Part shown: piece after piece, positions 1-64,000 of the stretch
Numbering within the stretch: the stretch's first letter is position 1
How the letters are laid out: the number at the start of each line of letters is the position of its first letter
NCBI GenBank assembly: GCA_028287135.1
Contig: JAQBQE010000051.1
Coordinates: 152,126 to 216,125, forward strand
DNA from: Myxococcales bacterium
GTDB lineage: Bacteria > Myxococcota_A > Polyangia > Haliangiales > Haliangiaceae
DNA: 64,000 nucleotides
Reading direction: 5' to 3'
The notes under the pieces: generated by a model
Told to the model about the DNA's origin: nothing
What the model saw: only the letters and a program-made list of their open reading frames with translations
The model's database searches: none
Translations under genes and position numbers: made by a program

Positions 1-148
1 CGACCTTGCCCGATCGTTTTTGAAAAAGCGATTACTTTCCGCGAGCAACCTAATGAAAAACACGCGGTACCCGACGGCTAACCCGAATGCCGCTCAGAAA
101 ATTCGCGAGGGGGGTTCTGAAGACCCCAGCGACCGATGAAGCGGCGTC

Positions 149-1072
149 TCACTCTCGAGGACGCGGGTCGATCAGCTGACGGTTCACGCCAGGGTCGACG
201 ACATCGATCCGGCGCGCGATGAAGTCGCGGATCGTCCAGTCGACGAGGTTCGGACGCTCGATGGGAGCGGTGTGAGACGCGTTCGGAATCTCGAGCAGCT
301 CGGCCCCGGGAATCGCCTCCGCCATCGCCCGGCTCCGCTCGGGAGGTGTGAAGCCGTCCCGGCCGCCGGCGACGACCAGCGTGGGCACCTTCACCTCGGG
401 GAGGAGCTCTTCTGCGCTGTGGCGGCCTGCGGACGCCAGCATCGTCACGAACAGCCGGACATCGATCCGCGACATCCCCTCGAGGTAGGGCATGAAGTCC
501 TCCGGCTCGACGAGCTCACGGCGGATCTCCAGCCGGCTCGCGACCTCGTAGGCGAGCCGGGTCGGCAGCAGCGTGCGGCTCAGTCGATTGAGGACCTTCG
601 GCATCCGACCGATCCACTTCTGGATCGTCGGCAGCAGCTCCTCGAGCGTTGCCGATCCCTTGAACGTACGTAATGGATAGGAAGGCGCACCGCACACGAG
701 CACGAGCCCGGCGACCCGGTCGGCGTGGCGCCGATAGGTCTCGAGCGCGACCTGGACACCCATCGAATGACCGACCAGCACTGCACGGTCGACGAGCGCA
801 TCATCGAGGACACACGCGACATCATCCGCGAGGTCCTCGATCGTCACGCGCGCAGCATCCTGCGGAGCAGCCGTGCGGCCATGGCCGCGGTAATGAGGGT
901 GCAGTCCGAACCGCTTCCCGAGATCTGCTCTCAGGTAGCGCCAGACGTACCCATCACACCCGATGCCGTCACAGAGCAGCACCGGTGTCGTGTGGCCCCG
1001 TTCGCCCCACGACTCATAGAAAAGTGGGCTGCCATCGCTGGGCGCAACGGCGTATCCCCACGCCGCCTGCAC
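149..1072 (-). CDS. alpha/beta-fold hydrolase
   Basis: Predicted soluble alpha/beta-hydrolase of 307 residues, a usual length for the fold. The catalytic triad is readable: nucleophile Ser103 in GHSMG, acid Asp239 in GGRDGFTP and base His267 in NASHTAPIERP. An oxyanion-type segment and the HYRGHG loop (about residues 60-65) also fit. Substrate cannot be told; the family includes esterases, haloperoxidase-like and C-C hydrolases. The start is GTG with AGGAG 7 nt upstream, and that Shine-Dalgarno overlaps the stop of the upstream RHH gene, so the two are probably translated as one operon. No signal peptide is seen, so it is probably cytoplasmic. The fold is secure, the specificity unknown. Confidence 0.85.
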   Translation of the reverse strand: MQAAWGYAVAPSDGSPLFYESWGERGHTTPVLLCDGIGCDGYVWRYLRADLGKRFGLHPHYRGHGRTAAPQDAARVTIEDLADDVACVLDDALVDRAVLVGHSMGVQVALETYRRHADRVAGLVLVCGAPSYPLRTFKGSATLEELLPTIQKWIGRMPKVLNRLSRTLLPTRLAYEVASRLEIRRELVEPEDFMPYLEGMSRIDVRLFVTMLASAGRHSAEELLPEVKVPTLVVAGGRDGFTPPERSRAMAEAIPGAELLEIPNASHTAPIERPNLVDWTIRDFIARRIDVVDPGVNRQLIDPRPRE

Positions 1073-1082
1073 CGGTCAGCTC

Positions 1083-1283
1083 CTAGGCGATCTCTTTCTC
1101 GTCTTCCTCGCCGGGGAACTCGTTCACCGACGGGTATTTCATGATCTCCTTGCGGGCGATCTTCCACGCCTTCTGGACAATCCATGAAAGAGACCGGTCC
1201 TGCCGGGTCGCTTCGTCTTGGATTTCCTTCAGCATGTCTTCGGGAAAATACAGGGACTGCTTGCGCTTATCGGAGCCGGCCAT
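1083..1283 (-). CDS. small ribbon-helix-helix-like protein
   Basis: A 66-residue protein with a basic N-terminus, a short strand (KQSLYFPEDM), and two predicted helices (LKEIQDEATRQDRSLSWIVQ then KAWKIARKEI), the arrangement of MetJ/Arc-type ribbon-helix-helix DNA-binding proteins. It closely resembles short proteins I recall as a conserved family in myxobacteria (a TIGR04563-like group). The acidic tail GEEDEKEIA is unusual for a DNA binder. It is the first gene of a probable operon with the downstream hydrolase. A perfect TTGACA lies upstream (1316-1321, minus strand) but no good -10 is at the standard distance. Role as regulator or antitoxin-like protein is inference; no toxin gene is adjacent. 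Confidence 0.75.
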   Translation of the reverse strand: MAGSDKRKQSLYFPEDMLKEIQDEATRQDRSLSWIVQKAWKIARKEIMKYPSVNEFPGEEDEKEIA

Positions 1284-1357
1284 ACGGGAGCTAGTTTCGA
1301 TGTCTGCCTACAGGGTGTCAAGACGTCCGCCTCTGTAAGACGATCCGTTCGGGGGGG

Positions 1358-1386
1358 TTGTCATGACCCTCGTGCACCACTATCCT
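1358..1386 (+). promoter_or_regulatory. candidate sigma-70 promoter of the dksA-like gene
   Basis: TTGTCA and TATCCT are separated by exactly 17 bases, about 60 bp upstream of the GTG start of the DksA/TraR-like gene. The match is good for a GC-rich genome, but it was found by eye and the transcription start is not known. Confidence 0.45.
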
Positions 1387-1444
1387 ACCGCGCTTTCGAC
1401 AACGCCGTTTCTCGACGAAGCAGACCCGTTTGGGGGGAATCACC

Positions 1445-1840
1445 GTGAGCACAGCGACCGCCACCGCATCCAAAGCACTCACGAAGAAGGAGCTGAAGAA
1501 GTTTCAGGAGCTGCTGGAGGACAAGCGTAAAGTCGTTCTCGAGCGTGCCCGCCAGATGCTCTCCGAGGGCATGGTGCTCGACGCAAACGATCTCCCGGAC
1601 GAGATGGATCTCGCATCGAGCGAGTACATCCAGTCGTTCGAGTTCCGCCTTCGTGGTCGCGAGAAGAGCCTGCTGACCAAGCTCGACCACGCGCTCAAGA
1701 AGATCGAGGACGGATCGTTCGGGATCTGCGAGATCTGCGAGGAGCCGATCGGCAAGAAGCGCCTCGAGGCGCGGCCCGAGACGAGCCTCTGCATCAAGTG
1801 CAAAGAAGATCAGGAGCGCGAAGAGCGCACGATGGGCTGA
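1445..1840 (+). CDS. dksA: DksA/TraR-family zinc-finger protein
   Basis: Small RNA-polymerase-binding type regulator. The protein has an N-terminal coiled-coil region (KKELKKFQELLEDKRKVVLE), a middle segment with acidic residues (DANDLPDEMD), and a C-terminal C4 zinc finger CEICEEPIG followed by CIKC, the DksA/TraR hallmark. I prefer the GTG at 1445 (131 residues) over the track start at TTG 1430, because the GGGGGG run at 1432-1437 serves as Shine-Dalgarno for the GTG. DksA-type proteins bind the RNAP secondary channel and act with ppGpp. This copy lacks visible divergence in the zinc ligands. Whether it is true DksA or one of several paralogues, as is common in myxobacteria, is not decidable here. 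Confidence 0.88.
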   Translation: MSTATATASKALTKKELKKFQELLEDKRKVVLERARQMLSEGMVLDANDLPDEMDLASSEYIQSFEFRLRGREKSLLTKLDHALKKIEDGSFGICEICEEPIGKKRLEARPETSLCIKCKEDQEREERTMG

Positions 1841-1921
1841 TCGTGAACGCTCCCTCGGGGGCGTGATGACAACGGCCCACGAAAGGCGCGAGCGTCATGG
1901 CTCCTCTGCTACCGTGAGGCC

Positions 1922-2446
1922 ATGGCGGATAACGATCCGGACCGCAGGAAGTTCCTGAAGGCCGCGACGTGCGCCGTCGGCACGGGCGTCGGGCTGATGG
2001 TCGCGGTGCCGGTGATCCGGCTCGTCGTCGATCCCGCGACGCGGACGACGGTGACGGGCCCGACCGAGCCGCTCGATCTCGGCAACGTCGATCGGTTTCG
2101 TGTCGGCGCGCCACCACGGCGCGTCGAGGTGATCGCACCGATGGTGAAGGATGGCTGGACCTCGGCGCGCGACGTCGTCCTCGGCGCTGCGTGGATCCGG
2201 CGCACCGAGCCGACGAAGATCGAGGCGCTGTCGGCCGTGTGTCCGCACCTGGGTTGCGCGATCGGCTGGGAGGGCAAGGACTTCCTGTGTCCGTGCCACG
2301 ACAGCCGGTTCTCGGTCACCGGTGAGAAGCAGTCCGGGCCGTCGGAGCGCGGGCTTGACCCGCTTCCCGTCGAGGTCCGGAACGGCCGGCTCCAGCTGAC
2401 GTGGGTCCGCTACAAGCCGGGCAGCGCGACGCGGGAGCAGGTGTGA
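1922..2446 (+). CDS. Rieske [2Fe-2S] subunit of a bc-type complex
   Basis: Membrane-anchored Rieske iron-sulfur protein of 174 residues, transferring electrons from quinol to cytochrome c or its equivalent. The N-terminus has a Tat-like motif (DRRKFLK) followed by a hydrophobic anchor (residues 14-36). The cluster boxes are complete: CPHLGC (Cys107, His109, Cys112) and CPCHDS (Cys123, Cys125, His126), giving two Cys and two His ligands plus the disulfide pair. It overlaps the downstream cytochrome b/c fusion by 4 bp (GTGA), so the two are translationally coupled and form the core of one complex. The start ATG has GAGG close upstream. Confidence 0.93.
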   Translation: MADNDPDRRKFLKAATCAVGTGVGLMVAVPVIRLVVDPATRTTVTGPTEPLDLGNVDRFRVGAPPRRVEVIAPMVKDGWTSARDVVLGAAWIRRTEPTKIEALSAVCPHLGCAIGWEGKDFLCPCHDSRFSVTGEKQSGPSERGLDPLPVEVRNGRLQLTWVRYKPGSATREQV

Positions 2447-4143
2447 TCCGAGCCTTTCTCCGCGATCGGATCCCGCTCGATCGCAACGGCGCGATGATGG
2501 CCGGTGGCGTCTCGTTCGCCCACGTGTTCGGCACCGTGCTCGTGTTCCTCCTCGGGATCCAGGTGGTCACCGGGATCGCGCTCGCCGCGTTCTACAGCCC
2601 GTCGGCGACCGACGCGTGGGCCTCGGTCGCGTACATCCAGGACCAGGCGAGCCTCGGCTGGCTCGTCCGCGGGCTTCACTATCACGGCGGCTCTGCGCTC
2701 GTGATCGTCGCCGGGATCCACCTGCTCCAGACCGCGATCGCCGGTGCGTACAAGCAGCCGCGCGAGATCGTCTGGTGGCTCGGCGTCGTGTTGCTCGTCC
2801 TGCTGATCGCGTGGTCGATCACCGGCTACTGGCTGCGCTGGGATCAGGCGGGCTACTGGGCGAGCCAGGTCGAGATCGGCATCGCCGCGGGCACGCCCGT
2901 CGTGGGTGGAGCGATCCGTGCGGTCGCGATCGGTGGCAACGAGCCCGGCAACCTGACCCTGACTCGCGCGTACGCGATGCACGTCGTCGCACTCCCCGTG
3001 CTCGTCACGCTTCTCACCGTGTTCCACATCTGGCTGGCGCGTCGTCACGGCACAACGCCCATGCGCGTCGCTCGCAACGCGGTCCCGCGGTGGCCGCAGC
3101 AGACGCTGCGCGACGTGATCGCGATGGCGATCGTGTTCGCCGTGCTCCTCGCCGTGGTGATCGTGACCGGCGGCGCCGACCTCGCAGCGCCCGCGGATCC
3201 CACGCAGGCGTACGACGCGCGGCCGCTGTGGCCCGTGCGCTGGCTGTTCGAGCTTCGCGTGCTCGCGGGCAGTGCCGAGCAGCTCGTCGCGATGGCAGCA
3301 CCCGCGGTGGTCGGCGGGTTCCTCGTCGCGCTGCCGCTGCTCGATCACGGCATGGAGCGCCGTCCTCGCAAGCGCAAGCTGTGGCTCGGTGCGCTCGCAG
3401 GTCTGTTCGCGATGATCGGCGCGCTGACCGTCGCGTCGTTCACGCGCGATGCCAATGACCCGGAGCTCGCGAAGCGCCAGGCCACGTCCGAGGTGCTGGC
3501 GACCCGCGCGCGCAAGCTGGCCGTCGAGAACGGCGTGCCGGTCACCGGCGCGCTCGACGTGTTCAAGACAGCGAGGTTCTGGACGGCGCGCACGCTGTTC
3601 GCTTCGCGGTGCGCGAACTGTCACGACGCCGACAGCAAGGAGCGCAAGGGCCCGGTGATCGCCCCGGGCCACGGCGATCGCGCATGGCTACTGGCGTTTT
3701 TGAAGGCACCGAGCGCGGACCAGTTCTGGGGTCGCACCAAGTTCGCGAAGGCCGAGGCGGCGATGAAGCCGGTCGAGCTCAGCGCGACCGATCTCGCCGA
3801 TCTGGTCGAGATGCTCTACGCCGAGAGCGGTGCCGAGGACCTCGACATCAAGAAGCGCGATCGCGGTCTCAACCTGTTCGAGAGCGCGTGCACCGATTGC
3901 CACGCTCGCGATGAAGGCTCCCCCGGTGCTGCCGGCCCGTCGCTCGCCGGACTCGGCAGCCGCTCCTACTACCTGAGCGTCATCAGCAATCCGAAGTCGG
4001 CACTGCATATGGGACCCGCTAACAGCGAGATGCCGCGCTTCGATCGCGAGCTGACGGTCGTCGAGCGCGACGCCTTGGCCGAGTACCTCGTGTGGTTGCG
4101 TACCGCGAGCACGCAGGATCTGATCGGTCTCGGCCCGCTCTGA
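2443..4143 (+). CDS. cytochrome b fused to a di-haem cytochrome c region
   Basis: Quinol-oxidising cytochrome b subunit with c-type haem domains on the same chain (566 residues from the GTG at 2443; the track start at 2401 lies inside the Rieske gene). Seven membrane segments are visible, about residues 15-345. Haem b ligands are seen as HYHGG...GIH (13 residues between the outer pair) in helix 2 and HVVALP...VFH (14 between) in helix 4; the second spacing is the b6-type value. Two c-type haem motifs follow, CANCH at 390-394 and CTDCH at 483-487, with AMKP and SEMP as possible Met ligands. Where cytochrome b carries PEWY, this protein reads PLWP. It is coupled to the Rieske gene upstream. Function in a bc complex is secure; the details of the Qo site are not. 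Confidence 0.9.
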   Translation: MIRAFLRDRIPLDRNGAMMAGGVSFAHVFGTVLVFLLGIQVVTGIALAAFYSPSATDAWASVAYIQDQASLGWLVRGLHYHGGSALVIVAGIHLLQTAIAGAYKQPREIVWWLGVVLLVLLIAWSITGYWLRWDQAGYWASQVEIGIAAGTPVVGGAIRAVAIGGNEPGNLTLTRAYAMHVVALPVLVTLLTVFHIWLARRHGTTPMRVARNAVPRWPQQTLRDVIAMAIVFAVLLAVVIVTGGADLAAPADPTQAYDARPLWPVRWLFELRVLAGSAEQLVAMAAPAVVGGFLVALPLLDHGMERRPRKRKLWLGALAGLFAMIGALTVASFTRDANDPELAKRQATSEVLATRARKLAVENGVPVTGALDVFKTARFWTARTLFASRCANCHDADSKERKGPVIAPGHGDRAWLLAFLKAPSADQFWGRTKFAKAEAAMKPVELSATDLADLVEMLYAESGAEDLDIKKRDRGLNLFESACTDCHARDEGSPGAAGPSLAGLGSRSYYLSVISNPKSALHMGPANSEMPRFDRELTVVERDALAEYLVWLRTASTQDLIGLGPL

Positions 4144-4149
4144 TCGCGA

Positions 4150-4941
4150 TCAGGATGCGCTGACGACGAGCACGAGATATCTGACCTCGATCTCGAGGTT
4201 GTTCGTCGCAAACGAGAAGTCTTCCCCGCCGGAATAGGCCGGCGCGGACCCGCTCTCCGTGTACATCTCGCCGGGCCAGCCTCCGTCCATCGTCACCGAC
4301 GGTGTGGGAGGACCGACCATGGTGTCCTGCAGGAACACGGCCCCGAGGTGCACTCCGTTCGGTAGCGGCGTGCTGTCGAGCGATCGGTAGCTGGTCCCGT
4401 CGAACGAGCCTGCCGAGGCCCGTGAGACCCCGCCGATCTCGTTGAGCTCGACGAAGTACCCGGTGGTGGACGACGAGTCGTTCACGCCGAGAGCGAGCTG
4501 GTGCTGCACGGAGCCGCCGAGCTTCGCGAGAATATCGATCCCGAGCGCGATCCTGATATCGGAGACCTGTCCCGTGACGAACCCGGATCCGGTCCCGATC
4601 CCGTCGTAGTGGATCGAGTCGGCACCCTGCGTCCACGTGCCCGGTCCACCGAGTGTCATCGGCTGATCGCCCGGCATGAACGTGAACAGCGTCAGGGTCT
4701 GGCGTGGGTTCGTCGGCTCCGGATCGCAGTCGTCGCCGACGCGGTCCCCGTCACCATCGTCGTGAGGACCGGGCAGATGCGGGCACAGGTCGTCGACATT
4801 CGCGATGCCGTCGCCGTCCTCGTCATGTCCGATCGGCGCGGTGCTGTCCACGCCGGCATCGGTCGTGTCGAAGCCGATCCGACCGCATCCTGCGAGAAGG
4901 AGCGCGATGACGGCGGGTCCGTGCACGACGCACCGTAACAC
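4150..4941 (-). CDS. lipoprotein with thrombospondin-type-3-like acidic repeats
   Basis: Predicted outer-membrane or periplasmic lipoprotein of 263 residues. The lipobox is LLLAGC followed directly by GRIGFD, a signature shared with the lipoprotein at 54735. Residues about 38-75 hold Asp-rich calcium-binding-type repeats (DEDGDGIANVDDLCP, DGDGDRVGDDCDP), as in thrombospondin type 3 repeats. The remaining roughly 180 residues look like a beta-rich domain I do not recognise. It is convergent with the cytochrome gene (7 bp apart). The start is GTG; a second GTG five codons in would also leave a signal peptide. Function unknown; calcium binding is inference from the repeat. Confidence 0.75.
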   Translation of the reverse strand: MLRCVVHGPAVIALLLAGCGRIGFDTTDAGVDSTAPIGHDEDGDGIANVDDLCPHLPGPHDDGDGDRVGDDCDPEPTNPRQTLTLFTFMPGDQPMTLGGPGTWTQGADSIHYDGIGTGSGFVTGQVSDIRIALGIDILAKLGGSVQHQLALGVNDSSSTTGYFVELNEIGGVSRASAGSFDGTSYRSLDSTPLPNGVHLGAVFLQDTMVGPPTPSVTMDGGWPGEMYTESGSAPAYSGGEDFSFATNNLEIEVRYLVLVVSAS

Positions 4942-4973
4942 TCCGGGGCTCGTGATTTGCAGAGCTGCATCCC

Positions 4974-5780
4974 ATGAGATTCAGGACCGCAGGCTCGTCG
5001 AGCGAGGGCACGGAGCGCGCCGCGTCGCCCGGGCGTGCGGCGGCGCACGTCGGTCTGCGCGAAGCGACGGGTGAGGCGATCGGTCGGTGGTGGGCGCCGG
5101 CGGTGGCGACCGTCAGCCGGGTCCGGAAGGCGCGGATGTTCCATCCGAGCGGTCACACGTTCGTCGGGCGGTGCGAGCCGGTGGAGGACTCGTCGTTCGC
5201 GGCGCTCGCCGACCGACTCGAAGGCAGGGTGCTCGCGCGCTGCTCGTCGGCGCTGTGGCGGGCCGAGCTGCCGTGGCTCGATGTCCTCGGGATCGGACTG
5301 CGGATCCGTCCCGGCCGCGGGCCCGCGCTCGATCATCAGGCGACCCGTGGCGATCAGGATCTCCTGTTCGCGACGATCCGCAGTCCGCTGACGATGTTCG
5401 CGTCCCCGTTCACGACGGATGCGCGCGACATCACCGGCAACCAGTACTGGGCCGTGTCGCCGTTCCTGGCGGAGCCGATCGGACGCGTCAAGCTGCGGCT
5501 ACGTCCGGTGGCGCCCGTGCATGCTCGCGGGTCACGCTCGGCGCGGCTGCGGGCGGCGGTGGATGCCGGCCGTGCAGCGTGGTGGCTCGAGGCACGACGG
5601 ACGCTCACGGTGGGCTGGCATCCGGTCGCGCGCATCGTGCTCCAGCGCGAAGCAGCGATCGATCAGGCGGCGCTCCGGTTCGACCCGTTCCGCACGGGGC
5701 TTGGCATCGAGCCGGTGGGACTCGTCCATGCGATCCGGCGCGCGGCCTACGCCGCGAGCCAGCAGGCGCGCCCGCACTGA
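4974..5780 (+). CDS. uncharacterised protein resembling catalase-fold 'phosphodiesterase' proteins
   Basis: A 268-residue protein. The order of short motifs resembles a family of mostly actinobacterial proteins often labelled phosphodiesterase that share the catalase-like fold: FHPSGHTFVG, then WLDVLGIGLRIRPG, a DQDLLFATI segment, a long strand with RVKLRLRPV, a second WHPVARIVL, and a C-terminal FDPFRTGLGIEPVG then IRRAAYAAS. I see no clear haem-ligand Tyr or catalytic metal motif. The first ~45 residues are low-complexity, so the true start may be later, for example just before MFHPSGH. It lies 30 bp upstream of the fumarase gene and may share its transcript. Family call is by resemblance only. 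Confidence 0.6.
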   Translation: MRFRTAGSSSEGTERAASPGRAAAHVGLREATGEAIGRWWAPAVATVSRVRKARMFHPSGHTFVGRCEPVEDSSFAALADRLEGRVLARCSSALWRAELPWLDVLGIGLRIRPGRGPALDHQATRGDQDLLFATIRSPLTMFASPFTTDARDITGNQYWAVSPFLAEPIGRVKLRLRPVAPVHARGSRSARLRAAVDAGRAAWWLEARRTLTVGWHPVARIVLQREAAIDQAALRFDPFRTGLGIEPVGLVHAIRRAAYAASQQARPH

Positions 5781-5810
5781 CCAGCGGCGTACTATGCTGC
5801 GCGCTCCAAG

Positions 5811-7466
5811 ATGCCGATCGTACCGACGTTCGCCTTCCAAGAGATTCTCGAATCCGGTCACCACCACGACACGCCGTACAAGAAGCTGACGGGCGACTTC
5901 GTCTCGAGCTTCGAGGCGAACGGAAGGAGCTTCCTCGAGGTCCAGCCCGAGGCCCTGACGCTGTTGACGCGGACGGCGATGCGAGACATCGCGCACCTGT
6001 TGCGGCCCGGGCACCTCGCGCAGCTCCGCGCGATCCTCGACGACAAGGAGGCCTCGCCCAACGATCACTTCGTTGCCCTCGAGCTGCTCAAGAACGCGAA
6101 CATCGCCGCCGGCGGCATCCTCCCCGGATGCCAGGACACCGGCACGGCGATCGTCATGGGCAAGCGCGGGCAGCAGGTCCTGACCGCGGGTGGTGACGAG
6201 GCCGCGATCGCGCGCGGCGTGTTCGACACCTACGCGGAGTCGAACCTCCGCTACTCGCAGGTCGCGCCGCTCGACATGTTCGAGGAGAAGAACACCGGCA
6301 ATAATCTGCCAGCGCAGATCGAGCTCTACGCCACCGACGGCGACGAGTATCACTTCCTGTTCATGGCGAAGGGCGGTGGCTCGGCGAACAAGAGCATGTT
6401 GTTCCAGGAGACCAAGGCGCTGCTCAATCCGAAGAGCCTCGCCGCGTTCCTCGACCAGAAGCTGCGCTCGCTCGGCACCGCAGCGTGCCCGCCGTACCAC
6501 CTCGCCGTCGTGATCGGCGGGACCAGCGCCGAGCAGACGCTCAAGGTCGCGAAGCTCGCCTCCGCGCGCTACCTCGACGAGCTGCCGACCTCCGGCAACA
6601 GCCTCGGTCGCGCGTTCCGCGATCTCGAGTGGGAGCAGAAGGTCCTCGAGATCGCACGGACGACCGGCATCGGCGCGCAGTTCGGCGGCAAGTACTTCGC
6701 GCACGATGCGCGCGTGATCCGGCTGCCCCGCCATGGCGCGAGCTGCCCGGTCGCGCTCGCAGTCTCGTGCTCGGCCGATCGTCAGGCGCTCGGCAAGATC
6801 ACGCGTGAGGGCGTGTTCCTCGAGCAGCTCGAGATCGATCCGGCCAAGTACCTCCCCGAGCCGAGCGAGGGGGACCTCGAGGGCGAGGTCGTGAAGATCG
6901 ATCTGACGATGCCGATGAGCGAGATCCGCGCGCTGCTGTCTCGCTATCCGATCAAGACGCGGCTGTCGCTGAGCGGCCCGTTGATCGTCGCGCGCGACAT
7001 CGCTCACGCCAAGCTCAAGGAGCGGATCGATCGTGGCGAGGGCCTGCCGCAGTACATGAAGGATCACTGCGTCTACTACGCGGGTCCGGCGAAGACGCCG
7101 GTCGGCTACGCGTCGGGCTCGTTCGGGCCAACCACCGCGGGCCGCATGGACAGCTACGTCGATCTACTCCAGGAGCACGGCGGCAGCATGGTGATGCTCG
7201 CGAAGGGCAACCGCAGCCAGCAGGTCACCGATGCGTGCAAGAAGCACGGTGGGTTCTATCTCGGCTCGATCGGCGGACCGGCGGCGCGGCTCGCGCAGGA
7301 CTGCATCAAGAAGGTCGAGGTCCACGAGTACGCCGAGCTCGGGATGGAGGCGGTGTGGAAGATCGACGTCGTCGATTTCCCCGCGTTCATCGTCGTCGAC
7401 GACAAAGGCAACGACTTCTTCTCGGGCATCACTGGCAGCGGGGGGAAGAAGCTTCAGGTGCGCTGA
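5811..7466 (+). CDS. fumA: class I (iron-sulfur) fumarate hydratase
   Basis: Interconverts fumarate and malate in the TCA cycle. At 551 residues it is a full single-chain FumA/FumB-type enzyme carrying both alpha and beta parts. The [4Fe-4S] ligand cysteines line up with those of E. coli FumA: Cys107 in LPGCQDTG, Cys226 in TAACPPYH and Cys320 in AVSCSADR. Other conserved blocks are [32 protein letters not shown] and, in the beta part, [14 protein letters not shown] and [12 protein letters not shown]. It ends 4 bp before the convergent small membrane protein gene. The oxygen-sensitive class I type contrasts with class II FumC. Identification is firm. Confidence 0.96.
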
Positions 7467-7469
7467 TCG

Positions 7470-7910
7470 TCAGGGCAGGGTCGGCGGGATCGCGGGGACC
7501 TCACCGGTCACGAGCTGGCGGCGGACGCGCTGCGAGAGCGTGCGTGCAGCGTCGGCGGCACTGTCCTCGACGCGGAGCACCAGCCAGCGCTCGCCCAGAT
7601 CGAGGCCGAGCCAGTAGCGCGGGTGGAGCCACCGCCACAGCCCGAGCCCGGCGGCGACCAGCAGCAAGGCGACGCCGATGTACGGCGGGCCCTCGTACAT
7701 CCACACGACCGAGAGCACCGCGAGCAGCACGGCGCCGAGGCTCCAGCGTTTCTCGAGCCAGGTGACGTCGCGGACGTCATGAACCGTGGTCGCGATGTTC
7801 TCCGGCTGATCCGCCCCCCGCGTCGCGCGCCAGGTCAACGTGGCTCCGGTGACGGACAGCGTTGCCGCGCGCTGGTAGGCGCGGCCGGTGATCACGATCT
7901 CCCGGGCCAT
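7470..7910 (-). CDS. small two-helix membrane protein, DUF6232-like
   Basis: The long track ORF 7470-9434 runs antisense through the Hsp70-like gene. The real coding part begins at the ATG at 7910, giving 146 residues. An N-terminal strand-rich stretch (EIVITGRAYQ, then a TTVHDVRDV turn) is followed by two membrane helices (LGAVLLAVLSVVWMY and IGVALLLVAAGLGLW) and a C-terminal cytoplasmic-type segment with QRVRRQL. The order (short PH-like strands, then two helices) resembles DUF6232 proteins, but I hold that loosely. It is divergent from the Hsp70-like gene with 72 bp between starts, which probably share the promoter region. Function unknown. Confidence 0.7.
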   Translation of the reverse strand: MAREIVITGRAYQRAATLSVTGATLTWRATRGADQPENIATTVHDVRDVTWLEKRWSLGAVLLAVLSVVWMYEGPPYIGVALLLVAAGLGLWRWLHPRYWLGLDLGERWLVLRVEDSAADAARTLSQRVRRQLVTGEVPAIPPTLP

Positions 7911-7982
7911 CCTGAACAGCTCCCACAGGATAGCGGTATCTCGCCAGCTAGTAAATCTCGCCGCGATCGCCGACGGTGGCGC

Positions 7983-9218
7983 ATGTTCGTCGGCATCGAT
8001 TTCGGCACCACGAACTCCGCGGTCGGCATTGCCTCGGAGAACGGAGATGTGCGGCTCGTCCCGCTTCCTGGCCCCGGAGGGGCGCAGACCCACTGGCGGA
8101 CCGTCCTGTTCTTCGAGTCCGGCGGCGGGTTGACGGCCGGCGCACCCGCGATCGCGCGCTACCTCGAGACCGAAGGCGATGGCCGGCTCGTGCAATCGAT
8201 CAAGTCGCACCTCGCGAGCGCGTCGTTCACGAAGACCGGGATCATGGGCCGGCGGTGGAGCCTCGAGGACATGATCGCGGCGTACCTGCGGCTGATCCGC
8301 GAGGCATCGAAGGTCGATCTCGGCACCCGCTGCGTGGTCGGCCGCCCGGTTCGCTACTGGGGAGCGGACGACGACGAGGACGACAAGCTCGCGCTCGATC
8401 GGATGCGCACCGCCCTCGCATCCGCGGGCTTCGACGAGGTGATCTTCGAGTACGAGCCGGTCGGTGCGGCAGCCCGCTATGCAGCGCGCCTGACCAGGGA
8501 GGAGCTGATCGTGGTCGCCGACTTCGGCGGTGGCACGACCGACTTCTCGGTCGTCCGCGTCGGCCCCGGAAACGCGGGCAAGGTGCTCGCGAACGGTGGT
8601 ATCGGCGTCTCCGGTGACGCGTTCGATGCGCGCGTGATCGACGCAGTCGTGGCTCCCGCGCTCGGCCGCGGCACGCGCTACCGCGACGAGCTCGGTGGCG
8701 AGGCACCGGTGCCGGCGTGGCTCTATGGCCATCTCCGGCGCTGGCACTATCTGTCGTTCCTCAAGCAGGAGTCGACGATGCGGCTGCTCGAGCGAGTGGC
8801 CCACGGTGCCATCGATCCCGTGAAGTTCGAACGGCTGGTGCGCGTCGTCGACGAGGACCTCGGTCTCGTCCTCCACCGTGCGGTCGAAGGCGCGAAGGTC
8901 CGGCTGTCGGCGCGCGATCAGGACTCGGTCGCGTTCGATGCGATCGAGCTCGATCTGCCGATCACGCGTGCCGGGTTCGATAGCTGGATCGCCGAGGACC
9001 TCACGGCGATCGACGCGGTGCTCGAGGACGTCCTCGCACGCGCTGGCGTCGAGGCCACCGCGATCGATCGCGTGTTCGCGACCGGTGGTAGCTCGCTCGT
9101 TCCCGCCGTGCGCGGGCGGCTCGCGGGGCGGTTCGGGATCGAGAAGCTCGTCGGTGGCGAGGAGCTGACCAGCGTGGCGTGGGGCCTCGCGGCGCGTGCA
9201 CGTCAGCTGTTCGGCTGA
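7983..9218 (+). CDS. Hsp70-family ATPase (YegD-like)
   Basis: Actin/Hsp70-fold ATPase, 411 residues from the ATG at 7983. The nucleotide-binding signatures are clear: phosphate 1 DFGTTNSAVG near the N-terminus, phosphate 2 VVADFGGGTTDFS around residue 177, and adenosine motif ATGGSSLVPAV around 365. The length is that of the ATPase domain alone. There is no peptide-binding domain or EEVD tail, as in YegD-type proteins rather than DnaK. The track start at 7623 is not credible, because it reads antisense to the neighbouring gene. No DnaJ or GrpE partner is near. A chaperone-like role is inferred from the family; the substrate is unknown. Confidence 0.88.
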   Translation: MFVGIDFGTTNSAVGIASENGDVRLVPLPGPGGAQTHWRTVLFFESGGGLTAGAPAIARYLETEGDGRLVQSIKSHLASASFTKTGIMGRRWSLEDMIAAYLRLIREASKVDLGTRCVVGRPVRYWGADDDEDDKLALDRMRTALASAGFDEVIFEYEPVGAAARYAARLTREELIVVADFGGGTTDFSVVRVGPGNAGKVLANGGIGVSGDAFDARVIDAVVAPALGRGTRYRDELGGEAPVPAWLYGHLRRWHYLSFLKQESTMRLLERVAHGAIDPVKFERLVRVVDEDLGLVLHRAVEGAKVRLSARDQDSVAFDAIELDLPITRAGFDSWIAEDLTAIDAVLEDVLARAGVEATAIDRVFATGGSSLVPAVRGRLAGRFGIEKLVGGEELTSVAWGLAARARQLFG

Positions 9219-9236
9219 ACGTGTTAAACCTCGGCC

Positions 9237-10520
9237 ATGCGCCTCGCCGCTGCTCTGCTCCTGGTGGCTGCTTGTGGTGGTGGTGACGACCGCGGTCCGG
9301 TGGCCTTCACCGACACCGGAGGGACGCTCGAGGTCCCTGGCTGCGGGTACAGCGTGACCACCCGCGTCGGCGCCGAGCCTCCGCGCCTCGCGACCGCCTA
9401 CGTCGGCGAGGATCCGACGCCCCGGCTCGTGCACCTCGGGATCGTCGGCGATCCGAAGACCTCGGTGGTCGCGCAGTGGCGCACCGTCGACGAGACCACG
9501 ACCGCGACCACGCTGCGATACGGCGTCGGAGCGAACCTCGCCGAAAGCGCGCTGACCGAGACCGTCACCGGCATCCAGTGGGCCTACGCGGCCACCGGTT
9601 CGGATCTACCGCGCATGCACCAGGTCCACCTGTGTGGGCTCGAGCCGGGCACGTCGTACAGCTATCAGGTCGGCTCCCCTGGCTCGTTCTCGCCGATCTA
9701 CACGTTCACCACGGCACCCGACATCGTCGCGCACCCCGATGCCGAGGTGCTCTACGCGTTCGTCGGCGACTCGCGGGGTGGCTATGACGTGTGGGGACAG
9801 ATCGTCGCGCAGTACCAGGCGCGGATGCCGGACCTCATCCTCTACTCCGGCGATGCCGTGACGATCGGCATCGTGCAGGAGGAGTGGGATCTGTTCCTCG
9901 CGCGTGGCGAACCGTTATTCGCGCAGGTCCCGGTCGTGATGGCGCACGGCAACCACGAGGTCAACGCCGTCAACTTCTACTCGCAGTTCGCGATGCCGGG
10001 AGATCAGGAGAACTTCGGCTTCGACTACGGGTTTGGCCACATCACCGTCGCCAACGACACCCCGAGCGATTCGGGTGCGCTCACGGGCTCGACGGTCGAG
10101 TTCCTGCGCAGCGACTTCGAGGCGAGCAAGACCGCACGCTGGAAGCTGCTGATGCACCACCAGCCGATGTGGTCGGCGTCGAACCACGGCTCCAACCTGA
10201 CGTTGCAGGCAACGTGGGGACCGGTCGTCGATCAGTACGCGATCGATCTCGTGATCAACGGCCACGAGCACGAGGTCGAGATCACGAAGCCGATGCGCGG
10301 CGGCGCGGTGCAGGCGTCGAATGCGGACGGAACGGTCTATGCCGTGATCGGCGGTGCCGGCGCTCCGCTCTACGCCAACGGTAACGAGTTCTGGACCGAG
10401 TACTCCGAGAAGACCAACGGCGCTTCGATCATCCGGGTGCGCCGCGATCAGCTCGTTCTCGACGCATTCCGCCTCGATGGCAGCGCGATCCCGATGAGCT
10501 TCTCGAAGACCAAGCCGTGA
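9237..10520 (+). CDS. purple acid phosphatase-like metallophosphoesterase lipoprotein
   Basis: Predicted secreted, lipid-anchored phosphoesterase of 427 residues. The lipobox is LLVAAC followed by GGGDD. An N-terminal fibronectin-III-like domain, as in purple acid phosphatases, spans about 50-150 (SVVAQWRTVDE, LCGLEPGTSYSYQVG). The metallophosphatase domain follows with its five blocks: VGDSRGGY, YSGDAV, AHGNHEVN, LLMHHQPMW and INGHEHEVE. These supply the usual Asp/Asn/His dinuclear metal ligands. The stop overlaps the GTG start of the next gene (GTGA), so the two are coupled. Substrate unknown; plausible activity is phosphomonoesterase or phosphodiesterase at the cell surface. Confidence 0.88.
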   Translation: MRLAAALLLVAACGGGDDRGPVAFTDTGGTLEVPGCGYSVTTRVGAEPPRLATAYVGEDPTPRLVHLGIVGDPKTSVVAQWRTVDETTTATTLRYGVGANLAESALTETVTGIQWAYAATGSDLPRMHQVHLCGLEPGTSYSYQVGSPGSFSPIYTFTTAPDIVAHPDAEVLYAFVGDSRGGYDVWGQIVAQYQARMPDLILYSGDAVTIGIVQEEWDLFLARGEPLFAQVPVVMAHGNHEVNAVNFYSQFAMPGDQENFGFDYGFGHITVANDTPSDSGALTGSTVEFLRSDFEASKTARWKLLMHHQPMWSASNHGSNLTLQATWGPVVDQYAIDLVINGHEHEVEITKPMRGGAVQASNADGTVYAVIGGAGAPLYANGNEFWTEYSEKTNGASIIRVRRDQLVLDAFRLDGSAIPMSFSKTKP

Positions 10521-11671
10521 CCGTGCGCGCGATCGCGTTCGCGATCGTGTGCTGTAGCGCTGTCGGCGCGTACGCTCAGGATGACGCCAGCGCGAGCGCG
10601 GAGTTTCGCGCGGCACTCGAGCTCGCGGCCGCCAACGATCCGGGCGCGATCGATGCGTTCGAGCGGCTCGGCGCTCGGCGACCGATCACGCGGTGGACGG
10701 ATGATGCGTGGTCGGAAGCCGCGCGGCTCGCAGAGCTCGGCGATGACTACGCGCGGGCGCGGCGCGCACTCGAACAGGTGATCGCGCTGGGTGGGGAGGA
10801 CCGGCTCGCGCAGCGGGCAAGGTCGACGCTATCTCGGCTCACCGCGATGACGGGCAACGGAGCATGGGATGCGGTCGCAAAGGAGCACGAGCGGCTCGCG
10901 GATGCGGTGTTCGGTGGCGATGACCCGCGTGCCGAGCTCGCGCAGCTCGAGGCGCTCGTCGGCGCGAACCCGCGCTATCCGCGGGCCAACGCGATGCGGC
11001 GCGTGATCGCGATCGGCTGGGAGCAGGAAGGGGATGGAGAGCGTGCACTGCGCTGGTATCGCGACGCAGCGGCCGCGGGGACCGCGGAGCCGGGGCGCTA
11101 CGCGGATCTCGAGCTGGTGCGCGCCTTGATCCGTGCCGGTCTCCTCGACGATGCCGAGCGTCGACTCGCCGATCTCGGTGCGATCGCGTCGGTCGACCGC
11201 GACGGCCTCGCGGCGGTGCGCGGACAGCTCGCGATCGCGCGGCAGCGGAGCTGGGTGAGGCGCGGACTATGGGCACTGATGCTTGCCCTGGTGATCGGCG
11301 CCGGTCTCGCGTTGCGACGGGAGGTCGGCTCGTGGCGCGGGGCAGGGCGGCGGATCGTGCGCCCCCCGAGCGAGGCGGTGTTCTTGATCCCGATCGGCGC
11401 GATCCTCATCGTGGTCGCGTACATGGGGAACCCGCTGATCGCGCATGCGGTCCGGACCATCACGCTCGGCGGAGTCGCGATCGCGTGGATCTCTGGCGTC
11501 CTCCTGGAGGCCACGCGCGCCCGGCGTGGCAGCGTCGGTCTCGCGCGGATGGCCGTCCACGGCCTGATCGGGGTGGTCGCGGTGGCATCGCTTGCGTACC
11601 TCGCGGTCGATGCCGAGCACCTGCTCGACTTCCTGCGCGAGACCTGGCGCGGCGGCCCCAGCGTCCGCTGA
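10517..11671 (+). CDS. membrane protein with periplasmic helical-repeat domain
   Basis: A 384-residue protein with a signal peptide (AIAFAIVCCSAVGAYA). An alpha-helical region of about 220 residues follows, with TPR-like helix pairs (DDYARARRALEQVIAL, ALRWYRDAAAAG, LLDDAERRLADLG), and then four membrane helices in the last 140 residues (starting GLWALMLALVIGAG, AVFLIPIGAILIVV, TLGGVAIAWISG and GLIGVVAVASLAYL). The GTG start overlaps the stop of the phosphatase gene by 4 bp, so the two are co-translated. This suggests a shared envelope task, but nothing in the sequence names it. No family recognised. Confidence 0.75.
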   Translation: MTVRAIAFAIVCCSAVGAYAQDDASASAEFRAALELAAANDPGAIDAFERLGARRPITRWTDDAWSEAARLAELGDDYARARRALEQVIALGGEDRLAQRARSTLSRLTAMTGNGAWDAVAKEHERLADAVFGGDDPRAELAQLEALVGANPRYPRANAMRRVIAIGWEQEGDGERALRWYRDAAAAGTAEPGRYADLELVRALIRAGLLDDAERRLADLGAIASVDRDGLAAVRGQLAIARQRSWVRRGLWALMLALVIGAGLALRREVGSWRGAGRRIVRPPSEAVFLIPIGAILIVVAYMGNPLIAHAVRTITLGGVAIAWISGVLLEATRARRGSVGLARMAVHGLIGVVAVASLAYLAVDAEHLLDFLRETWRGGPSVR

Positions 11672-11683
11672 CGAGATCGAAAA

Positions 11684-11771
11684 TCCAGCGCGCCGCGATC
11701 CGTCGTGTGCGAGACGACGCCGACCACAGAGGGAGACATGCGAGACGACGGTGGACCGGCGGCGCGCTGGA
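11684..11771. repeat. inverted repeat between convergent genes
   Basis: TCCAGCGCGCCGC (11684-11696) and GCGGCGCGCTGGA (11759-11771) are perfect 13-base inverted arms, extended outward by imperfect TCGAA matches. The 62-bp interior carries a direct repeat TGCGAGACGACG and a small GTCGT/ACGAC hairpin. It fills most of the gap between the converging membrane-protein and histidine-kinase genes. It could be a two-way terminator, a structured RNA or a MITE remnant; there is no T-tract. Confidence 0.5.
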
Positions 11772-11822
11772 CTTCGAAGGGTCAGACCGCGGAGGTGGTC
11801 CGGGGGATGCCTGGAAAATGCG

Positions 11823-13238
11823 TCATCCGACCGCCGGGAGCGAGACCCGCATGGTCGTGCCGGCACCGGGATCGCTCGTCACCTCGATCGTGCCCGAATG
11901 TGCCTCGATGATCCGCCTGGCGAGGGTCAGGCCGAGGCCCACGCCTCCGGTCTCGCGGGAGCGGCTGCGTTCCCCGCGGAAGAACGCGGTGAACACCCGC
12001 GGAAGATCCTCGGAGGCGATTCCCTGGCCCCGATCGCTGACCTCGAACACCACGCGCTCGCCTTCGCGGCGGGCGACCACCTTGGTCGCGGCATCGGGAT
12101 CGGGGGTGTACTTGTGCGCGTTCTCGAGCAGGTTGTCGATCACCCGCCGGACCAGCATCGGATCGACGTCGAGCATCGGAAGATCGCTCGCGACCTCGAT
12201 CACGAGCGAGCGGGATCGGTGGCGCGAGCGGGCGCGGTCCGCAGCGGCCTGGACGATCGAGGCAGGCGTGACGTGTGCCCGGCGCAGCGGGAGGCTGCCG
12301 GCGATCTCAAACCGCATCGCCGCGAGGATATCGTCGACGATCGTCTCGAGATCGCTGACGTCCACCGCGATCTCCGCGAGCGATGCGCGAGCGGCCTCGG
12401 CATCGCCCTCTCCCGCGAGATCGAGCGCCACGCCGATCCGGCTCAACGGGGTGCGGAGCTCGTGCGCGACGTTGGCGAACAGCTCCTTCTCGCTCCGCAT
12501 CAGGTTCTCGATCCGGTCCGCCATCTCGTCGAACCGATACCCGAGCTCGCCGATCTCGTCGGTGCGCTCGAGCCGGCTACGCGCCGAGAGATCGCCCGTG
12601 CCGAGTGCGCGTGCGGCGCGTGACAGCCGATCGATCGGTCGCACGATCCACCGCGCGGTGACCATCGCGCCGAACACGAGGACGAGCAGCGCGCAGACCA
12701 GGGTGATCACGGGGCCCGCCCAGCCGGGCGGCTTCGCCTGCGCCCCACGCGCGACCAGCAGCCAGCGTTCTCCGTCGAGATGCAGTGGCATCACCGTGGG
12801 CCGGTCTCCACCCCGCGGGCGACCGCCGGGTGGGCCTCCCCGATCGTCGGGAGGCGGACCGCGGCGATCGCCGGGAGGCGGACCGGGTGGGCGACCGCCT
12901 CGCATGCGCGGCGGAATCGCGAGTGGTGGATCCACGTTGGTCGCGAGGAGCTGACGGTCGGCGTTGTAGATCGAGACCTGCACGCGCTTCTCGCGCAATC
13001 CGGCGAGCGCTTCCTGGAGCTGATCCGGATCGCGGGCGACGGTCTCGAGCTTGTGAGCGTCGATGTGGTCGTCCGGATCGACCTCACCGTGCGGACGCTC
13101 GACGAAGAAGATCACGAGCGCCGTGGCCACGAGGAGCACGAGCTGGAGCACGCCGACGGCGACCATCCGCGACGCCAGCGAGCGGAACCTGCGCGCCGGG
13201 ATGCGCTGCAACGGTCCGGTGCTGGTGAACGAAGTCAT
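11823..13238 (-). CDS. sensor histidine kinase
   Basis: Two-component sensor kinase of 471 residues. First membrane helix about 25-47, periplasmic sensor about 48-172, second helix about 176-198, then HAMP, HisKA with phospho-acceptor His259 in NVAHELRTPLSR, and a HATPase_c domain with N-box DNLLENAHKY, G1 DRGQGIA and G2 GVGLGLTLA. The periplasmic part contains a striking Gly/Pro/Arg/Asp-rich stretch (about 112-147) in which the sequence GGRPPGPPPGD is echoed several times. Its start overlaps the stop of the response regulator gene by 4 bp (ATGA), so this is a coupled pair. The class is EnvZ/CpxA-like; the signal is unknown. Confidence 0.95.
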   Translation of the reverse strand: MTSFTSTGPLQRIPARRFRSLASRMVAVGVLQLVLLVATALVIFFVERPHGEVDPDDHIDAHKLETVARDPDQLQEALAGLREKRVQVSIYNADRQLLATNVDPPLAIPPRMRGGRPPGPPPGDRRGPPPDDRGGPPGGRPRGGDRPTVMPLHLDGERWLLVARGAQAKPPGWAGPVITLVCALLVLVFGAMVTARWIVRPIDRLSRAARALGTGDLSARSRLERTDEIGELGYRFDEMADRIENLMRSEKELFANVAHELRTPLSRIGVALDLAGEGDAEAARASLAEIAVDVSDLETIVDDILAAMRFEIAGSLPLRRAHVTPASIVQAAADRARSRHRSRSLVIEVASDLPMLDVDPMLVRRVIDNLLENAHKYTPDPDAATKVVARREGERVVFEVSDRGQGIASEDLPRVFTAFFRGERSRSRETGGVGLGLTLARRIIEAHSGTIEVTSDPGAGTTMRVSLPAVG

Positions 13239-13939
13239 CGCTCGCCTGGGGTGAGCATGTATCCGACGCCACGGATCGTCTTGAGCAAGCGCGGATTGCG
13301 CGCATCGACCTCGATCTTCTGCCGCACGCGCGACACCACGACGTCGATCGACCGGTCGAACGCTTCCTCAGCGGATCCGTGCAGGAGCTGCAGGAGCTGC
13401 TCACGTGCGAGGACGCGGCCCGCGCGCTGCGCGAGTGCATGGAGGAGTGCGAACTCGATCGTGGTGAGCGAGATCGGGGCGCCGTGGACGCTGACCTCCA
13501 TCGTGGCCGCGTCGATCACGAGGGCGCCGACCTCGATCCGCTCCGCGCGCGGACCCGACTCGCCGCGACCGCGCCGCGCCTGCGCGCGGATGCGTGCGAG
13601 CAGCTCGCGCGACTGGAACGGCTTGCTGACGTAGTCATCGGCACCGCCCTCGAGACCGATCACGCGGTCGGCCTCCTCCGTGCGGGCCGTCACCATGATG
13701 ATCGGTACGTCCAGCCGCGCTCTTATCTGCTTGCAGACTTCGACCCCATCGATGCCCGGCAACATCAGGTCGAGCAACACGACATCGGGCCGTACCTTGA
13801 GCACCTCAGAGAGCGCCTGATCTCCGCGTGTGACCAGATGCACCTGGAGCCGGTGCGACACCAGGTACTGCATGGTCAGGCGCGCCAAACGCTCGTCGTC
13901 CTCGACGTAGACGACGACGATCTCGGCATCGGAGCTCAC
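13235..13939 (-). CDS. OmpR/PhoB-family response regulator
   Basis: Receiver plus winged-helix DNA-binding protein, 234 residues from the GTG at 13939. The track start at 13984 would add a 15-residue leader that receivers do not have. The acidic pocket is VEDDE near the N-terminus, with phospho-acceptor Asp57 in VVLLDLMLPG, the Thr in VTART and the Lys in YVSKPF. The C-terminal Trans_reg_C domain (about 135-230) ends with DVVVSRVRQKI and IRGVGYML. The downstream overlapping histidine kinase is its obvious partner. An inverted repeat just upstream (13983-14002) could be an autoregulatory site. Targets unknown; the envelope lipoprotein divergent from it is one candidate. Confidence 0.94.
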   Translation of the reverse strand: MSSDAEIVVVYVEDDERLARLTMQYLVSHRLQVHLVTRGDQALSEVLKVRPDVVLLDLMLPGIDGVEVCKQIRARLDVPIIMVTARTEEADRVIGLEGGADDYVSKPFQSRELLARIRAQARRGRGESGPRAERIEVGALVIDAATMEVSVHGAPISLTTIEFALLHALAQRAGRVLAREQLLQLLHGSAEEAFDRSIDVVVSRVRQKIEVDARNPRLLKTIRGVGYMLTPGER

Positions 13940-13982
13940 GAGGCGAGTATTCCACCGCGCCGCGCAAGCGGGCCGCTTTGAC

Positions 13983-14002
13983 ACACTCGGAAATACGAGT
14001 GT
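13983..14002. promoter_or_regulatory. candidate operator in the divergent regulator/lipoprotein gap
   Basis: ACACTCG (13983-13989) and CGAGTGT (13996-14002) form perfect 7-base arms around GAAATA. The site lies between the response regulator (minus) and the lipoprotein gene at 14071 (plus), and the half-site GTGT recurs once just downstream. A site bound by a dimeric regulator is plausible; OmpR-class sites are more often direct repeats. Confidence 0.3.
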
Positions 14003-14070
14003 CGAAGTGTTTCTGTCGATGACGGCGAGCCTCGTCTCGGCATACGGTCACGCCTCAACCAGGAGTACCC

Positions 14071-14745
14071 ATGCGCGCCCTTACATCCCTTCTTTCGATC
14101 TCGCTCGCTGTCGCCGCCTGTGGCGGTGATGACGGCGGGAAGGTCACCCTCGTCGACGCCAGCCCGGTCGGTGGCAACATCGACGCTCCAGCGCAGGTCG
14201 ACTGCCTCCTGCCGAGCAGCCTCGGCAGCGTCACCCCGTCGACGCAGGAGGGGCACTTCGCGATGTCGATGGGCGAGACGACGCCCGACAACTACTACCT
14301 GTATGCAGATCTCAATGCGGATGCGTCTCCGGACGTCCTGCTGATCGATCTCTACAAGGGCTTCGGCGCGTTCATGGCCGGCTTCCCGACCGGACCACAG
14401 GCGGTCACGCTGACGGGGGCCGAGGCGAGCTACGACAGCTGCGGCGCGTGCATCATGGCGCTGACCGACTACACGATGGCCGGGCCGACGGGCGACCCGT
14501 ACTTCGCAACGGGCGGTACGCTGAACCTGACGTCGGTCTCGAACACGTCGATCGCGGGCACGCTGAGCAACGTCACGCTCGTTCACTCGGTGATCGACAT
14601 GGACACCAACGTCACGACGCCGCATCCCGATGGCTGCTCGTCGACGCTCGGCTCGATCTCGTTCAGCGCGACGCCAACGGCCCAGACGTTCGCGCCTGGC
14701 TCGCGCCCGCGCCTCAAGATCAACCTGCGCCACGACCGCATCTAG
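14071..14745 (+). CDS. hypothetical lipoprotein
   Basis: A 224-residue predicted lipoprotein. The start ATG has AGGAG 5 nt upstream. The signal peptide ends at the lipobox AVAAC, followed by GGDDGG, the flexible Gly/Asp linker seen in other lipoproteins of this window. The mature part is Thr/Ser/Asp-rich with four scattered cysteines (DCLLPSS, DSCGACI, DGCSSTLG) and looks beta-rich. It stands alone, divergent from the two-component system. I do not recognise a domain. Confidence 0.75.
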   Translation: MRALTSLLSISLAVAACGGDDGGKVTLVDASPVGGNIDAPAQVDCLLPSSLGSVTPSTQEGHFAMSMGETTPDNYYLYADLNADASPDVLLIDLYKGFGAFMAGFPTGPQAVTLTGAEASYDSCGACIMALTDYTMAGPTGDPYFATGGTLNLTSVSNTSIAGTLSNVTLVHSVIDMDTNVTTPHPDGCSSTLGSISFSATPTAQTFAPGSRPRLKINLRHDRI

Positions 14746-15003
14746 ACCGCGCTTCGACATTCACGGCTGAAACAAGCCGACACGCACCTGACACACCGCG
14801 GACGAACGCGGCAGTCAGAGTGCGGTCATGAGGATCCGACGAGACCACGCGTGGACGTTCTCGCGTCGTCACGCATTCGCCGTGCTGGGGCTCTACGGCA
14901 CCGGCGCATTGCGTGCGGTCCGGATCGGTCCTCACTGCCTGCGCATTGCGCGGGCCGGCGTGACCCTCGATGTCACTCACCAGCCACGTCTCAGGAGGAC
15001 TGC

Positions 15004-15822
15004 TTGAAGCGCCATGTCACCCCAGACCACGGACTCGTTCACGATCTGAAGACGCTCCGCGCGAACCGCCGGCAGATGCTGCGCTGGATCGCCGGTGCCA
15101 GCTTACTTCCCCTCGTCGGCTGCGCCACCGAGGACGGCACGGGCGTCGGTCCCGATGCCGCCACGAATGGTGCCGATGCCGATCCAGCGAGCTGCGCCGT
15201 GATCCCCGAGGAGACCGCCGGGCCGTATCCCGGCGACGGCTCGAACGGCGCGAACGCACTGTCGACATCGGGCATCGTGCGCAGTGACATCACGACGAGC
15301 TTCGGCGGGATGTCGGGCACCGCCGCCGGCATTCCGCTCACGGTCAAGCTCACGCTGATCAACACGAAGACGAGCTGCGCACCGCTCGCGGGCTACGCGA
15401 TCTATGCGTGGCACTGCGACCGGGCTGGGCTGTACTCGCTGTACTCCGCGGGCGTCACGAACCAGAACTACCTGCGCGGTGTGCAGGTGACCGACGCCAA
15501 CGGTACGGTGACGTTCCAGTCGATCTTTCCCGCCTGCTACGCGGGGAGGTGGCCGCACATCCACTTCGAAAACTTTCCGAGCCTCGCCGTGGCGGGAAGC
15601 TCGAGCGGCAAGATCAAGACCTCGCAGCTCGCGCTGCCGAAGGCGGTCTGCGACGAAGTGTTCGCGACCACCGGCTACAGCCAGAGCGTCAGCAACCTCG
15701 ACCGGATCACGCTGGCGAGCGACAACGTGTTCAGCGATGGCAGCGGTCAGCAGCTCGCGAGCGTCGTCGGCAGCACGAGCGCCGGATACGTCGCGACCCT
15801 GAACGTCGGGATCAGCGTCTGA
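15004..15822 (+). CDS. Tat-exported intradiol-dioxygenase-like lipoprotein
   Basis: Resembles the catalytic domain of intradiol ring-cleavage dioxygenases (protocatechuate or catechol type). I use the TTG at 15004 (272 residues), since AGGAGG lies 5 nt upstream; the track start at 14851 has no such site. The N-terminus has RRQMLRWIAG then LVGCA, a twin-arginine signal plus lipobox, so the mature protein is probably lipid-anchored outside the cytoplasm. Candidate non-haem iron(III) ligands are the Tyr in DRAGLYSLY, the Tyr in FPACYAGR and both His in WPHIHFE. The middle motif GVQVTDANGTVTFQSIFP fits the family. Substrate unknown; ring cleavage is inferred. Confidence 0.82.
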   Translation: MKRHVTPDHGLVHDLKTLRANRRQMLRWIAGASLLPLVGCATEDGTGVGPDAATNGADADPASCAVIPEETAGPYPGDGSNGANALSTSGIVRSDITTSFGGMSGTAAGIPLTVKLTLINTKTSCAPLAGYAIYAWHCDRAGLYSLYSAGVTNQNYLRGVQVTDANGTVTFQSIFPACYAGRWPHIHFENFPSLAVAGSSSGKIKTSQLALPKAVCDEVFATTGYSQSVSNLDRITLASDNVFSDGSGQQLASVVGSTSAGYVATLNVGISV

Positions 15823-15823
15823 C

Positions 15824-16294
15824 TCAGTCGAGCAGGAACGCCTGCACGACGTTGAGGTCGGGGCGGATCGAGAACGTCGGCTTGCCGTCCTCGATCGCAC
15901 AGCACTGCGCCGTGCGGAACTGCGGGAACGCAGGCCGGCCCATCAGGAACGCCCCGAGGCTCGAGATCGCGGGCTCGTGACTGACGACGATCACCGATCC
16001 TGATCGGCCCATGATCTCGTTCGCGGCGACCCGCGGGTGCGCACTCGGCTCGAGGGACCGGAGTGAGGTCACGATCCCGAGATAGTCAAGGGCCTGAGCG
16101 ATCAGCTCTCCGGTCTGCACGGCGCGGGGCAGAGGCGAGGTCAGGATCGTATCGGGCTCGACGTTGTTCTCGCGTAACAGGCGCCCGAGGACGCGTACGT
16201 GCTCGCGTCCCTTGTCGGAGAGCCAGCGATCGCGATCGCTACCGGCCTCTTCCTCGGGTACCGCGTCGCCGTGCCGCACGAGATAAATTCGCAT
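15824..16294 (-). CDS. sixA: SixA-like phosphohistidine phosphatase
   Basis: Histidine-phosphatase (phosphoglycerate-mutase superfamily) protein, 156 residues from the ATG at 16294. The catalytic LVRHGDAV sits at the N-terminus, the second catalytic His in VVSHEP near residue 115, and the supporting Arg in SPLPRAVQTGE. Length and the absence of extra domains match SixA, which removes phosphate from histidine phosphotransfer domains; general small-molecule phosphatases have the same fold. The track ORF extends far upstream through the methyltransferase gene, which is not credible. Its stop is 1 bp from that of the convergent dioxygenase gene. Confidence 0.85.
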   Translation of the reverse strand: MRIYLVRHGDAVPEEEAGSDRDRWLSDKGREHVRVLGRLLRENNVEPDTILTSPLPRAVQTGELIAQALDYLGIVTSLRSLEPSAHPRVAANEIMGRSGSVIVVSHEPAISSLGAFLMGRPAFPQFRTAQCCAIEDGKPTFSIRPDLNVVQAFLLD

Positions 16295-16347
16295 CGCGCG
16301 CGCAGCATAACGCGGGAGGCCTTCGGCAACGCTAAGATCGGGACGCG

Positions 16348-16962
16348 ATGTCGTCCGAGTTGATCGCGATCCAGACCGCACTGCGCGATCGGATCCCCGT
16401 GCCCGACGAGGAGTTCGACGCACAGTTCCCCAAGATGCAGCGCTATCGGTCGAGCGTGCACTGGACGCCGATCGAGGTCGCATTGCGGGTGGCCGAGCTC
16501 CTCGAACCGTCACCGGGCGGTCGGATCCTCGACGTCGGTTCGGGCGTCGGGAAGGCCTGCATCGTCGGCGCCTTGACGACGGCGGCGACCTGGTTTGGCG
16601 TCGAGCGCAGCCCGCCGATGGTCCGCGCGGCGCAGATGACGGCGCGGCGGTTCGGCGTCGAGCACCGCACGCGGTTTGTCGTCGGCGAGGCGTTCCTCGT
16701 CGACTGGTCACCGTTCGGCGGGATCTATCTCTACAACCCGTTCGCAGAGGCGCTGTTCGACGGTGTGATCGACGCCGGTGAGCGGCGCGAGACGTACCTC
16801 GACGAGGTTCACGCCGTCGAGCGCAAGCTCGCGGAGGCGAAGATCGGCACCCACGTCGTGACGTATCATGGCTTCGGCGGGGACATGCCGGAGAGCTTCG
16901 AGCGCGTCGTCCAGGAGAAGGTGCGCGAGGACGAGGTCTGCTTGTGGCTCAAGCGCGAGTGA
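16348..16962 (+). CDS. class I SAM-dependent methyltransferase
   Basis: A 204-residue Rossmann-fold methyltransferase. SAM motif I is ILDVGSGVGKACIVG (about 64-78), followed by an acidic GVERSPPM strand end (motif II) and the post-motif GGIYLYNPFAE near residue 130. There is no recognition domain that would name the substrate. It is divergent from sixA with 53 bp between starts, and converges with the TPR lipoprotein downstream. Cytoplasmic, no signal peptide. Confidence 0.82.
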   Translation: MSSELIAIQTALRDRIPVPDEEFDAQFPKMQRYRSSVHWTPIEVALRVAELLEPSPGGRILDVGSGVGKACIVGALTTAATWFGVERSPPMVRAAQMTARRFGVEHRTRFVVGEAFLVDWSPFGGIYLYNPFAEALFDGVIDAGERRETYLDEVHAVERKLAEAKIGTHVVTYHGFGGDMPESFERVVQEKVREDEVCLWLKRE

Positions 16963-16965
16963 GCG

Positions 16966-18501
16966 TCACGGCGCCGGTGTCGTGACGGGGCCGGCGGGCT
17001 CCTCGGGCGGAAGCGGTGGCTCGTCGGCCGATCCCGATCCGGTGCCGATCGGATCGACGACCGCAGGTGCTTGCTTGCACACCGGTGCCGCGGCCAGCGA
17101 CAGCGCGTCGAGCGCGATGCCCGGCTTGTTCTCGAGCTTGACGGCCTCACGCCCGATGCTCGCGTCCCAGACGCGGATCCCGCCCTCGCCATCCTCGTAG
17201 GCGATCAGGTTCGGATCGATCCAGTGCGTCCCGAACCGACTGCGTGCCGTGAGCACGTGCTTGAACGTGCCGGTCTTTGCATCCGCGACGTACAGCGACG
17301 GTGCCGTATCCTTCGCGCACGGATCGACCGCGGTGACGAACGCTACGCGCGCGCCTCCGGGCGCGACCGCCACCGACGCCTGGGTGACCGCGCCTGATTC
17401 GGGGATTGCGATCGTTCCACCCGCCGCGGTCTTGAGGCTGGTCGCCGTCGGGGGCTCGCCGCTCCATGCCGCGAGAACGCCATCTGCCGCGCGCACGAGC
17501 TGACCTGCATCGAGCGTGAGCGCGAGCCGTGGCACGGCAGGTGCGGCGGAGCCCTTGGTCAGCTTCCCGGTGCTCGTGTCGACGGTGGACGTGCTCGCCG
17601 CACCCGCGGTCGGCGTCGTGGTGATCAGCAGCTGATCGTTGTCGCCGTATCCGACCTCGACCGCACGCTGCGCGCCGAGCGCGATCTTCGGTCCGACCGC
17701 CTGCCACTCCTTGGTGTCGAGCACCTGGAGCCAGACTGCGCCGAACGTCGCCGGCTCCTCGGGCAGCTTCGGGCGGTCGATCTTGTCGAAGCCGACGATC
17801 GCGACCGCGTTTCCCGAGGGGGCGCGGAGGAAGCCCACGACCTTGTGATCGGTATGGGTGAGTCGCAGGTAGCGCTTGGTCTCGCGATCGTAGGCGTAGA
17901 CCTCGCCGCGGCTCGTCGCCGCTTGCACGCCCGGATCCTTGGGCCACTTGAACGAGCTCCGACGAGCGACCAACCAGATGCCGGTGGGGATTCGCTTCGC
18001 GTAGTCATCGCGCAGCTTGATCGCGACCGCCTTCACCGCCTCGCCGTGGGCGGTGGCGCGAAACTCCGCGAGGTCCTTGTCCTCGAGGAACTTCTTCCCG
18101 TAGCGCAGATAGTCTCCCGCGAGCGCCGTCACGACGTGATCGACGACTGCCGCGTGCTCGCCGGACTGTGCGAGCAGGCGTGCGAGCAGGTAGTGCGCGT
18201 CGAGGTGATACGGATCCTTCGCGACCGCGGTCTCCGCGTACTTGCGCGCCTCGTCGGGCTTCTTGGCCTTCAGCGCATCCTCCGCCTTGTCGTACGCCGG
18301 CCAGCCTTCGCCGTAGACGAAGTTCATTCGCTTGATCGAATCGACTCCGCTGATCGGAGTGGGCAACGGCGCGACCTGCGGTCCCGAGGCCGCGTCATCT
18401 TTCGCCTTCACCGACGCATCGCCCTTGTTGCCGCAGCTCGCGAGCACGATGGCGAGCGCGATCCGAGCAAATGGTGATGACCTTCTCTCCATGGCGCTCA
18501 C
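16966..18501 (-). CDS. TPR and beta-propeller-like lipoprotein
   Basis: A 511-residue predicted lipoprotein with lipobox VLASC followed by GNKGDAS. Residues about 60-150 form a helical TPR-type segment (AEDALKAKKPDEARKYAETA, DPYHLDAHYLLARLLAQSGEH). From about 165 to 480 the protein is beta-rich with repeated WD/propeller-like blades (VYAYDRETKRYLRLT, VWLQVLDTKEWQAVG, LYVADAKTGTFKHVL, IRVWDASIGREAVKL). The C-terminus is Pro/Glu-rich. The start could be either of two close ATGs. It is divergent from the OmpA-like lipoprotein with a very short gap (29 bp between start codons). A scaffold role at the inner face of the envelope is inference. Confidence 0.78.
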   Translation of the reverse strand: MSAMERRSSPFARIALAIVLASCGNKGDASVKAKDDAASGPQVAPLPTPISGVDSIKRMNFVYGEGWPAYDKAEDALKAKKPDEARKYAETAVAKDPYHLDAHYLLARLLAQSGEHAAVVDHVVTALAGDYLRYGKKFLEDKDLAEFRATAHGEAVKAVAIKLRDDYAKRIPTGIWLVARRSSFKWPKDPGVQAATSRGEVYAYDRETKRYLRLTHTDHKVVGFLRAPSGNAVAIVGFDKIDRPKLPEEPATFGAVWLQVLDTKEWQAVGPKIALGAQRAVEVGYGDNDQLLITTTPTAGAASTSTVDTSTGKLTKGSAAPAVPRLALTLDAGQLVRAADGVLAAWSGEPPTATSLKTAAGGTIAIPESGAVTQASVAVAPGGARVAFVTAVDPCAKDTAPSLYVADAKTGTFKHVLTARSRFGTHWIDPNLIAYEDGEGGIRVWDASIGREAVKLENKPGIALDALSLAAAPVCKQAPAVVDPIGTGSGSADEPPLPPEEPAGPVTTPAP

Positions 18502-18530
18502 GATACGGCGAATGTGGCAGGATTCGCGCC

Positions 18531-19112
18531 ATGAAGACCATGACTGTCGCCCTCGTCCTCGCAGCCGCCGCGTTCGGAGCCGCCGGCTGCAACAAAGACA
18601 AGGCCAAGACGGCCAAGACCGTGCCCACGGATCCCGATCCGGGTACGGCTGTCGCTGACACCAAGCCCGCTCCCAGCGTCGACAAGGACGAGCAGGTCAG
18701 CCCGAGCCTCGCGATCTCGCCCGATATCCTCGCAGCGTGCGGGATCAAGGCGATGAAGAGTGCCAACCCGACGTTCGACACGGACAAGGACGAGCTGACC
18801 CCCGACGACCGGGCCGTCCTCGATCAAGTCGCGACCTGCCTCACCACGGGCCCGCTCAAGGGCAAGACGTTGTCGCTGATCGGCCGTGCGGATCCGCGTG
18901 GCACCGAGGAGTACAACCTCGGTCTTGGCTCGCGTCGCGCCAGCTCGGTGTCGCAGTACCTCGCGCGTCTCGGCGTCGGCGCACCGCAGCTCGCGGTGAC
19001 CACGCGTGGTGCGCTCGATGCGCAAGGCTCGGACGAGTCGGGCTGGCAGAAGGATCGTCGCGTCGATCTGCAGCTCCAGGGCACCGTCCCGACGGCCGAC
19101 GCCACGAACTAG
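18531..19112 (+). CDS. OmpA-like peptidoglycan-associated lipoprotein
   Basis: A 193-residue lipoprotein, from the ATG at 18531; the track start adds 20 implausible residues. Lipobox GAAGC then NKDKAK. The C-terminal ~110 residues form an OmpA_C/Pal domain: the FDTDKDELTPDDRAVLDQV strand-helix, LIGRADPRGTEEYNLGLGSRRA with the conserved peptidoglycan-binding Asp and Arg positions, and a terminal WQKDRRVDLQL. The family binds diaminopimelate in peptidoglycan and tethers outer membrane to wall. A Cys pair (ACGIK, ATCLT) flanks the first strand, which is slightly unusual. No tol genes are adjacent, so it is a paralogue rather than the Tol-Pal copy. Confidence 0.85.
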   Translation: MKTMTVALVLAAAAFGAAGCNKDKAKTAKTVPTDPDPGTAVADTKPAPSVDKDEQVSPSLAISPDILAACGIKAMKSANPTFDTDKDELTPDDRAVLDQVATCLTTGPLKGKTLSLIGRADPRGTEEYNLGLGSRRASSVSQYLARLGVGAPQLAVTTRGALDAQGSDESGWQKDRRVDLQLQGTVPTADATN

Positions 19113-19139
19113 TTCGGAACGCGTGCTACGGTTACGACC

Positions 19140-20666
19140 GTGGCACTCGAGCACGTCGCACAAGGGCAGACGCGGTTCTTCACGCCGGGCGTCGCCCCCG
19201 ACCCGCGCGGGATCCTGCTCGGCCGCTACATCGTGATGACGTTCGCGACCCTCGAGGGCGCGGTGTCGTGGTTCCGGCTGTACTCGTCCGAGGCATCGCT
19301 CGACGAGCTGCTCGCGAATCTGACGATCATGAAGTGCAAGACCGCGCTCGGCGGTCGCGAGATCGTCGTCCAGATCCCCGCGGTCTCGTCGTACGCGGCC
19401 GATCGCGCGGCGCGGCTGTGTCGGCTCGTGGGCGGCGCCGTCTACACGGGCACGGCCAAGCACTTCGTGAAGTACCGCGACGATCGATCGCCGTACGGTT
19501 ACGACGCGGTCGACATCGGCGCGATGGCCGCCTCGACCGACTTCATGGTCCACGGCGACGAGTTCGCGCAGGGCTATCTTCGCGAGGGCGATCTGCCGTT
19601 CCAGCGCCTGCTGTTCCGGCTCTCGATCCGCAAGCTCCCCGGTGGCGACCGGCTCGGCGACGATGATCGCGGCGACCTGTTCCTCGCCGTTGCGCGCGGA
19701 CTCTCCGAGGGCATCATCCGCTACCTCTGGCGCAATCGCGTCGAGGCGCATGCAGGACTGTTCACGCCCGGCGCGACCAGCGCGTTCGACGATCAGCAGC
19801 GCGATCGCGGTTACATGATGATCCGGGTGCGCGCGCTCCCCGAGCGGATCCTCGCGCTGTTCATCGGCACGCCGGGCATCGATGTGTTCCGTCCTGCCGG
19901 GACGACCGCCGCGGTCGCGGTCGGCTACGAGCACCCGATCGATCTCGCATCGTGCTCGTCGGTGTTTCCGCCGGACACGTTCCACGTGTTCTGGCCCAAC
20001 GATCGCGTCGATGTGCTGCCAGGTCCGCTGACGCTGAGCGACATCGCGGATCTGACGCGCGTCGATCTCGAGATGGATCGCCCCAAGGATCCGGCACAGC
20101 ACAGCGGCGCACCGCCCGAGCCGATCGGGGTCGAGCTCAAGCTCGCCGCGTCGATGGGGCCGCCTCGTCGGGTGGTCGCGACGTTGATCCCCGTCGAGCA
20201 CGGCTCGCGGCTCAAGCGGATCCTGTTCGCGTTGCCGCCGGTCAGCCTGCGCGGGCACCGGGTTGCGTCGACCGATCGCGGGATCCTCGTGATCGGCTCG
20301 GAGAACCTCGACGTCATCCCGCTCGGCCAGCTGCTGTGCGAGCTGACGCCCGGGCTGCTCGTACCGCTCGGGATGGACGTCGTGCCGCGGGTGACCCCCG
20401 AAGTGCTCGCACGGGCACTCGGGCACTCCGCCGGCATCGTCACCGTGTTCACGACCGAGGGCCGACCGTTCCAGGTCAGCGAAGGCTCGTTCCAGACACT
20501 CGAGCGTCGCTCGCTCGCGAAGATGGAGGTCGATCGCGCCGAGACCGTCGACTACGCGGCGGATGCGCCTGCGAATGCCGAGGTCGTCAACGACTCCGTC
20601 GGTCGGTTCGCGCTGTGGGGATATCCCGACGCGCCCGATCGCAAGCAGCTGCCACCCGGGAAGTAG
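19140..20666 (+). CDS. large uncharacterised protein, candidate MoxR-vWA system accessory component
   Basis: A 508-residue soluble protein starting at GTG 19140. No signal peptide, membrane helix or catalytic motif that I recognise. It alternates strand-rich segments (IVMTFATLEGAVSWF, GREIVVQIPAVSS) and helices (GDLFLAVARGLSEGIIRYLW). A middle block (RALPERILALFIGTPGIDVFRP, AVAVGYEHPIDLASCSSVFP) resembles, from memory, accessory X-type proteins encoded with MoxR ATPases and vWA proteins. The next gene starts 18 bp downstream, so they form a pair. The MoxR gene follows about 3.3 kb later on the same strand. Gene reality is secure; the system assignment is inference. Confidence 0.8.
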   Translation: MALEHVAQGQTRFFTPGVAPDPRGILLGRYIVMTFATLEGAVSWFRLYSSEASLDELLANLTIMKCKTALGGREIVVQIPAVSSYAADRAARLCRLVGGAVYTGTAKHFVKYRDDRSPYGYDAVDIGAMAASTDFMVHGDEFAQGYLREGDLPFQRLLFRLSIRKLPGGDRLGDDDRGDLFLAVARGLSEGIIRYLWRNRVEAHAGLFTPGATSAFDDQQRDRGYMMIRVRALPERILALFIGTPGIDVFRPAGTTAAVAVGYEHPIDLASCSSVFPPDTFHVFWPNDRVDVLPGPLTLSDIADLTRVDLEMDRPKDPAQHSGAPPEPIGVELKLAASMGPPRRVVATLIPVEHGSRLKRILFALPPVSLRGHRVASTDRGILVIGSENLDVIPLGQLLCELTPGLLVPLGMDVVPRVTPEVLARALGHSAGIVTVFTTEGRPFQVSEGSFQTLERRSLAKMEVDRAETVDYAADAPANAEVVNDSVGRFALWGYPDAPDRKQLPPGK

Positions 20667-20683
20667 CGCCGGCACGTAGCACG

Positions 20684-21886
20684 ATGGCCAAGACAAGCGT
20701 CAAAGACTTCCTCAGCCGGTTCGTGAAGCCGCTCGTCGCCGGTGGCGAGCTCCACGTTGGCGCTCCGATCCCGCTGCCCGATGTCGCACGCTGGGAGTCC
20801 GAGCTCGGGGAAGCGAGCGTCGAGACCGTCGATGTCGATGACGCGCGAACCGCGGTGCTGTCGACGCTGGTGTGTCGGCCGCCTGCGTTTCTGCTCGAAG
20901 GCGATGAGCTGTCGCTCGCGGCAGGTCTTCACAACGCGCTGTTCCTCGTTCATCCGCGCGCGGACCAGTGGTCGGTGAGTGATCGCCAGCGCCGCAAGAT
21001 CATCGACAGCTCGCTCGCGATGGTCAGCCAGCCGCTGACGCACAACCGCACGCGCGTGATGGCGCGGCACGCGTTGCTCCACAACCTGATGTCGCTGACT
21101 CGCCGTGACATCACGGTGTCGTGGTGGACGGGACGCGCACGCTTCCAGGGCCAGAAGCCGCCAACGCGACTCACCGCGTGGAAGGGCATGCGCCGCGTGC
21201 GCGAGGACGTGACGATCGTCGACTTCGACGAGCTGCTCGCCGTGCCCGACACCGCACCGGTGATCGCCACGCTGCTGCGGCGCACACCGCTGACCCAGCT
21301 GCTCGATGCACATCCAGGGGCCCCTCCGCTGCACTGGGAAGATGCGGTGTTCCTGCTCCGCGATGCCGAGCTCGCGCGCGCGATCGCGTACCGGCTGGTT
21401 CCCGATGCTGCGCCGAAGGAACAGATCACCGGGCCGGCGCGTCTCGCTGCCGCCTACGAGCAGATGCTCGAGCGCGCGCCCGACGAAGGTGACGTCCGCG
21501 CCGTCGGTGCGTTCCTCGTTCACCTCAACGCGCTGTTCTGCCTCGCCGAGCTCAACCTCCGCGAGCCTGGCGCCAAGAGCCCGCTGATCTCGACGGTGCT
21601 GTCCGCCGAGACCGCCGGGCAACGGCCCCGCGGCCTCGCGACCTTGTTCGCGCTCCCCGGTGCACTCGCCGTCGTCGATCCACGGCTCGCGATGCCTCCG
21701 GGGATCGCCGATCTCCCCGCGCTCGCGCAGCGCTGGAAGGTTCATCGCGCGCAGACCGCAGAGCTCCTCGGAGAGGCCGTGATCGATGCGCTCGCGGCAC
21801 GGCTGCGCCGGCACTTCCGGCTCGCGATGCGTGATCCCGCGGAGGTCGTGCAGCTTTCGAGGTCGCCCGGCGTCGCTGGGGAATAG
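20684..21886 (+). CDS. uncharacterised helical protein paired with the upstream gene
   Basis: A 400-residue protein from the ATG at 20684; the track ORF begins inside the upstream gene in another frame. It is mostly alpha-helical with no membrane span or signal. Notable stretches are LSLAAGLHNALFLVHP, RQRRKIIDSSLAMVSQP, TRVMARHALLHNLMSL and a Trp pair in SWWTGRARF. No nucleotide-binding or catalytic motif is visible, and I do not recognise a family. It follows the 508-residue protein at 18 bp spacing and so probably works with it. The downstream 2 kb (lipoprotein, decayed patch, alcohol dehydrogenase) is on the other strand or gene-poor. Confidence 0.78.
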   Translation: MAKTSVKDFLSRFVKPLVAGGELHVGAPIPLPDVARWESELGEASVETVDVDDARTAVLSTLVCRPPAFLLEGDELSLAAGLHNALFLVHPRADQWSVSDRQRRKIIDSSLAMVSQPLTHNRTRVMARHALLHNLMSLTRRDITVSWWTGRARFQGQKPPTRLTAWKGMRRVREDVTIVDFDELLAVPDTAPVIATLLRRTPLTQLLDAHPGAPPLHWEDAVFLLRDAELARAIAYRLVPDAAPKEQITGPARLAAAYEQMLERAPDEGDVRAVGAFLVHLNALFCLAELNLREPGAKSPLISTVLSAETAGQRPRGLATLFALPGALAVVDPRLAMPPGIADLPALAQRWKVHRAQTAELLGEAVIDALAARLRRHFRLAMRDPAEVVQLSRSPGVAGE

Positions 21887-21925
21887 AAGGCCTTCAGATG
21901 TTGCCCCAACACTAGGCGGCTGGTG

Positions 21926-22369
21926 CTAGCTCGCGGGCTTTCCGTTCGGGAAACAGCGGACGGCGAACTGCACATAGAGCAAAAGCAGGTCCTTTGGGGA
22001 GTGCGACTCATCTGCGACGGACTGAAGCTGCTCGAAGTTGAATGCGCTGGCCCAGAGGATGCCGTCCACCTCCTCTTGAGATCGCGCGAGTAGGCGATCT
22101 CGCAACGCTTTGGGCAAGGGTTTCCCGTTAACTACTTCGGGGACGTTGGTTGCTCGCCCGGCCTGTCGTCCAGAGACTATGGGCAATCGGCTAAGCTCGC
22201 ACAGCATCAAGAACGTGTCCTTCTGGTCATTCCGCAGTTCCACCTGGTGTGTCCTCAGGAATGCGTCGAGCGCTGCCGAATCCGCTGCCACGGGACTGTC
22301 AGAGGTCGAGGCAGGCTCCCGACCAGGCTCACATGCAACTAGGCACGCAATCACGAGTAACTTTCTCAT
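21926..22369 (-). CDS. hypothetical lipoprotein in a lower-GC patch
   Basis: A 147-residue predicted lipoprotein: MRKLLVIACLVAC signal and lipobox, then a Ser/Asp-rich linker (EPASTSDSP) and a helical mature part (DAFLRTHQVELRNDQKDTF, DLLLLYVQFAVRCFPNG). No known domain. Its base composition is visibly lower in G+C than the genes on both sides and its third positions are less GC-biased, so it may have come by transfer. It sits between two otherwise GC-rich blocks and next to a stretch without a convincing gene. Confidence 0.6.
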   Translation of the reverse strand: MRKLLVIACLVACEPGREPASTSDSPVAADSAALDAFLRTHQVELRNDQKDTFLMLCELSRLPIVSGRQAGRATNVPEVVNGKPLPKALRDRLLARSQEEVDGILWASAFNFEQLQSVADESHSPKDLLLLYVQFAVRCFPNGKPAS

Positions 22370-22855
22370 CGCGGTCCTCGGCTAATGGCGCAGGGAAATC
22401 TATTCTTCTCAAACGACAAAGTGGCGAAGTAAATCAAGATACAGGTTCTGGTCCCCCACATGGGCATGCCGACATGCATGCGATGATTCGCGAAAGTGCA
22501 CTTTGCGCACAGATCGCCATTGGCAACCCCTCATCGAGCTGAGCGCACTCGAGCTGGTTGGCGAAGTGCATGACATCGCATTGGTGAATGCACGCACTGC
22601 AGCCGAACCCACCATCGACGCCGAGACGAATGAAACGGCGCCTTATCCCGAAGGTCCTATAGACAACGTGCGGGCCGCCTTCGCCGGCGGTCGCGGATCC
22701 CGGGGGACAAGATCCGCAGCCTGAACATGTCGAGCAACCGCTCCGCCAACATCCAGTGCTTTCGATACACTCACATCCGAGAACGCATTGGGATCCGTTG
22801 TAAGTTCACGCGGTATTTGGGCGTGTCTCCACTCGCTGCTGAGTGGCATGCGACG
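22370..22855. other. lower-GC intergenic stretch, no convincing gene
   Basis: About 490 bp with noticeably lower G+C than the flanks. Short ORFs exist on both strands (for example 22503-22724 plus and 22409-22615 minus), but none has a believable start, codon bias or domain. A short plus-strand run reading GEVHDIALVNARTAAEPT looks protein-like, so this may be the remains of a decayed gene. The first part may hold the promoter of the lipoprotein at 21926. Confidence 0.5.
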
Positions 22856-23902
22856 TCAGTCCGCGAACGTCGTCGCGTCGATCGAGAACCGGTACCGCAC
22901 GTCGCCCTTGATCGTGCGCTCGTACGCCTCGTTGATCTGACGAGCGGCGATCACCTCGACGTCGGCGACGAGGTTGTGCTGGCTGCAGAACTCGAGCATC
23001 TCCTGGGTCTCGCGGATCCCGCCGATCGCCGAGCCCGCGATCCGCTTGTTGCCACCGATCAGCGAGAACGCGCTCATCAGCGACGGCTCGGGCGGCGCGC
23101 CGACACACACCATCGTGCCGAACGGGCGCAGCAGCTTGAGATAGGCGCCGTAGTCGTGCTTCGCCGAGACCGTATCGATCAGCAGATCGTAGCGGCCCGC
23201 GAGCCGGGTGAACGTCGCCGGGTCGCTCGTCAGGCCGAAGTCCACGGCACCGAGCCGGGTCGCATCGGCCTGCTTGCTTTGCGAGGTGCTGAGCATCGTG
23301 ACCTCCGCGCCCATCGCGGCGGCGATCTTGACCGCCATGTGGCCAAGACCGCCGAGCCCGACCACACCGACGCGCGTGCCCGGCTTGCAGTCGAACTGCC
23401 GCAGCGGCGAGTAGGTCGTGATGCCCGCGCACAGCAGCGGTGCCACCCCGGCCGGCGCCAGGTTGTTCGGCACCTTCAGTGCGAAATGCTCGGTGACGAC
23501 GATCTGCTGGGCATAGCCGCCGTAGGTCGGCGTCACGCGGTCCATCTCCGTGCTGTTGTACGTGCCGGCGGCGCCGCGCTCGCAGAACTGCTCGTGATGC
23601 TCACCGCAGTACGTACACGTTCGACACGAGTCGACGAGGCAACCGATGCCGGCCAGATCGCCGACCGCGAGCTTCGTGACCTCGGCGCCGATCGCCGTGA
23701 CGCGTCCGACGATCTCGTGACCGGGGACCATCGGGAACGCCGCCTTGCCCCACTCAGCGCGAACCTGATGGATGTCGCTGTGGCAGATGCCGGAGAACAG
23801 GATGTCGAGCTGGACGTCGCGAGGCCCCACGGCCCGACGCTCGATCGTCGAGGGCGCCAGGGGTGCGCTCGCGGACGCTGCTGCATAGACGCGCGTTTTC
23901 AT
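22856..23902 (-). CDS. zinc-dependent NAD(P) alcohol dehydrogenase (YahK-type)
   Basis: Medium-chain dehydrogenase, 348 residues from the ATG at 23902 (E. coli YahK has about the same length). Catalytic zinc ligands are Cys40 in GICHSD and His62 in VPGHEIVG. The structural zinc site is Cys93, Cys96, Cys99 and Cys107 in the block SCRTCTYCGEHHEQFC. The nucleotide-binding motif is VVGLGGLGHM around residue 180. The family reduces aldehydes with NADPH, including cinnamyl-type substrates. It lies on the minus strand between plus-strand genes and shows no operon partner. The track start at 24046 adds an unlikely N-terminus. Confidence 0.93.
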   Translation of the reverse strand: MKTRVYAAASASAPLAPSTIERRAVGPRDVQLDILFSGICHSDIHQVRAEWGKAAFPMVPGHEIVGRVTAIGAEVTKLAVGDLAGIGCLVDSCRTCTYCGEHHEQFCERGAAGTYNSTEMDRVTPTYGGYAQQIVVTEHFALKVPNNLAPAGVAPLLCAGITTYSPLRQFDCKPGTRVGVVGLGGLGHMAVKIAAAMGAEVTMLSTSQSKQADATRLGAVDFGLTSDPATFTRLAGRYDLLIDTVSAKHDYGAYLKLLRPFGTMVCVGAPPEPSLMSAFSLIGGNKRIAGSAIGGIRETQEMLEFCSQHNLVADVEVIAARQINEAYERTIKGDVRYRFSIDATTFAD

Positions 23903-23997
23903 CCGGCCACTGTGGCAGGAATGCGTGAATGCGCATCCGGCTAAGCTGGCCAGGTGCCTGGATCGAGCACGGTTTTCGGGTAATGTGCATTGTCCAG

Positions 23998-25227
23998 ATG
24001 GTCGCGCCGCCCACGACTCCGCGTAACTTTGCCGTCGACGTCGCACGGGCCTCCGCCTCGTTCCAGGACCTCGCCCGGCAGATGGGGGCGCAGTTCCTCG
24101 ACAAGCAGGAGATCATCCGCCTGATGGTCGTCTCCGCGATCGCGGGCGAGCACATGGTGATCGTCGGTCCGCCCGGTACCGCGAAGTCGGCGATGATCGA
24201 CATGTTCTCGAAGCTGATCGACGCCAAGTACTTCGAGTACTTGCTGACGCGCTTCACCGAGCCCAACGAGCTGTTCGGCCCGGTCGACATCGTTGCGTTC
24301 CGCGAGGGTCGCTACACGCGCCGCCTCGAGAACATGTTGCCGACCGCCGAGGTCGTGTTCCTCGACGAGATCTTCAAGTCGAACTCCGCGATTTTGAACT
24401 CGCTGCTGCACGTCATCAACGAGCGCAAGTTCCAGAACGGTCCCGATGTCGTCCAGGTTCCACTGATCTCGCTGTTCGCCGCGTCGAACGAGGTGCCGAA
24501 CGACGAGAACCTGGCGGCGATGTTCGACCGCTTCCTCGTGCGCGTGCTGTCGGACAACCTCGACAGCTATCACTTCCACGAGCTCATGAAGAAGGGCATC
24601 TCCCTCGAGCTCCGCAAGATGACCGGCCGCGGCGTCGACAATGTCGGCCGGCCCGTCGCCGAGCTGCGCCCCGTGATCTCGGCCCGGGACCTCCGTCAGA
24701 TCCAGCAGAACTTCGACAAGTTCATGGTGTTCCCGGAAGAGTTCCTCACCAAGTACAAGGGAATCATCTTCCAGATCCGTAGCGAGGGCATCTCGGTCTC
24801 GGATCGTCGAGCGGTGAAGCTCCTCAAGCTGTTCGCGGCGTCGGCCGTGTTCGATGGCCGCACCAAGGTCCACGACGGCGACTTCTTCATCCTCCGCCAC
24901 ATCTGGAACAACCTCGATCAGGTCGAGCTCCTCGAGGAGATCGTGAACCCGATCGTCGACTCGTACTACCGCGAGCATCCAGACGAGCGTCGGTTCATCG
25001 GCCCGTCGGCGAGCCTCGACGACCTGCTGGCCGAGCTCGGCGTCATTCGCGAGCTCCTGACCGCGGGCACCGAGCTCTCGGACATCCAGCTGTTCAGCCA
25101 GCTCAAGAACCTCAACGAGATCAAGGTCGCGCTCGCAGCGCTCCCTGGGGAGGCTGCGGCCCGGATGATCCGCGAGGTCGATCAGCTGCTCGAGACCGTG
25201 TTCGCGTCGTCGAAGTTCGGTCTCTGA
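23998..25227 (+). CDS. MoxR/RavA-family AAA+ ATPase
   Basis: AAA+ ATPase of the MoxR class, 409 residues from the ATG at 23998. Walker A is GPPGTAKS (57-64) and Walker B VVFLDEIFKSN (about 119-129). Conserved TEPNELFGPVD and the sensor-1-type LFAASNEVPNDE follow, with Arg finger candidates in FDRFLVRV. The C-terminal ~130 residues are helical and RavA-like. MoxR ATPases typically work with a von Willebrand A protein to remodel or insert cofactors into target complexes. A vWA protein is encoded 1.4 kb downstream on the same strand, with two minus-strand genes between. Family identification is firm; the client is unknown. Confidence 0.94.
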   Translation: MVAPPTTPRNFAVDVARASASFQDLARQMGAQFLDKQEIIRLMVVSAIAGEHMVIVGPPGTAKSAMIDMFSKLIDAKYFEYLLTRFTEPNELFGPVDIVAFREGRYTRRLENMLPTAEVVFLDEIFKSNSAILNSLLHVINERKFQNGPDVVQVPLISLFAASNEVPNDENLAAMFDRFLVRVLSDNLDSYHFHELMKKGISLELRKMTGRGVDNVGRPVAELRPVISARDLRQIQQNFDKFMVFPEEFLTKYKGIIFQIRSEGISVSDRRAVKLLKLFAASAVFDGRTKVHDGDFFILRHIWNNLDQVELLEEIVNPIVDSYYREHPDERRFIGPSASLDDLLAELGVIRELLTAGTELSDIQLFSQLKNLNEIKVALAALPGEAAARMIREVDQLLETVFASSKFGL

Positions 25228-25243
25228 GCTTTCGATCGCAGCT

Positions 25244-25753
25244 TCAAGCCTTCTGGAACGGCAGCTCGGTGATGTAGTCCTGCTTGCCGAGGTCGACGCC
25301 GTTGTGGCGCAGGATCGAGTAGGCCGTCGTCAGGTGGAAGTGGAAGTTTGGCAGTGCGAGGTGGTCGAGGTAATCGCCGCCACGCATCGGCGCGGGCAGC
25401 CACGACGGCTTGCACGCGCGCTCCTCGGCACCGTTGAAGTCCTCGCGCGTGAACGTGGCGAGGTGGTCGACCATCGTCTTGATGCGCGCGCGAGCCTCGG
25501 CAACCGTCTTCTCGGTATCCGGGTGCGACGGCGCCGGCTTGCCGCTCAGGTACGCGACGGCGTACTTCGCCTGATCGCACGCGGCCTGGATCTGGCGAAC
25601 GAGCGGGTGCTGGTCGGGCGCAAGGCGCGCCTGGAGCAGCGTCTCGACGTCGAACTTCTTGGACTCGGCGAACGCCGTGGCCTTGTCGAGCCACTGGTTC
25701 ACGGCCTTGAGGTGCTTCGAGAAGATCGGGACGGTCGCGTCGTAGAGGTTCAT
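25244..25753 (-). CDS. DUF1993 family protein
   Basis: A 169-residue cytoplasmic protein matching DUF1993: N-terminal LYDATVPIFSKHLKAVNQWLDKA, a central RLAPDQHPLVRQIQAACDQAKY, and a C-terminal LPNFHFHLTTAYSILRHNGVDLGK. The fold is expected to be a DinB-like four-helix bundle; the conserved His residues (FHFH, RHNG) could bind a metal. No activity is established for the family. It converges with the MoxR gene, 16 bp apart, and lies between the MoxR and vWA genes on the opposite strand. Confidence 0.88.
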   Translation of the reverse strand: MNLYDATVPIFSKHLKAVNQWLDKATAFAESKKFDVETLLQARLAPDQHPLVRQIQAACDQAKYAVAYLSGKPAPSHPDTEKTVAEARARIKTMVDHLATFTREDFNGAEERACKPSWLPAPMRGGDYLDHLALPNFHFHLTTAYSILRHNGVDLGKQDYITELPFQKA

Positions 25754-25768
25754 GGACGCGAGACTAGC

Positions 25769-26584
25769 TCAGCGCCGCGCCAGGGTGACGACCACAGGAC
25801 GATGATCCGACGTGCCAGCATCGAGCACGCGGGCGTCGCTGGCGGTCAGGTGGCTGTCGATCATGACGTGATCGATGTCGATCGAGAGCAGCGACTTCTT
25901 GCGACCGTCCATCACGGTCTCGTAGTGCCAGCTCGTCGGACCCGTCGTGGTCACGCGCGTCATCCCGTGCTTCGCCAGGTACTGGATCGCCTTGCCGTCG
26001 GGCGGATCGTTGAAGTCGCCGGCGACGATCGTCGGGAGGTCGTACTGGATCTTTTGCCAGTACGCCTCGATCTCGCGGCGCCGGATCGGCGGCGTGGTCT
26101 GCCAGCCGCGGACCCACGATCCACCGTCGAGGTTCGGGCGCAGATGGACGTTGAGGACCTGCAGCATTCCGAGGGGGCTCTCGATCAGGAGACGTGACGC
26201 CGGGAACCATCCACCACGCGGCGGGTTCCACACGTCCTCGGATTTGATCGGGTGCTTCGACAGCACGCCAAGCCCGCCCGCCGCGCGCGCGGTGACCTGA
26301 TACGACTGGTGCGGGAACTGCTCCTTGAACCGCGCGTGGAGCGCATGCCGCCACTCGGCGGTGACCTCCTGGAGCAGCACGATGTCGGCGTCCCCGGCCT
26401 GGATCGCGTCGAGCGTCGATGCGTGATCCGGGTTTCCGTAGTTGAGGTTGTAGGTCATCAACCGCACGGCCTTCACCGCAAGGTGAGCTCGGGACGGAGA
26501 TGCGACGAGGGCCACCAGTACCACCGCGAGCAGAGGGAGCAATCGCACCGCGAACAACATGACCGAAATTCGCGATCGCGCCAT
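25769..26584 (-). CDS. secreted endonuclease/exonuclease/phosphatase-family protein
   Basis: A 271-residue protein with an N-terminal signal peptide (FAVRLLPLLAVVLVALVASP) and a DNase-I-like fold. Active-site blocks: MTYNLNYGN (Asn), VLLQEVT (metal-binding Glu), LNVHLRPN, IVAGDFNDPP (Asp and Asn), and the C-terminal GTSDHRPV (Asp-His). The family includes nucleases and phosphodiesterases; an exported member may act on extracellular DNA or phospholipid head groups. I chose the ATG at 26584; a later ATG before LFAVRLL would also leave a full signal. It is divergent from the vWA gene with 54 bp between starts. Confidence 0.87.
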   Translation of the reverse strand: MARSRISVMLFAVRLLPLLAVVLVALVASPSRAHLAVKAVRLMTYNLNYGNPDHASTLDAIQAGDADIVLLQEVTAEWRHALHARFKEQFPHQSYQVTARAAGGLGVLSKHPIKSEDVWNPPRGGWFPASRLLIESPLGMLQVLNVHLRPNLDGGSWVRGWQTTPPIRRREIEAYWQKIQYDLPTIVAGDFNDPPDGKAIQYLAKHGMTRVTTTGPTSWHYETVMDGRKKSLLSIDIDHVMIDSHLTASDARVLDAGTSDHRPVVVTLARR

Positions 26585-26638
26585 GTGTGCACGGAGAGAC
26601 ACGAGAACCTCTGAGCCGTTGCGTGCTAGCCTTCGCCC

Positions 26639-28162
26639 GTGCCGATTCCGGTCGAACGTCGACGGAGCTTCCTCGCCCGCCAGGCCGCGACGATGGCGCT
26701 GTCCCACGTCCAGGTCGACACGCCGATGGCGCTCGTCCGCGCCTCGGCATGGAGTAACTCGCTCGCCCGCATGGGCGTGCACCTGCCGCTGTTCGTCGTT
26801 CACGACATCGGGGTGATGCTGTCGATGACGCGCGGGGCCGGCGGCTACGTGATCCGGGCTCGCGAGGCACAGCTCGCGCGGATCCAGATGGCCCCGACCG
26901 CCAAGCCGCAGCTCGACAAGTATCGCCGGCTGCTCGAGAACATCGCGGCGTCCGAGGTCACCGAACGGCTCGCGGGCCTGCGCCTGCGAGACGAGATGGT
27001 CGCCGTGCTGCTCTCGAGGATCCTCGGTGATACCTACAATCGCTGGCGCGACCGCAGCAAGAGCTCGGGGGCCGAGCCGTTGCCGCTCGACCTCGGGATC
27101 CTCGGCGAGATCGACTACGCCGATCACTTCCGCGACTTCGATCCGCGCAGCCTGTGGGGCTTCATCGAGCACCTCGAGGCGCAGTCGATGCACATCTACA
27201 CCCAGGTCGAGCTGATCGATCTCGATACGGTGCGGCTGCTCGGCCTGTTCAAGGAAGACAGCGCCTCGGGCTCCGAGGCGCTCGGCGGGGCGATCGACCT
27301 CGTCGATCTGTTCGCGGCGCTCGGATCCCCTGAGGCCAACGACGTCGCGAACTTCTCGCTCGATCTGTTGCCGAGCGTGCTCGAGACCCGCCGCTCGACC
27401 GGCGCCCAGACGTTCGCTGTCGACGGTTATGCGTCCATCGAGCGCAAGGGCAACATCGATTCACTCGTGCTGTCCGAGCTCGCCTACGATCGCGAGATCT
27501 TCGAGCAGAAGGTGGTCGATGCCGAGCTGCTGTACTACGGCCGCGAGAAGCAGCGCGAGGACGAGCGTCGCCTGCAGTACATCCTGATCGACTGCTCGGC
27601 CTCGATGCGCGGGCAGCGCCAGGTGTTCGCGCGCGGCCTCGCGCTCGCGCTGATCAAGAAGCTGACCCTCGAAGGCGACGAGATCTGGGTCCGGTTCTTC
27701 GATTCGCGCCTGCACGAGACGATCAAGATCGGGCGCTCCGGCCAGGTACCGGTGCCGTATCTCCTGAGCTTTCGCTCCGAGCGCGGCCGCAACTACGGCA
27801 AGGTGTTCCGGCAGCTGCTGGTCGAGGTCACGCGCCTGCGGCGCGAGCAGAAGCGTCGCGTCGTGCTCTACACGATCACGCACGGGCAGTGTCACATCGA
27901 GCCCGAGCTGATCACCGCGCTCAAGCAGCAGGCGTTCATGTACGGCGTCGTCGTGTTGCCGTCGAGCGATCAGCTACCGGAGTTCGTGCCGCTGCTCGAC
28001 CGCCAGCAGATCGTGTCGGGCGACGTGCTGACCAACCGGGCCGAGCGCCAGCGTCGCGCTCTCGACATCGTTGGTGACGCGACCAAGACGCGGAAGGCGC
28101 AGTCTGCGGAACCGCCGCCGACGGACTCAGCGGTCAGCCGGCGGATGAACGTGGTGCGCTGA
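26639..28162 (+). CDS. von Willebrand factor A domain protein, MoxR partner
   Basis: A 507-residue cytoplasmic protein starting at GTG 26639. The N-terminal ~300 residues are helical and unlike named domains. The vWA domain begins near 312 with an intact MIDAS DCSAS (318-322), followed by GQRQVFARGLALALIKK and DEIWVRFFDSRLHET. The C-terminal tail is Ala/Pro-rich. Proteins of this shape (long helical N-part, C-terminal vWA) are standard partners of MoxR ATPases. Its stop overlaps the start of the TPR/HEAT gene (ATGA-type, 1 bp), so those two are coupled. Function with the MoxR protein at 23998 is inference from family and strand. Confidence 0.9.
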   Translation: MPIPVERRRSFLARQAATMALSHVQVDTPMALVRASAWSNSLARMGVHLPLFVVHDIGVMLSMTRGAGGYVIRAREAQLARIQMAPTAKPQLDKYRRLLENIAASEVTERLAGLRLRDEMVAVLLSRILGDTYNRWRDRSKSSGAEPLPLDLGILGEIDYADHFRDFDPRSLWGFIEHLEAQSMHIYTQVELIDLDTVRLLGLFKEDSASGSEALGGAIDLVDLFAALGSPEANDVANFSLDLLPSVLETRRSTGAQTFAVDGYASIERKGNIDSLVLSELAYDREIFEQKVVDAELLYYGREKQREDERRLQYILIDCSASMRGQRQVFARGLALALIKKLTLEGDEIWVRFFDSRLHETIKIGRSGQVPVPYLLSFRSERGRNYGKVFRQLLVEVTRLRREQKRRVVLYTITHGQCHIEPELITALKQQAFMYGVVVLPSSDQLPEFVPLLDRQQIVSGDVLTNRAERQRRALDIVGDATKTRKAQSAEPPPTDSAVSRRMNVVR

Positions 28163-29973
28163 TGGCGCGCAAGCAATTCAACTCGATCGAATCGACCGCC
28201 GATCAGGCCGAGGCGCTGGTCCAGCAGGGCAGGTGGGCAGAGGCCGAGCGCAACTACCGCGAGCTGATCGGGCAGACCCACGTCATCAACTACGAGTACG
28301 ACGACTGGTTGCGCCGGCTCGGCGAGATCTATCGCCACCTCAATCGCGGCCGCGAGGCCTCGTTCGTCTATCTCTATCTTCACTACTTCGACATGGCGCG
28401 TGGCCAGCTCGCCGGCGAGGAGCACATCGGTCTGCGCGCGCGGCTCGCCGAGATCGAGAAGAAGTGGACCGAGGCGGCGGGGCTGTACCAGCAGGCAAAG
28501 CTCCCGGTGCACGCCGCGGTCGCGTTCGAGCGCGCCAAGCAGTACACCGACGCCAGTGCCGCATGGAAGGCGCTCGTCCAGACCGCGGGGCTTGGCCATC
28601 GGCCGTACGAGGCGGCGCTGGTCCACTTCAACTACGGGCTCGCCGCGGTCCGGCTCGACGCCAACTCCGCCGAGGCGCGACGCGCGCTGATCGAGAGCCA
28701 GCGCAAGCTCGAGCAGGTCGCGGATGACTTCGAGCAGGTCGGGGAGCTCGAGCGCGCGTTCGATTGCTTCCAGATCTTGCTCAAGCTCGGCAAGGAGAGC
28801 TCGCAGTTCGAGAACCTGGCCGAGGGCTACGTCAACTGCATCCGCGTGCTGCGCGACGACAACCTGAAGTTCTACGTCCTCCAGTACTACGAGGATTTCA
28901 TCAAGCTCGCGCTCGAGCGTGGCGAGCTGCATGCCGCGGCGACGCTCTATCAGGAAGCTGCGGCGTTCGCAGCGCGCGCAGGTCTGCCGTACGACCGCCA
29001 CTACCAGCACAAGAGCGCGCTGACCTGGATGCGGTGCGCCGACAAGTTCGTCGAGACCGGCGTGCCGGTGCAGATGACCGAGAACGCGCTGCTCGCCGCC
29101 GCGTCGCAGCATTCGGCGGTCGGAGACTATCCGGCGGTTCGCGAGTGCTTCGAGAAGCTCGCGGGACTCGAGCTGCCGGATCGCGCGAAGAAGCGGTTCT
29201 CGACCATCGCTCAGCGCTATCGCGGGCTCGCGGCTCCGCCGGTGGAACTGCCAGGGCTACCCGACTACCTCAAGCAGCAGCACGCGTACGCCGATATCTG
29301 GTTTGTCGATCTTCTCGAGTGGGAGATGGACGGCGATCCGTACGCGGTCGCCGCCTCGATCGTCGGTGACCTGCGCTATCCGAACGGCATCCGCCGTCGC
29401 GCGCTCGTGGTGCTCCTGACGCTCGCCGATGCCCAGAGCCGCAAGCAGGATGGCGAGACCGAGACCCTGGTCCATGTCGCCGAGCTGCTCGGCGAGCTGC
29501 AGTCCTATGCGGCGCTATCACCGCTCGAGAAGCTGTTCGGCTCGACGGACCCGGTGATCCGGCGGGCGGCGGTCCGAGCGCTCCGGTTCCTCTACTTCAA
29601 GCGGTCCTTCGTGATCGTGCGCAAGGCGCTCGCCGATCCGGATGCGCAGGTCCGCGAGGCCGCGCTCGTCGCGATCGGCGGTCTCCACTTCCCGCACGCG
29701 TTCAATCCCCTGGCGCGGATCTACCGCGAGAGCAACGATCCGCGGGTCCGCACGTCCGCGCTGCAGTCGATCGGGAAGATCCAGACCGTCGAGGCCGGTG
29801 AGTTCCTCGTCATGGTCCTGCGTCAGGAGACCGGGGGGCTGCGTGATGCAGCTCATCAATCGCTCGCGCAGATGGACAACGCCGACGTGCTGCCGATCCT
29901 TCGCCAGCACCACGAGATCGAGACCAATCCGCAGGTTCGCGAGACGCTCGGCGAGCTGCTGCGCCGACACTGA
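28162..29973 (+). CDS. TPR and HEAT repeat protein
   Basis: A 603-residue all-helical scaffold protein with no signal or membrane helix. The N-terminal ~350 residues contain TPR-like helix pairs (ALVQQGRWAEAERNYRELIG, AAATLYQEAAAFAARAGL, YPAVRECFEKLAGLEL). The C-terminal ~150 residues are HEAT/PBS-lyase-type repeats (LFGSTDPVIRRAAVRALRFL, ADPDAQVREAALVAIGGL, SNDPRVRTSALQSIGKI). It is translated immediately after the vWA protein. It probably supplies the protein-binding platform of the MoxR-vWA group; partners are unknown. Confidence 0.9.
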   Translation: MARKQFNSIESTADQAEALVQQGRWAEAERNYRELIGQTHVINYEYDDWLRRLGEIYRHLNRGREASFVYLYLHYFDMARGQLAGEEHIGLRARLAEIEKKWTEAAGLYQQAKLPVHAAVAFERAKQYTDASAAWKALVQTAGLGHRPYEAALVHFNYGLAAVRLDANSAEARRALIESQRKLEQVADDFEQVGELERAFDCFQILLKLGKESSQFENLAEGYVNCIRVLRDDNLKFYVLQYYEDFIKLALERGELHAAATLYQEAAAFAARAGLPYDRHYQHKSALTWMRCADKFVETGVPVQMTENALLAAASQHSAVGDYPAVRECFEKLAGLELPDRAKKRFSTIAQRYRGLAAPPVELPGLPDYLKQQHAYADIWFVDLLEWEMDGDPYAVAASIVGDLRYPNGIRRRALVVLLTLADAQSRKQDGETETLVHVAELLGELQSYAALSPLEKLFGSTDPVIRRAAVRALRFLYFKRSFVIVRKALADPDAQVREAALVAIGGLHFPHAFNPLARIYRESNDPRVRTSALQSIGKIQTVEAGEFLVMVLRQETGGLRDAAHQSLAQMDNADVLPILRQHHEIETNPQVRETLGELLRRH

Positions 29974-29989
29974 CCCACGTCGCGATCGC

Positions 29990-30002
29990 CCGAAAATTTC
30001 GG
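29990..30002. promoter_or_regulatory. 13-base palindrome upstream of a membrane-protein gene
   Basis: CCGAAAATTTCGG is a perfect palindrome around a central A, lying between the TPR/HEAT gene stop and the start of the membrane protein at 30045. It is AT-rich against the background. It could be an operator; no known regulator consensus is claimed. Confidence 0.25.
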
Positions 30003-30044
30003 ACGATACGCCGAGCGCCATTTACGGCAGAATCGTTGCCGATC

Positions 30045-30659
30045 ATGGGTGAATTCTCGGGCTCCGCCGTGGGTGCGGTCGAGCCACCACACGCTCGCGT
30101 GCTGCCGATCGCCGGCACACGTCGTCATCGACCACTCACCGGAACCGCCGGGATCTTGCTGTTCGTCTGCATGTTCATGCCGGCGATGCGCGGCTGCGGC
30201 GACTCGGCGGTGGTGCCCCTCGACGTTCCTCCGTTCTTGCCGCCGTATCTCTATGGCCTCGTGTTCGCGTTCGTCGCGATGACGCGGTCGCAGAAGGGCG
30301 TGATGGCCGGCATCGTCGCTCTGCGGCTGCTCGCGACCGTCGTTGCGTTCGCGGGCTTCATCGTGTTCCTGATCGCACCCTCGGTCGGGATCGTCGAGCT
30401 CTCCGTCGGCATCGTGTTGCTCGCGACGGTCGGCTCGCGTGGATTCACGGAGCATCGGCTGGCGTTGACCGCGCTGATCATGGGCGCGGTGTGTACGCTG
30501 TGGTTCGGCCTGTGGAGCGTGACGGCCGACGCCTTGCTCGGCGTGCACCTCTCGCTCGCGAGCTCGATCGGCCTGTTCCTCGGTGGAGGGTTCTGGCTCG
30601 TCGAGCTTCTGATCCACCCCCCGGCGCGCATGCCGATCGCGGTCGCCCGTCGCCATTAG
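30045..30659 (+). CDS. multi-pass membrane protein
   Basis: A 204-residue integral membrane protein from the ATG at 30045; the track uses TTG 30036. About five or six hydrophobic helices are visible (GILLFVCMFMP, YLYGLVFAFVAM, LRLLATVVAFAGFIVFLI, VGIVLLATV, LIMGAVCTLWFGLW, SIGLFLGGGFWLVELL). The N-terminal ~30 residues are polar. No transporter or enzyme motif is seen. It follows the TPR/HEAT gene and precedes a lipoprotein gene on the same strand. Function unknown. Confidence 0.72.
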   Translation: MGEFSGSAVGAVEPPHARVLPIAGTRRHRPLTGTAGILLFVCMFMPAMRGCGDSAVVPLDVPPFLPPYLYGLVFAFVAMTRSQKGVMAGIVALRLLATVVAFAGFIVFLIAPSVGIVELSVGIVLLATVGSRGFTEHRLALTALIMGAVCTLWFGLWSVTADALLGVHLSLASSIGLFLGGGFWLVELLIHPPARMPIAVARRH

Positions 30660-30686
30660 CCGGCGAGGGCGCGATATGCTCGCGCC

Positions 30687-31601
30687 ATGAGGGCATCGCT
30701 GTTCGTCCTGCTGTTCGCAGTGGGCTGTGACTCCAAGGCCGTGGCATCGGACCCACCGAGCATGGCGCCGCGGCCCGAGGAGAAATCGAAGGAGTACGAG
30801 AGCTGCGGTGCCAGCATGCACTGCGCCGGCGATCTCCGCTGCTTCGCGAACACGTGCCGGCGCTCGGCGCGGTCGACGGTCGGCGACTACTTCGCCGCCG
30901 TCGGTGCTGCCGCGCGGACCCGGGGTGACCTCGAGACCTCGATCGCCGCCTACGCGTCGGCGCTGGGCCACTACGATTCCGAGAAGATCGTGCTGCCGCC
31001 AGATGTCGACTGTGCGTACGGCGGCGCACTGGCCGCTGCCAAGACCAACCGGGACCACGCCGAGCTCGGTGCTCGCGTGCTCCACCGCTGCATCCTCGCA
31101 GTCCCAGTCGGCAGCTGGCTGCGCGACAAGGCGCTCGCCGAGCTCGCGACGCTGTCCGACAGCGGTCTCGACCCGCTGCTGGTCGGCGCGCAGAAGACGG
31201 GCGACCTCTACCTGACGAAGGGGCCCGCGCAACCTGCGACCGACAAGCTGACGGTCAGCGTGACCGCCGATCCGCAGCCGGCGAAGTCCTTCCCGCTGAT
31301 CACCACGAAGCTGGCCGAGCCTGACTTCCGCAATGCCCTCGTCACCTGCTGGGACCAGCACCAGGCGGCGACCAAGAAGACGGTCCTCAGCTCGGTCATC
31401 GCGTTCAAGTCGTCGTACATCGCGCCGGAGTACGAGGACGAGCCCGGTCGCTACGTGCTGAAGTTCGACCCGCCGATCGCCCTGGCGCCCGGCCCCGAAT
31501 CGACCGCAGACGCCTGCGTGCGCCAGATCGTGTCCCCGGCGATCGAGAGCCTGAAGCTCCGCGAGGGCTTCACCACGAAGCTCACGATCACGGTCAAGTA
31601 G
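30687..31601 (+). CDS. hypothetical lipoprotein
   Basis: A 304-residue predicted lipoprotein: LLFAVGC lipobox, a polar linker (PSMAPRPEEKSKEYE), then a short Cys-rich segment ESCGASMHCAGDLRCFANTC like the small disulfide motifs found in other myxobacterial surface proteins. A helical middle (about 65-165) and a beta-rich C-terminal domain follow, ending KLTITVK. The C-terminal part (FRNALVTCWDQHQA, LKFDPPIALAPG) resembles the AgmX/PglI C-terminal type found in gliding-related proteins, but I hold this weakly. It stands between a membrane protein gene and rlmN. Confidence 0.72.
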   Translation: MRASLFVLLFAVGCDSKAVASDPPSMAPRPEEKSKEYESCGASMHCAGDLRCFANTCRRSARSTVGDYFAAVGAAARTRGDLETSIAAYASALGHYDSEKIVLPPDVDCAYGGALAAAKTNRDHAELGARVLHRCILAVPVGSWLRDKALAELATLSDSGLDPLLVGAQKTGDLYLTKGPAQPATDKLTVSVTADPQPAKSFPLITTKLAEPDFRNALVTCWDQHQAATKKTVLSSVIAFKSSYIAPEYEDEPGRYVLKFDPPIALAPGPESTADACVRQIVSPAIESLKLREGFTTKLTITVK

Positions 31602-31658
31602 CCTCTACGAACTAACCTTTCGGCGTTTGAGCCCGATCGTGGTAGCTACGGCTTGCCC

Positions 31659-32762
<1,104 letters not shown>

Positions 32763-32777
32763 AATACACTCGCGGCG

Positions 32778-34766
32778 GTGACGACGGCCGCCATGCACCC
32801 AGCTGACGAGGCACCACCTCGCCGCTTCCTGCTCCGCCCCGCGGGCGCGCTGACGCAGGTCTCGTCGGCGAGCGCGCTGCTGCTCGGGACGATCGCCCTC
32901 GTGCTCGTGCAGCAAGGCAAGACGGGCGGCACCGCACTCGTGATCGCGTGGGCGATCGGCGCGATGGCGGGTCTCGTGTTCGGCGGCCTGATGGCGCGCG
33001 GTGGCCTGGTCAGCGTGCTTGCAGGCGCGGCGGTGGTCGCCGGGTTCGGCATCGTGCTGCTGGTGATGAGCTATCCGCAGCTCCGCTCGATCCTGAGCCT
33101 GCTGCCCGAGTCCGACGTCGAGATGATCGCGGATGTCCTCGTCGGTCTCGCGGTCGTGATGCTGTGCACCGCGGCGCTGTGCGTCGCGTCGATCCCGCAG
33201 GCGCTGCGCTACGGGCGCGCCGTGCGCGAGGCGGAGCATGCCGCCGCTTCCGGTGGCATCGATGCAGCGAGCAGTGCGTCGTTCGCGCAGGCGATGCAGG
33301 TGTCCTCGCAGACGCTCCATCCCGACTCGCCGCTGATGCATGTCCCCTCGCTGCGCCCGGCGTCGGTCGGATCGTTCGGCGGTCCGGTGCAAGCGATGCC
33401 ACCTGCCGCGCCGTACGGCGGTGGTGGACCCGCGATGCCGCCACCCTATGGAGCCAACGCGGTCGGTCCCGTAATGCCTGCGCAACCGTGGGCCGGTCCG
33501 GGGATGCAGGTCGGTCCCGGCGGGCAGTTCGTTCCATCGTACGTCGATCCGGCGACGCCGCAGATTCCGACGGCGGCCTCGACCGCGCGCGGCTGGACCC
33601 CGTCCCCGGCGCGCGTCACCACGACGCTGGTCCTCCGTCCCAAGGCCGAGGAGACGCGGTCACGCCGGCGGATCTACCTCGCGCTCGGAGGCCTTGCGAT
33701 CGGCCTCGGTGCGGGCGTCGGCGTGATGGTGTCGTCGGCGAACGAGACCCGAGCGAGCGACAACGTCGCAAGCGCGTCGAGCGGTTCGGATGGAACCAGC
33801 GTGGAGCCTCCGGCTGGCAGCGATGCGCGCGGCTCCGCCACGACCGCGAGCGGCACCGCCGCCGTGGCCACAGGCAGCGCTACGCTCGACGAGGGCAGCG
33901 GCGCAACGCCGACCACCCCGGTCGCCACCCCCAACGTTCCCGTGCGGACCTTCCTCGCCGAGCAACGCGGTGCGATCGCAAAGGCCGACGCACGCGGGCT
34001 CGCGGACCACGTCGCGCCGACCGCGGTGGCCTTCGGCATCGATGCCGACGACATCGCCGAGGGGCGCGTCGCGATCCAGGCGATGTTCGCAAAGAACCTC
34101 GGTGACGCACCACCCGACGGATTCACGGTCGCCTCGAAGTTCGTCGCGATCGGCGAGGAGAAGAACCACGCGTGGATCGCCGAGGAGCTCGAGCTGTCGG
34201 GCCCCGGTGTCGAAACCCGGCGGATCGCGATCACGCAGCTGGCGGCGTTTCTCGACGGAACGTGGACGACGGTTGCGATGCACTGGGGCGTGCCTGTACC
34301 CGACGACACCGCCGTCCGCCGCGCGATCCTCGGCACGCTGCCGACCCCGCGGGTGGTTCCGGTCCGCGCCGATGGGGGAGGGGACCTCGACCCGGCGGTG
34401 CGCGCAGCCTTTGCATCGCGGACCGCGTTCGCCGATGCGCGCAGCGAGCGCACCGACGCGTTCAACTTCGGCAGTGGGCCGGGCGAGCGCTCGACCGGCG
34501 GCGCAGCGATCAAGCGGCTGTTCGGTCGCCTGCGCTCCGAGCTCCGGCTCGTCGGTGGAGCGCGTGTGGTCGCCGGTGCTGCGTGGGATCCGGCGCAGCA
34601 GGCAGGCTCGTGGATCGGGTTTGCCGCGCTCAACGCCGATTACACGGCGAAGAGCCGCGCGGCGACCGACGTCACGCAGACGTTTCGCGTCCTCGCGATC
34701 CTGATCCGCGAAGGTGACGCCTGGAAGATCGTCCAGACCCAGTTCTCGAACGCCGGCCCGCTGTAA
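32778..34766 (+). CDS. membrane protein with two NTF2-like extracytoplasmic domains
   Basis: A 662-residue protein starting at GTG 32778. Four membrane helices lie between residues 28 and 142. A Pro/Gly/Met-rich disordered stretch (about 190-290, e.g. PYGGGGPAMPPPYG) follows, then a fifth helix about 300-320 and a Ser/Thr/Gly linker. Two copies of a SnoaL/NTF2-like domain end the protein (about 385-520 and 535-660), recognisable from FLAEQRGAIAKADARGL, LAAFLDGTWTTVAMHWG and, in the second, VLAILIREGDAWKIVQTQFS. Such domains often bind small ligands; catalysis is not evident. It begins 15 bp after rlmN and precedes another membrane protein by 10 bp. Confidence 0.8.
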   Translation: MTTAAMHPADEAPPRRFLLRPAGALTQVSSASALLLGTIALVLVQQGKTGGTALVIAWAIGAMAGLVFGGLMARGGLVSVLAGAAVVAGFGIVLLVMSYPQLRSILSLLPESDVEMIADVLVGLAVVMLCTAALCVASIPQALRYGRAVREAEHAAASGGIDAASSASFAQAMQVSSQTLHPDSPLMHVPSLRPASVGSFGGPVQAMPPAAPYGGGGPAMPPPYGANAVGPVMPAQPWAGPGMQVGPGGQFVPSYVDPATPQIPTAASTARGWTPSPARVTTTLVLRPKAEETRSRRRIYLALGGLAIGLGAGVGVMVSSANETRASDNVASASSGSDGTSVEPPAGSDARGSATTASGTAAVATGSATLDEGSGATPTTPVATPNVPVRTFLAEQRGAIAKADARGLADHVAPTAVAFGIDADDIAEGRVAIQAMFAKNLGDAPPDGFTVASKFVAIGEEKNHAWIAEELELSGPGVETRRIAITQLAAFLDGTWTTVAMHWGVPVPDDTAVRRAILGTLPTPRVVPVRADGGGDLDPAVRAAFASRTAFADARSERTDAFNFGSGPGERSTGGAAIKRLFGRLRSELRLVGGARVVAGAAWDPAQQAGSWIGFAALNADYTAKSRAATDVTQTFRVLAILIREGDAWKIVQTQFSNAGPL

Positions 34767-34776
34767 CATCGAGACG

Positions 34777-35373
34777 ATGGAGCCCTCCGAGCCGCGGCCG
34801 CCGGTCCCGCCCCCCGACGTCGACCCGGTGACATTACGGCGGTGTCCGCCAAGCCGAGCCTGGTATGCGCTCACCGCGATTCCGTTGTTGATCGCAGCCT
34901 TCGTGTGCGCACGGGCCATCATCGAGATGGTCGATCGCATGACGTCGATGCAGCGCTTCGTGGTGCCGGGAATGGTCGAGCTCGAGCTCGACCGGGGCGA
35001 GCAAGTCGTGTTCGGCGAGTCCCGGAGCGTGGTCAACGGTGTTGGCTACAACAACGCGTCGTTCGAGGTGCGCTGCTCCGTCGAGGACGCCGCGACGGCG
35101 AAACCGCTGGCGCTGAAAGCACCGACGGGGCACACGTCGTACTCGCTGGGCGGCTACCAGGGCGAGTCCCTGTGGGAGGTTGACGTCCCGCAGGCCGGGC
35201 GCTATCGCATGACCTGCGAGGGCCCCGACACGAAGGCCGTCCTCGCCGTCGGGCGCGGCTTCGGGCTCGGAACCGCGGTGCTGCAGATGGTGCTGGCTGG
35301 GCTCCTGGCCATGCCCCTCACCGCGTTGATCGGCTGGCGCATCAGTCGCGCGCGCTCGCGCGCGAACAGCTAG
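34777..35373 (+). CDS. two-helix membrane protein with extracytoplasmic beta domain
   Basis: A 198-residue protein from the ATG at 34777; the track start lies in the previous gene. A Pro-rich N-terminal tail (about 1-22) precedes the first helix (about 28-50), and the second helix is about 165-190. The 110-residue domain between them is beta-rich ([48 protein letters not shown]) and probably lies outside the cytoplasm. No family recognised. It overlaps the convergent ndk gene by 4 bp at the stops. Confidence 0.7.
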
Positions 35374-35804
35374 CTACGAGCGAGCGACGCGAGCTCGGCC
35401 GTCGAGAAGAAGAACGCGATCTCTTCCTTCGCGGTCTCCGGCGCATCCGAGCCGTGCACGGCGTTGCGCTCGATGTTCGTGGCGAACTCCTTGCGGATCG
35501 TGCCGGCGTCGGCCTTCTCCGGGTTCGTCGCGCCCATCACCTGGCGGTTCTTCGCGACCGCGCCCTCGCCCTCGAGGACCTGGACGACGACCGGACCCTC
35601 GGTCATGAACTTCACGAGGTCGCCGTAGAACGGGCGCTCCTTGTGCACGGCATAGAACGCCTTCGCCTGCGTCTCGGTGAGGCGCACCATCTTGGAGGCG
35701 AGCACGCGGAGGCCAGCGGCCTCGAGCTTGGCAGTGACGCCGCCAATCACGTTGTTCGCGACAGCGTCGGGCTTGATGATCGAAAACGTACGCTCGATGG
35801 CCAT
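35370..35804 (-). CDS. ndk: nucleoside diphosphate kinase
   Basis: Transfers phosphate between nucleoside triphosphates and diphosphates, balancing NTP pools. The 144-residue length is typical. The family signature around the phospho-histidine, [10 protein letters not shown], is intact, and [12 protein letters not shown] at the N-terminus, the Lys in IKPD and the RQVMGATNP block are all as expected. AGGAG lies 7 nt upstream of the ATG. It is the last of two minus-strand genes. Confidence 0.97.
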
Positions 35805-35856
35805 GACAGAGACTCCTTGGAAAGTGCGCGGAAACTAGTCGAGGAACCGGGGCACG

Positions 35857-36897
35857 TCAACGTGACGCGCGCGCTGGAAAGCCGAGCTTGGCGAGCGCGA
35901 GCGCCCCCTGCTTCCAGGGCACCCGGTGAGTGACTCCCGCAACGCCCAGCCGCTCGATGTTGGCGCAGTACCAGTCGTAGTTGCGCACGAGCGAGGCCTT
36001 GTTCGAGATCTTCGGCTCCCAGCCGAGCTGGGTGCGCGCCTTGTCGATCGAGACAAACGAGTCCTCGGTCACCGTCTCGTAGATCCACGGATACAGCGGA
36101 GACAGCTTCACGCGCTCGAGCAGCCGCAGCGCCCACAGGGCGGGAGCGACCGGCAGCGAGCGGATCTTGCGGCCGTGACCCGCGGCATCGAACACCGCCT
36201 GGAAGTCCTCGCGCAGCGTCGTGTACTCCGCGGCGCCGACGTTGAAGGTGTCGTTGGCACGCTCGGCGGGCAGCGTTCCCGCGAGCACGATCGCGGAGCA
36301 CAGGTCCTCGACGTCGAGCAGCTGGTAGCGGTTGTTGCCCGAGCCGAGGATCGGGAAGTCGCGGCCTTCGCGCGCCCACTCGTACATCAGCGCGAACACG
36401 CCGAGCCGCTCGGGCCCGACGAACGACTTCGGCCGGAGCACCGCGATCTGTTGACCCGCAGCACGCGCGCGGATGCAGACCTCCTCGGCCTCGACCTTGG
36501 CGATCCCGTACGGACCCACGCCGTGCATCCGATCCGTCTCGACCAGCGGATGGTGGTCCGGCACACCGTAGACCGCCGTCGAGGAGATGTGGACGATCCG
36601 GCGCGCGCCCGAGGCCTCGAGGACGGTGCGCGTCCCCTCGACGTCGATCGTGTGGATCTCCTGGGGCGCGTACAGCGGCAGCGCGGCGGCCGCATGGACC
36701 ACTACATCGCAGCCCGACACGGCGCGCTCCACATCGGCGCGCACGCGGATATCTCCGCGCACCTCGATGATTCGCTCGCGTTCGGGATAGTCGAACGGCT
36801 CGCGATCGAGCGACACGACGGTGTCACCACGCGCGAGGAGGTGGCGGACGAGATTGATTCCGAGGAAACCGGCGCCGCCGGTAACGAGCCAGCGCAT
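35857..36897 (-). CDS. NAD-dependent epimerase/dehydratase (extended SDR)
   Basis: A 346-residue extended short-chain dehydrogenase from the ATG at 36897; the track ORF extends 146 codons too far. The dinucleotide motif is TGGAGFLG at the N-terminus, with D-x-R around GDIRVR, HAAAALP, the catalytic Ser in HISSTAVYG and YGIAK as the YxxxK pair. The C-terminal half resembles UDP-sugar or nucleoside-sugar epimerases (SGNNRYQLLDVEDLCSAI). The substrate is probably a nucleotide sugar for envelope polysaccharide, by family. No other glycan genes lie nearby. Confidence 0.88.
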   Translation of the reverse strand: MRWLVTGGAGFLGINLVRHLLARGDTVVSLDREPFDYPERERIIEVRGDIRVRADVERAVSGCDVVVHAAAALPLYAPQEIHTIDVEGTRTVLEASGARRIVHISSTAVYGVPDHHPLVETDRMHGVGPYGIAKVEAEEVCIRARAAGQQIAVLRPKSFVGPERLGVFALMYEWAREGRDFPILGSGNNRYQLLDVEDLCSAIVLAGTLPAERANDTFNVGAAEYTTLREDFQAVFDAAGHGRKIRSLPVAPALWALRLLERVKLSPLYPWIYETVTEDSFVSIDKARTQLGWEPKISNKASLVRNYDWYCANIERLGVAGVTHRVPWKQGALALAKLGFPARASR

Positions 36898-37096
36898 TGG
36901 CGGCTTCTGTAGCACGCTCCTGACCAAACCTCGCAGCGACTGGCTGACAGGTGGTTCGCCGCGCGCCAGGGGCTGCGATTCGCAGGGCCGAGGGTGATTC
37001 CCCCGGCGGCGGGTGGCCGATCCGGGGCGCCACGCCCCTTCCTCACGCGTCTGGGCGGCGCGTCCGCATGGTCCGGGGGTTGCTGAGGTAAGGGAC

Positions 37097-37696
37097 ATGA
37101 ACATCGTCACCGGCCTGCTCGTCGCTGGTCTCGGCACCTCCCTCGTCGCCTGCACCGCGAACGAGGGCTCGTCGTCCACGTCCCTGACACAGGAGCCTGG
37201 CAACTGCGGCTCGCTCGAGACCCACGTGTTCGGGATCCACAGCACACCCGGCGGGCGGGTCAAGGTCCACATCGAGCGACCCGGGGCACACGCCGTCGTG
37301 CTCTCGGCGTACGAGGCCACGACCTGGACCGTCACCGCCGCTCCGGGCGTGACGATCGAGGCGATCTACGCGGTCGGCATGCACCGGCAGACGATCGTCG
37401 GCCCGACGGGTGTGCCCGCCGTGGCGGAGAGCAGGGACCAGGGCGACCCGTACCAGTGCGGCTATGGCTGGCCGACGAGTGGACCGGAGTGCAACACCGA
37501 GGAGCTGATCAACTTGATCACCCATCGCGTGCACGCCGTCACGAGCTTCCACGGCTGCTACGACGCGGACGCGTGGACCCTCGGCGAGGATCTCCACGTC
37601 ACGGCGAGCTGCAATTCCGACAAGCTCGACGAGCAGACCGACTTCGTCCAGAACTGCGACGGCGAGGACAGCTGCGGCGGGCCGGTCTTCCTCTAG
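37097..37696 (+). CDS. hypothetical lipoprotein
   Basis: A 199-residue predicted lipoprotein from the ATG at 37097 with AGGGA upstream. Signal and lipobox end TSLVAC, followed by TANEGSSS. The mature part has a beta-rich N-half (GGRVKVHIERPGAHAVVLSAYE) and nine further cysteines, several in the C-terminal half (QCGYGWP, ECNTEE, GCYDADAW, SCNSDK, NCDGEDSCGG), so it is probably disulfide-bonded. No family recognised. It converges with sucD. Confidence 0.7.
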   Translation: MNIVTGLLVAGLGTSLVACTANEGSSSTSLTQEPGNCGSLETHVFGIHSTPGGRVKVHIERPGAHAVVLSAYEATTWTVTAAPGVTIEAIYAVGMHRQTIVGPTGVPAVAESRDQGDPYQCGYGWPTSGPECNTEELINLITHRVHAVTSFHGCYDADAWTLGEDLHVTASCNSDKLDEQTDFVQNCDGEDSCGGPVFL

Positions 37697-37717
37697 GGCG
37701 CCCGCCGCGCTAGCGGC

Positions 37718-38619
37718 TCACGCCGAGACGGACGCGGAGGCGAGGACCTTCGCGAGCGTCGAGCCCATCTCGGCCGGCGTCTGCGCGACCGCGATGTTCG
37801 CGGCCTTGAGCGCAGCGATCTTGTCGGACGCAGCGCCCTTGCCACCGGAGATGATCGCGCCGGCGTGACCCATGCGCTTGCCCGGAGGCGCGGTCTGCCC
37901 GCCGATGAAGGCAGCGACCGGCTTGTCGATGTGGTCCGCGATGAACTGCGCGGCGCGCTCCTCGGAGTCGCCACCGATCTCGCCGATCATGAAGATCGAC
38001 GAGGTGCCCGGATCATTCGCGAACCATGCGAGTGCGTCGATGAAGTCCGTGCCCTTGACCGGGTCGCCGCCGATACCGATCGCCGTCGACTGGCCGAGGC
38101 CGAGCTTGGTGAGCTGGCCGACGACCTCGTAGGTCAGCGTGCCGGACCGCGAGACCACGCCGACGCCGCCCGGCTTGTGGATGTACCCCGGCATGATGCC
38201 GACCTTGCACTGACCTGGCGTGATCACGCCCGGGCAGTTCGGACCGACAAGCACGACGCCCGGGTAGTCGTTGTCGAGCACGTACTTGACCTTGATCATG
38301 TCGCGCGCCGGGATGCCCTCGGTGATGCAGACGATCGTCTCGATCCCGGCGGCCGCAGCCTCGAGGATCGCGTCCGCTGCATACGGCGGCGGCACGTAGA
38401 TCACGGTCGTGTTGGCATGCGCGAGGCGGACGGCCTCTTCGACGGTGTCGTACAGCGGGACCTGCTCGAGGCCCGCGACCTTGCTGCCGCCCTTGCCCGG
38501 CGTGACGCCGGCGACGACCTTGGTTCCGTACTCGACCATCTGCTTCGCGTGGAACGCGCCGGCGGAGCCGGACATGCCCTGCACGACGAGACGGGTATCA
38601 AATCCGACGAGGACCGACA

Positions 38620-38620
<1 letters not shown>
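37718..38620 (-). CDS. sucD: succinate-CoA ligase alpha subunit
   Basis: Alpha subunit of succinyl-CoA synthetase, converting succinyl-CoA to succinate with formation of ATP or GTP. 300 residues from the ATG at 38620. CoA-binding N-domain begins [19 protein letters not shown], the [12 protein letters not shown] block follows, [10 protein letters not shown] and GIGGDPVKG are present, and the active-site phospho-histidine is in [10 protein letters not shown]. The ATG overlaps the last base of the sucC stop (TAATG), giving tight coupling. The 654-plus-codon track ORF that joins this frame to sucC's antiparallel region is not real. Confidence 0.96.
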
Positions 38621-39801
<1,181 letters not shown>

Positions 39802-39839
39802 CCGGCGGGTTTACCACGGCCGCTCACCGACGGTCCCGA

Positions 39840-40083
39840 TCAGCGGAGCTGGATCGCGACGGGCGTGTCGGTGCCCGTACGGCCATCGCTGTAGTCCATC
39901 ACCGTGCCGCGCGCGACGTCGACCTCGACGCAGGTGATCGGAGCCCCGCTTGAAGTCACGGTGCACGAGACCCGCCGCATGCGCGGTTGCCAATCCGCGC
40001 CCCGCACCGAGCAGCGCCGCGATCACCTCCGTACGTGGAGGCTGCTTCGCGAGCACTCATCGAACGAGCCACCCTCGACCAGC
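39840..40083 (-). pseudogene. remnants of a Ser/Thr kinase joined to another gene's tail
   Basis: Between sucC and the MFS gene, two unrelated coding remnants lie on the minus strand in different frames. Upstream (about 40083-39949) reads ELVEGGSFDE, then after a one-base shift LAKQPPRTEV and AGRGLATAHAAGLVHRDFK, which is clearly the catalytic loop of a myxobacterial Ser/Thr kinase. From there another frame reads APITCVEVDVARGTVMDYSD... and ends at a stop at 39840, like the C-terminus of some other protein. No intact gene is possible. This looks like deletion debris. Confidence 0.6.
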
Positions 40084-41406
40084 TCAGTCGGCGTGCAGGC
40101 GTGCCGGGGGCAGGTTGCCGGCTGGGCCGGCTTCACCCTCGTGCTTGCGCGGCCACCACACGGCGGTCGCCACGGCGAAGCCGAACGGCAGCAGCATCAT
40201 CGCGAGCGAGATCGGGAGGTAGTCCATCGATAGTCCGAGCACCGACGGCGACCACAGATCGCCGAGCAGATGGATCGAGAAGATGGCGACCGCCATCGCG
40301 CTCGCGCGCATGAACGCCGGGACCGTACGCATCAGCACGAGGTTGATCGGTGACGTCGAGAGGAACAGACCAACCTCGGCGAGCCCAGCGAACGCGAAGA
40401 ACAGCCACGCGCTCGGAGCGAGGAACGCGGCCGCCGTGAGCGGGAACGCGATCGCGACGCCGATCGCGCAGACCTTGAGCTGAGCATTCGCGGCCATCCG
40501 GTTGTGGACGTGGTCGTGGCTCGCGCCCTCGGGAATCACCGGGAGCCCGCGCAACGCGCGGTCCGCCATGATGCCGCCGATCACGGTGCCGATCGCACCG
40601 GCGACCACGGTGATCAGGCCGAACGTGAAGTTCGCGTTCTTCAGCGCCTGCGCCGCGGCGTTCGGCTTGGTGGGGTCGCTAAGATCGGCGAGGAAGTGGC
40701 GCGAGATGAACGTCGGCGCCCAGAACGAGAACGCGCCGATCGCGGCGGTGTGCGCGCAGTAGCCGAGGACCGCGCGCCGATACAGAGGCACGCGGAACAT
40801 CGTGCGTGCGGTCTGGGTGATCTTGGCCTTGGCGTCCGCGAGGTGCGTGCGCACCGGCTCCTGGATCGCGAGGCAGAGCAGGGAGAGCACGATGCCAGGG
40901 CCACCACCCACGAAGAACGCTGTGCGCCAGCCCCAGCGAGCCTGGATGAATCCGCCGAGCAAGAAGCCGAGCGCCGAACCGACCGGCACCGCGAGGAAGA
41001 AGATCGCCATCATCTTCCCCTTCTTGTCGGGCGGCGACACGTCATCGATGATCGTCGGCGCCAGCGTCGCGTAGCTCGCCTCGCCGATCCCGACGGCCGC
41101 GCGAGCAGCGAGGAGCGTCCACAGGCTGTTCGACAGTCCCGACGCTATGGTCGCGGCGCTCCAGGTCAGGACACCGAACGCGATCAGCTTCTTGCGCGAC
41201 AGCCGATCCCCGAGCTTGCCGAACAGCGGGGAGGTCGCGAAGTAGCCGAGCAAGAACACGGTCGCCAGGAGGCCGCCCTCGAAGTTCGACAGTCCGAGCT
41301 CGAGCATCAGCGGCGGCAAGACGGCCGCGACGATGTAGCGATCGAGATAGTTGAGGAAGTTCAGCCCCGTCAGCAGGGCGACGATCGCCGTGCGATGGCG
41401 GATCAT
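40084..41406 (-). CDS. MFS transporter, Spinster-like
   Basis: Major facilitator superfamily protein of 440 residues with about 12 membrane helices. The first helix region FLNYLDRYIVAAVLPPL and the loop motif GKLGDRLSRKKLI are typical of the Spinster/SPNS-like group and of MFS motif A. VGIGEASYATLAPTIIDD is the other Spinster hallmark. Related proteins move lysolipids, sphingoid phosphates or organic acids; the substrate here is unknown. The ATG overlaps the stop of the PEGA/TPR gene by 4 bp, making it the third gene of an operon that begins with a Ser/Thr kinase. Confidence 0.9.
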   Translation of the reverse strand: MIRHRTAIVALLTGLNFLNYLDRYIVAAVLPPLMLELGLSNFEGGLLATVFLLGYFATSPLFGKLGDRLSRKKLIAFGVLTWSAATIASGLSNSLWTLLAARAAVGIGEASYATLAPTIIDDVSPPDKKGKMMAIFFLAVPVGSALGFLLGGFIQARWGWRTAFFVGGGPGIVLSLLCLAIQEPVRTHLADAKAKITQTARTMFRVPLYRRAVLGYCAHTAAIGAFSFWAPTFISRHFLADLSDPTKPNAAAQALKNANFTFGLITVVAGAIGTVIGGIMADRALRGLPVIPEGASHDHVHNRMAANAQLKVCAIGVAIAFPLTAAAFLAPSAWLFFAFAGLAEVGLFLSTSPINLVLMRTVPAFMRASAMAVAIFSIHLLGDLWSPSVLGLSMDYLPISLAMMLLPFGFAVATAVWWPRKHEGEAGPAGNLPPARLHAD

Positions 41407-42655
41407 CGCTGTCGACCGTACGTGTACTGGAACGACGCCATCAGCGGGATGATGATGCCGGTGCGTGTCGTGTACGTCTCGGCGGTTCCCGGGACGAGTG
41501 TCTTGATGTCAGGGTGGTAGCGGAACCCGCTCTCGATGATCAAGGACGTGCTGCCGGTCACCGATCGCGACAGATCCACGCGCAGTCCGCCGACGAACTC
41601 GCCACCGGATCCGCCGGCGCCATTGCCCGAGCTGTCCTTGCTCGAGATGTACGAGTAGCCCGCGCCGATGTAGGGCGAGAATCGCGCCTTCCACAGGGCG
41701 ACCCGGACGAGCAAGTCGACCGACGTCAGGCCCGCCGCCTTGCCGACGCGCAGCGCGCCGTCGTACTGGCCGAACCGGAGACCGAAGTCGAACAGGACGA
41801 TGCCGCCATTGCCGATCAGATCGACGCCAGCACCGAGGCCGAGCAGATAGCCCGCGGCGATCGTGTTGGGGCCGTCCGGCGCGAGCTGGCCTTCGCGCAC
41901 CATCACGATCGGGATCGTCGTGACCTCGTTGACGAGCACGGTCGTCGACGTCTCGTACGGGGTGTAGCCAAAGCTCGTGACCTTGATCGTGTGCTCGCCG
42001 GGGATCACGTTGACGCGCGTGGTCGGCAGTACGCCGACGACCTGATCATCGACCGCGACGCTCGCGCCGACGGGCTGGCCGGTGACCTCGAGGGTTCCGG
42101 TCGCACCCGACGGAGGCTCGACGGTGCGCAGCGTGAACTCGATCGTCTTGGGCTCGCCGAACTCGAGGAACACATCGCGCTCGTCGCGCTGACCGTCGAG
42201 CTCGACGGCGACGCGCCGGCCTCCACCCTTGACCGGCTTGGCGAACGGGGTGCGTCCCGAGTACTGACCATCGATGAACACGCGCGCGCCGACGGGACGG
42301 GTGGTCACCGTCAGCTTGGCCGGTCGCAGCTTGAGCGTGACGATCAGGCCCTGGACGCGATCGAGCTCGGGAGACGGTGGCGCCTCCTTCACGTACCGGT
42401 TGAACCACTCCGCGGCCTCGCGCAGCTCGCCCAGTCGTTCGTAGTCGGTCGCGATGTTGTAGAGCGCGAAGTGATGCGGTGCGAGCTCGTACGCGCGGAG
42501 GTAGTGCTCGATCGCGGTGCGGTAGTCCTTCGCCTTGTCGGCGGCCTGGCCCGCAGCAAACGCCTGGCGTGCCTCCTCGCGACTGTCCGCGAGGGCAGGG
42601 CGACTCAGCGCCAGCGTGACCAACGCGAGCGTGAACAGGAAAGCGAGGGCGCGCA

Positions 42656-42656
<1 letters not shown>
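41403..42656 (-). CDS. TPR-PEGA protein with C-terminal beta-barrel-like domain
   Basis: A 417-residue exported protein: signal peptide MRALAFLFTLALVTLALS...ALA, a TPR pair (about 28-95; ARQAFAAGQAADKAKDYRTAIEHY), then two PEGA-type domains (about 105-175 LTVTTRPVGARVFIDGQ and 185-255 LEVTGQPVGASVAVDDQ). The last ~160 residues have the alternating pattern of a small outer-membrane barrel (SVDLLVRVALWKARFSPYIGAGYSYI) and end FQYTYGRQR. PEGA domains are cell-surface or wall-associated modules common in myxobacteria. Its start touches the kinase stop (TGATG), so it is translated with the kinase upstream and the MFS transporter downstream. Confidence 0.85.
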
Positions 42657-44290
<1,634 letters not shown>

Positions 44291-44343
44291 GTTCGCTACG
44301 AATGTAAACGATCCGGACCCTGGATGCCCGTTCCCTGAGGAGA

Positions 44344-44433
44344 GGGTCAGACACTACTTGCACTACTTGCGACGGCGGCGATCCATGATCTTCACGACTT
44401 GCACGTGCAAGTGGTGCCAGTCGTGTCTGACCC
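44344..44433. mobile_element. REP/MITE-like palindromic element with GGGTCAGACAC ends
   Basis: Perfect 11-base terminal inverted repeats GGGTCAGACAC (44344-44354) and GTGTCTGACCC (44423-44433) bound a 90-bp unit. Inside, CACTACTTGC and GCAAGTGGTG form a second, nearly perfect inverted pair, so the whole unit can fold as a long hairpin. From general knowledge, GGTCAGACAC-type termini are typical of REP-like elements mobilised by REP-associated Y1 transposases (RAYTs). No transposase gene is in the window. It lies 3 bp past the eutL stop. Confidence 0.7.
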
Positions 44434-44436
44434 AGC

Positions 44437-45090
44437 TCATCGCTTCGGGGTGCCAGCGACCTCGACGACGGCCTCTGCGTAGGCCACCGCGGCGGCTTCG
44501 CAGGCGTCGAGATCCCCGGTCAGCCACGCGCACGCGAAGTTGGTCTCGGTCGGCGGCGGGGTGATCCGGACCACCCGGACCGAGGCGGCCTTGAGTGCCG
44601 CGTCCAGGCCGATGGTGGCCTCGAGCGGAGGCGCGACCAGATAGGCCATCGGCGTTCCGACCTCGAGGCCGGCTTCCTTGGCGAGGTACTCGCCGAGCGA
44701 GGCGATGACGTGCGGGAACACAGTGACTCCGCGCTTGCCGTCTGCATCGTAGAAGCACGCGTCGTGCGCGAGGCAGCGGATCAGCGCATCGAGACCCTCG
44801 TCGATCTCTTCGGGGTCGGTCGCGCCGATCACGCCGAGGATCTCGCCCGAGAGCCGGCCGCTCGCGTGCGCGGCGCCCGCGTAGAAGCTCTTCGCGAAGA
44901 TCACGTCGACCGGCGCCTGCTTGGTGGCCTCGTCGAGCGCGACGTACATCGCGTCGTCCTGATCGCAGGTCACGAGACCGAGGGCCGTGTGCTTGTCGGG
45001 ATTGCCGCCGTACGCCGCGATCAACGCCGGATCTGCGCGCTGCAGGCGGCGGACCGAGAGGACGGTCGGGATGATCCGCTCGAGGATCAC
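44437..45090 (-). CDS. eutL: ethanolamine microcompartment shell protein EutL
   Basis: Tandem-BMC (trimeric) shell protein, 217 residues as in E. coli EutL. Conserved blocks include VALDEATKQAPVDVIFAKS, YAGAAHASGRLSGEIL, PMAYLVAPPLEATIGLDAALKAA and PPPTETNFACAWLTG. In known systems EutL forms pores in the shell enclosing ethanolamine ammonia-lyase. The GTG start overlaps the eutC stop by 4 bp, so the two are coupled. No other shell gene (EutM, N, S, K) is in the window, which is unusual. The stop is followed at once by the palindromic element. Confidence 0.94.
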   Translation of the reverse strand: MILERIIPTVLSVRRLQRADPALIAAYGGNPDKHTALGLVTCDQDDAMYVALDEATKQAPVDVIFAKSFYAGAAHASGRLSGEILGVIGATDPEEIDEGLDALIRCLAHDACFYDADGKRGVTVFPHVIASLGEYLAKEAGLEVGTPMAYLVAPPLEATIGLDAALKAASVRVVRITPPPTETNFACAWLTGDLDACEAAAVAYAEAVVEVAGTPKR

Positions 45091-45998
45091 GAGGCGCCTC
45101 CGACGAGCTTCTGCCGGACCTGCGGTGCGCGATACCCACGACCGCCCGCGACCTCGCCGAGCCGTCCGAGATCGAGCGTCACGCCGCTGCAGCGCTGCGC
45201 GATCATCGCGGCCGCGAGGGCGGCGAGTCGCTCGGCCGCGTCATCCGGAGGAATGCCACGCAGGTGGATGTTCGAGATCATGTTGCGATCTCCGTCGGTG
45301 TTGCCGAGCTTGGGACCGAACACGACGTACGCCGACAGGCCGTCGCCGGTGCCGAGGCCGGGCCGCTCGCCGAGCAGGATCATCGCGACCTTCGCGCCGA
45401 CTTCTTGCCCGATCTCGTCCTCGAGCCAGACGCGTGCGAACCTCGCCGCGACCGGCGTACCGACCTTGAGCCCGCGATTCGTGCATGCGCGCACGACCGC
45501 CTCGTGCAGCGCCTTGCCCGTCTGCATGCACGCGACCGCGGACAGTCCATCGGCGACGATCACCTGGACATCGACGCCCTTGTCGCAGCGCGACCGGACG
45601 ACCGCCAGCGAGTCGTCGTCGAGGCGCCGGCCGAGATCGGGCCGCAGCAAGAACTCGCGGTGCGAGGTCACCCGCGAGCGCACCCCGACAAACCCGTTCT
45701 GCTCGGCCCAGTCCTCGGGCAGCTCGGCGCTGACCGCGGCGTGTGCGACAGCAAGCTCCGCCTGGAACTGCAGTACGACATCGGTCGCATAGCGAGTGCC
45801 GACGTGGCCGATGCCGACGAGCGCGGTGGTGTGGCGTGCGGCCTGCGCCGCAAACGCGCTGCGCTCCGGCTTTGGCGTGTACACCCGCGCCGGTGGGGCA
45901 GGGACGCGCGGCATGACCGGGATCGCCGGGAGGGGATCGCTGCTCCCGAGCGAGTCGCGAAGCGCATCCATAAGCTGGCGGGTCCGGCTCACGGCCAC
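45087..45998 (-). CDS. eutC: ethanolamine ammonia-lyase small subunit
   Basis: Light chain of the adenosylcobalamin-dependent enzyme that splits ethanolamine into acetaldehyde and ammonia. 303 residues, GTG start. The C-terminal two-thirds carries the family blocks SHREFLLRPDLGRRL, VQVIVADGLSAVA, LLGERPGLGTGDGLSAYVV and RNMISNIHLRGIPP. The N-terminal ~60 residues are variable and Pro-rich, as is usual. It is coupled to eutL but separated from eutB by 0.9 kb that includes a gene on the other strand. Confidence 0.95.
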   Translation of the reverse strand: MAVSRTRQLMDALRDSLGSSDPLPAIPVMPRVPAPPARVYTPKPERSAFAAQAARHTTALVGIGHVGTRYATDVVLQFQAELAVAHAAVSAELPEDWAEQNGFVGVRSRVTSHREFLLRPDLGRRLDDDSLAVVRSRCDKGVDVQVIVADGLSAVACMQTGKALHEAVVRACTNRGLKVGTPVAARFARVWLEDEIGQEVGAKVAMILLGERPGLGTGDGLSAYVVFGPKLGNTDGDRNMISNIHLRGIPPDDAAERLAALAAAMIAQRCSGVTLDLGRLGEVAGGRGYRAPQVRQKLVGGAS

Positions 45999-46087
45999 CT
46001 TACGTCACCATGCAGCGCACCTCCGCGCAACCACTCGGCTCGGAAACCACCTCCCAACGCGGCTCGTAACCCGCTACAATAGTTCCA

Positions 46088-46480
46088 ATGCGCGCTGCCT
46101 GGATCCCCGTCGTGCTGCTCGGCGGCTGCATGACGAGCGAGATTCCGCACGAGGATCCGACCGTCGCCGCGCGCACCGAGCCGTGCAGCGCGCTCGAGGG
46201 GCTGACCTATCGTTCGGTCACGCAGGGCGAGTGCGGACTCGGTCCCGACGGCGTCGCGCTGTGCCACTGGAGCCTGACGTTCCGCGCCGATAGCGAGACC
46301 CGCAGCCGGTACGACTGGTCGCACTCGGATGTCGGCGAGGGCGGCTGGGTGACGTGCAAGGGCAACGCGATCGAGACCCTCACGAACGACCCGGATCGCG
46401 ACCCGCTCTATGACGGCATGTTCGATCCCGCGAACCTCGATCTGATCTGGGACGACCGGGCGTACTCGATCGCGCTCTGA
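46088..46480 (+). CDS. small hypothetical lipoprotein inside the eut region
   Basis: A 130-residue predicted lipoprotein: lipobox LLGGC followed by MTSEIP. The mature part has four further Cys (EPCSALEG, GECGLG, ALCHWS, VTCKG), probably paired, and a beta-rich pattern (VALCHWSLTFRADSETR). No family recognised. It is the only plus-strand gene between eutC and the small minus-strand gene. Its stop abuts that of the convergent gene (TGATCA serves both). Confidence 0.68.
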   Translation: MRAAWIPVVLLGGCMTSEIPHEDPTVAARTEPCSALEGLTYRSVTQGECGLGPDGVALCHWSLTFRADSETRSRYDWSHSDVGEGGWVTCKGNAIETLTNDPDRDPLYDGMFDPANLDLIWDDRAYSIAL

Positions 46481-46813
46481 TCAGCCGATCTTCCACGCGA
46501 AGACGAGGTGGTAGTTGTAATCGGCGACCTCCCAGTAGGGATGGGTCAGGTCGAGCGCCACTTCGCGAACGCGTCCACCGAACGGGACGCAGATCATGCC
46601 GCGCCGTTCGATCACGCGGAACACGCGCTCCTCGGGCTCGGTGAGCGACATGCCGATGTACGCGTTGGCCGCGATGCCCTGGACGCTCGCGACCTCGACC
46701 CGGCCCTGATACGAGTAATCGAACATCGAGACCGTCTCGTTCTCGACGATGGCCTTGTGCTCCTTGCCGTCGATCTCGAAGGTCGGCACGAGCTGTTCGA
46801 GCGGCTCCACCAT
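46481..46813 (-). CDS. small uncharacterised protein between eutB and eutC
   Basis: A 110-residue cytoplasmic-looking protein from the ATG at 46813; the track uses a TTG 12 codons earlier, which is possible but without a better ribosome site. Beta-rich with conserved-looking blocks (KEHKAIVENETVSMFDYSYQG, REVALDLTHPYWEVADYNYHLVFAWKIG). No family recognised. It lies downstream of eutB on the same strand (76 bp) and could be co-transcribed with it. A role in ethanolamine metabolism is only a positional guess. Confidence 0.65.
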   Translation of the reverse strand: MVEPLEQLVPTFEIDGKEHKAIVENETVSMFDYSYQGRVEVASVQGIAANAYIGMSLTEPEERVFRVIERRGMICVPFGGRVREVALDLTHPYWEVADYNYHLVFAWKIG

Positions 46814-46889
46814 GCCGCGCGTTTTGATCGCGCAGGCCGATCGAGTCAAGGAAGATCAACCGAGCGGGTCGATCACGGGCACGCTCGCA

Positions 46890-48251
46890 TCACCTGATCG
46901 CTTCGACGTCGCCGAACTTCGGGCCGGGCCCGTCACCACGCCAGATGCCCTTGGCGTCGAGCCAGGCGTCGAACTCGGGCGTCGGTCGCTTGTGGACGAG
47001 CCGGCGCAGCGTCGGGATGTCGTGATAGCTCGTCGACTGGTAGTTGAGCATGATGTCGTCGCCGACCGGCAGAGACATCAGGTATGTGCAGCCCGCCGTG
47101 CCGAGCAGGACCTTCAGGCTCTCGAGCTCGTCCTGGCTCATCGTCGCGTGATAGGTGAAGCAGGCGTCGCAGCCCATCGGTAGGCCGAGCAGCTTGCCCA
47201 TGAAGTGATCCTCGAGGGCCGCGCGCGAGATCTGCGGGCCGTTCTCGAGATACTCGGGCCCGATGAACCCGACGACCGTGTTGACCAGGAACGGCTTGTA
47301 GCGCCGGGACAGGCCGTACGCGCGCGCCTCGATCGTCACCTGATCGGCGCCGTGGTGCGCTGCCGAGGACAGCGCCGAGCCCTGACCGGTCTCGAAGTAC
47401 ATCCGGTTTGGACCCCTGGTCGAGCCCTTGGCTTTCATCAGCTCCCACGCTTCGTCGAGCAGCTTGATGTCGATCCCGAACGCCTTGTTGGCCTGCTCGG
47501 TGCCGGCGACCGACTGGAACATCAGGTCCATCGGGCAGCCGAGTGCGAGCGCCTTCATCTGCACGGTGATGTGCGAGAGCACGCAGTGCTGGGTCGGACA
47601 TCCGTTGCGCTTCAGCACGTCGTCGATCGCGGTCAGGATCTCCGCGGTCGACTCCGCCGTGTCGGTCGCCGGATTGACGCCGATCACCGCGTCGCCGCAG
47701 CCGTACGACAGGCCCTCGCGCATCGATGCGAGGATGCCCTCGACATCGTCGGTGGGGTGGTTCGGCTGGCACCGCGACGACAGCCGCCCGGGCAGGCCGA
47801 GCGTCGAGTTCGCGCGGACGACGACCTCGCACTTCGCGCCGACCGTCATCAGATCGAAGTTCGACATCAGCTTGCACACGGCGGCGGCCATCTCGGGCGT
47901 CAACCCCGGAGCGACCGCGCGCAGCGTGCCGCCGCTGGTATCGATGTCGAGGAGCCACTCGCGGAACTGGCCGACGGTCAGATGGGCGATCGCGCGGAAT
48001 GCCTGCTCGTCGAGCTCGTCCTCGACGATCCGCGTCAGCTCGTCCTGCTCGTACGGCACGACCGGGTTCTCTCGCAGCTCGCGCATCGTCATGTTCGCGA
48101 GCACCGCGCGCGCCGCGACCCGCTCGACGGCATCGCGTGCGGAGATCTGGGCCAGGTCATCACCGCTCTTGGGCGGGTTTGCCTTCGCGAGCACTTCCTT
48201 GACGGACGCGAAGCGATAGCTGACGCCGCGGATCGTAGATGCGAGCTGCAC
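46890..48251 (-). CDS. eutB: ethanolamine ammonia-lyase large subunit
   Basis: Catalytic TIM-barrel subunit. The GTG at 48251, with GGAG 9 nt upstream, gives 453 residues, the same length as E. coli EutB; the track start at 48353 is too long. Conserved blocks: SVKEVLAKANPPKSGD near the N-terminus, LQPN-type QPNHPTDDVEGI, GLSYGCGDAVIGVNPATD, MYFETGQGSALSSAAHHGADQVT (substrate pocket), FIVNTVVGFIGPEYL-type LVNTVVGFIGPEYL and GDDIMLNYQ. Needs adenosylcobalamin; no cobalamin riboswitch is visible upstream. Transcription from upstream is blocked by a strong terminator at 48286-48340. Confidence 0.96.
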   Translation of the reverse strand: MQLASTIRGVSYRFASVKEVLAKANPPKSGDDLAQISARDAVERVAARAVLANMTMRELRENPVVPYEQDELTRIVEDELDEQAFRAIAHLTVGQFREWLLDIDTSGGTLRAVAPGLTPEMAAAVCKLMSNFDLMTVGAKCEVVVRANSTLGLPGRLSSRCQPNHPTDDVEGILASMREGLSYGCGDAVIGVNPATDTAESTAEILTAIDDVLKRNGCPTQHCVLSHITVQMKALALGCPMDLMFQSVAGTEQANKAFGIDIKLLDEAWELMKAKGSTRGPNRMYFETGQGSALSSAAHHGADQVTIEARAYGLSRRYKPFLVNTVVGFIGPEYLENGPQISRAALEDHFMGKLLGLPMGCDACFTYHATMSQDELESLKVLLGTAGCTYLMSLPVGDDIMLNYQSTSYHDIPTLRRLVHKRPTPEFDAWLDAKGIWRGDGPGPKFGDVEAIR

Positions 48252-48285
48252 GGTCGGCCGCTCCGAGCCTACCGCGGCGCGCCCC

Positions 48286-48340
48286 AAAAAATAACGCCGC
48301 GCGCCACTTGGGATCCACAGACCCGTCGTGACGCGCGGCG
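48286..48340 (-). terminator. intrinsic terminator after the DUF2231 gene
   Basis: On the minus strand, a 13-bp stem (CGCCGCGCGTCAC pairing with GTGGCGCGCGGCG, one G-U) is followed by TTATTTTTT. The loop itself contains a smaller GGGTC/GATCCC pairing. It lies 24 bp past the stop of the DUF2231 gene and upstream of eutB, separating the two transcription units. Confidence 0.8.
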
Positions 48341-48363
48341 GAGCGTAAGCCAACTAAGGACAG

Positions 48364-48894
48364 CTAGTGGGCACCGGCATTGTGCGAGGTGCGGAAATCG
48401 TGGAAGTCCTCGACGAGGCGGGGCTTGCGCGCGGCCCCGGCCTGGACGCCCACCTGGTGGTGCTGGACCATCGCGTAACCGAGCAGCGCGGCCGTCGCCA
48501 TCGCCACGAAGCCAACCACGCCGAACGCGAGCGGCAGATGGGCGTCGAGGTATGCGCCATCGACCGTATAGCCCGACCACCCGCGGTAGAGCATTCCACC
48601 GCTGACCGCGAACAGCGCGGTCGTCAGCAGATTCAGGACCGCGTGCTTCTCGCCGGTCGCGCGCGCGGCCGACTCCTTCGGCAAACCGAACAGGTCGATC
48701 GCACCGGGGATCACGGCGAGGAGCGCCATCACCACACCGCCGACATTCGCGATCATCGCGGCGCGATAGTAGAAGGCGTCCTGCGTCCCGATGTGAGCGA
48801 GCTCGAGACCGAGCGTCGCCGTGAACAGCGCGATCGGGAAGCCCACCAACATCGGGTGGATCGAGTGACCTGCGATGCGCGCCTTGCTCTTCAT
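48364..48894 (-). CDS. DUF2231 membrane protein
   Basis: A 176-residue protein with four membrane helices of the DUF2231 family: GHSIHPMLVGFPIALFTATLG at the N-terminus is the diagnostic start, followed by VGGVVMALLAVIPGAIDLFGL, ALFAVSGGMLYRG and FGVVGFVAMATAALLGYAMV. The conserved HSIHP histidines could bind haem or metal, as suggested for relatives, but function is not established. A single-gene unit closed by the terminator at 48286. Confidence 0.9.
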   Translation of the reverse strand: MKSKARIAGHSIHPMLVGFPIALFTATLGLELAHIGTQDAFYYRAAMIANVGGVVMALLAVIPGAIDLFGLPKESAARATGEKHAVLNLLTTALFAVSGGMLYRGWSGYTVDGAYLDAHLPLAFGVVGFVAMATAALLGYAMVQHHQVGVQAGAARKPRLVEDFHDFRTSHNAGAH

Positions 48895-49062
48895 GGGAAG
48901 GAGCCAGTGCAGCCGGCGTGCCCGGACGAAATCACTTCGAACTCAGCCAGAACCCGGACCTTGCGCGACTCCGACATCGGAGGCGACGTGCGTCCGTTCG
49001 GCAGCTGAGCGCCAGCGCCCGAGCCGCAGTGGTAGCGTCGCGCCGGGGGGGGACCAGGAACC

Positions 49063-49711
49063 ATGCTTTATCGAACGTTGCTCGTCGGCGCACTGAGTGC
49101 TCTCGCACTCGGGATCTACATCGAGCGCCGCTGCGGTCAAGGACGCGACCGGTGACTACAACGCGTCCTATGTGCTGACCAAGCTCAACACCTTCAAGCT
49201 CGGGCCGAAGTGCTGGGCGAAAGCTGCCAGCAAGGACCAGGGGGCCGTTCACACGGCCAGCTTCGCGACCCGCGACATCGTGGCGTACGCCAAGGCCATG
49301 ACGGGCGACGACTGGGATGCGATCGAGAGTCAGAACAACAACGATCGTGAGACCAACAAGGCGCTGATCGAGCCGATGATCGAAGCGTTCAAGTCGCGCT
49401 TCGCGATCACGGTCACGGTCGACGGGGATGACTGCGACGCCAAGCAGAATTCGCTGTGGCTCCGTTACTGGGGAGGAGCCATCGCCGCGGTCAAGGCGTA
49501 TCCACCCGCGACGAGCGCGCTCAAGAACGATCCGCCGAAGGCCAAGAAGGTCGCGATCACCGTCAACGCGACGGCCAAGGCCAAGGATGTCTCGGTGACC
49601 GTCGGCAAGGACGGTTCGACGTTCGTGATCACCGGCCCCCGTGGCAAGGAGGTCCCCGCGTGGTCGGACAAGATCGAGGCGGCGTTCAAGAAGGTCTCGA
49701 AGAAGAAGTGA
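49063..49711 (+). pseudogene. secreted protein gene with an apparent frameshift in the signal peptide
   Basis: The ATG at 49063, with AGGA just upstream, opens MLYRTLLVGALSALALG, a good signal peptide, but its frame then stops soon (TGA near 49156). The downstream frame (track ORF 49097-49711) continues STSSAAAVKDATGDYN and encodes a 180-residue protein with three Lys-rich repeats near the end (KKVAITVNATAKAKDVSVTVGKDG) and WSDKIEAAFKKVSKKK at the C-terminus. Removing one G from the GGG at 49111-49113 joins the two precisely at a sensible cleavage site. It is either a real frameshift or a sequencing error. Family unknown. Confidence 0.65.
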
Positions 49712-50040
49712 TCCGGGGGGCGGCGGCCCTCCTGAGAACAACGCGGAGCGCGATTCAGGACGTACCTGACTCGCCCGACGGGCGACTCCGCACAGGACAG
49801 AGCCGAGGTATCACCGTGAGTTGAGCTAACGCGGGGGATTGGCTTGGTTGCCGGCTCGGACTGAGGGGGCTAGGAGACGGCTACTCCCCCAGCCACCCGC
49901 CTGAGATCGCGCCGAAATCCGGCCAGTTCGCGCTGAACTTGCGCAGGTCGATGCACGACCTGCGCAGCGATCGGATCTCCGTGAGCGAGTCGTCGACTCT
50001 CGCAGCGGTGGCACGGCGGCTGCTCATGTGAGCGCCAACC
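49712..50040. other. intergenic region without a supported gene
   Basis: About 330 bp upstream of the first trypsin-like gene. It has several short GC-rich inverted stretches (e.g. GCCCGACGGGC; CTGCGCAGGTCG echoed by CGACCTGCGCAG). A 48-codon minus-strand ORF (49881-50027, MSSRRATAARVDD...) has no Shine-Dalgarno and I do not accept it as a gene. The inverted pair TGCGCAGGTCG/CGACCTGCGCA at about 49943-49970 could be an operator or hairpin. Confidence 0.4.
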
Positions 50041-51072
50041 ATGATGATGCGACCGTTCATCGCCGCTTCGCTCTTCGTCCTCGCCTCGACCGCTGCTGCC
50101 GAGACGACCCGGCTCACCCCGGGATCGAACACGAACCGGCTCGAGCGCGCGCCGACGCCGGTCATCGGCGGCACCGCGGTGCCGGCCGGAAAGTGGCCAG
50201 ACGCGGTGGCGGTGCTCGGCGCGAACGGCTCGTGCACGGGCACGCTGATCGCCCCCGACGTCGTGCTGACGGCCGGCCACTGCGCTGACGCGAACCCGAC
50301 CACGGTGATCGCGAACACGACGAACTACAACGGCACCGGCGGCGTCCGCTCGACCGTCAAGTCGATCACGGCGTACCCGAACTGGGAGACCACGTTCGAT
50401 GTCGCCGTCATCGTGCTGAACACCCCGATCACCAGCGTCGCTCCCCGCCGGATCGGCGCAGCGTGCTCGTTCCAGGGCTTCCAGAACAACATGATGGTCC
50501 ACCTCGTCGGATTCGGTCTCACCGACACCGCGGGCCAGGGCAACAACACGTCGCTCCGCGAGGCGTCGGCGCCGATCATCGACGCGACGTGCGCGAGCGG
50601 CAGCGGCTGCGCGCCGGGCGCATCGCCGGCCGGCGAGTTCATCGCCGGTGGTGGCGGTACCGATTCCTGCTTCGGCGACTCGGGTGGCCCGGTCTACCTC
50701 GACACCCCGCGCGGCACGATCGTGGTGGGCGCGGTCTCGCGCGGCCTCGACAACTCGGCGACCCCGTGCGGCGGCGGCGGCATCTACGTCCGCACCGACA
50801 AGGTGCTCGCCTGGATCGAGACCACGACCGGCAAGACGGTGTCCAAGGACACGTGTGCCGGCGGGGGCACCGGCGAGACCCCCGAGAACCCGGACGAGTC
50901 CGGCGAGGGTGGCACGGGCGAAGGCGGCACGGGAACGGGCACCGGCCCGGACGGCGAGCGCGAAGAGTCCTCGGAGATCACCGGCGGCTGCTCGACCGGC
51001 TCTGCGGGCGGCAGCGGCGCGGCGGTCGGCATTGCGATGCTGCTCGGCGGCCTGCGCCGCCGGCGCCGCTAG
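50041..51072 (+). CDS. trypsin-like serine protease with MYXO-CTERM-like tail
   Basis: Secreted S1-family protease of 343 residues. Signal peptide about 1-20, activation-like VIGG at 41-44, catalytic His80 in LTAGHC, Asp120 in TTFDVAVI, and Ser214 in CFGDSGGPVY. After the protease domain comes a Gly/Glu/Pro/Thr spacer (about 275-315) and a C-terminal GGCSTGS, a hydrophobic helix and RRRRR. That order (Cys motif, helix, Arg cluster) is the MYXO-CTERM surface-sorting signal processed by myxosortases. The gene begins with three ATGs in a row; the first is used. A second, related protease follows after a terminator. Confidence 0.9.
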   Translation: MMMRPFIAASLFVLASTAAAETTRLTPGSNTNRLERAPTPVIGGTAVPAGKWPDAVAVLGANGSCTGTLIAPDVVLTAGHCADANPTTVIANTTNYNGTGGVRSTVKSITAYPNWETTFDVAVIVLNTPITSVAPRRIGAACSFQGFQNNMMVHLVGFGLTDTAGQGNNTSLREASAPIIDATCASGSGCAPGASPAGEFIAGGGGTDSCFGDSGGPVYLDTPRGTIVVGAVSRGLDNSATPCGGGGIYVRTDKVLAWIETTTGKTVSKDTCAGGGTGETPENPDESGEGGTGEGGTGTGTGPDGEREESSEITGGCSTGSAGGSGAAVGIAMLLGGLRRRRR

Positions 51073-51099
51073 TCGCGACGCAACCGGTGACGGCACTGA

Positions 51100-51127
51100 C
51101 CTCGCGGATCCGTCCGCGAGGTTTTTT
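51100..51127 (+). terminator. intrinsic terminator between the two protease genes
   Basis: CCTCGCGG (51100-51107) and CCGCGAGG (51114-51121) form a perfect 8-bp stem around ATCCGT, followed directly by TTTTTT. It is a textbook Rho-independent terminator 27 bp past the stop of the first protease gene, so the second gene needs its own promoter in the following 125 bp. Confidence 0.88.
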
Positions 51128-51253
51128 CGTCCGGACGACTTCCGGTGCTCGGACCATCGTCCGGTGCTCGGGCAGTTCCCGGACGGAAGCTCCACGTAAC
51201 TCCTCGAGATCGCACGCGCTCGTCGTGGCCTTGTGGTTGCTGCTCGCCGCGCC

Positions 51254-52183
51254 ATGCAGCGAACCACCGTTCTCGTCTCCTCGTTCCTGGTCTCCACGAT
51301 CGCGTTCTCGTCGATCGCGCAGGCTCAACCAGCCCCGATCGTCGGCGGCCACAAGTCACCCGCCGGCACCTGGGACGACGTGGTCGCCGTCATCGGCAAG
51401 ACCGGCGTGTGCAGCGGAACGTTGATCGCACCCGACGTCGTGATGACCGCCGGCCACTGCATCGACACCGAGCCGTACGAGGTGATCACGAACACCACGG
51501 ACTACGCGCGAGCCGGCGGCGATCACATCCCGGTCAAGTGGTCGCGCGCGTACCCCGAATGGTTCAAGCGCTACGACGTCGGCATCCTCATGCTCGAACA
51601 CATGGCGCGACCCACGCCGCGCGCGATCGCGGCCGCCTGTCTCGCGAACGATCGGCTGCGCAAGGCGTCGCCGCTGACGATCGTCGGCTTCGGGCTGACC
51701 ACGCCGAGCGGTTCCGACGACAACACCGAGCTCCACGAGGCGACGATCCCGGTCCTCGATGCGCTGTGCGAGGGCGATCCCAGCTGCGAGGTCGCGGTCC
51801 GCCCGAACGGCGAGTTCACCGCGGGCGGTCGGGGCACCGATAGCTGCTTCGGAGATTCGGGAGGCCCCGCGTTCCTGGATACGGCGATGGGGCCGGTGCT
51901 CGTCGGCGTCGTGTCGCGCGGGCTCGCGCTGCCCGGTCAGCCGTGCGGCAACGGCGGTGTGTACGTGCGCGCCGACAAGGTCGTCGCGTGGGCGCAGAGC
52001 GTGACGGAGCGTCGGTTCACGCGCACCACGTGCACCGGCGAGGACCGCCCCGGTGATGAGCCGGGTGCAGGCGAGGAGGCGGGCGGCGGATGCTCCGTTG
52101 CTCCTGGCTCCGGCGGCGTCGCGAGCCTCGGCTGCATCGGTGCGGGGCTCACGATCGCCCTGCGCCGTCGCCGCCGCCGGTAG
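51254..52183 (+). CDS. trypsin-like serine protease, paralogue of the preceding gene
   Basis: Secreted S1 protease of 309 residues from the ATG at 51254. Signal peptide ending near AQAQ, IVGG at 29-32, catalytic His68 in MTAGHC, Asp108 in RYDVGIL and Ser202 in CFGDSGGPAF. The C-terminus has an acidic Gly/Glu spacer, GGGCSVAPGSGG, a helix and RRRRRR, again MYXO-CTERM-like. Aligned by eye it shares blocks such as CSGTLIAPDVV and TDSCFGDSGGP with the first protease, so the pair arose by tandem duplication and then diverged. Probably a surface or secreted digestive enzyme. Confidence 0.9.
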   Translation: MQRTTVLVSSFLVSTIAFSSIAQAQPAPIVGGHKSPAGTWDDVVAVIGKTGVCSGTLIAPDVVMTAGHCIDTEPYEVITNTTDYARAGGDHIPVKWSRAYPEWFKRYDVGILMLEHMARPTPRAIAAACLANDRLRKASPLTIVGFGLTTPSGSDDNTELHEATIPVLDALCEGDPSCEVAVRPNGEFTAGGRGTDSCFGDSGGPAFLDTAMGPVLVGVVSRGLALPGQPCGNGGVYVRADKVVAWAQSVTERRFTRTTCTGEDRPGDEPGAGEEAGGGCSVAPGSGGVASLGCIGAGLTIALRRRRRR

Positions 52184-52291
52184 CGAAACCCGTGGTCTGC
52201 GTGCGACGGTGGCGGGGCAGCGTACGTCCGGACCTCCGTGAACGTCGCGCGTCGGTCGATTCGCCTGGGCCGCCGTGGGTGGCGCAGCGCC

Positions 52292-52411
52292 GTGGACCTG
52301 CCGGTATTGCGCGAGCCACCGGCCCGGAGGGTTCGTGGCTCGGCGGTTGTCGTGACGTGTGCGCTGTTCACGATCGCGCTCGGCGAGCTGGCCTGGCTGA
52401 TCGTTCGCTGA
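52292..52411 (+). CDS. possible very small single-helix membrane protein
   Basis: A 39-codon ORF (GTG start; an earlier in-frame GTG at 52238 would give 57) reads a Pro/Arg-rich head, then [22 protein letters not shown], a plausible membrane helix. It is too short for the track and has no clear Shine-Dalgarno. It lies 28 bp upstream of icd. Existence is uncertain. Confidence 0.3.
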
Positions 52412-52439
52412 CGGTCACCGTGATACAACTCGCGGCCAC

Positions 52440-53660
52440 ATGGCGAAGATCAAGGTGAAGAATCCCGTCGTCGAGATGGACGGCGACGAGATGACCCGCA
52501 TCATCTGGCATTTCATCAAAGAGAAACTGATCCTTCCGTACCTCGACATCGACTTGAAGTACTTCGATCTCGGCATCGAGTACCGCGAGAAGACGAAGGA
52601 CCAGGTCACGATCGATTCGGCGATGGCGACCAAGCAGTACGGCGTCGCCGTCAAGTGCGCCACGATCACGCCGGATGAAGCGCGCGTGAAGGAGTTCGGT
52701 CTCTCCGAGATGTGGAAGTCGCCGAACGGCACGATCCGCAACATCATCGGAGGCACGATCTTCCGCGAGCCGATCATCTGCTCGAACGTCCCGCGGCTCG
52801 TCCCCGGCTGGACCAAGCCGATCGTCGTCGGTCGCCATGCATTCGGCGATCAGTACAAGGCGACGGACTTCGTCGTCCCCGGCCCCGGCACGCTGACGAT
52901 GACGTACACCCCGAAGGACGGCGGCAAGCCGACCGAGTACAAGGTGTTCGACTTCCCCGCCGGCGGCGTCGCCATGGGCATGTACAACCTCGACGAGTCG
53001 ATCATCGGGTTTGCGCGTAGCTGCATGAACTACGGCCTGAACCGCGGCTGGAACGTCTACCTGTCGACCAAGAACACGATCCTCAAGAAGTACGACGGCC
53101 GGTTCAAGGATCTGTTCGAGAAGGTGTTCAACGAGGAGTTCGCGGACAAGTTCGCGGAGAAGAAGGTCACCTACGAGCACCGGCTGATCGACGACATGGT
53201 CGCGTCCGCGATGAAGTGGGACGGCGGGTTCGTGTGGGCCTGCAAGAACTACGATGGCGACGTCCAGTCGGACTCGGTCGCCCAGGGCTTCGGCTCGCTC
53301 GGCCTGATGACGTCGGTGCTGCTCACGCCTGACGGCAAGACCGTCGAGGCCGAGGCCGCCCACGGCACGGTCACGCGCCACTTCCGCGAGCACCAGAAGG
53401 GCAAGCCGACGTCGACGAACCCGATCGCGTCGATCTTCGCGTGGACCCAGGGCCTCAAGTACCGCGGCAACTTCGACGGCACGCCGGACGTCGTGAAGTT
53501 CGCCGATGCGCTCGAGACCGTCTGCGTGCAGACCGTCGAAGCGGGTCAGATGACCAAGGACCTCGCGGTCCTGATCTCCCCGACCCAGCCGTACCTGACG
53601 ACCGAGAAGTTCCTCGACGCGCTCGACGCCGGTCTCAAGACCAAGATGGTGAGCTGGTAA
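52440..53660 (+). CDS. icd: NADP-dependent isocitrate dehydrogenase, eukaryote-like type
   Basis: Oxidatively decarboxylates isocitrate to 2-oxoglutarate with NADP. At 406 residues, it opens [18 protein letters not shown], which is the start of the homodimeric subfamily that includes human IDH1/IDH2, not E. coli Icd. Further family blocks: [57 protein letters not shown], and [18 protein letters not shown] with the NADP-binding His-Gly-Thr. Converges with mdh; a hairpin lies between the two stops. Confidence 0.96.
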
Positions 53661-53671
53661 TCGCCCGCCGT

Positions 53672-53694
53672 GCTCCGCTGCGCTGCAGCGGAGC
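53672..53694. terminator. hairpin between convergent icd and mdh
   Basis: GCTCCGCTG (53672-53680) and CAGCGGAGC (53686-53694) form a perfect 9-bp stem with loop CGCTG, in the middle of the 43-bp gap between two converging genes. There is no T-tract on either side, so it may work as a Rho-assisted or RNA-stabilising hairpin for both transcripts. Confidence 0.5.
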
Positions 53695-53703
53695 GCTTCG
53701 CTC

Positions 53704-54651
53704 TCAGCCGAGGAAGCCGCGCGCGATCGTCATCAGCTCGGTGTTCGCTGCGACCGACTTCGTGAAGGCCTCCTTCTCGGACGCCGACAGCTCGAACTCG
53801 TAGATCGCCTCGGCGCCCTTGGCCGTCAGCTTCACGGGGACGCCGACGAAGGCGCCCTTGACGCCGAACTCACCGGTGAGCTCGACGGAGCACGGCAGCA
53901 CGCGGCCCTGGTTGCGGACGATCGCCTCGACCATGAGGCAGGTGCCGGCGCCCGGCGCGAGCCACGCGCTCGTGCCGATCAGGCCGGTCAGCGTCGCGCC
54001 GCCCTTCTTCGTGTTCTCGACGACCTCGGTCAGCTTCTCGGCCGAGAGGAACTTGGTGATCGGCACGTTGCCGATCATCGCGGTCGACGTGATCGGGACC
54101 ATGTCCTTGTCGGTGTGGGCACCGAGGACGATCGCCTGGACGTCCTCGACGCTGACGCCCGCGGCCATGGCGAGGTAGGTGCGGAAGCGAGCGCTATCGA
54201 GCACGCCGGCCGAGCCGATGACGCGCTCGCGGGGGAAGCCCGTGACCTGCTTGGCGACGAACACCATCGCGTCGAGCGGGTTCGAGACGACGATCAGGAT
54301 CGCGTCGGGCGCGTGCTTCTTCACGTCGGCGCAGATACCCTTGACGATGCCTGCGTTGATGTTGATCAGCTCCTCGCGGGACTGACCAGGCTTGCGCGGC
54401 ACGCCAGCGGTCATCACGACGACATCGGCTCCGGCCATCGCCTCGGGCTTGTCGCTCGCGGTGAACGAGGTGTTGTTGAAACCTTCCCATGCACCGGCCT
54501 GGGTCAGGTCGAGCGCGCGGCCCTCGGCGGGACCGGCCTTGAGGTCGATCAGGACGAGGTCGCCGAGCTCCTTGGCCACGGCATACTGAGCGACAGCAGC
54601 ACCGACGTTACCGCCGGCGCCGATGATTGCGATCTTCGGGCGCTTGATCAT
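53704..54651 (-). CDS. mdh: malate dehydrogenase
   Basis: Oxidises malate to oxaloacetate with NAD in the TCA cycle. 315 residues from the ATG at 54651. LDH-like type: NAD motif IIGAGGNVGAAVAQY, Asp in VLIDLKAG (NAD preference), VVMTAGVPRKPGQSREEL with the catalytic-loop Arg, IVVSNPLDAMVFV, and the proton-relay His in LGAHTDKDMVPI. The track start adds 14 unlikely residues. It converges with icd. Confidence 0.96.
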   Translation of the reverse strand: MIKRPKIAIIGAGGNVGAAVAQYAVAKELGDLVLIDLKAGPAEGRALDLTQAGAWEGFNNTSFTASDKPEAMAGADVVVMTAGVPRKPGQSREELININAGIVKGICADVKKHAPDAILIVVSNPLDAMVFVAKQVTGFPRERVIGSAGVLDSARFRTYLAMAAGVSVEDVQAIVLGAHTDKDMVPITSTAMIGNVPITKFLSAEKLTEVVENTKKGGATLTGLIGTSAWLAPGAGTCLMVEAIVRNQGRVLPCSVELTGEFGVKGAFVGVPVKLTAKGAEAIYEFELSASEKEAFTKSVAANTELMTIARGFLG

Positions 54652-54734
54652 GGTGCAGGCGTCATACCCCCGACCGCGAATCGACCGCAACACCGGCCAT
54701 GCCTCCGATGCCAGATCTGCGGGATACTGCTCCC

Positions 54735-55442
54735 GTGAAGCCGGTCCTGGTTGCGATGCTGCTCACGGCGTGCGGCCGGATGGGTTTCGATGCGGGCGGC
54801 ACGGCGGACGCCGGCGGCAACCTGATCGATGGTCCGCCACACTCCGATCTGCTCCTGCACTTCACGTTCGATGACGGTGACCTGCTCACCGACCGTGCGC
54901 AGGCGCCGCACCACGCATCGTGCGCGAGCTGCCCGACCGCGACGGCGGGGATCGTGGGTAACGGCGCAGCGCTGTTCGATAGCAGTCAGTGTCTCGAGCT
55001 GCTGGGCTCGCGCGAGTTGCAGCCAGACGTGTTCACGTTCAGCGCGTGGGCGCGCGCCACGCTCCCGCATGCAAGTACGGTGTTCGGTCGGGCGCTCGAT
55101 GGCAGCACCACGTTCGACAACACGTTCGAGATCTGGGTCGATGAGACCCCGTCCTGGAATGTCAGCGTCGAGGGCGCGCGCGTCGTCGGAGGCGGCGATT
55201 CGGGCGTGTGGCATCACTACGCCGGCACCTACGACGGAGGCCAGCTCTCGGCGTATCGCGATGGCGTGCGCATCGAACGCAATCCCGCAGGCATCACGCG
55301 CTACACCGCCGACGACCTGACGATCGGTTGCGACCTGAACCTTGGCGCGTTGAACCAGCGGTTCGACGGCGCGCTCGACGACATCCGACTGTATGACCGC
55401 GTGCTCAGCGATCCGGAGATCTCGTTGCTCGCGCAGCCCTGA
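54735..55442 (+). CDS. LamG/concanavalin-like lipoprotein with CGRxGFD signature
   Basis: Predicted lipoprotein of 235 residues from GTG 54735. The signal ends AMLLTAC, followed by GRMGFDAGG, the same signature as the lipoprotein at 4150. The mature part is a LamG/concanavalin-A-like jelly roll (LLLHFTFDDGDLLTDRAQ, FTFSAWARATLPH, WHHYAGTYDGGQLSAYRDGVRI, FDGALDDIRLYDRVLSDPEI), typically a carbohydrate or protein binder. It converges with the PHP-domain lipoprotein gene, 3 bp apart, and is divergent from mdh. Confidence 0.85.
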   Translation: MKPVLVAMLLTACGRMGFDAGGTADAGGNLIDGPPHSDLLLHFTFDDGDLLTDRAQAPHHASCASCPTATAGIVGNGAALFDSSQCLELLGSRELQPDVFTFSAWARATLPHASTVFGRALDGSTTFDNTFEIWVDETPSWNVSVEGARVVGGGDSGVWHHYAGTYDGGQLSAYRDGVRIERNPAGITRYTADDLTIGCDLNLGALNQRFDGALDDIRLYDRVLSDPEISLLAQP

Positions 55443-55445
55443 TCG

Positions 55446-58004
55446 TCAGGGCGTGACGAAGATCGGGTTCGTCACGCCGAACGGGATGCGACCGGGATGC
55501 ACCGGCGCCAGCGAGCGCTGCGCATAGGCAGCGATCACGACGAAGCCACCGGTGGCACTGACCTGGATCGGGATCTGGCCACGCCAGCGTACGACCGGGT
55601 TGCCTGGATCGGCGTCGGCCGGGACGACCGCGATCGTATCGACGGTCTGACCGTCGACGACAACGTCGATCGCATCGACATCGATCCACGACGCTGCTTG
55701 CACGGTGACGTCGATCGTCATCGGGGAGCCGGCACCGGTCGTGGTCTCGCCCGGGCGGGTCTGCCCGATCTTCGCATCGACGTAGATGCCGCCGGAGACC
55801 GTGGCGTGACCCGCGGCGAGACGATCGCGCACGAGGTTCGCCGACAGTTGCCGCGGATCATCGGTGCCGAGCGCGATGCACGTGCGCGGGAAGCCGACCG
55901 GTGACGTCGACATGTCGTGGGTGTCCGAGGAGCCGACCGCGAACATCTTGCGGCCCGCGCGGAGGAGACCCAGCCAGTCCTCGACGGTCCCGTCACGGTT
56001 CTGCAGCCAGCCCGAATCGTTGAACACCTCGAGCAGCGTGAACTTGGTGTCCCATGCGGCGGCGACATCGGCCGTTCCGATCACCGGGTCGTAGCCGACG
56101 TAGCCGAAGTAGTTCGTCGGACCGCGCGGATGGTTGATGATCACGACGGGCGCCTCGGGGCGCGCGCGCACCGCGTCGAATACGACCGGTGGCTCGAGCG
56201 TCTCGAACGGGATCTCGGGCGCGTCTGCCGTGGGGAACGTCTGCCACCTCGGTGCGCCCGCGTTGACCTCGGCGGGGCGCGGCGTCAGCGGGAACACGCC
56301 CATGTGACCCCACAGCTCCATCGACGTCAGCTCGATCGACCCGAACCCGACGGCGAACGCCTGCACGCCGAGGCTCGCGATCTCGCCCGCGAAGTCAGCG
56401 ACGTACTCGTGATCGGATCGCACGGGGATCTCGAGACCATCGGCCACCGCCTGCGCGAGCTTCTGCTCGGTCTCGTCGCCGGAGTCGTTCGAGCGCCAGG
56501 TGTGGATGTGGAAGTCGCCGCACTGCACGCCGGTCGTGTCGACGACGCGATCCATCACCGCGCTCGCCTGTGCCGTGGCGCCCGCGGTGACATCGACGGT
56601 CTGCCGCACGATCTCGTACTCGTAGCCGCGCGAGACGATGACCTCCCACCGGCCGGGGGGAGCGGGCAGGGTGACATCGCCGCCCGTCGCGTACACGACG
56701 TGGAGTCGACCGTCGGCGATCTTCGCCTCGCCGAAGCTCGCCGGCAGCGTCGGCAGCTGCGTTCCGGTCGCGGGCAGAACCTGCACGCGGACCGGGACCG
56801 GCTGGCCCGCCTCCGTCGCGCTGACGTGGATCAATCCGATCGCAGGCAGATCGATCGTCACCGGGCCGCTGGCCGTGCCGACCTGCGTCGTGCCGATCTG
56901 ATCGCCGCGACGGTAGGCGTCGAGGGTGACGCTGGCATCGACCGGAACGTGCAGCGTGAACTGCCCGGCGTCGTCGGTGAGTGCACGCGAGTAGTAGAAG
57001 CCGGTGCTGTCGTGAGCGTGGACGTGAACGTTCGGGAGCACGATGCCGTTGCCGCGGGTCACCGTGCCGGTGATCTCGCGCAGCATCTCGCCCCGCGCGT
57101 TCGCTGCCGCAACGACTGCTCCGTCGAGGCCAGGTCCGATCGCGATCTTGGCGTGCACCCGATCCGTGCGTCCACACGCGGGCATCGTGAACCCCGGCGC
57201 GAACGCCCCGAGGAAACCGGACGCAGCGATCGACGAGCCGAGCGTTCCTTCTCCCGGCAGATAGGCCCAGCTCGTGGCGGTGTCGTCGACGAGCGCGAGG
57301 TACGGCGTCTGCGACAGCGTGGTGTCGAATCCCTTGCCGGGCTGGAATGCCGGCGTCCGCGCCGTGAACATCAGTGCGTGCAACGTCGACGGTGAGTCCT
57401 CGGCGACCGCGCGCGACGACGCGTAGCGCATGCGGACGTCGACGTGGTCCGCGCCCGGTGCGAGCTCGTAATCGATCGCGGCATCGATGTCGGTCCAGGT
57501 CTCCTGGTAGACGACGCCGATCAGCGCCTCGAAGAACGGTAGTGGATGCAGCTTGCCGCGCGCACGAATGATCGCCGGCCCACCGTCACTGCCGTCGTTG
57601 ATCACCGACACGCTGTCGGTGATGATCGTGGAGCGTCCCGTCAGCAAGAACAGCTCGCCAAAGTTGTTGGGCTCGACCATCTTGCCGTTCTCGATCCGCG
57701 CGAGGCCGACCGGTCGCCCACCCCACGGATCGTAGAGGTCGCTGTCGCCGACATCCTCGATCACGAGCGCGATCTTGTGGTTCGCGATCACGAAGTCGCC
57801 CTCGCTCCAGGTCACGAGCTTCGACGGCACGTCGGGCAGATCTGCCGCATGCACCCGGCCGGCGCGCGCCTGTTGCGCGCCCGAGCGAAGTGGCTCGGGA
57901 TGGCCGTCGAGATCACCGGCCTCGAACGGTGCGACCGCACATTCCGCGTTGTCCCCGCATGCGCCGACCAGTCCGCCCAGCAGAACAACGATCAGCGATC
58001 TCAT
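55446..58004 (-). CDS. large lipoprotein with C-terminal PHP (CehA/McbA-like) hydrolase domain
   Basis: An 852-residue predicted lipoprotein: MRSLIVVLLGGLVGAC then GDNAEC. Residues about 60-280 are a beta-rich region; 300-480 hold carboxypeptidase-regulatory-like beta-sandwich segments (GTVTRGNGIVLPNVHVHAHD, AGQFTLHVPVDASVTLDAY). The PHP metallohydrolase domain is about 490-730: DFHIHTWRSND, RSDHEYV, NHPRG and GSSDTHDMS supply the His/Asp metal ligands in order. A last beta domain closes the protein. PHP proteins of the CehA/McbA type hydrolyse phosphate or carboxylic esters. It is the last gene of the kinase/LysM operon, 15 bp after the preceding stop. Confidence 0.85.
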   Translation of the reverse strand: MRSLIVVLLGGLVGACGDNAECAVAPFEAGDLDGHPEPLRSGAQQARAGRVHAADLPDVPSKLVTWSEGDFVIANHKIALVIEDVGDSDLYDPWGGRPVGLARIENGKMVEPNNFGELFLLTGRSTIITDSVSVINDGSDGGPAIIRARGKLHPLPFFEALIGVVYQETWTDIDAAIDYELAPGADHVDVRMRYASSRAVAEDSPSTLHALMFTARTPAFQPGKGFDTTLSQTPYLALVDDTATSWAYLPGEGTLGSSIAASGFLGAFAPGFTMPACGRTDRVHAKIAIGPGLDGAVVAAANARGEMLREITGTVTRGNGIVLPNVHVHAHDSTGFYYSRALTDDAGQFTLHVPVDASVTLDAYRRGDQIGTTQVGTASGPVTIDLPAIGLIHVSATEAGQPVPVRVQVLPATGTQLPTLPASFGEAKIADGRLHVVYATGGDVTLPAPPGRWEVIVSRGYEYEIVRQTVDVTAGATAQASAVMDRVVDTTGVQCGDFHIHTWRSNDSGDETEQKLAQAVADGLEIPVRSDHEYVADFAGEIASLGVQAFAVGFGSIELTSMELWGHMGVFPLTPRPAEVNAGAPRWQTFPTADAPEIPFETLEPPVVFDAVRARPEAPVVIINHPRGPTNYFGYVGYDPVIGTADVAAAWDTKFTLLEVFNDSGWLQNRDGTVEDWLGLLRAGRKMFAVGSSDTHDMSTSPVGFPRTCIALGTDDPRQLSANLVRDRLAAGHATVSGGIYVDAKIGQTRPGETTTGAGSPMTIDVTVQAASWIDVDAIDVVVDGQTVDTIAVVPADADPGNPVVRWRGQIPIQVSATGGFVVIAAYAQRSLAPVHPGRIPFGVTNPIFVTP

Positions 58005-58019
58005 CGCCGCGATCGTAAG

Positions 58020-59999
58020 CTACTTCGTGACGACGATCGACCACATCACGTCGCGCGCCGGCAGCGGGCCCTTCGCCGCCGTGCCGGTGCGCTGGATCCG
58101 GATCATCTCGCCGCTGCGAAGCGCAACCTTCGCAGCGCCCGGCGTTCGCGGTTTTCCGTCGGCGATGTGCCAGGCGAGCGGCAGCTTGTCCGCGCGAACC
58201 TCGACGTTGTACGTGCCGTCCTCGCCGGTCCAGCGCAGCACGTCGACGTCGTCACGGGTATCGAGGTAGCCCCGCATCTCGTGCGTGAGGGTCAGCGCGT
58301 TGGCATCCGCGTCGTTCCCGTTGGGCTCGCTCTCGCCGGCGACGGCATCCTCGGTCACGGTGACCGTGTACGGATCGCTGACGTTCTCCGTAGGGTACTT
58401 TTGATCCTTGGCGATCGTCTGACTGACGGTCACCACGATCGGCCCGTCGACGGCACGCCGGTACAGCATCTCGGGTTCCCCGATGCCCGCCTCGTCGACG
58501 GTCGCGGAGTGCACGCCATCGGCGAGCGTGACGTTGATGTCGATGTTCGGAGGTGCGGTCACGGCAACGTTGACGACGCGCCGGCTCCCCGCGGGCCACT
58601 TGACCAGGAACATGTCGCGATCGCCTTCATGGGGCGAGACGCGCTTGCCGAGGTACGCCGTGACCGGCGTGTTCGCGGCGACCCGGGTCGCACTCGCGAG
58701 CTCGCTGTTCGGCTCCTCCTCCTCGCGCAGCGGCGGCGCCTCGCGCGTCAGGAGCCACGCGCCGAAGCCGGCTGCTCCGAGCGCAAGCATTGTCGCGCCC
58801 GCGATCACCAGGACCCGGCGCCGCTTGAGCCCGCTCTCGAACGCGTCGATGTCCGAGCGGCGCAGACGAAGATCGCTGTCGCGTCCGGCATCCTCGATCA
58901 CGAGGCGCCCACCGCGTAGACCGCGCGAGCTCTGGGACCGATGCGGCGTCGACTCGCTCACCGTCGCCGCGTAGATCTCCTCGATCGTTTCACCGAGCTC
59001 GCTGGCGCTCGCCCAGCGCTGTCCGGGATCGCGCGAGAGCGCCTTGCGCACGAGGTGATCGACCTCGGGCGGGATGCCCATCTTCGGCGCGCGCATCGAC
59101 GGTGCATCGGCGTCGGCGGTCAGATGCTTGGTGAGTACGCCGACCGCGCTCGTGCTCGTGTACAGGTGCTGGCCGGTCAGCACCTCGAACATCAGCGCGC
59201 CGAACGAGTAGATATCGGTGCGCGCGTCGACCTCGTCCCCGCGGATCTGCTCGGGCGCCATGAAGTAGGGCGTGCCGACGATCGCCTGCTTGTCCGTGGT
59301 CTCCGCGACCGTGCCTCGCTGGTCGAGCTTCGCGAGCCCGAAGTCGAGGACCTTCGCGTAGTCGCGCCCACCCGTCGTACGCGTGATCAGCACGTTCTCG
59401 GGCTTGAGATCGCGATGCACGATCCCGAGCTCGTGAGCTTCCTGGAGCGCGCCGCAGATCTGCGCGAACAGCGGAGCGGCGCGCGCCCATGGCATGGGCC
59501 CGTCACGCGACACCACGCGTCCGAGGTCGAGCCCGCGCACGAGCTCCATGATCAGGTACAGGTTCCCCTGAGCGTTGCCGAAGTCGAACACCTGCACCGT
59601 GTGCGGATGATGGAGGCGTGAGATCGCCGCGGCCTCACGCTCGAACCGCTGCACGACCTCGGCATCGGAAACGAGGTCACGATGGAGGACCTTCATCGCG
59701 GCGATCTTCCCCATCCGGAGATGCTCGACGCGGTAGACGACGCCCATTCCGCCGCGACCGATCACCTCGATCACGCGGTAGCGGCCATCGACGATCTTGC
59801 CCAGCCACGCCTGGTTGGAATCACTGAGCCGACGATCCGCGATCGCTTCGACCTGGCCGGTCGCGGCAAACGCTGGATCCGGTCCAGACATCTCGGCACC
59901 GCACGTCCGGCAGAACTGGCTCGGCTGATCGGACGCAGCTCGGCATCGCGGGCACACGAACGTTTGTGCAGATGTCGACGCCATCGCCGACCCGATCAT
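58020..59999 (-). CDS. transmembrane Ser/Thr protein kinase with zinc ribbon and PPC-like domains
   Basis: Kinase of 659 residues (or 654 from a second ATG at 59984). An N-terminal zinc ribbon (CPRC then CRTC, about 16-33) is followed by the kinase domain (about 72-340) with GRGGMGVVYRVEH, the Lys in IAAMKVLH, HRDLKPENV, DFGLAK and MAPEQIRG. One membrane helix lies near 400 (VLVIAGATMLALGAAGFGAWLL). The outside part has two segments resembling pre-peptidase C-terminal (PPC) domains, each opening with an EPN motif (EEPNSELASA, SEPNGNDADA). It starts 12 bp after the upstream lipoprotein gene in the same operon. Confidence 0.92.
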   Translation of the reverse strand: MIGSAMASTSAQTFVCPRCRAASDQPSQFCRTCGAEMSGPDPAFAATGQVEAIADRRLSDSNQAWLGKIVDGRYRVIEVIGRGGMGVVYRVEHLRMGKIAAMKVLHRDLVSDAEVVQRFEREAAAISRLHHPHTVQVFDFGNAQGNLYLIMELVRGLDLGRVVSRDGPMPWARAAPLFAQICGALQEAHELGIVHRDLKPENVLITRTTGGRDYAKVLDFGLAKLDQRGTVAETTDKQAIVGTPYFMAPEQIRGDEVDARTDIYSFGALMFEVLTGQHLYTSTSAVGVLTKHLTADADAPSMRAPKMGIPPEVDHLVRKALSRDPGQRWASASELGETIEEIYAATVSESTPHRSQSSRGLRGGRLVIEDAGRDSDLRLRRSDIDAFESGLKRRRVLVIAGATMLALGAAGFGAWLLTREAPPLREEEEPNSELASATRVAANTPVTAYLGKRVSPHEGDRDMFLVKWPAGSRRVVNVAVTAPPNIDINVTLADGVHSATVDEAGIGEPEMLYRRAVDGPIVVTVSQTIAKDQKYPTENVSDPYTVTVTEDAVAGESEPNGNDADANALTLTHEMRGYLDTRDDVDVLRWTGEDGTYNVEVRADKLPLAWHIADGKPRTPGAAKVALRSGEMIRIQRTGTAAKGPLPARDVMWSIVVTK

Positions 60000-60011
60000 A
60001 GCAGCACCGCA

Positions 60012-60980
60012 CTATTCGGCGTCTGCGATCGGCTTCCAGGTCCAGGCTTCACCCGAGACCGTCAACATCCCCGCGGTCGGTGCGATCACCGGACCGGGTA
60101 ACCTCGGTGTCGCGTCCGCCGTCCCCGGCGTGAGCGCAACGGCGTCGCCATGGCGCGCCCCTGCACGTGCGCGTGACGCCGCTTCGGTCGTCGGTCCGTG
60201 CAACGCCACGTCGATCTCCTGACCCGCGGTGGCCGTCAGCGCGAGCTCGCCACTGGGCTCTCCGCCACGCGATGTACGCGGGGCCTCGGCGCTCGCGACG
60301 ATCCGGATACCGCGCTTGCCAGTGAGCCCGGTGATCGCAGTGGCGACGTCCTGGTCCTCGTACGTACAGCCATCGGATCCGGCGACCAGACGACTCGCCG
60401 CACCGGCACCCGCGATCGCCGCGATCGTGACGCCAGGTAGCTCGATCGTGTGGATCAACCGGCCGTCGATCACGTGGATGCCGCGACCGCGCAGCGTCTT
60501 GACCGCGGCGGCGAGTGCGCCGACCGACTCGAGATCCCCGGGCAGGGCGAGGATCGGAAACGGTGCTCGATCGCCGAGCGCACCGAGCGATGCCTCGAGC
60601 TCGGCCTGGGTCGTCCCCATCCCACCGAGGGCGAGCACGAGATCTGCGCGCGCGAGCCGGGTCCGCAGTCGTCCGAGAGCTGCGAGCGTCGGCGCCGCGG
60701 CCTGACCGGTATCGGCGATCGCTCCGATCACGATCTCCTTGGCCTTTGCATCGCGCTGCAACGTGTGGCCCGCGATGTTCCAGCTGTGCTCGCCGACCGT
60801 GAGCGTCTCGTCGGGGTGCGACGGACCATCGCTCGCGGCACACCGCCACGGCGCACGCATCTCATCCGCTGCCGCGAGCGCCGCGCCGAGCGCGGGACCG
60901 ACCTGCGCACCGGCCGGGACCGGCTTCGAGCCACCACCACACGCGATCAGTCCGAGCACCACGGCGAGCGAACGGATCAC
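60012..60980 (-). CDS. phosphoesterase-like lipoprotein of the kinase/LysM operon
   Basis: A 322-residue predicted lipoprotein from the GTG at 60980; the track start lies in the LysM gene. Lipobox GLIAC then GGGSKPVP. The central region resembles a degenerate calcineurin-like phosphoesterase fold (ADLVLALGGMGTTQAELE where GD would be expected, ILALPGDLESVGA where GNHD would be), but the metal ligands are mostly missing, so it is probably not an active enzyme. The GTG overlaps the LysM stop by 4 bp. Function unknown; likely a binding protein in the same envelope pathway. Confidence 0.7.
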   Translation of the reverse strand: MIRSLAVVLGLIACGGGSKPVPAGAQVGPALGAALAAADEMRAPWRCAASDGPSHPDETLTVGEHSWNIAGHTLQRDAKAKEIVIGAIADTGQAAAPTLAALGRLRTRLARADLVLALGGMGTTQAELEASLGALGDRAPFPILALPGDLESVGALAAAVKTLRGRGIHVIDGRLIHTIELPGVTIAAIAGAGAASRLVAGSDGCTYEDQDVATAITGLTGKRGIRIVASAEAPRTSRGGEPSGELALTATAGQEIDVALHGPTTEAASRARAGARHGDAVALTPGTADATPRLPGPVIAPTAGMLTVSGEAWTWKPIADAE

Positions 60981-61890
60981 GGCGCGACGGTCCCTCCGGC
61001 TTCCTTCCACACGGCGAGCACCTTCGGCGAGACCTGATACGCGCTGAGCTGGTGCGTCGACTTGCGCTCGAGCACTCGCTTGAACGCTTCGAGCGCTGGC
61101 TTGGTGTCGTTGAACGCGACGTGGAGCGAACCGAGCAGCACCCCGACATCGACGGCCTGCGCGGTGTCCAGGTAGTCGAGGTAGAGCTCGACCTCGGCGA
61201 GTGCGCCCTTGACCTCGCCAAAGTCGCCGATGCGCCACGCCTGCTTCGCGGCCGGCAGTGCCGTTGCCGCGCGTGCCTGGACTTCCTTCTGCCGCTCGCG
61301 ACGCGCCTTCGAGTCCGCATCGATCGACGGCATCTTCGACGCCGACAGCCGCACATTGAAGATTGGCACGATCAGCTGCTCGCCCTTCTCGATCGCGTCC
61401 TTCTCGAGGAAGTTGTACTGGCGCAGCATCGTGGCGTTCTTGGTGTCGCCGAAGTACGCGGCCGCGATGCTCGCGATCGATTCGGTCGCGCTCGCGGTGT
61501 GCGTGACGGTGAACGGGATCGAGAGCGAGGTGCCACTCGCGAGCGTGTCGTCGGGCGACAGGTTGTTGAACTCGGCGAGGAACGTTCCGCGGAGCGCGTT
61601 GCCGAGGTACGCCGCTGCAAGCGTCTCGAAGGTGTCTCCCGGCGAGGTGATCACCTGGCGGCTGACCGGGATCTTGATCCGCTCACCCGCCTTGAGAGGG
61701 CGCGGGTGGACGATCTTGTTCGCGACCATGATGAAGATCGCGCGATTGCGATCCCCGTAGTACTCCGCAGCGAGCAGCGCGAGCGAGTCGTTTGGCTTCG
61801 CGCGGATCGTCAGCGTATCGCTCGCGGGCACCTGCGCAGTCGCTGGACCGGCAGCGGCGAGCAGGATCGCGAGGACGAGGGCAGCTCGCG

Positions 61891-61894
<4 letters not shown>
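60977..61894 (-). CDS. exported LysM-type protein
   Basis: A 305-residue protein from the ATG at 61894, overlapping the kinase stop by 4 bp. Signal peptide AALVLAILLAAAGPATA. Three LysM-like units are readable: NDSLALLAAEYYGDRNRA...LKAGERIKIP, PGDTFETLAAAYLGN...LASGTSLSIP and TESIASIAAAYFGDTKNA...IEKGEQLIVP, each with the typical start and leucine/proline end. LysM binds peptidoglycan. A helical TPR-like C-terminal third (VELYLDYLDTAQAVDVGVLL, LEAFKRVLERKST) follows. It probably reads the cell wall for the kinase in the same operon. Confidence 0.85.
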
Positions 61895-63249
<1,355 letters not shown>

Positions 63250-63860
63250 GGGTTGGTGCGCGGAAGCGTATCGGGATGCTCGGTGCCGAGGGTCGCCCGC
63301 CGTTCCAAATCGACGCGGCCCGTGGAAAGCGCTGTCGACGGGTGGGCGGGGACACACGCCGTCGCGTCCGGAGCCGGGCAGTGGAACCTCGGACCGCCGT
63401 GTCGTCGTTCGTCAACTCGGAGCTCGCGACGGTCGAGCATCCACGCGGGCCGCGCTCGCTGGCGGATGACCCCGTCTACCGGACCGGCAGTAGGGCGATC
63501 GCGTCATCGGCGCCGCTCCAGGTGTGCGGGCACTGCGTCAATTCTCGGCGGGCTCCGGAAAGGGCAACCAGACCAAGCGCTTGCACCCGAAGAAAAGATC
63601 CCGTCCTTGCCAGCGGTCCTGCGGGTGCTAAAAAACGTGTCGCTTCCGGACCGCGGTGCCCACGGGCCGGTTCCGAAAACTGCTTAGGTGTCGGCGAGTT
63701 GGGATGGAGCGGAAGCGAGAACGCACTTGCCACGGCATCGCGTCGTGGTAATCGATGGGTCGATACGGCGGCGGCGACGGAGTGAAAAATCGGCGGACGG
63801 TACGCCGGTCGAAGTTCATTGAATTACGAGTGCTTGGATGGGGTCGGACAGGGCGAACGG
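63250..63860. other. gene-free region upstream of the rRNA-type promoter
   Basis: About 610 bp between the kinase start and the rRNA-type promoter. ORFs on both strands here lack starts, bias or domains. The kinase promoter must lie in the first part. The stretch includes several C/G-rich repeats of the type TTCCGGA/TCCGGAA and a few A-runs (CTAAAAAACG near 63629). A weaker promoter-like pair TTGCCA...TAATCG near 63727 could be an additional upstream promoter; I see nothing else. Confidence 0.4.
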
Positions 63861-63907
63861 AAAAATATTCGAACGCGGTTGACACATCGGCCTTCGCCCC
63901 TTATAAG
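63861..63907 (+). promoter_or_regulatory. strong sigma-70 promoter with UP-like element, probably for an rRNA operon
   Basis: TTGACA (63879-63884) and TATAAG (63902-63907) are separated by exactly 17 bases. Directly upstream, AAAAATATTCGAA (63861-63873) is AT-rich like an UP element, and just before it the sequence is otherwise GC-rich. This near-consensus structure is rare in this window and typical of stable-RNA promoters. The leader motif that follows supports an rRNA operon. Confidence 0.8.
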
Positions 63908-63970
63908 CACATCCCTCGACGGCAACCGATGCCGCCGGGGACCAGAGCGGAAGCGAAAGCCTCCCCCTGG

Positions 63971-64000
63971 GATCGGTCTCTGAAAACTGGATAGCGAGTT
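63971..64000 (+). other. rRNA leader motif at window end
   Basis: GGTCTCTGAAAACTGGATAG matches the leader/processing motif of the TCTTTGAAAACTGAATAG type that precedes 16S (or 23S) genes in many bacteria, including deltaproteobacterial lineages. It sits about 70 bp past the promoter. The window ends before the rRNA itself, so the 16S gene is inferred to lie just beyond. Confidence 0.65.

Follow-up and report, generated by a model that had tools for sequence, protein, structure and literature searches.

The window, meaning the whole 64,000-nt stretch of myxobacterial DNA that was analyzed, carries five core genes on its plus strand. The first ORF encodes a 508-aa protein (X508; 19140..20666) and is followed, after a 17-nt gap, by that of a 400-aa protein (X400; 20684..21886). 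Downstream lie the genes for a 409-aa MoxR AAA+ ATPase that matches the Pfam model bpMoxR (23998..25227), a 507-aa vWA protein (26639..28162), and a 603-aa TPR-HEAT scaffold protein with a HEAT_2 Pfam match (28162..29973). The MoxR ORF itself opens at 23929; MoxR proteins of relatives begin with MVAPP, which places the start at the ATG at 23998. The vWA stop and the TPR-HEAT start overlap by one base (TGATG). No signal peptide is evident in the five core proteins, and none has a strong transmembrane segment, with 19-residue hydropathy peaking at 1.75.

Four minus-strand genes interrupt this series and are insertions outside the set: a lipoprotein gene (21926..22369), a zinc alcohol dehydrogenase gene (ADH, 22856..23920), a DUF1993 gene (25244..25753), and a gene for an EEP-type protein (25764..26612), a name taken from the initial annotation for a product with no Pfam match. 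A low-GC patch (57-60% GC) spans 22.0-22.9 kb, and its segment between the lipoprotein and ADH genes (22370-22850) has no clear gene and is possibly the remnant of an insertion. X508 is directly preceded, at a distance of about 28 nt, by an OmpA-like lipoprotein gene (18471-19112) that is present in several same-genus genomes and is not class-wide. The initial annotation was correct on the five ORFs, the low-GC patch, and the minus-strand genes. The tight gene pairs that it reported are also present, the overlap being TGATG and not of the ATGA type.

In relatives, the five genes keep the order X508-X400-MoxR-vWA-TPR/HEAT on one strand in 26 of the 27 20-kb handle loci in which all of them occur, and likewise in 41 of 42 such named loci, two locus sets that share some contigs. 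The sole exception in each has the X508-X400 pair inverted. One inversion relative to MoxR lies in a same-genus genome (L059, 8665-11412). Median intergenic distances are in the tens of bases, except between MoxR and vWA (438 in handle loci, 156 in named loci). X400 and MoxR are separated by at most about 150 bases in several same-genus relatives; the lipoprotein and ADH genes were not found between them in the relatives checked, so that this insertion is, as far as seen, private to the window's genome. The DUF1993 and EEP genes are common to several same-genus genomes. The minus-strand genes are thus local insertions into a conserved unit, as anticipated by the proposal of one functional set that was interrupted later. 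Most Kofleriaceae loci have a receiver-domain gene between MoxR and vWA (for example, L067 11367-11750), which is absent from the window. A gene for an N6/N4-type DNA methyltransferase adjoins MoxR in several loci (L052 12139-13356, L050, and L132).

Features of the Core Proteins

The initial annotation named no family for the two X-like proteins, which holds for X400 and not for X508. X508 passes two Pfam cut-offs: that of bpX2 (29.0 bits, cut-off 23.6), with the match confined to the C-terminal half of the model, and, marginally, that of fvmX7 (25.4 bits, cut-off 24). These models match 26 and 15 of 31 X508 members, respectively. In profile alignments of 360-390 columns, X508 aligns with the fvmX7 protein of an FtsH system (E 5e-12) and with the X component encoded beside the WD40 protein of a propeller system (L232; E 6e-13). 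The AF2 model of X508 (pLDDT 80) contains repeated alpha/beta units that recall ferredoxin-like folds. Fold and sequence searches of the PDB gave no significant relative, and an NCBIfam search gave no match. On these profile comparisons, X508 is best classed as a remote homologue in the fvmX7/bpX2 superfamily, akin to the X components of both the FtsH and the propeller type of MoxR-vWA system. In one 13.2-Mb genome, X508 is broken into two frames near residue 218, by a frameshift or a sequencing error (L188 7176-8638). X400 is an unnamed protein family. It is mostly helical, with a confident predicted model (pLDDT 92), and it has no match in Pfam and NCBIfam searches, no significant match in PDB fold and sequence searches, and no counterpart in profile searches of FtsH and propeller loci. 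It was detected in 59 of 95 relatives and evolves fastest among the five core proteins.

MoxR matches bpMoxR with 246 bits, together with AAA_5 and AAA_lid_8. Its P-loop, GPPGTAKS, is found throughout the set, and its Walker B motif is FLDE. The bpMoxR match is weak evidence by itself because the model (PF20030) is broad: E. coli RavA also scores 191 bits, and 12 of 14 control genomes exceed the cut-off. The name of the model is misleading (control in L085). RavA proteins are the best solved relatives of MoxR, and the alignment with E. coli RavA covers 269 columns at 37% identity (E 1e-43). Against the RavA family model, MoxR reaches 191 bits versus a cut-off of 681, and Pfam found neither the LARA nor the RavA C-terminal domain, both of which were matched in the E. 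coli RavA control. MoxR trees are consistent with the set's MoxRs as one group, for which support is weak (40/66) and no monophyly is claimed; the MoxRs of FtsH and propeller systems group together with support of 99/95.

The vWA protein consists of a helical N-terminal part and a C-terminal vWA domain that ends shortly before the C-terminus. It falls below every Pfam cut-off, with 16.3 bits for ivWA versus a cut-off of 35 and 115 bits in the control L237. Its vWA domain aligns weakly with ViaA. There is no WD40 or beta-propeller match, compared with a 177-bit WD40 match in the control L232. The MIDAS, initially annotated as intact, departs from that of other vWA domains: DxSxS is invariant, and T414-H415-G416 replaces the usual xTDG, with His in place of Asp in all 21 aligned sequences. 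From the motif, we read His415 as the probable site of the strand-4 Asp of the MIDAS. With one MIDAS residue missing, vWA coupling may differ.

Retention across the Phylum and the TPR-FHA and TPR-Kinase Partners

A survey of 379 genomes of the phylum found X508 in 77, X400 in 77, and vWA in 74. All three occur together in 74 genomes, with a union of 78; the hypergeometric probability of this co-occurrence is about 1e-75 in a calculation that ignores relatedness. Eighty genomes, comprising 69 positives and 11 nearly complete negatives, were chosen for the remaining components. All 69 positives have both MoxR (517-748 bits) and TPR-HEAT, and none of the 11 negatives has either. Thus, the five dispersed-looking genes are one obligate unit, lost only together, in a large myxobacterial class. 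The X508-X400 pair nearly always shares its genome with both MoxR and vWA, linked or not, and neither outcome that the initial annotation had named as refuting was observed. In a 13.2-Mb contig of family f14, X508-X400 lies at 4.73 Mb, MoxR at 7.70, a TPR-FHA/TPR-kinase pair at 7.98, and vWA-TPR/HEAT at 11.06. Retention is therefore independent of linkage, because parts lying megabases apart in this family are all kept. Negative genera fall inside families that otherwise retain the set (f14 and f16), and whole-set loss has therefore probably occurred more than once. Chance co-occurrence is ruled out by the all-or-none pattern across the phylum and the order conserved across families.

The initial five-gene set stands as a core, and two partners had been overlooked. 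Clustering of neighbour genes showed that a divergent pair encoding a TPR-FHA protein and a TPR-Ser/Thr kinase adjoins X508. Of the 26 intact handle loci, 13 have this pair next to X508; 15 named loci have it as well, including L161 of Nannocystis exedens DSM 71, a locus with all seven genes. In the window's genome, it is on another contig (about 7.45-10.1 kb), where TPR-FHA occupies G000:C4:7453-8655 and the kinase gene follows immediately. Of the 69 positives, 66 have a full-length TPR-FHA; the 11 negatives have none, and their FHA matches are short, reaching about 67 bits at most. GR and SRxH, the phosphopeptide-binding residues, are conserved in the FHA alignment, and the kinase motifs VAVK, HCDLKPAN, and DFG are intact. 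Kinases are abundant in these genomes, and the TPR-kinase of the most divergent family does not score far above generic kinases. Among the matches listed for the kinase profile in negative genomes, all begin at position 128 or later and do not include most of the TPR part. TPR-FHA and TPR-kinase would complete a seven-part set, the basis being adjacency, co-retention, and distance correlation only.

Pairwise distances of the components follow those of RpoB (r 0.75-0.85). After removal of the RpoB signal, the highest partial correlation is that of vWA with TPR/HEAT (0.88), and that of vWA with FHA is 0.66, in permutations that are not tree-aware. For the five core genes, dN/dS in same-genus genome pairs is 0.10-0.27; evolution is fast in X400 and in the FHA protein. 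Inheritance of the set is mainly vertical, usually in single copy and under purifying selection. Named relatives belong to Myxococcota, chiefly Kofleriaceae MAGs, followed by Sandaracinaceae, Nannocystaceae, and others. Beyond the phylum, the survey consisted of a vWA pattern scan of GTDB contigs, in which 80 loci were retained and 98 weaker matches dropped. The titles of the retained loci are myxobacterial or unresolved (Deltaproteobacteria, Proteobacteria, or unnamed bacterium).

Proposed Function and Competing Explanations

That the core travels with a phosphoprotein reader and a kinase suggests a protein-remodelling machine under kinase control that has not been described before. In the proposed mechanism, TPR-kinase would phosphorylate a component or a client. 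The FHA protein would read this phospho-mark and recruit to the MoxR hexamer both the client and the scaffold formed by TPR-HEAT, X508, and X400. Docked in the MoxR ring, the vWA protein would then couple ATP hydrolysis to a remodelling of the client complex or to its disassembly, by analogy with NorQ-NorD, in which a hexameric ATPase and a vWA plug remodel a client complex (PMC9976466). We consider it somewhat probable that the seven parts form such a cytoplasmic, kinase/FHA-gated machine and that it belongs to the physiology of the lineage rather than to a variable immune cassette. The chances are about even for the fuller statement that this seven-component AAA+ remodeller is kept or lost complete, represents a third ternary branch, and has a cellular and not an immune role.

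An immune branch is fairly unlikely. There, X508 and X400 would sense invaders, and MoxR-vWA remodelling would release an effector, as proposed for FtsH and propeller systems, whose conflict role is itself a proposal (Kaur et al., 2020; PMC7159879). Such a role would fit the place of X508 in the fvmX7/bpX2 superfamily, the GxxxTAKS P-loop of MoxR that Kaur et al. give for both kinds of system, the X7-MoxR-vWA order of the phylum's FtsH systems, and the fast evolution of X400 and the FHA protein. None of these observations is specific to a conflict role, no effector, protease, or hypervariable part was found, and PADLOC matched the core to no named defence system. Vertical inheritance, mostly in single copy, with whole-family retention and the low dN/dS values given above, is unusual for defence cassettes; together with purifying selection and the lack of an effector, it speaks mildly against a conflict role.

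We regard as improbable a maturation chaperone of the RavA-ViaA or NorQ-NorD type that serves one enzyme or respiratory complex, with the kinase and FHA genes as incidental neighbours. Although MoxR aligns with RavA, its best solved relative, and the vWA domain weakly with ViaA, MoxR lacks both the LARA and the RavA C-terminal domain, and its score stays far below the RavA model cut-off. A metabolic client would fit the class-wide retention, but the additional partners are also all-or-none and no enzyme operon is linked. An ancient neighbourhood that persists by vertical descent without a common function is highly improbable: component distances do track RpoB, but co-retention survives megabase dispersal, and where genera have lost the set, within families that otherwise retain it, every part is gone.

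If the kinase/FHA-gated remodelling machine is real, it would add a phosphorylation-controlled branch, and a likely non-immune member, to the MoxR-vWA systems. The choice between immune and physiological roles would then be testable in cultured Nannocystis strains that bear the set. The set would also be a clean example of how co-retention of dispersed genes can expose a machine of several parts that escapes operon-based searches. Two families merit structure solution: X400, and X508, which forms a deep branch of fvmX7/bpX2.

Relation to Described MoxR-vWA Systems

Linked MoxR and vWA genes with a third conserved component, the general MoxR-vWA ternary scheme, are present at the locus. The initial annotation is borne out to that extent; the set does not correspond to the described FtsH or beta-propeller systems. 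FtsH ternary systems are defined by a double-FtsH protein, and propeller ternary systems by a vWA protein with a C-terminal propeller, a feature called strict (Kaur et al., 2020, eLife 9:e52696, PMC7159879). In both, the MoxR P-loop is often GxxxTAKS (PMC7159879). In literature searches for MoxR/vWA sets with FHA or kinase in myxobacteria, the sole on-topic papers were Kaur et al. and a follow-up to it.

Control FtsH systems from the same phylum encode an AAA-M41 protein, fvmX7 (120-145 bits), MoxR, and ivWA (115 bits in L237), in the order FtsH, fvmX7, MoxR, ivWA in L235 and L237. The source genomes of the L229 and L235 systems also carry the set described here. The control propeller system, also from this phylum, combines bpMoxR, X, and WD40 (177 bits; L232). 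No FtsH gene is present in the window's stretch or among the recurrent neighbours, whereas the controls L229, L235, and L237 each have one, and no propeller protein was found in the loci examined.

The set resembles the FtsH systems in its X7-like protein, its GxxxTAKS MoxR, its vWA protein with a helical N-terminus, and the order X7-MoxR-vWA. Unlike them, it has no FtsH/M41 protein; its X508 reaches 25 bits for fvmX7 versus 99-145 in real members, and its vWA protein 16 bits for ivWA (cut-off 35) versus 115 in a real member. It also adds X400, TPR-HEAT, TPR-FHA, and TPR-kinase. With beta-propeller systems, it shares the 246-bit bpMoxR match, a bpX2 match above the cut-off, and the alignment of X508 with the X component of L232, but its vWA protein has no C-terminal propeller and HEAT repeats are present instead. 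E. coli RavA-ViaA is similar in its AAA+ core (37% identical) and in a vWA domain at the C-terminus, and differs in its LARA and RavA C-terminal domains, which the set lacks, and in the set's five extra partners. With NorQ-NorD and other MoxR-vWA couples, the likeness would lie in the working mode, a hexameric ATPase with a vWA plug; unlike NorQ-NorD, the set has no linked client enzyme, has kinase and FHA partners, and carries THG in place of TDG in its vWA domain. Since the set shares X508 homology and a GxxxTAKS P-loop with the FtsH and propeller systems but has neither FtsH nor a propeller, we place it in the same superfamily, where we read it as a probable third branch of MoxR-vWA ternary systems.
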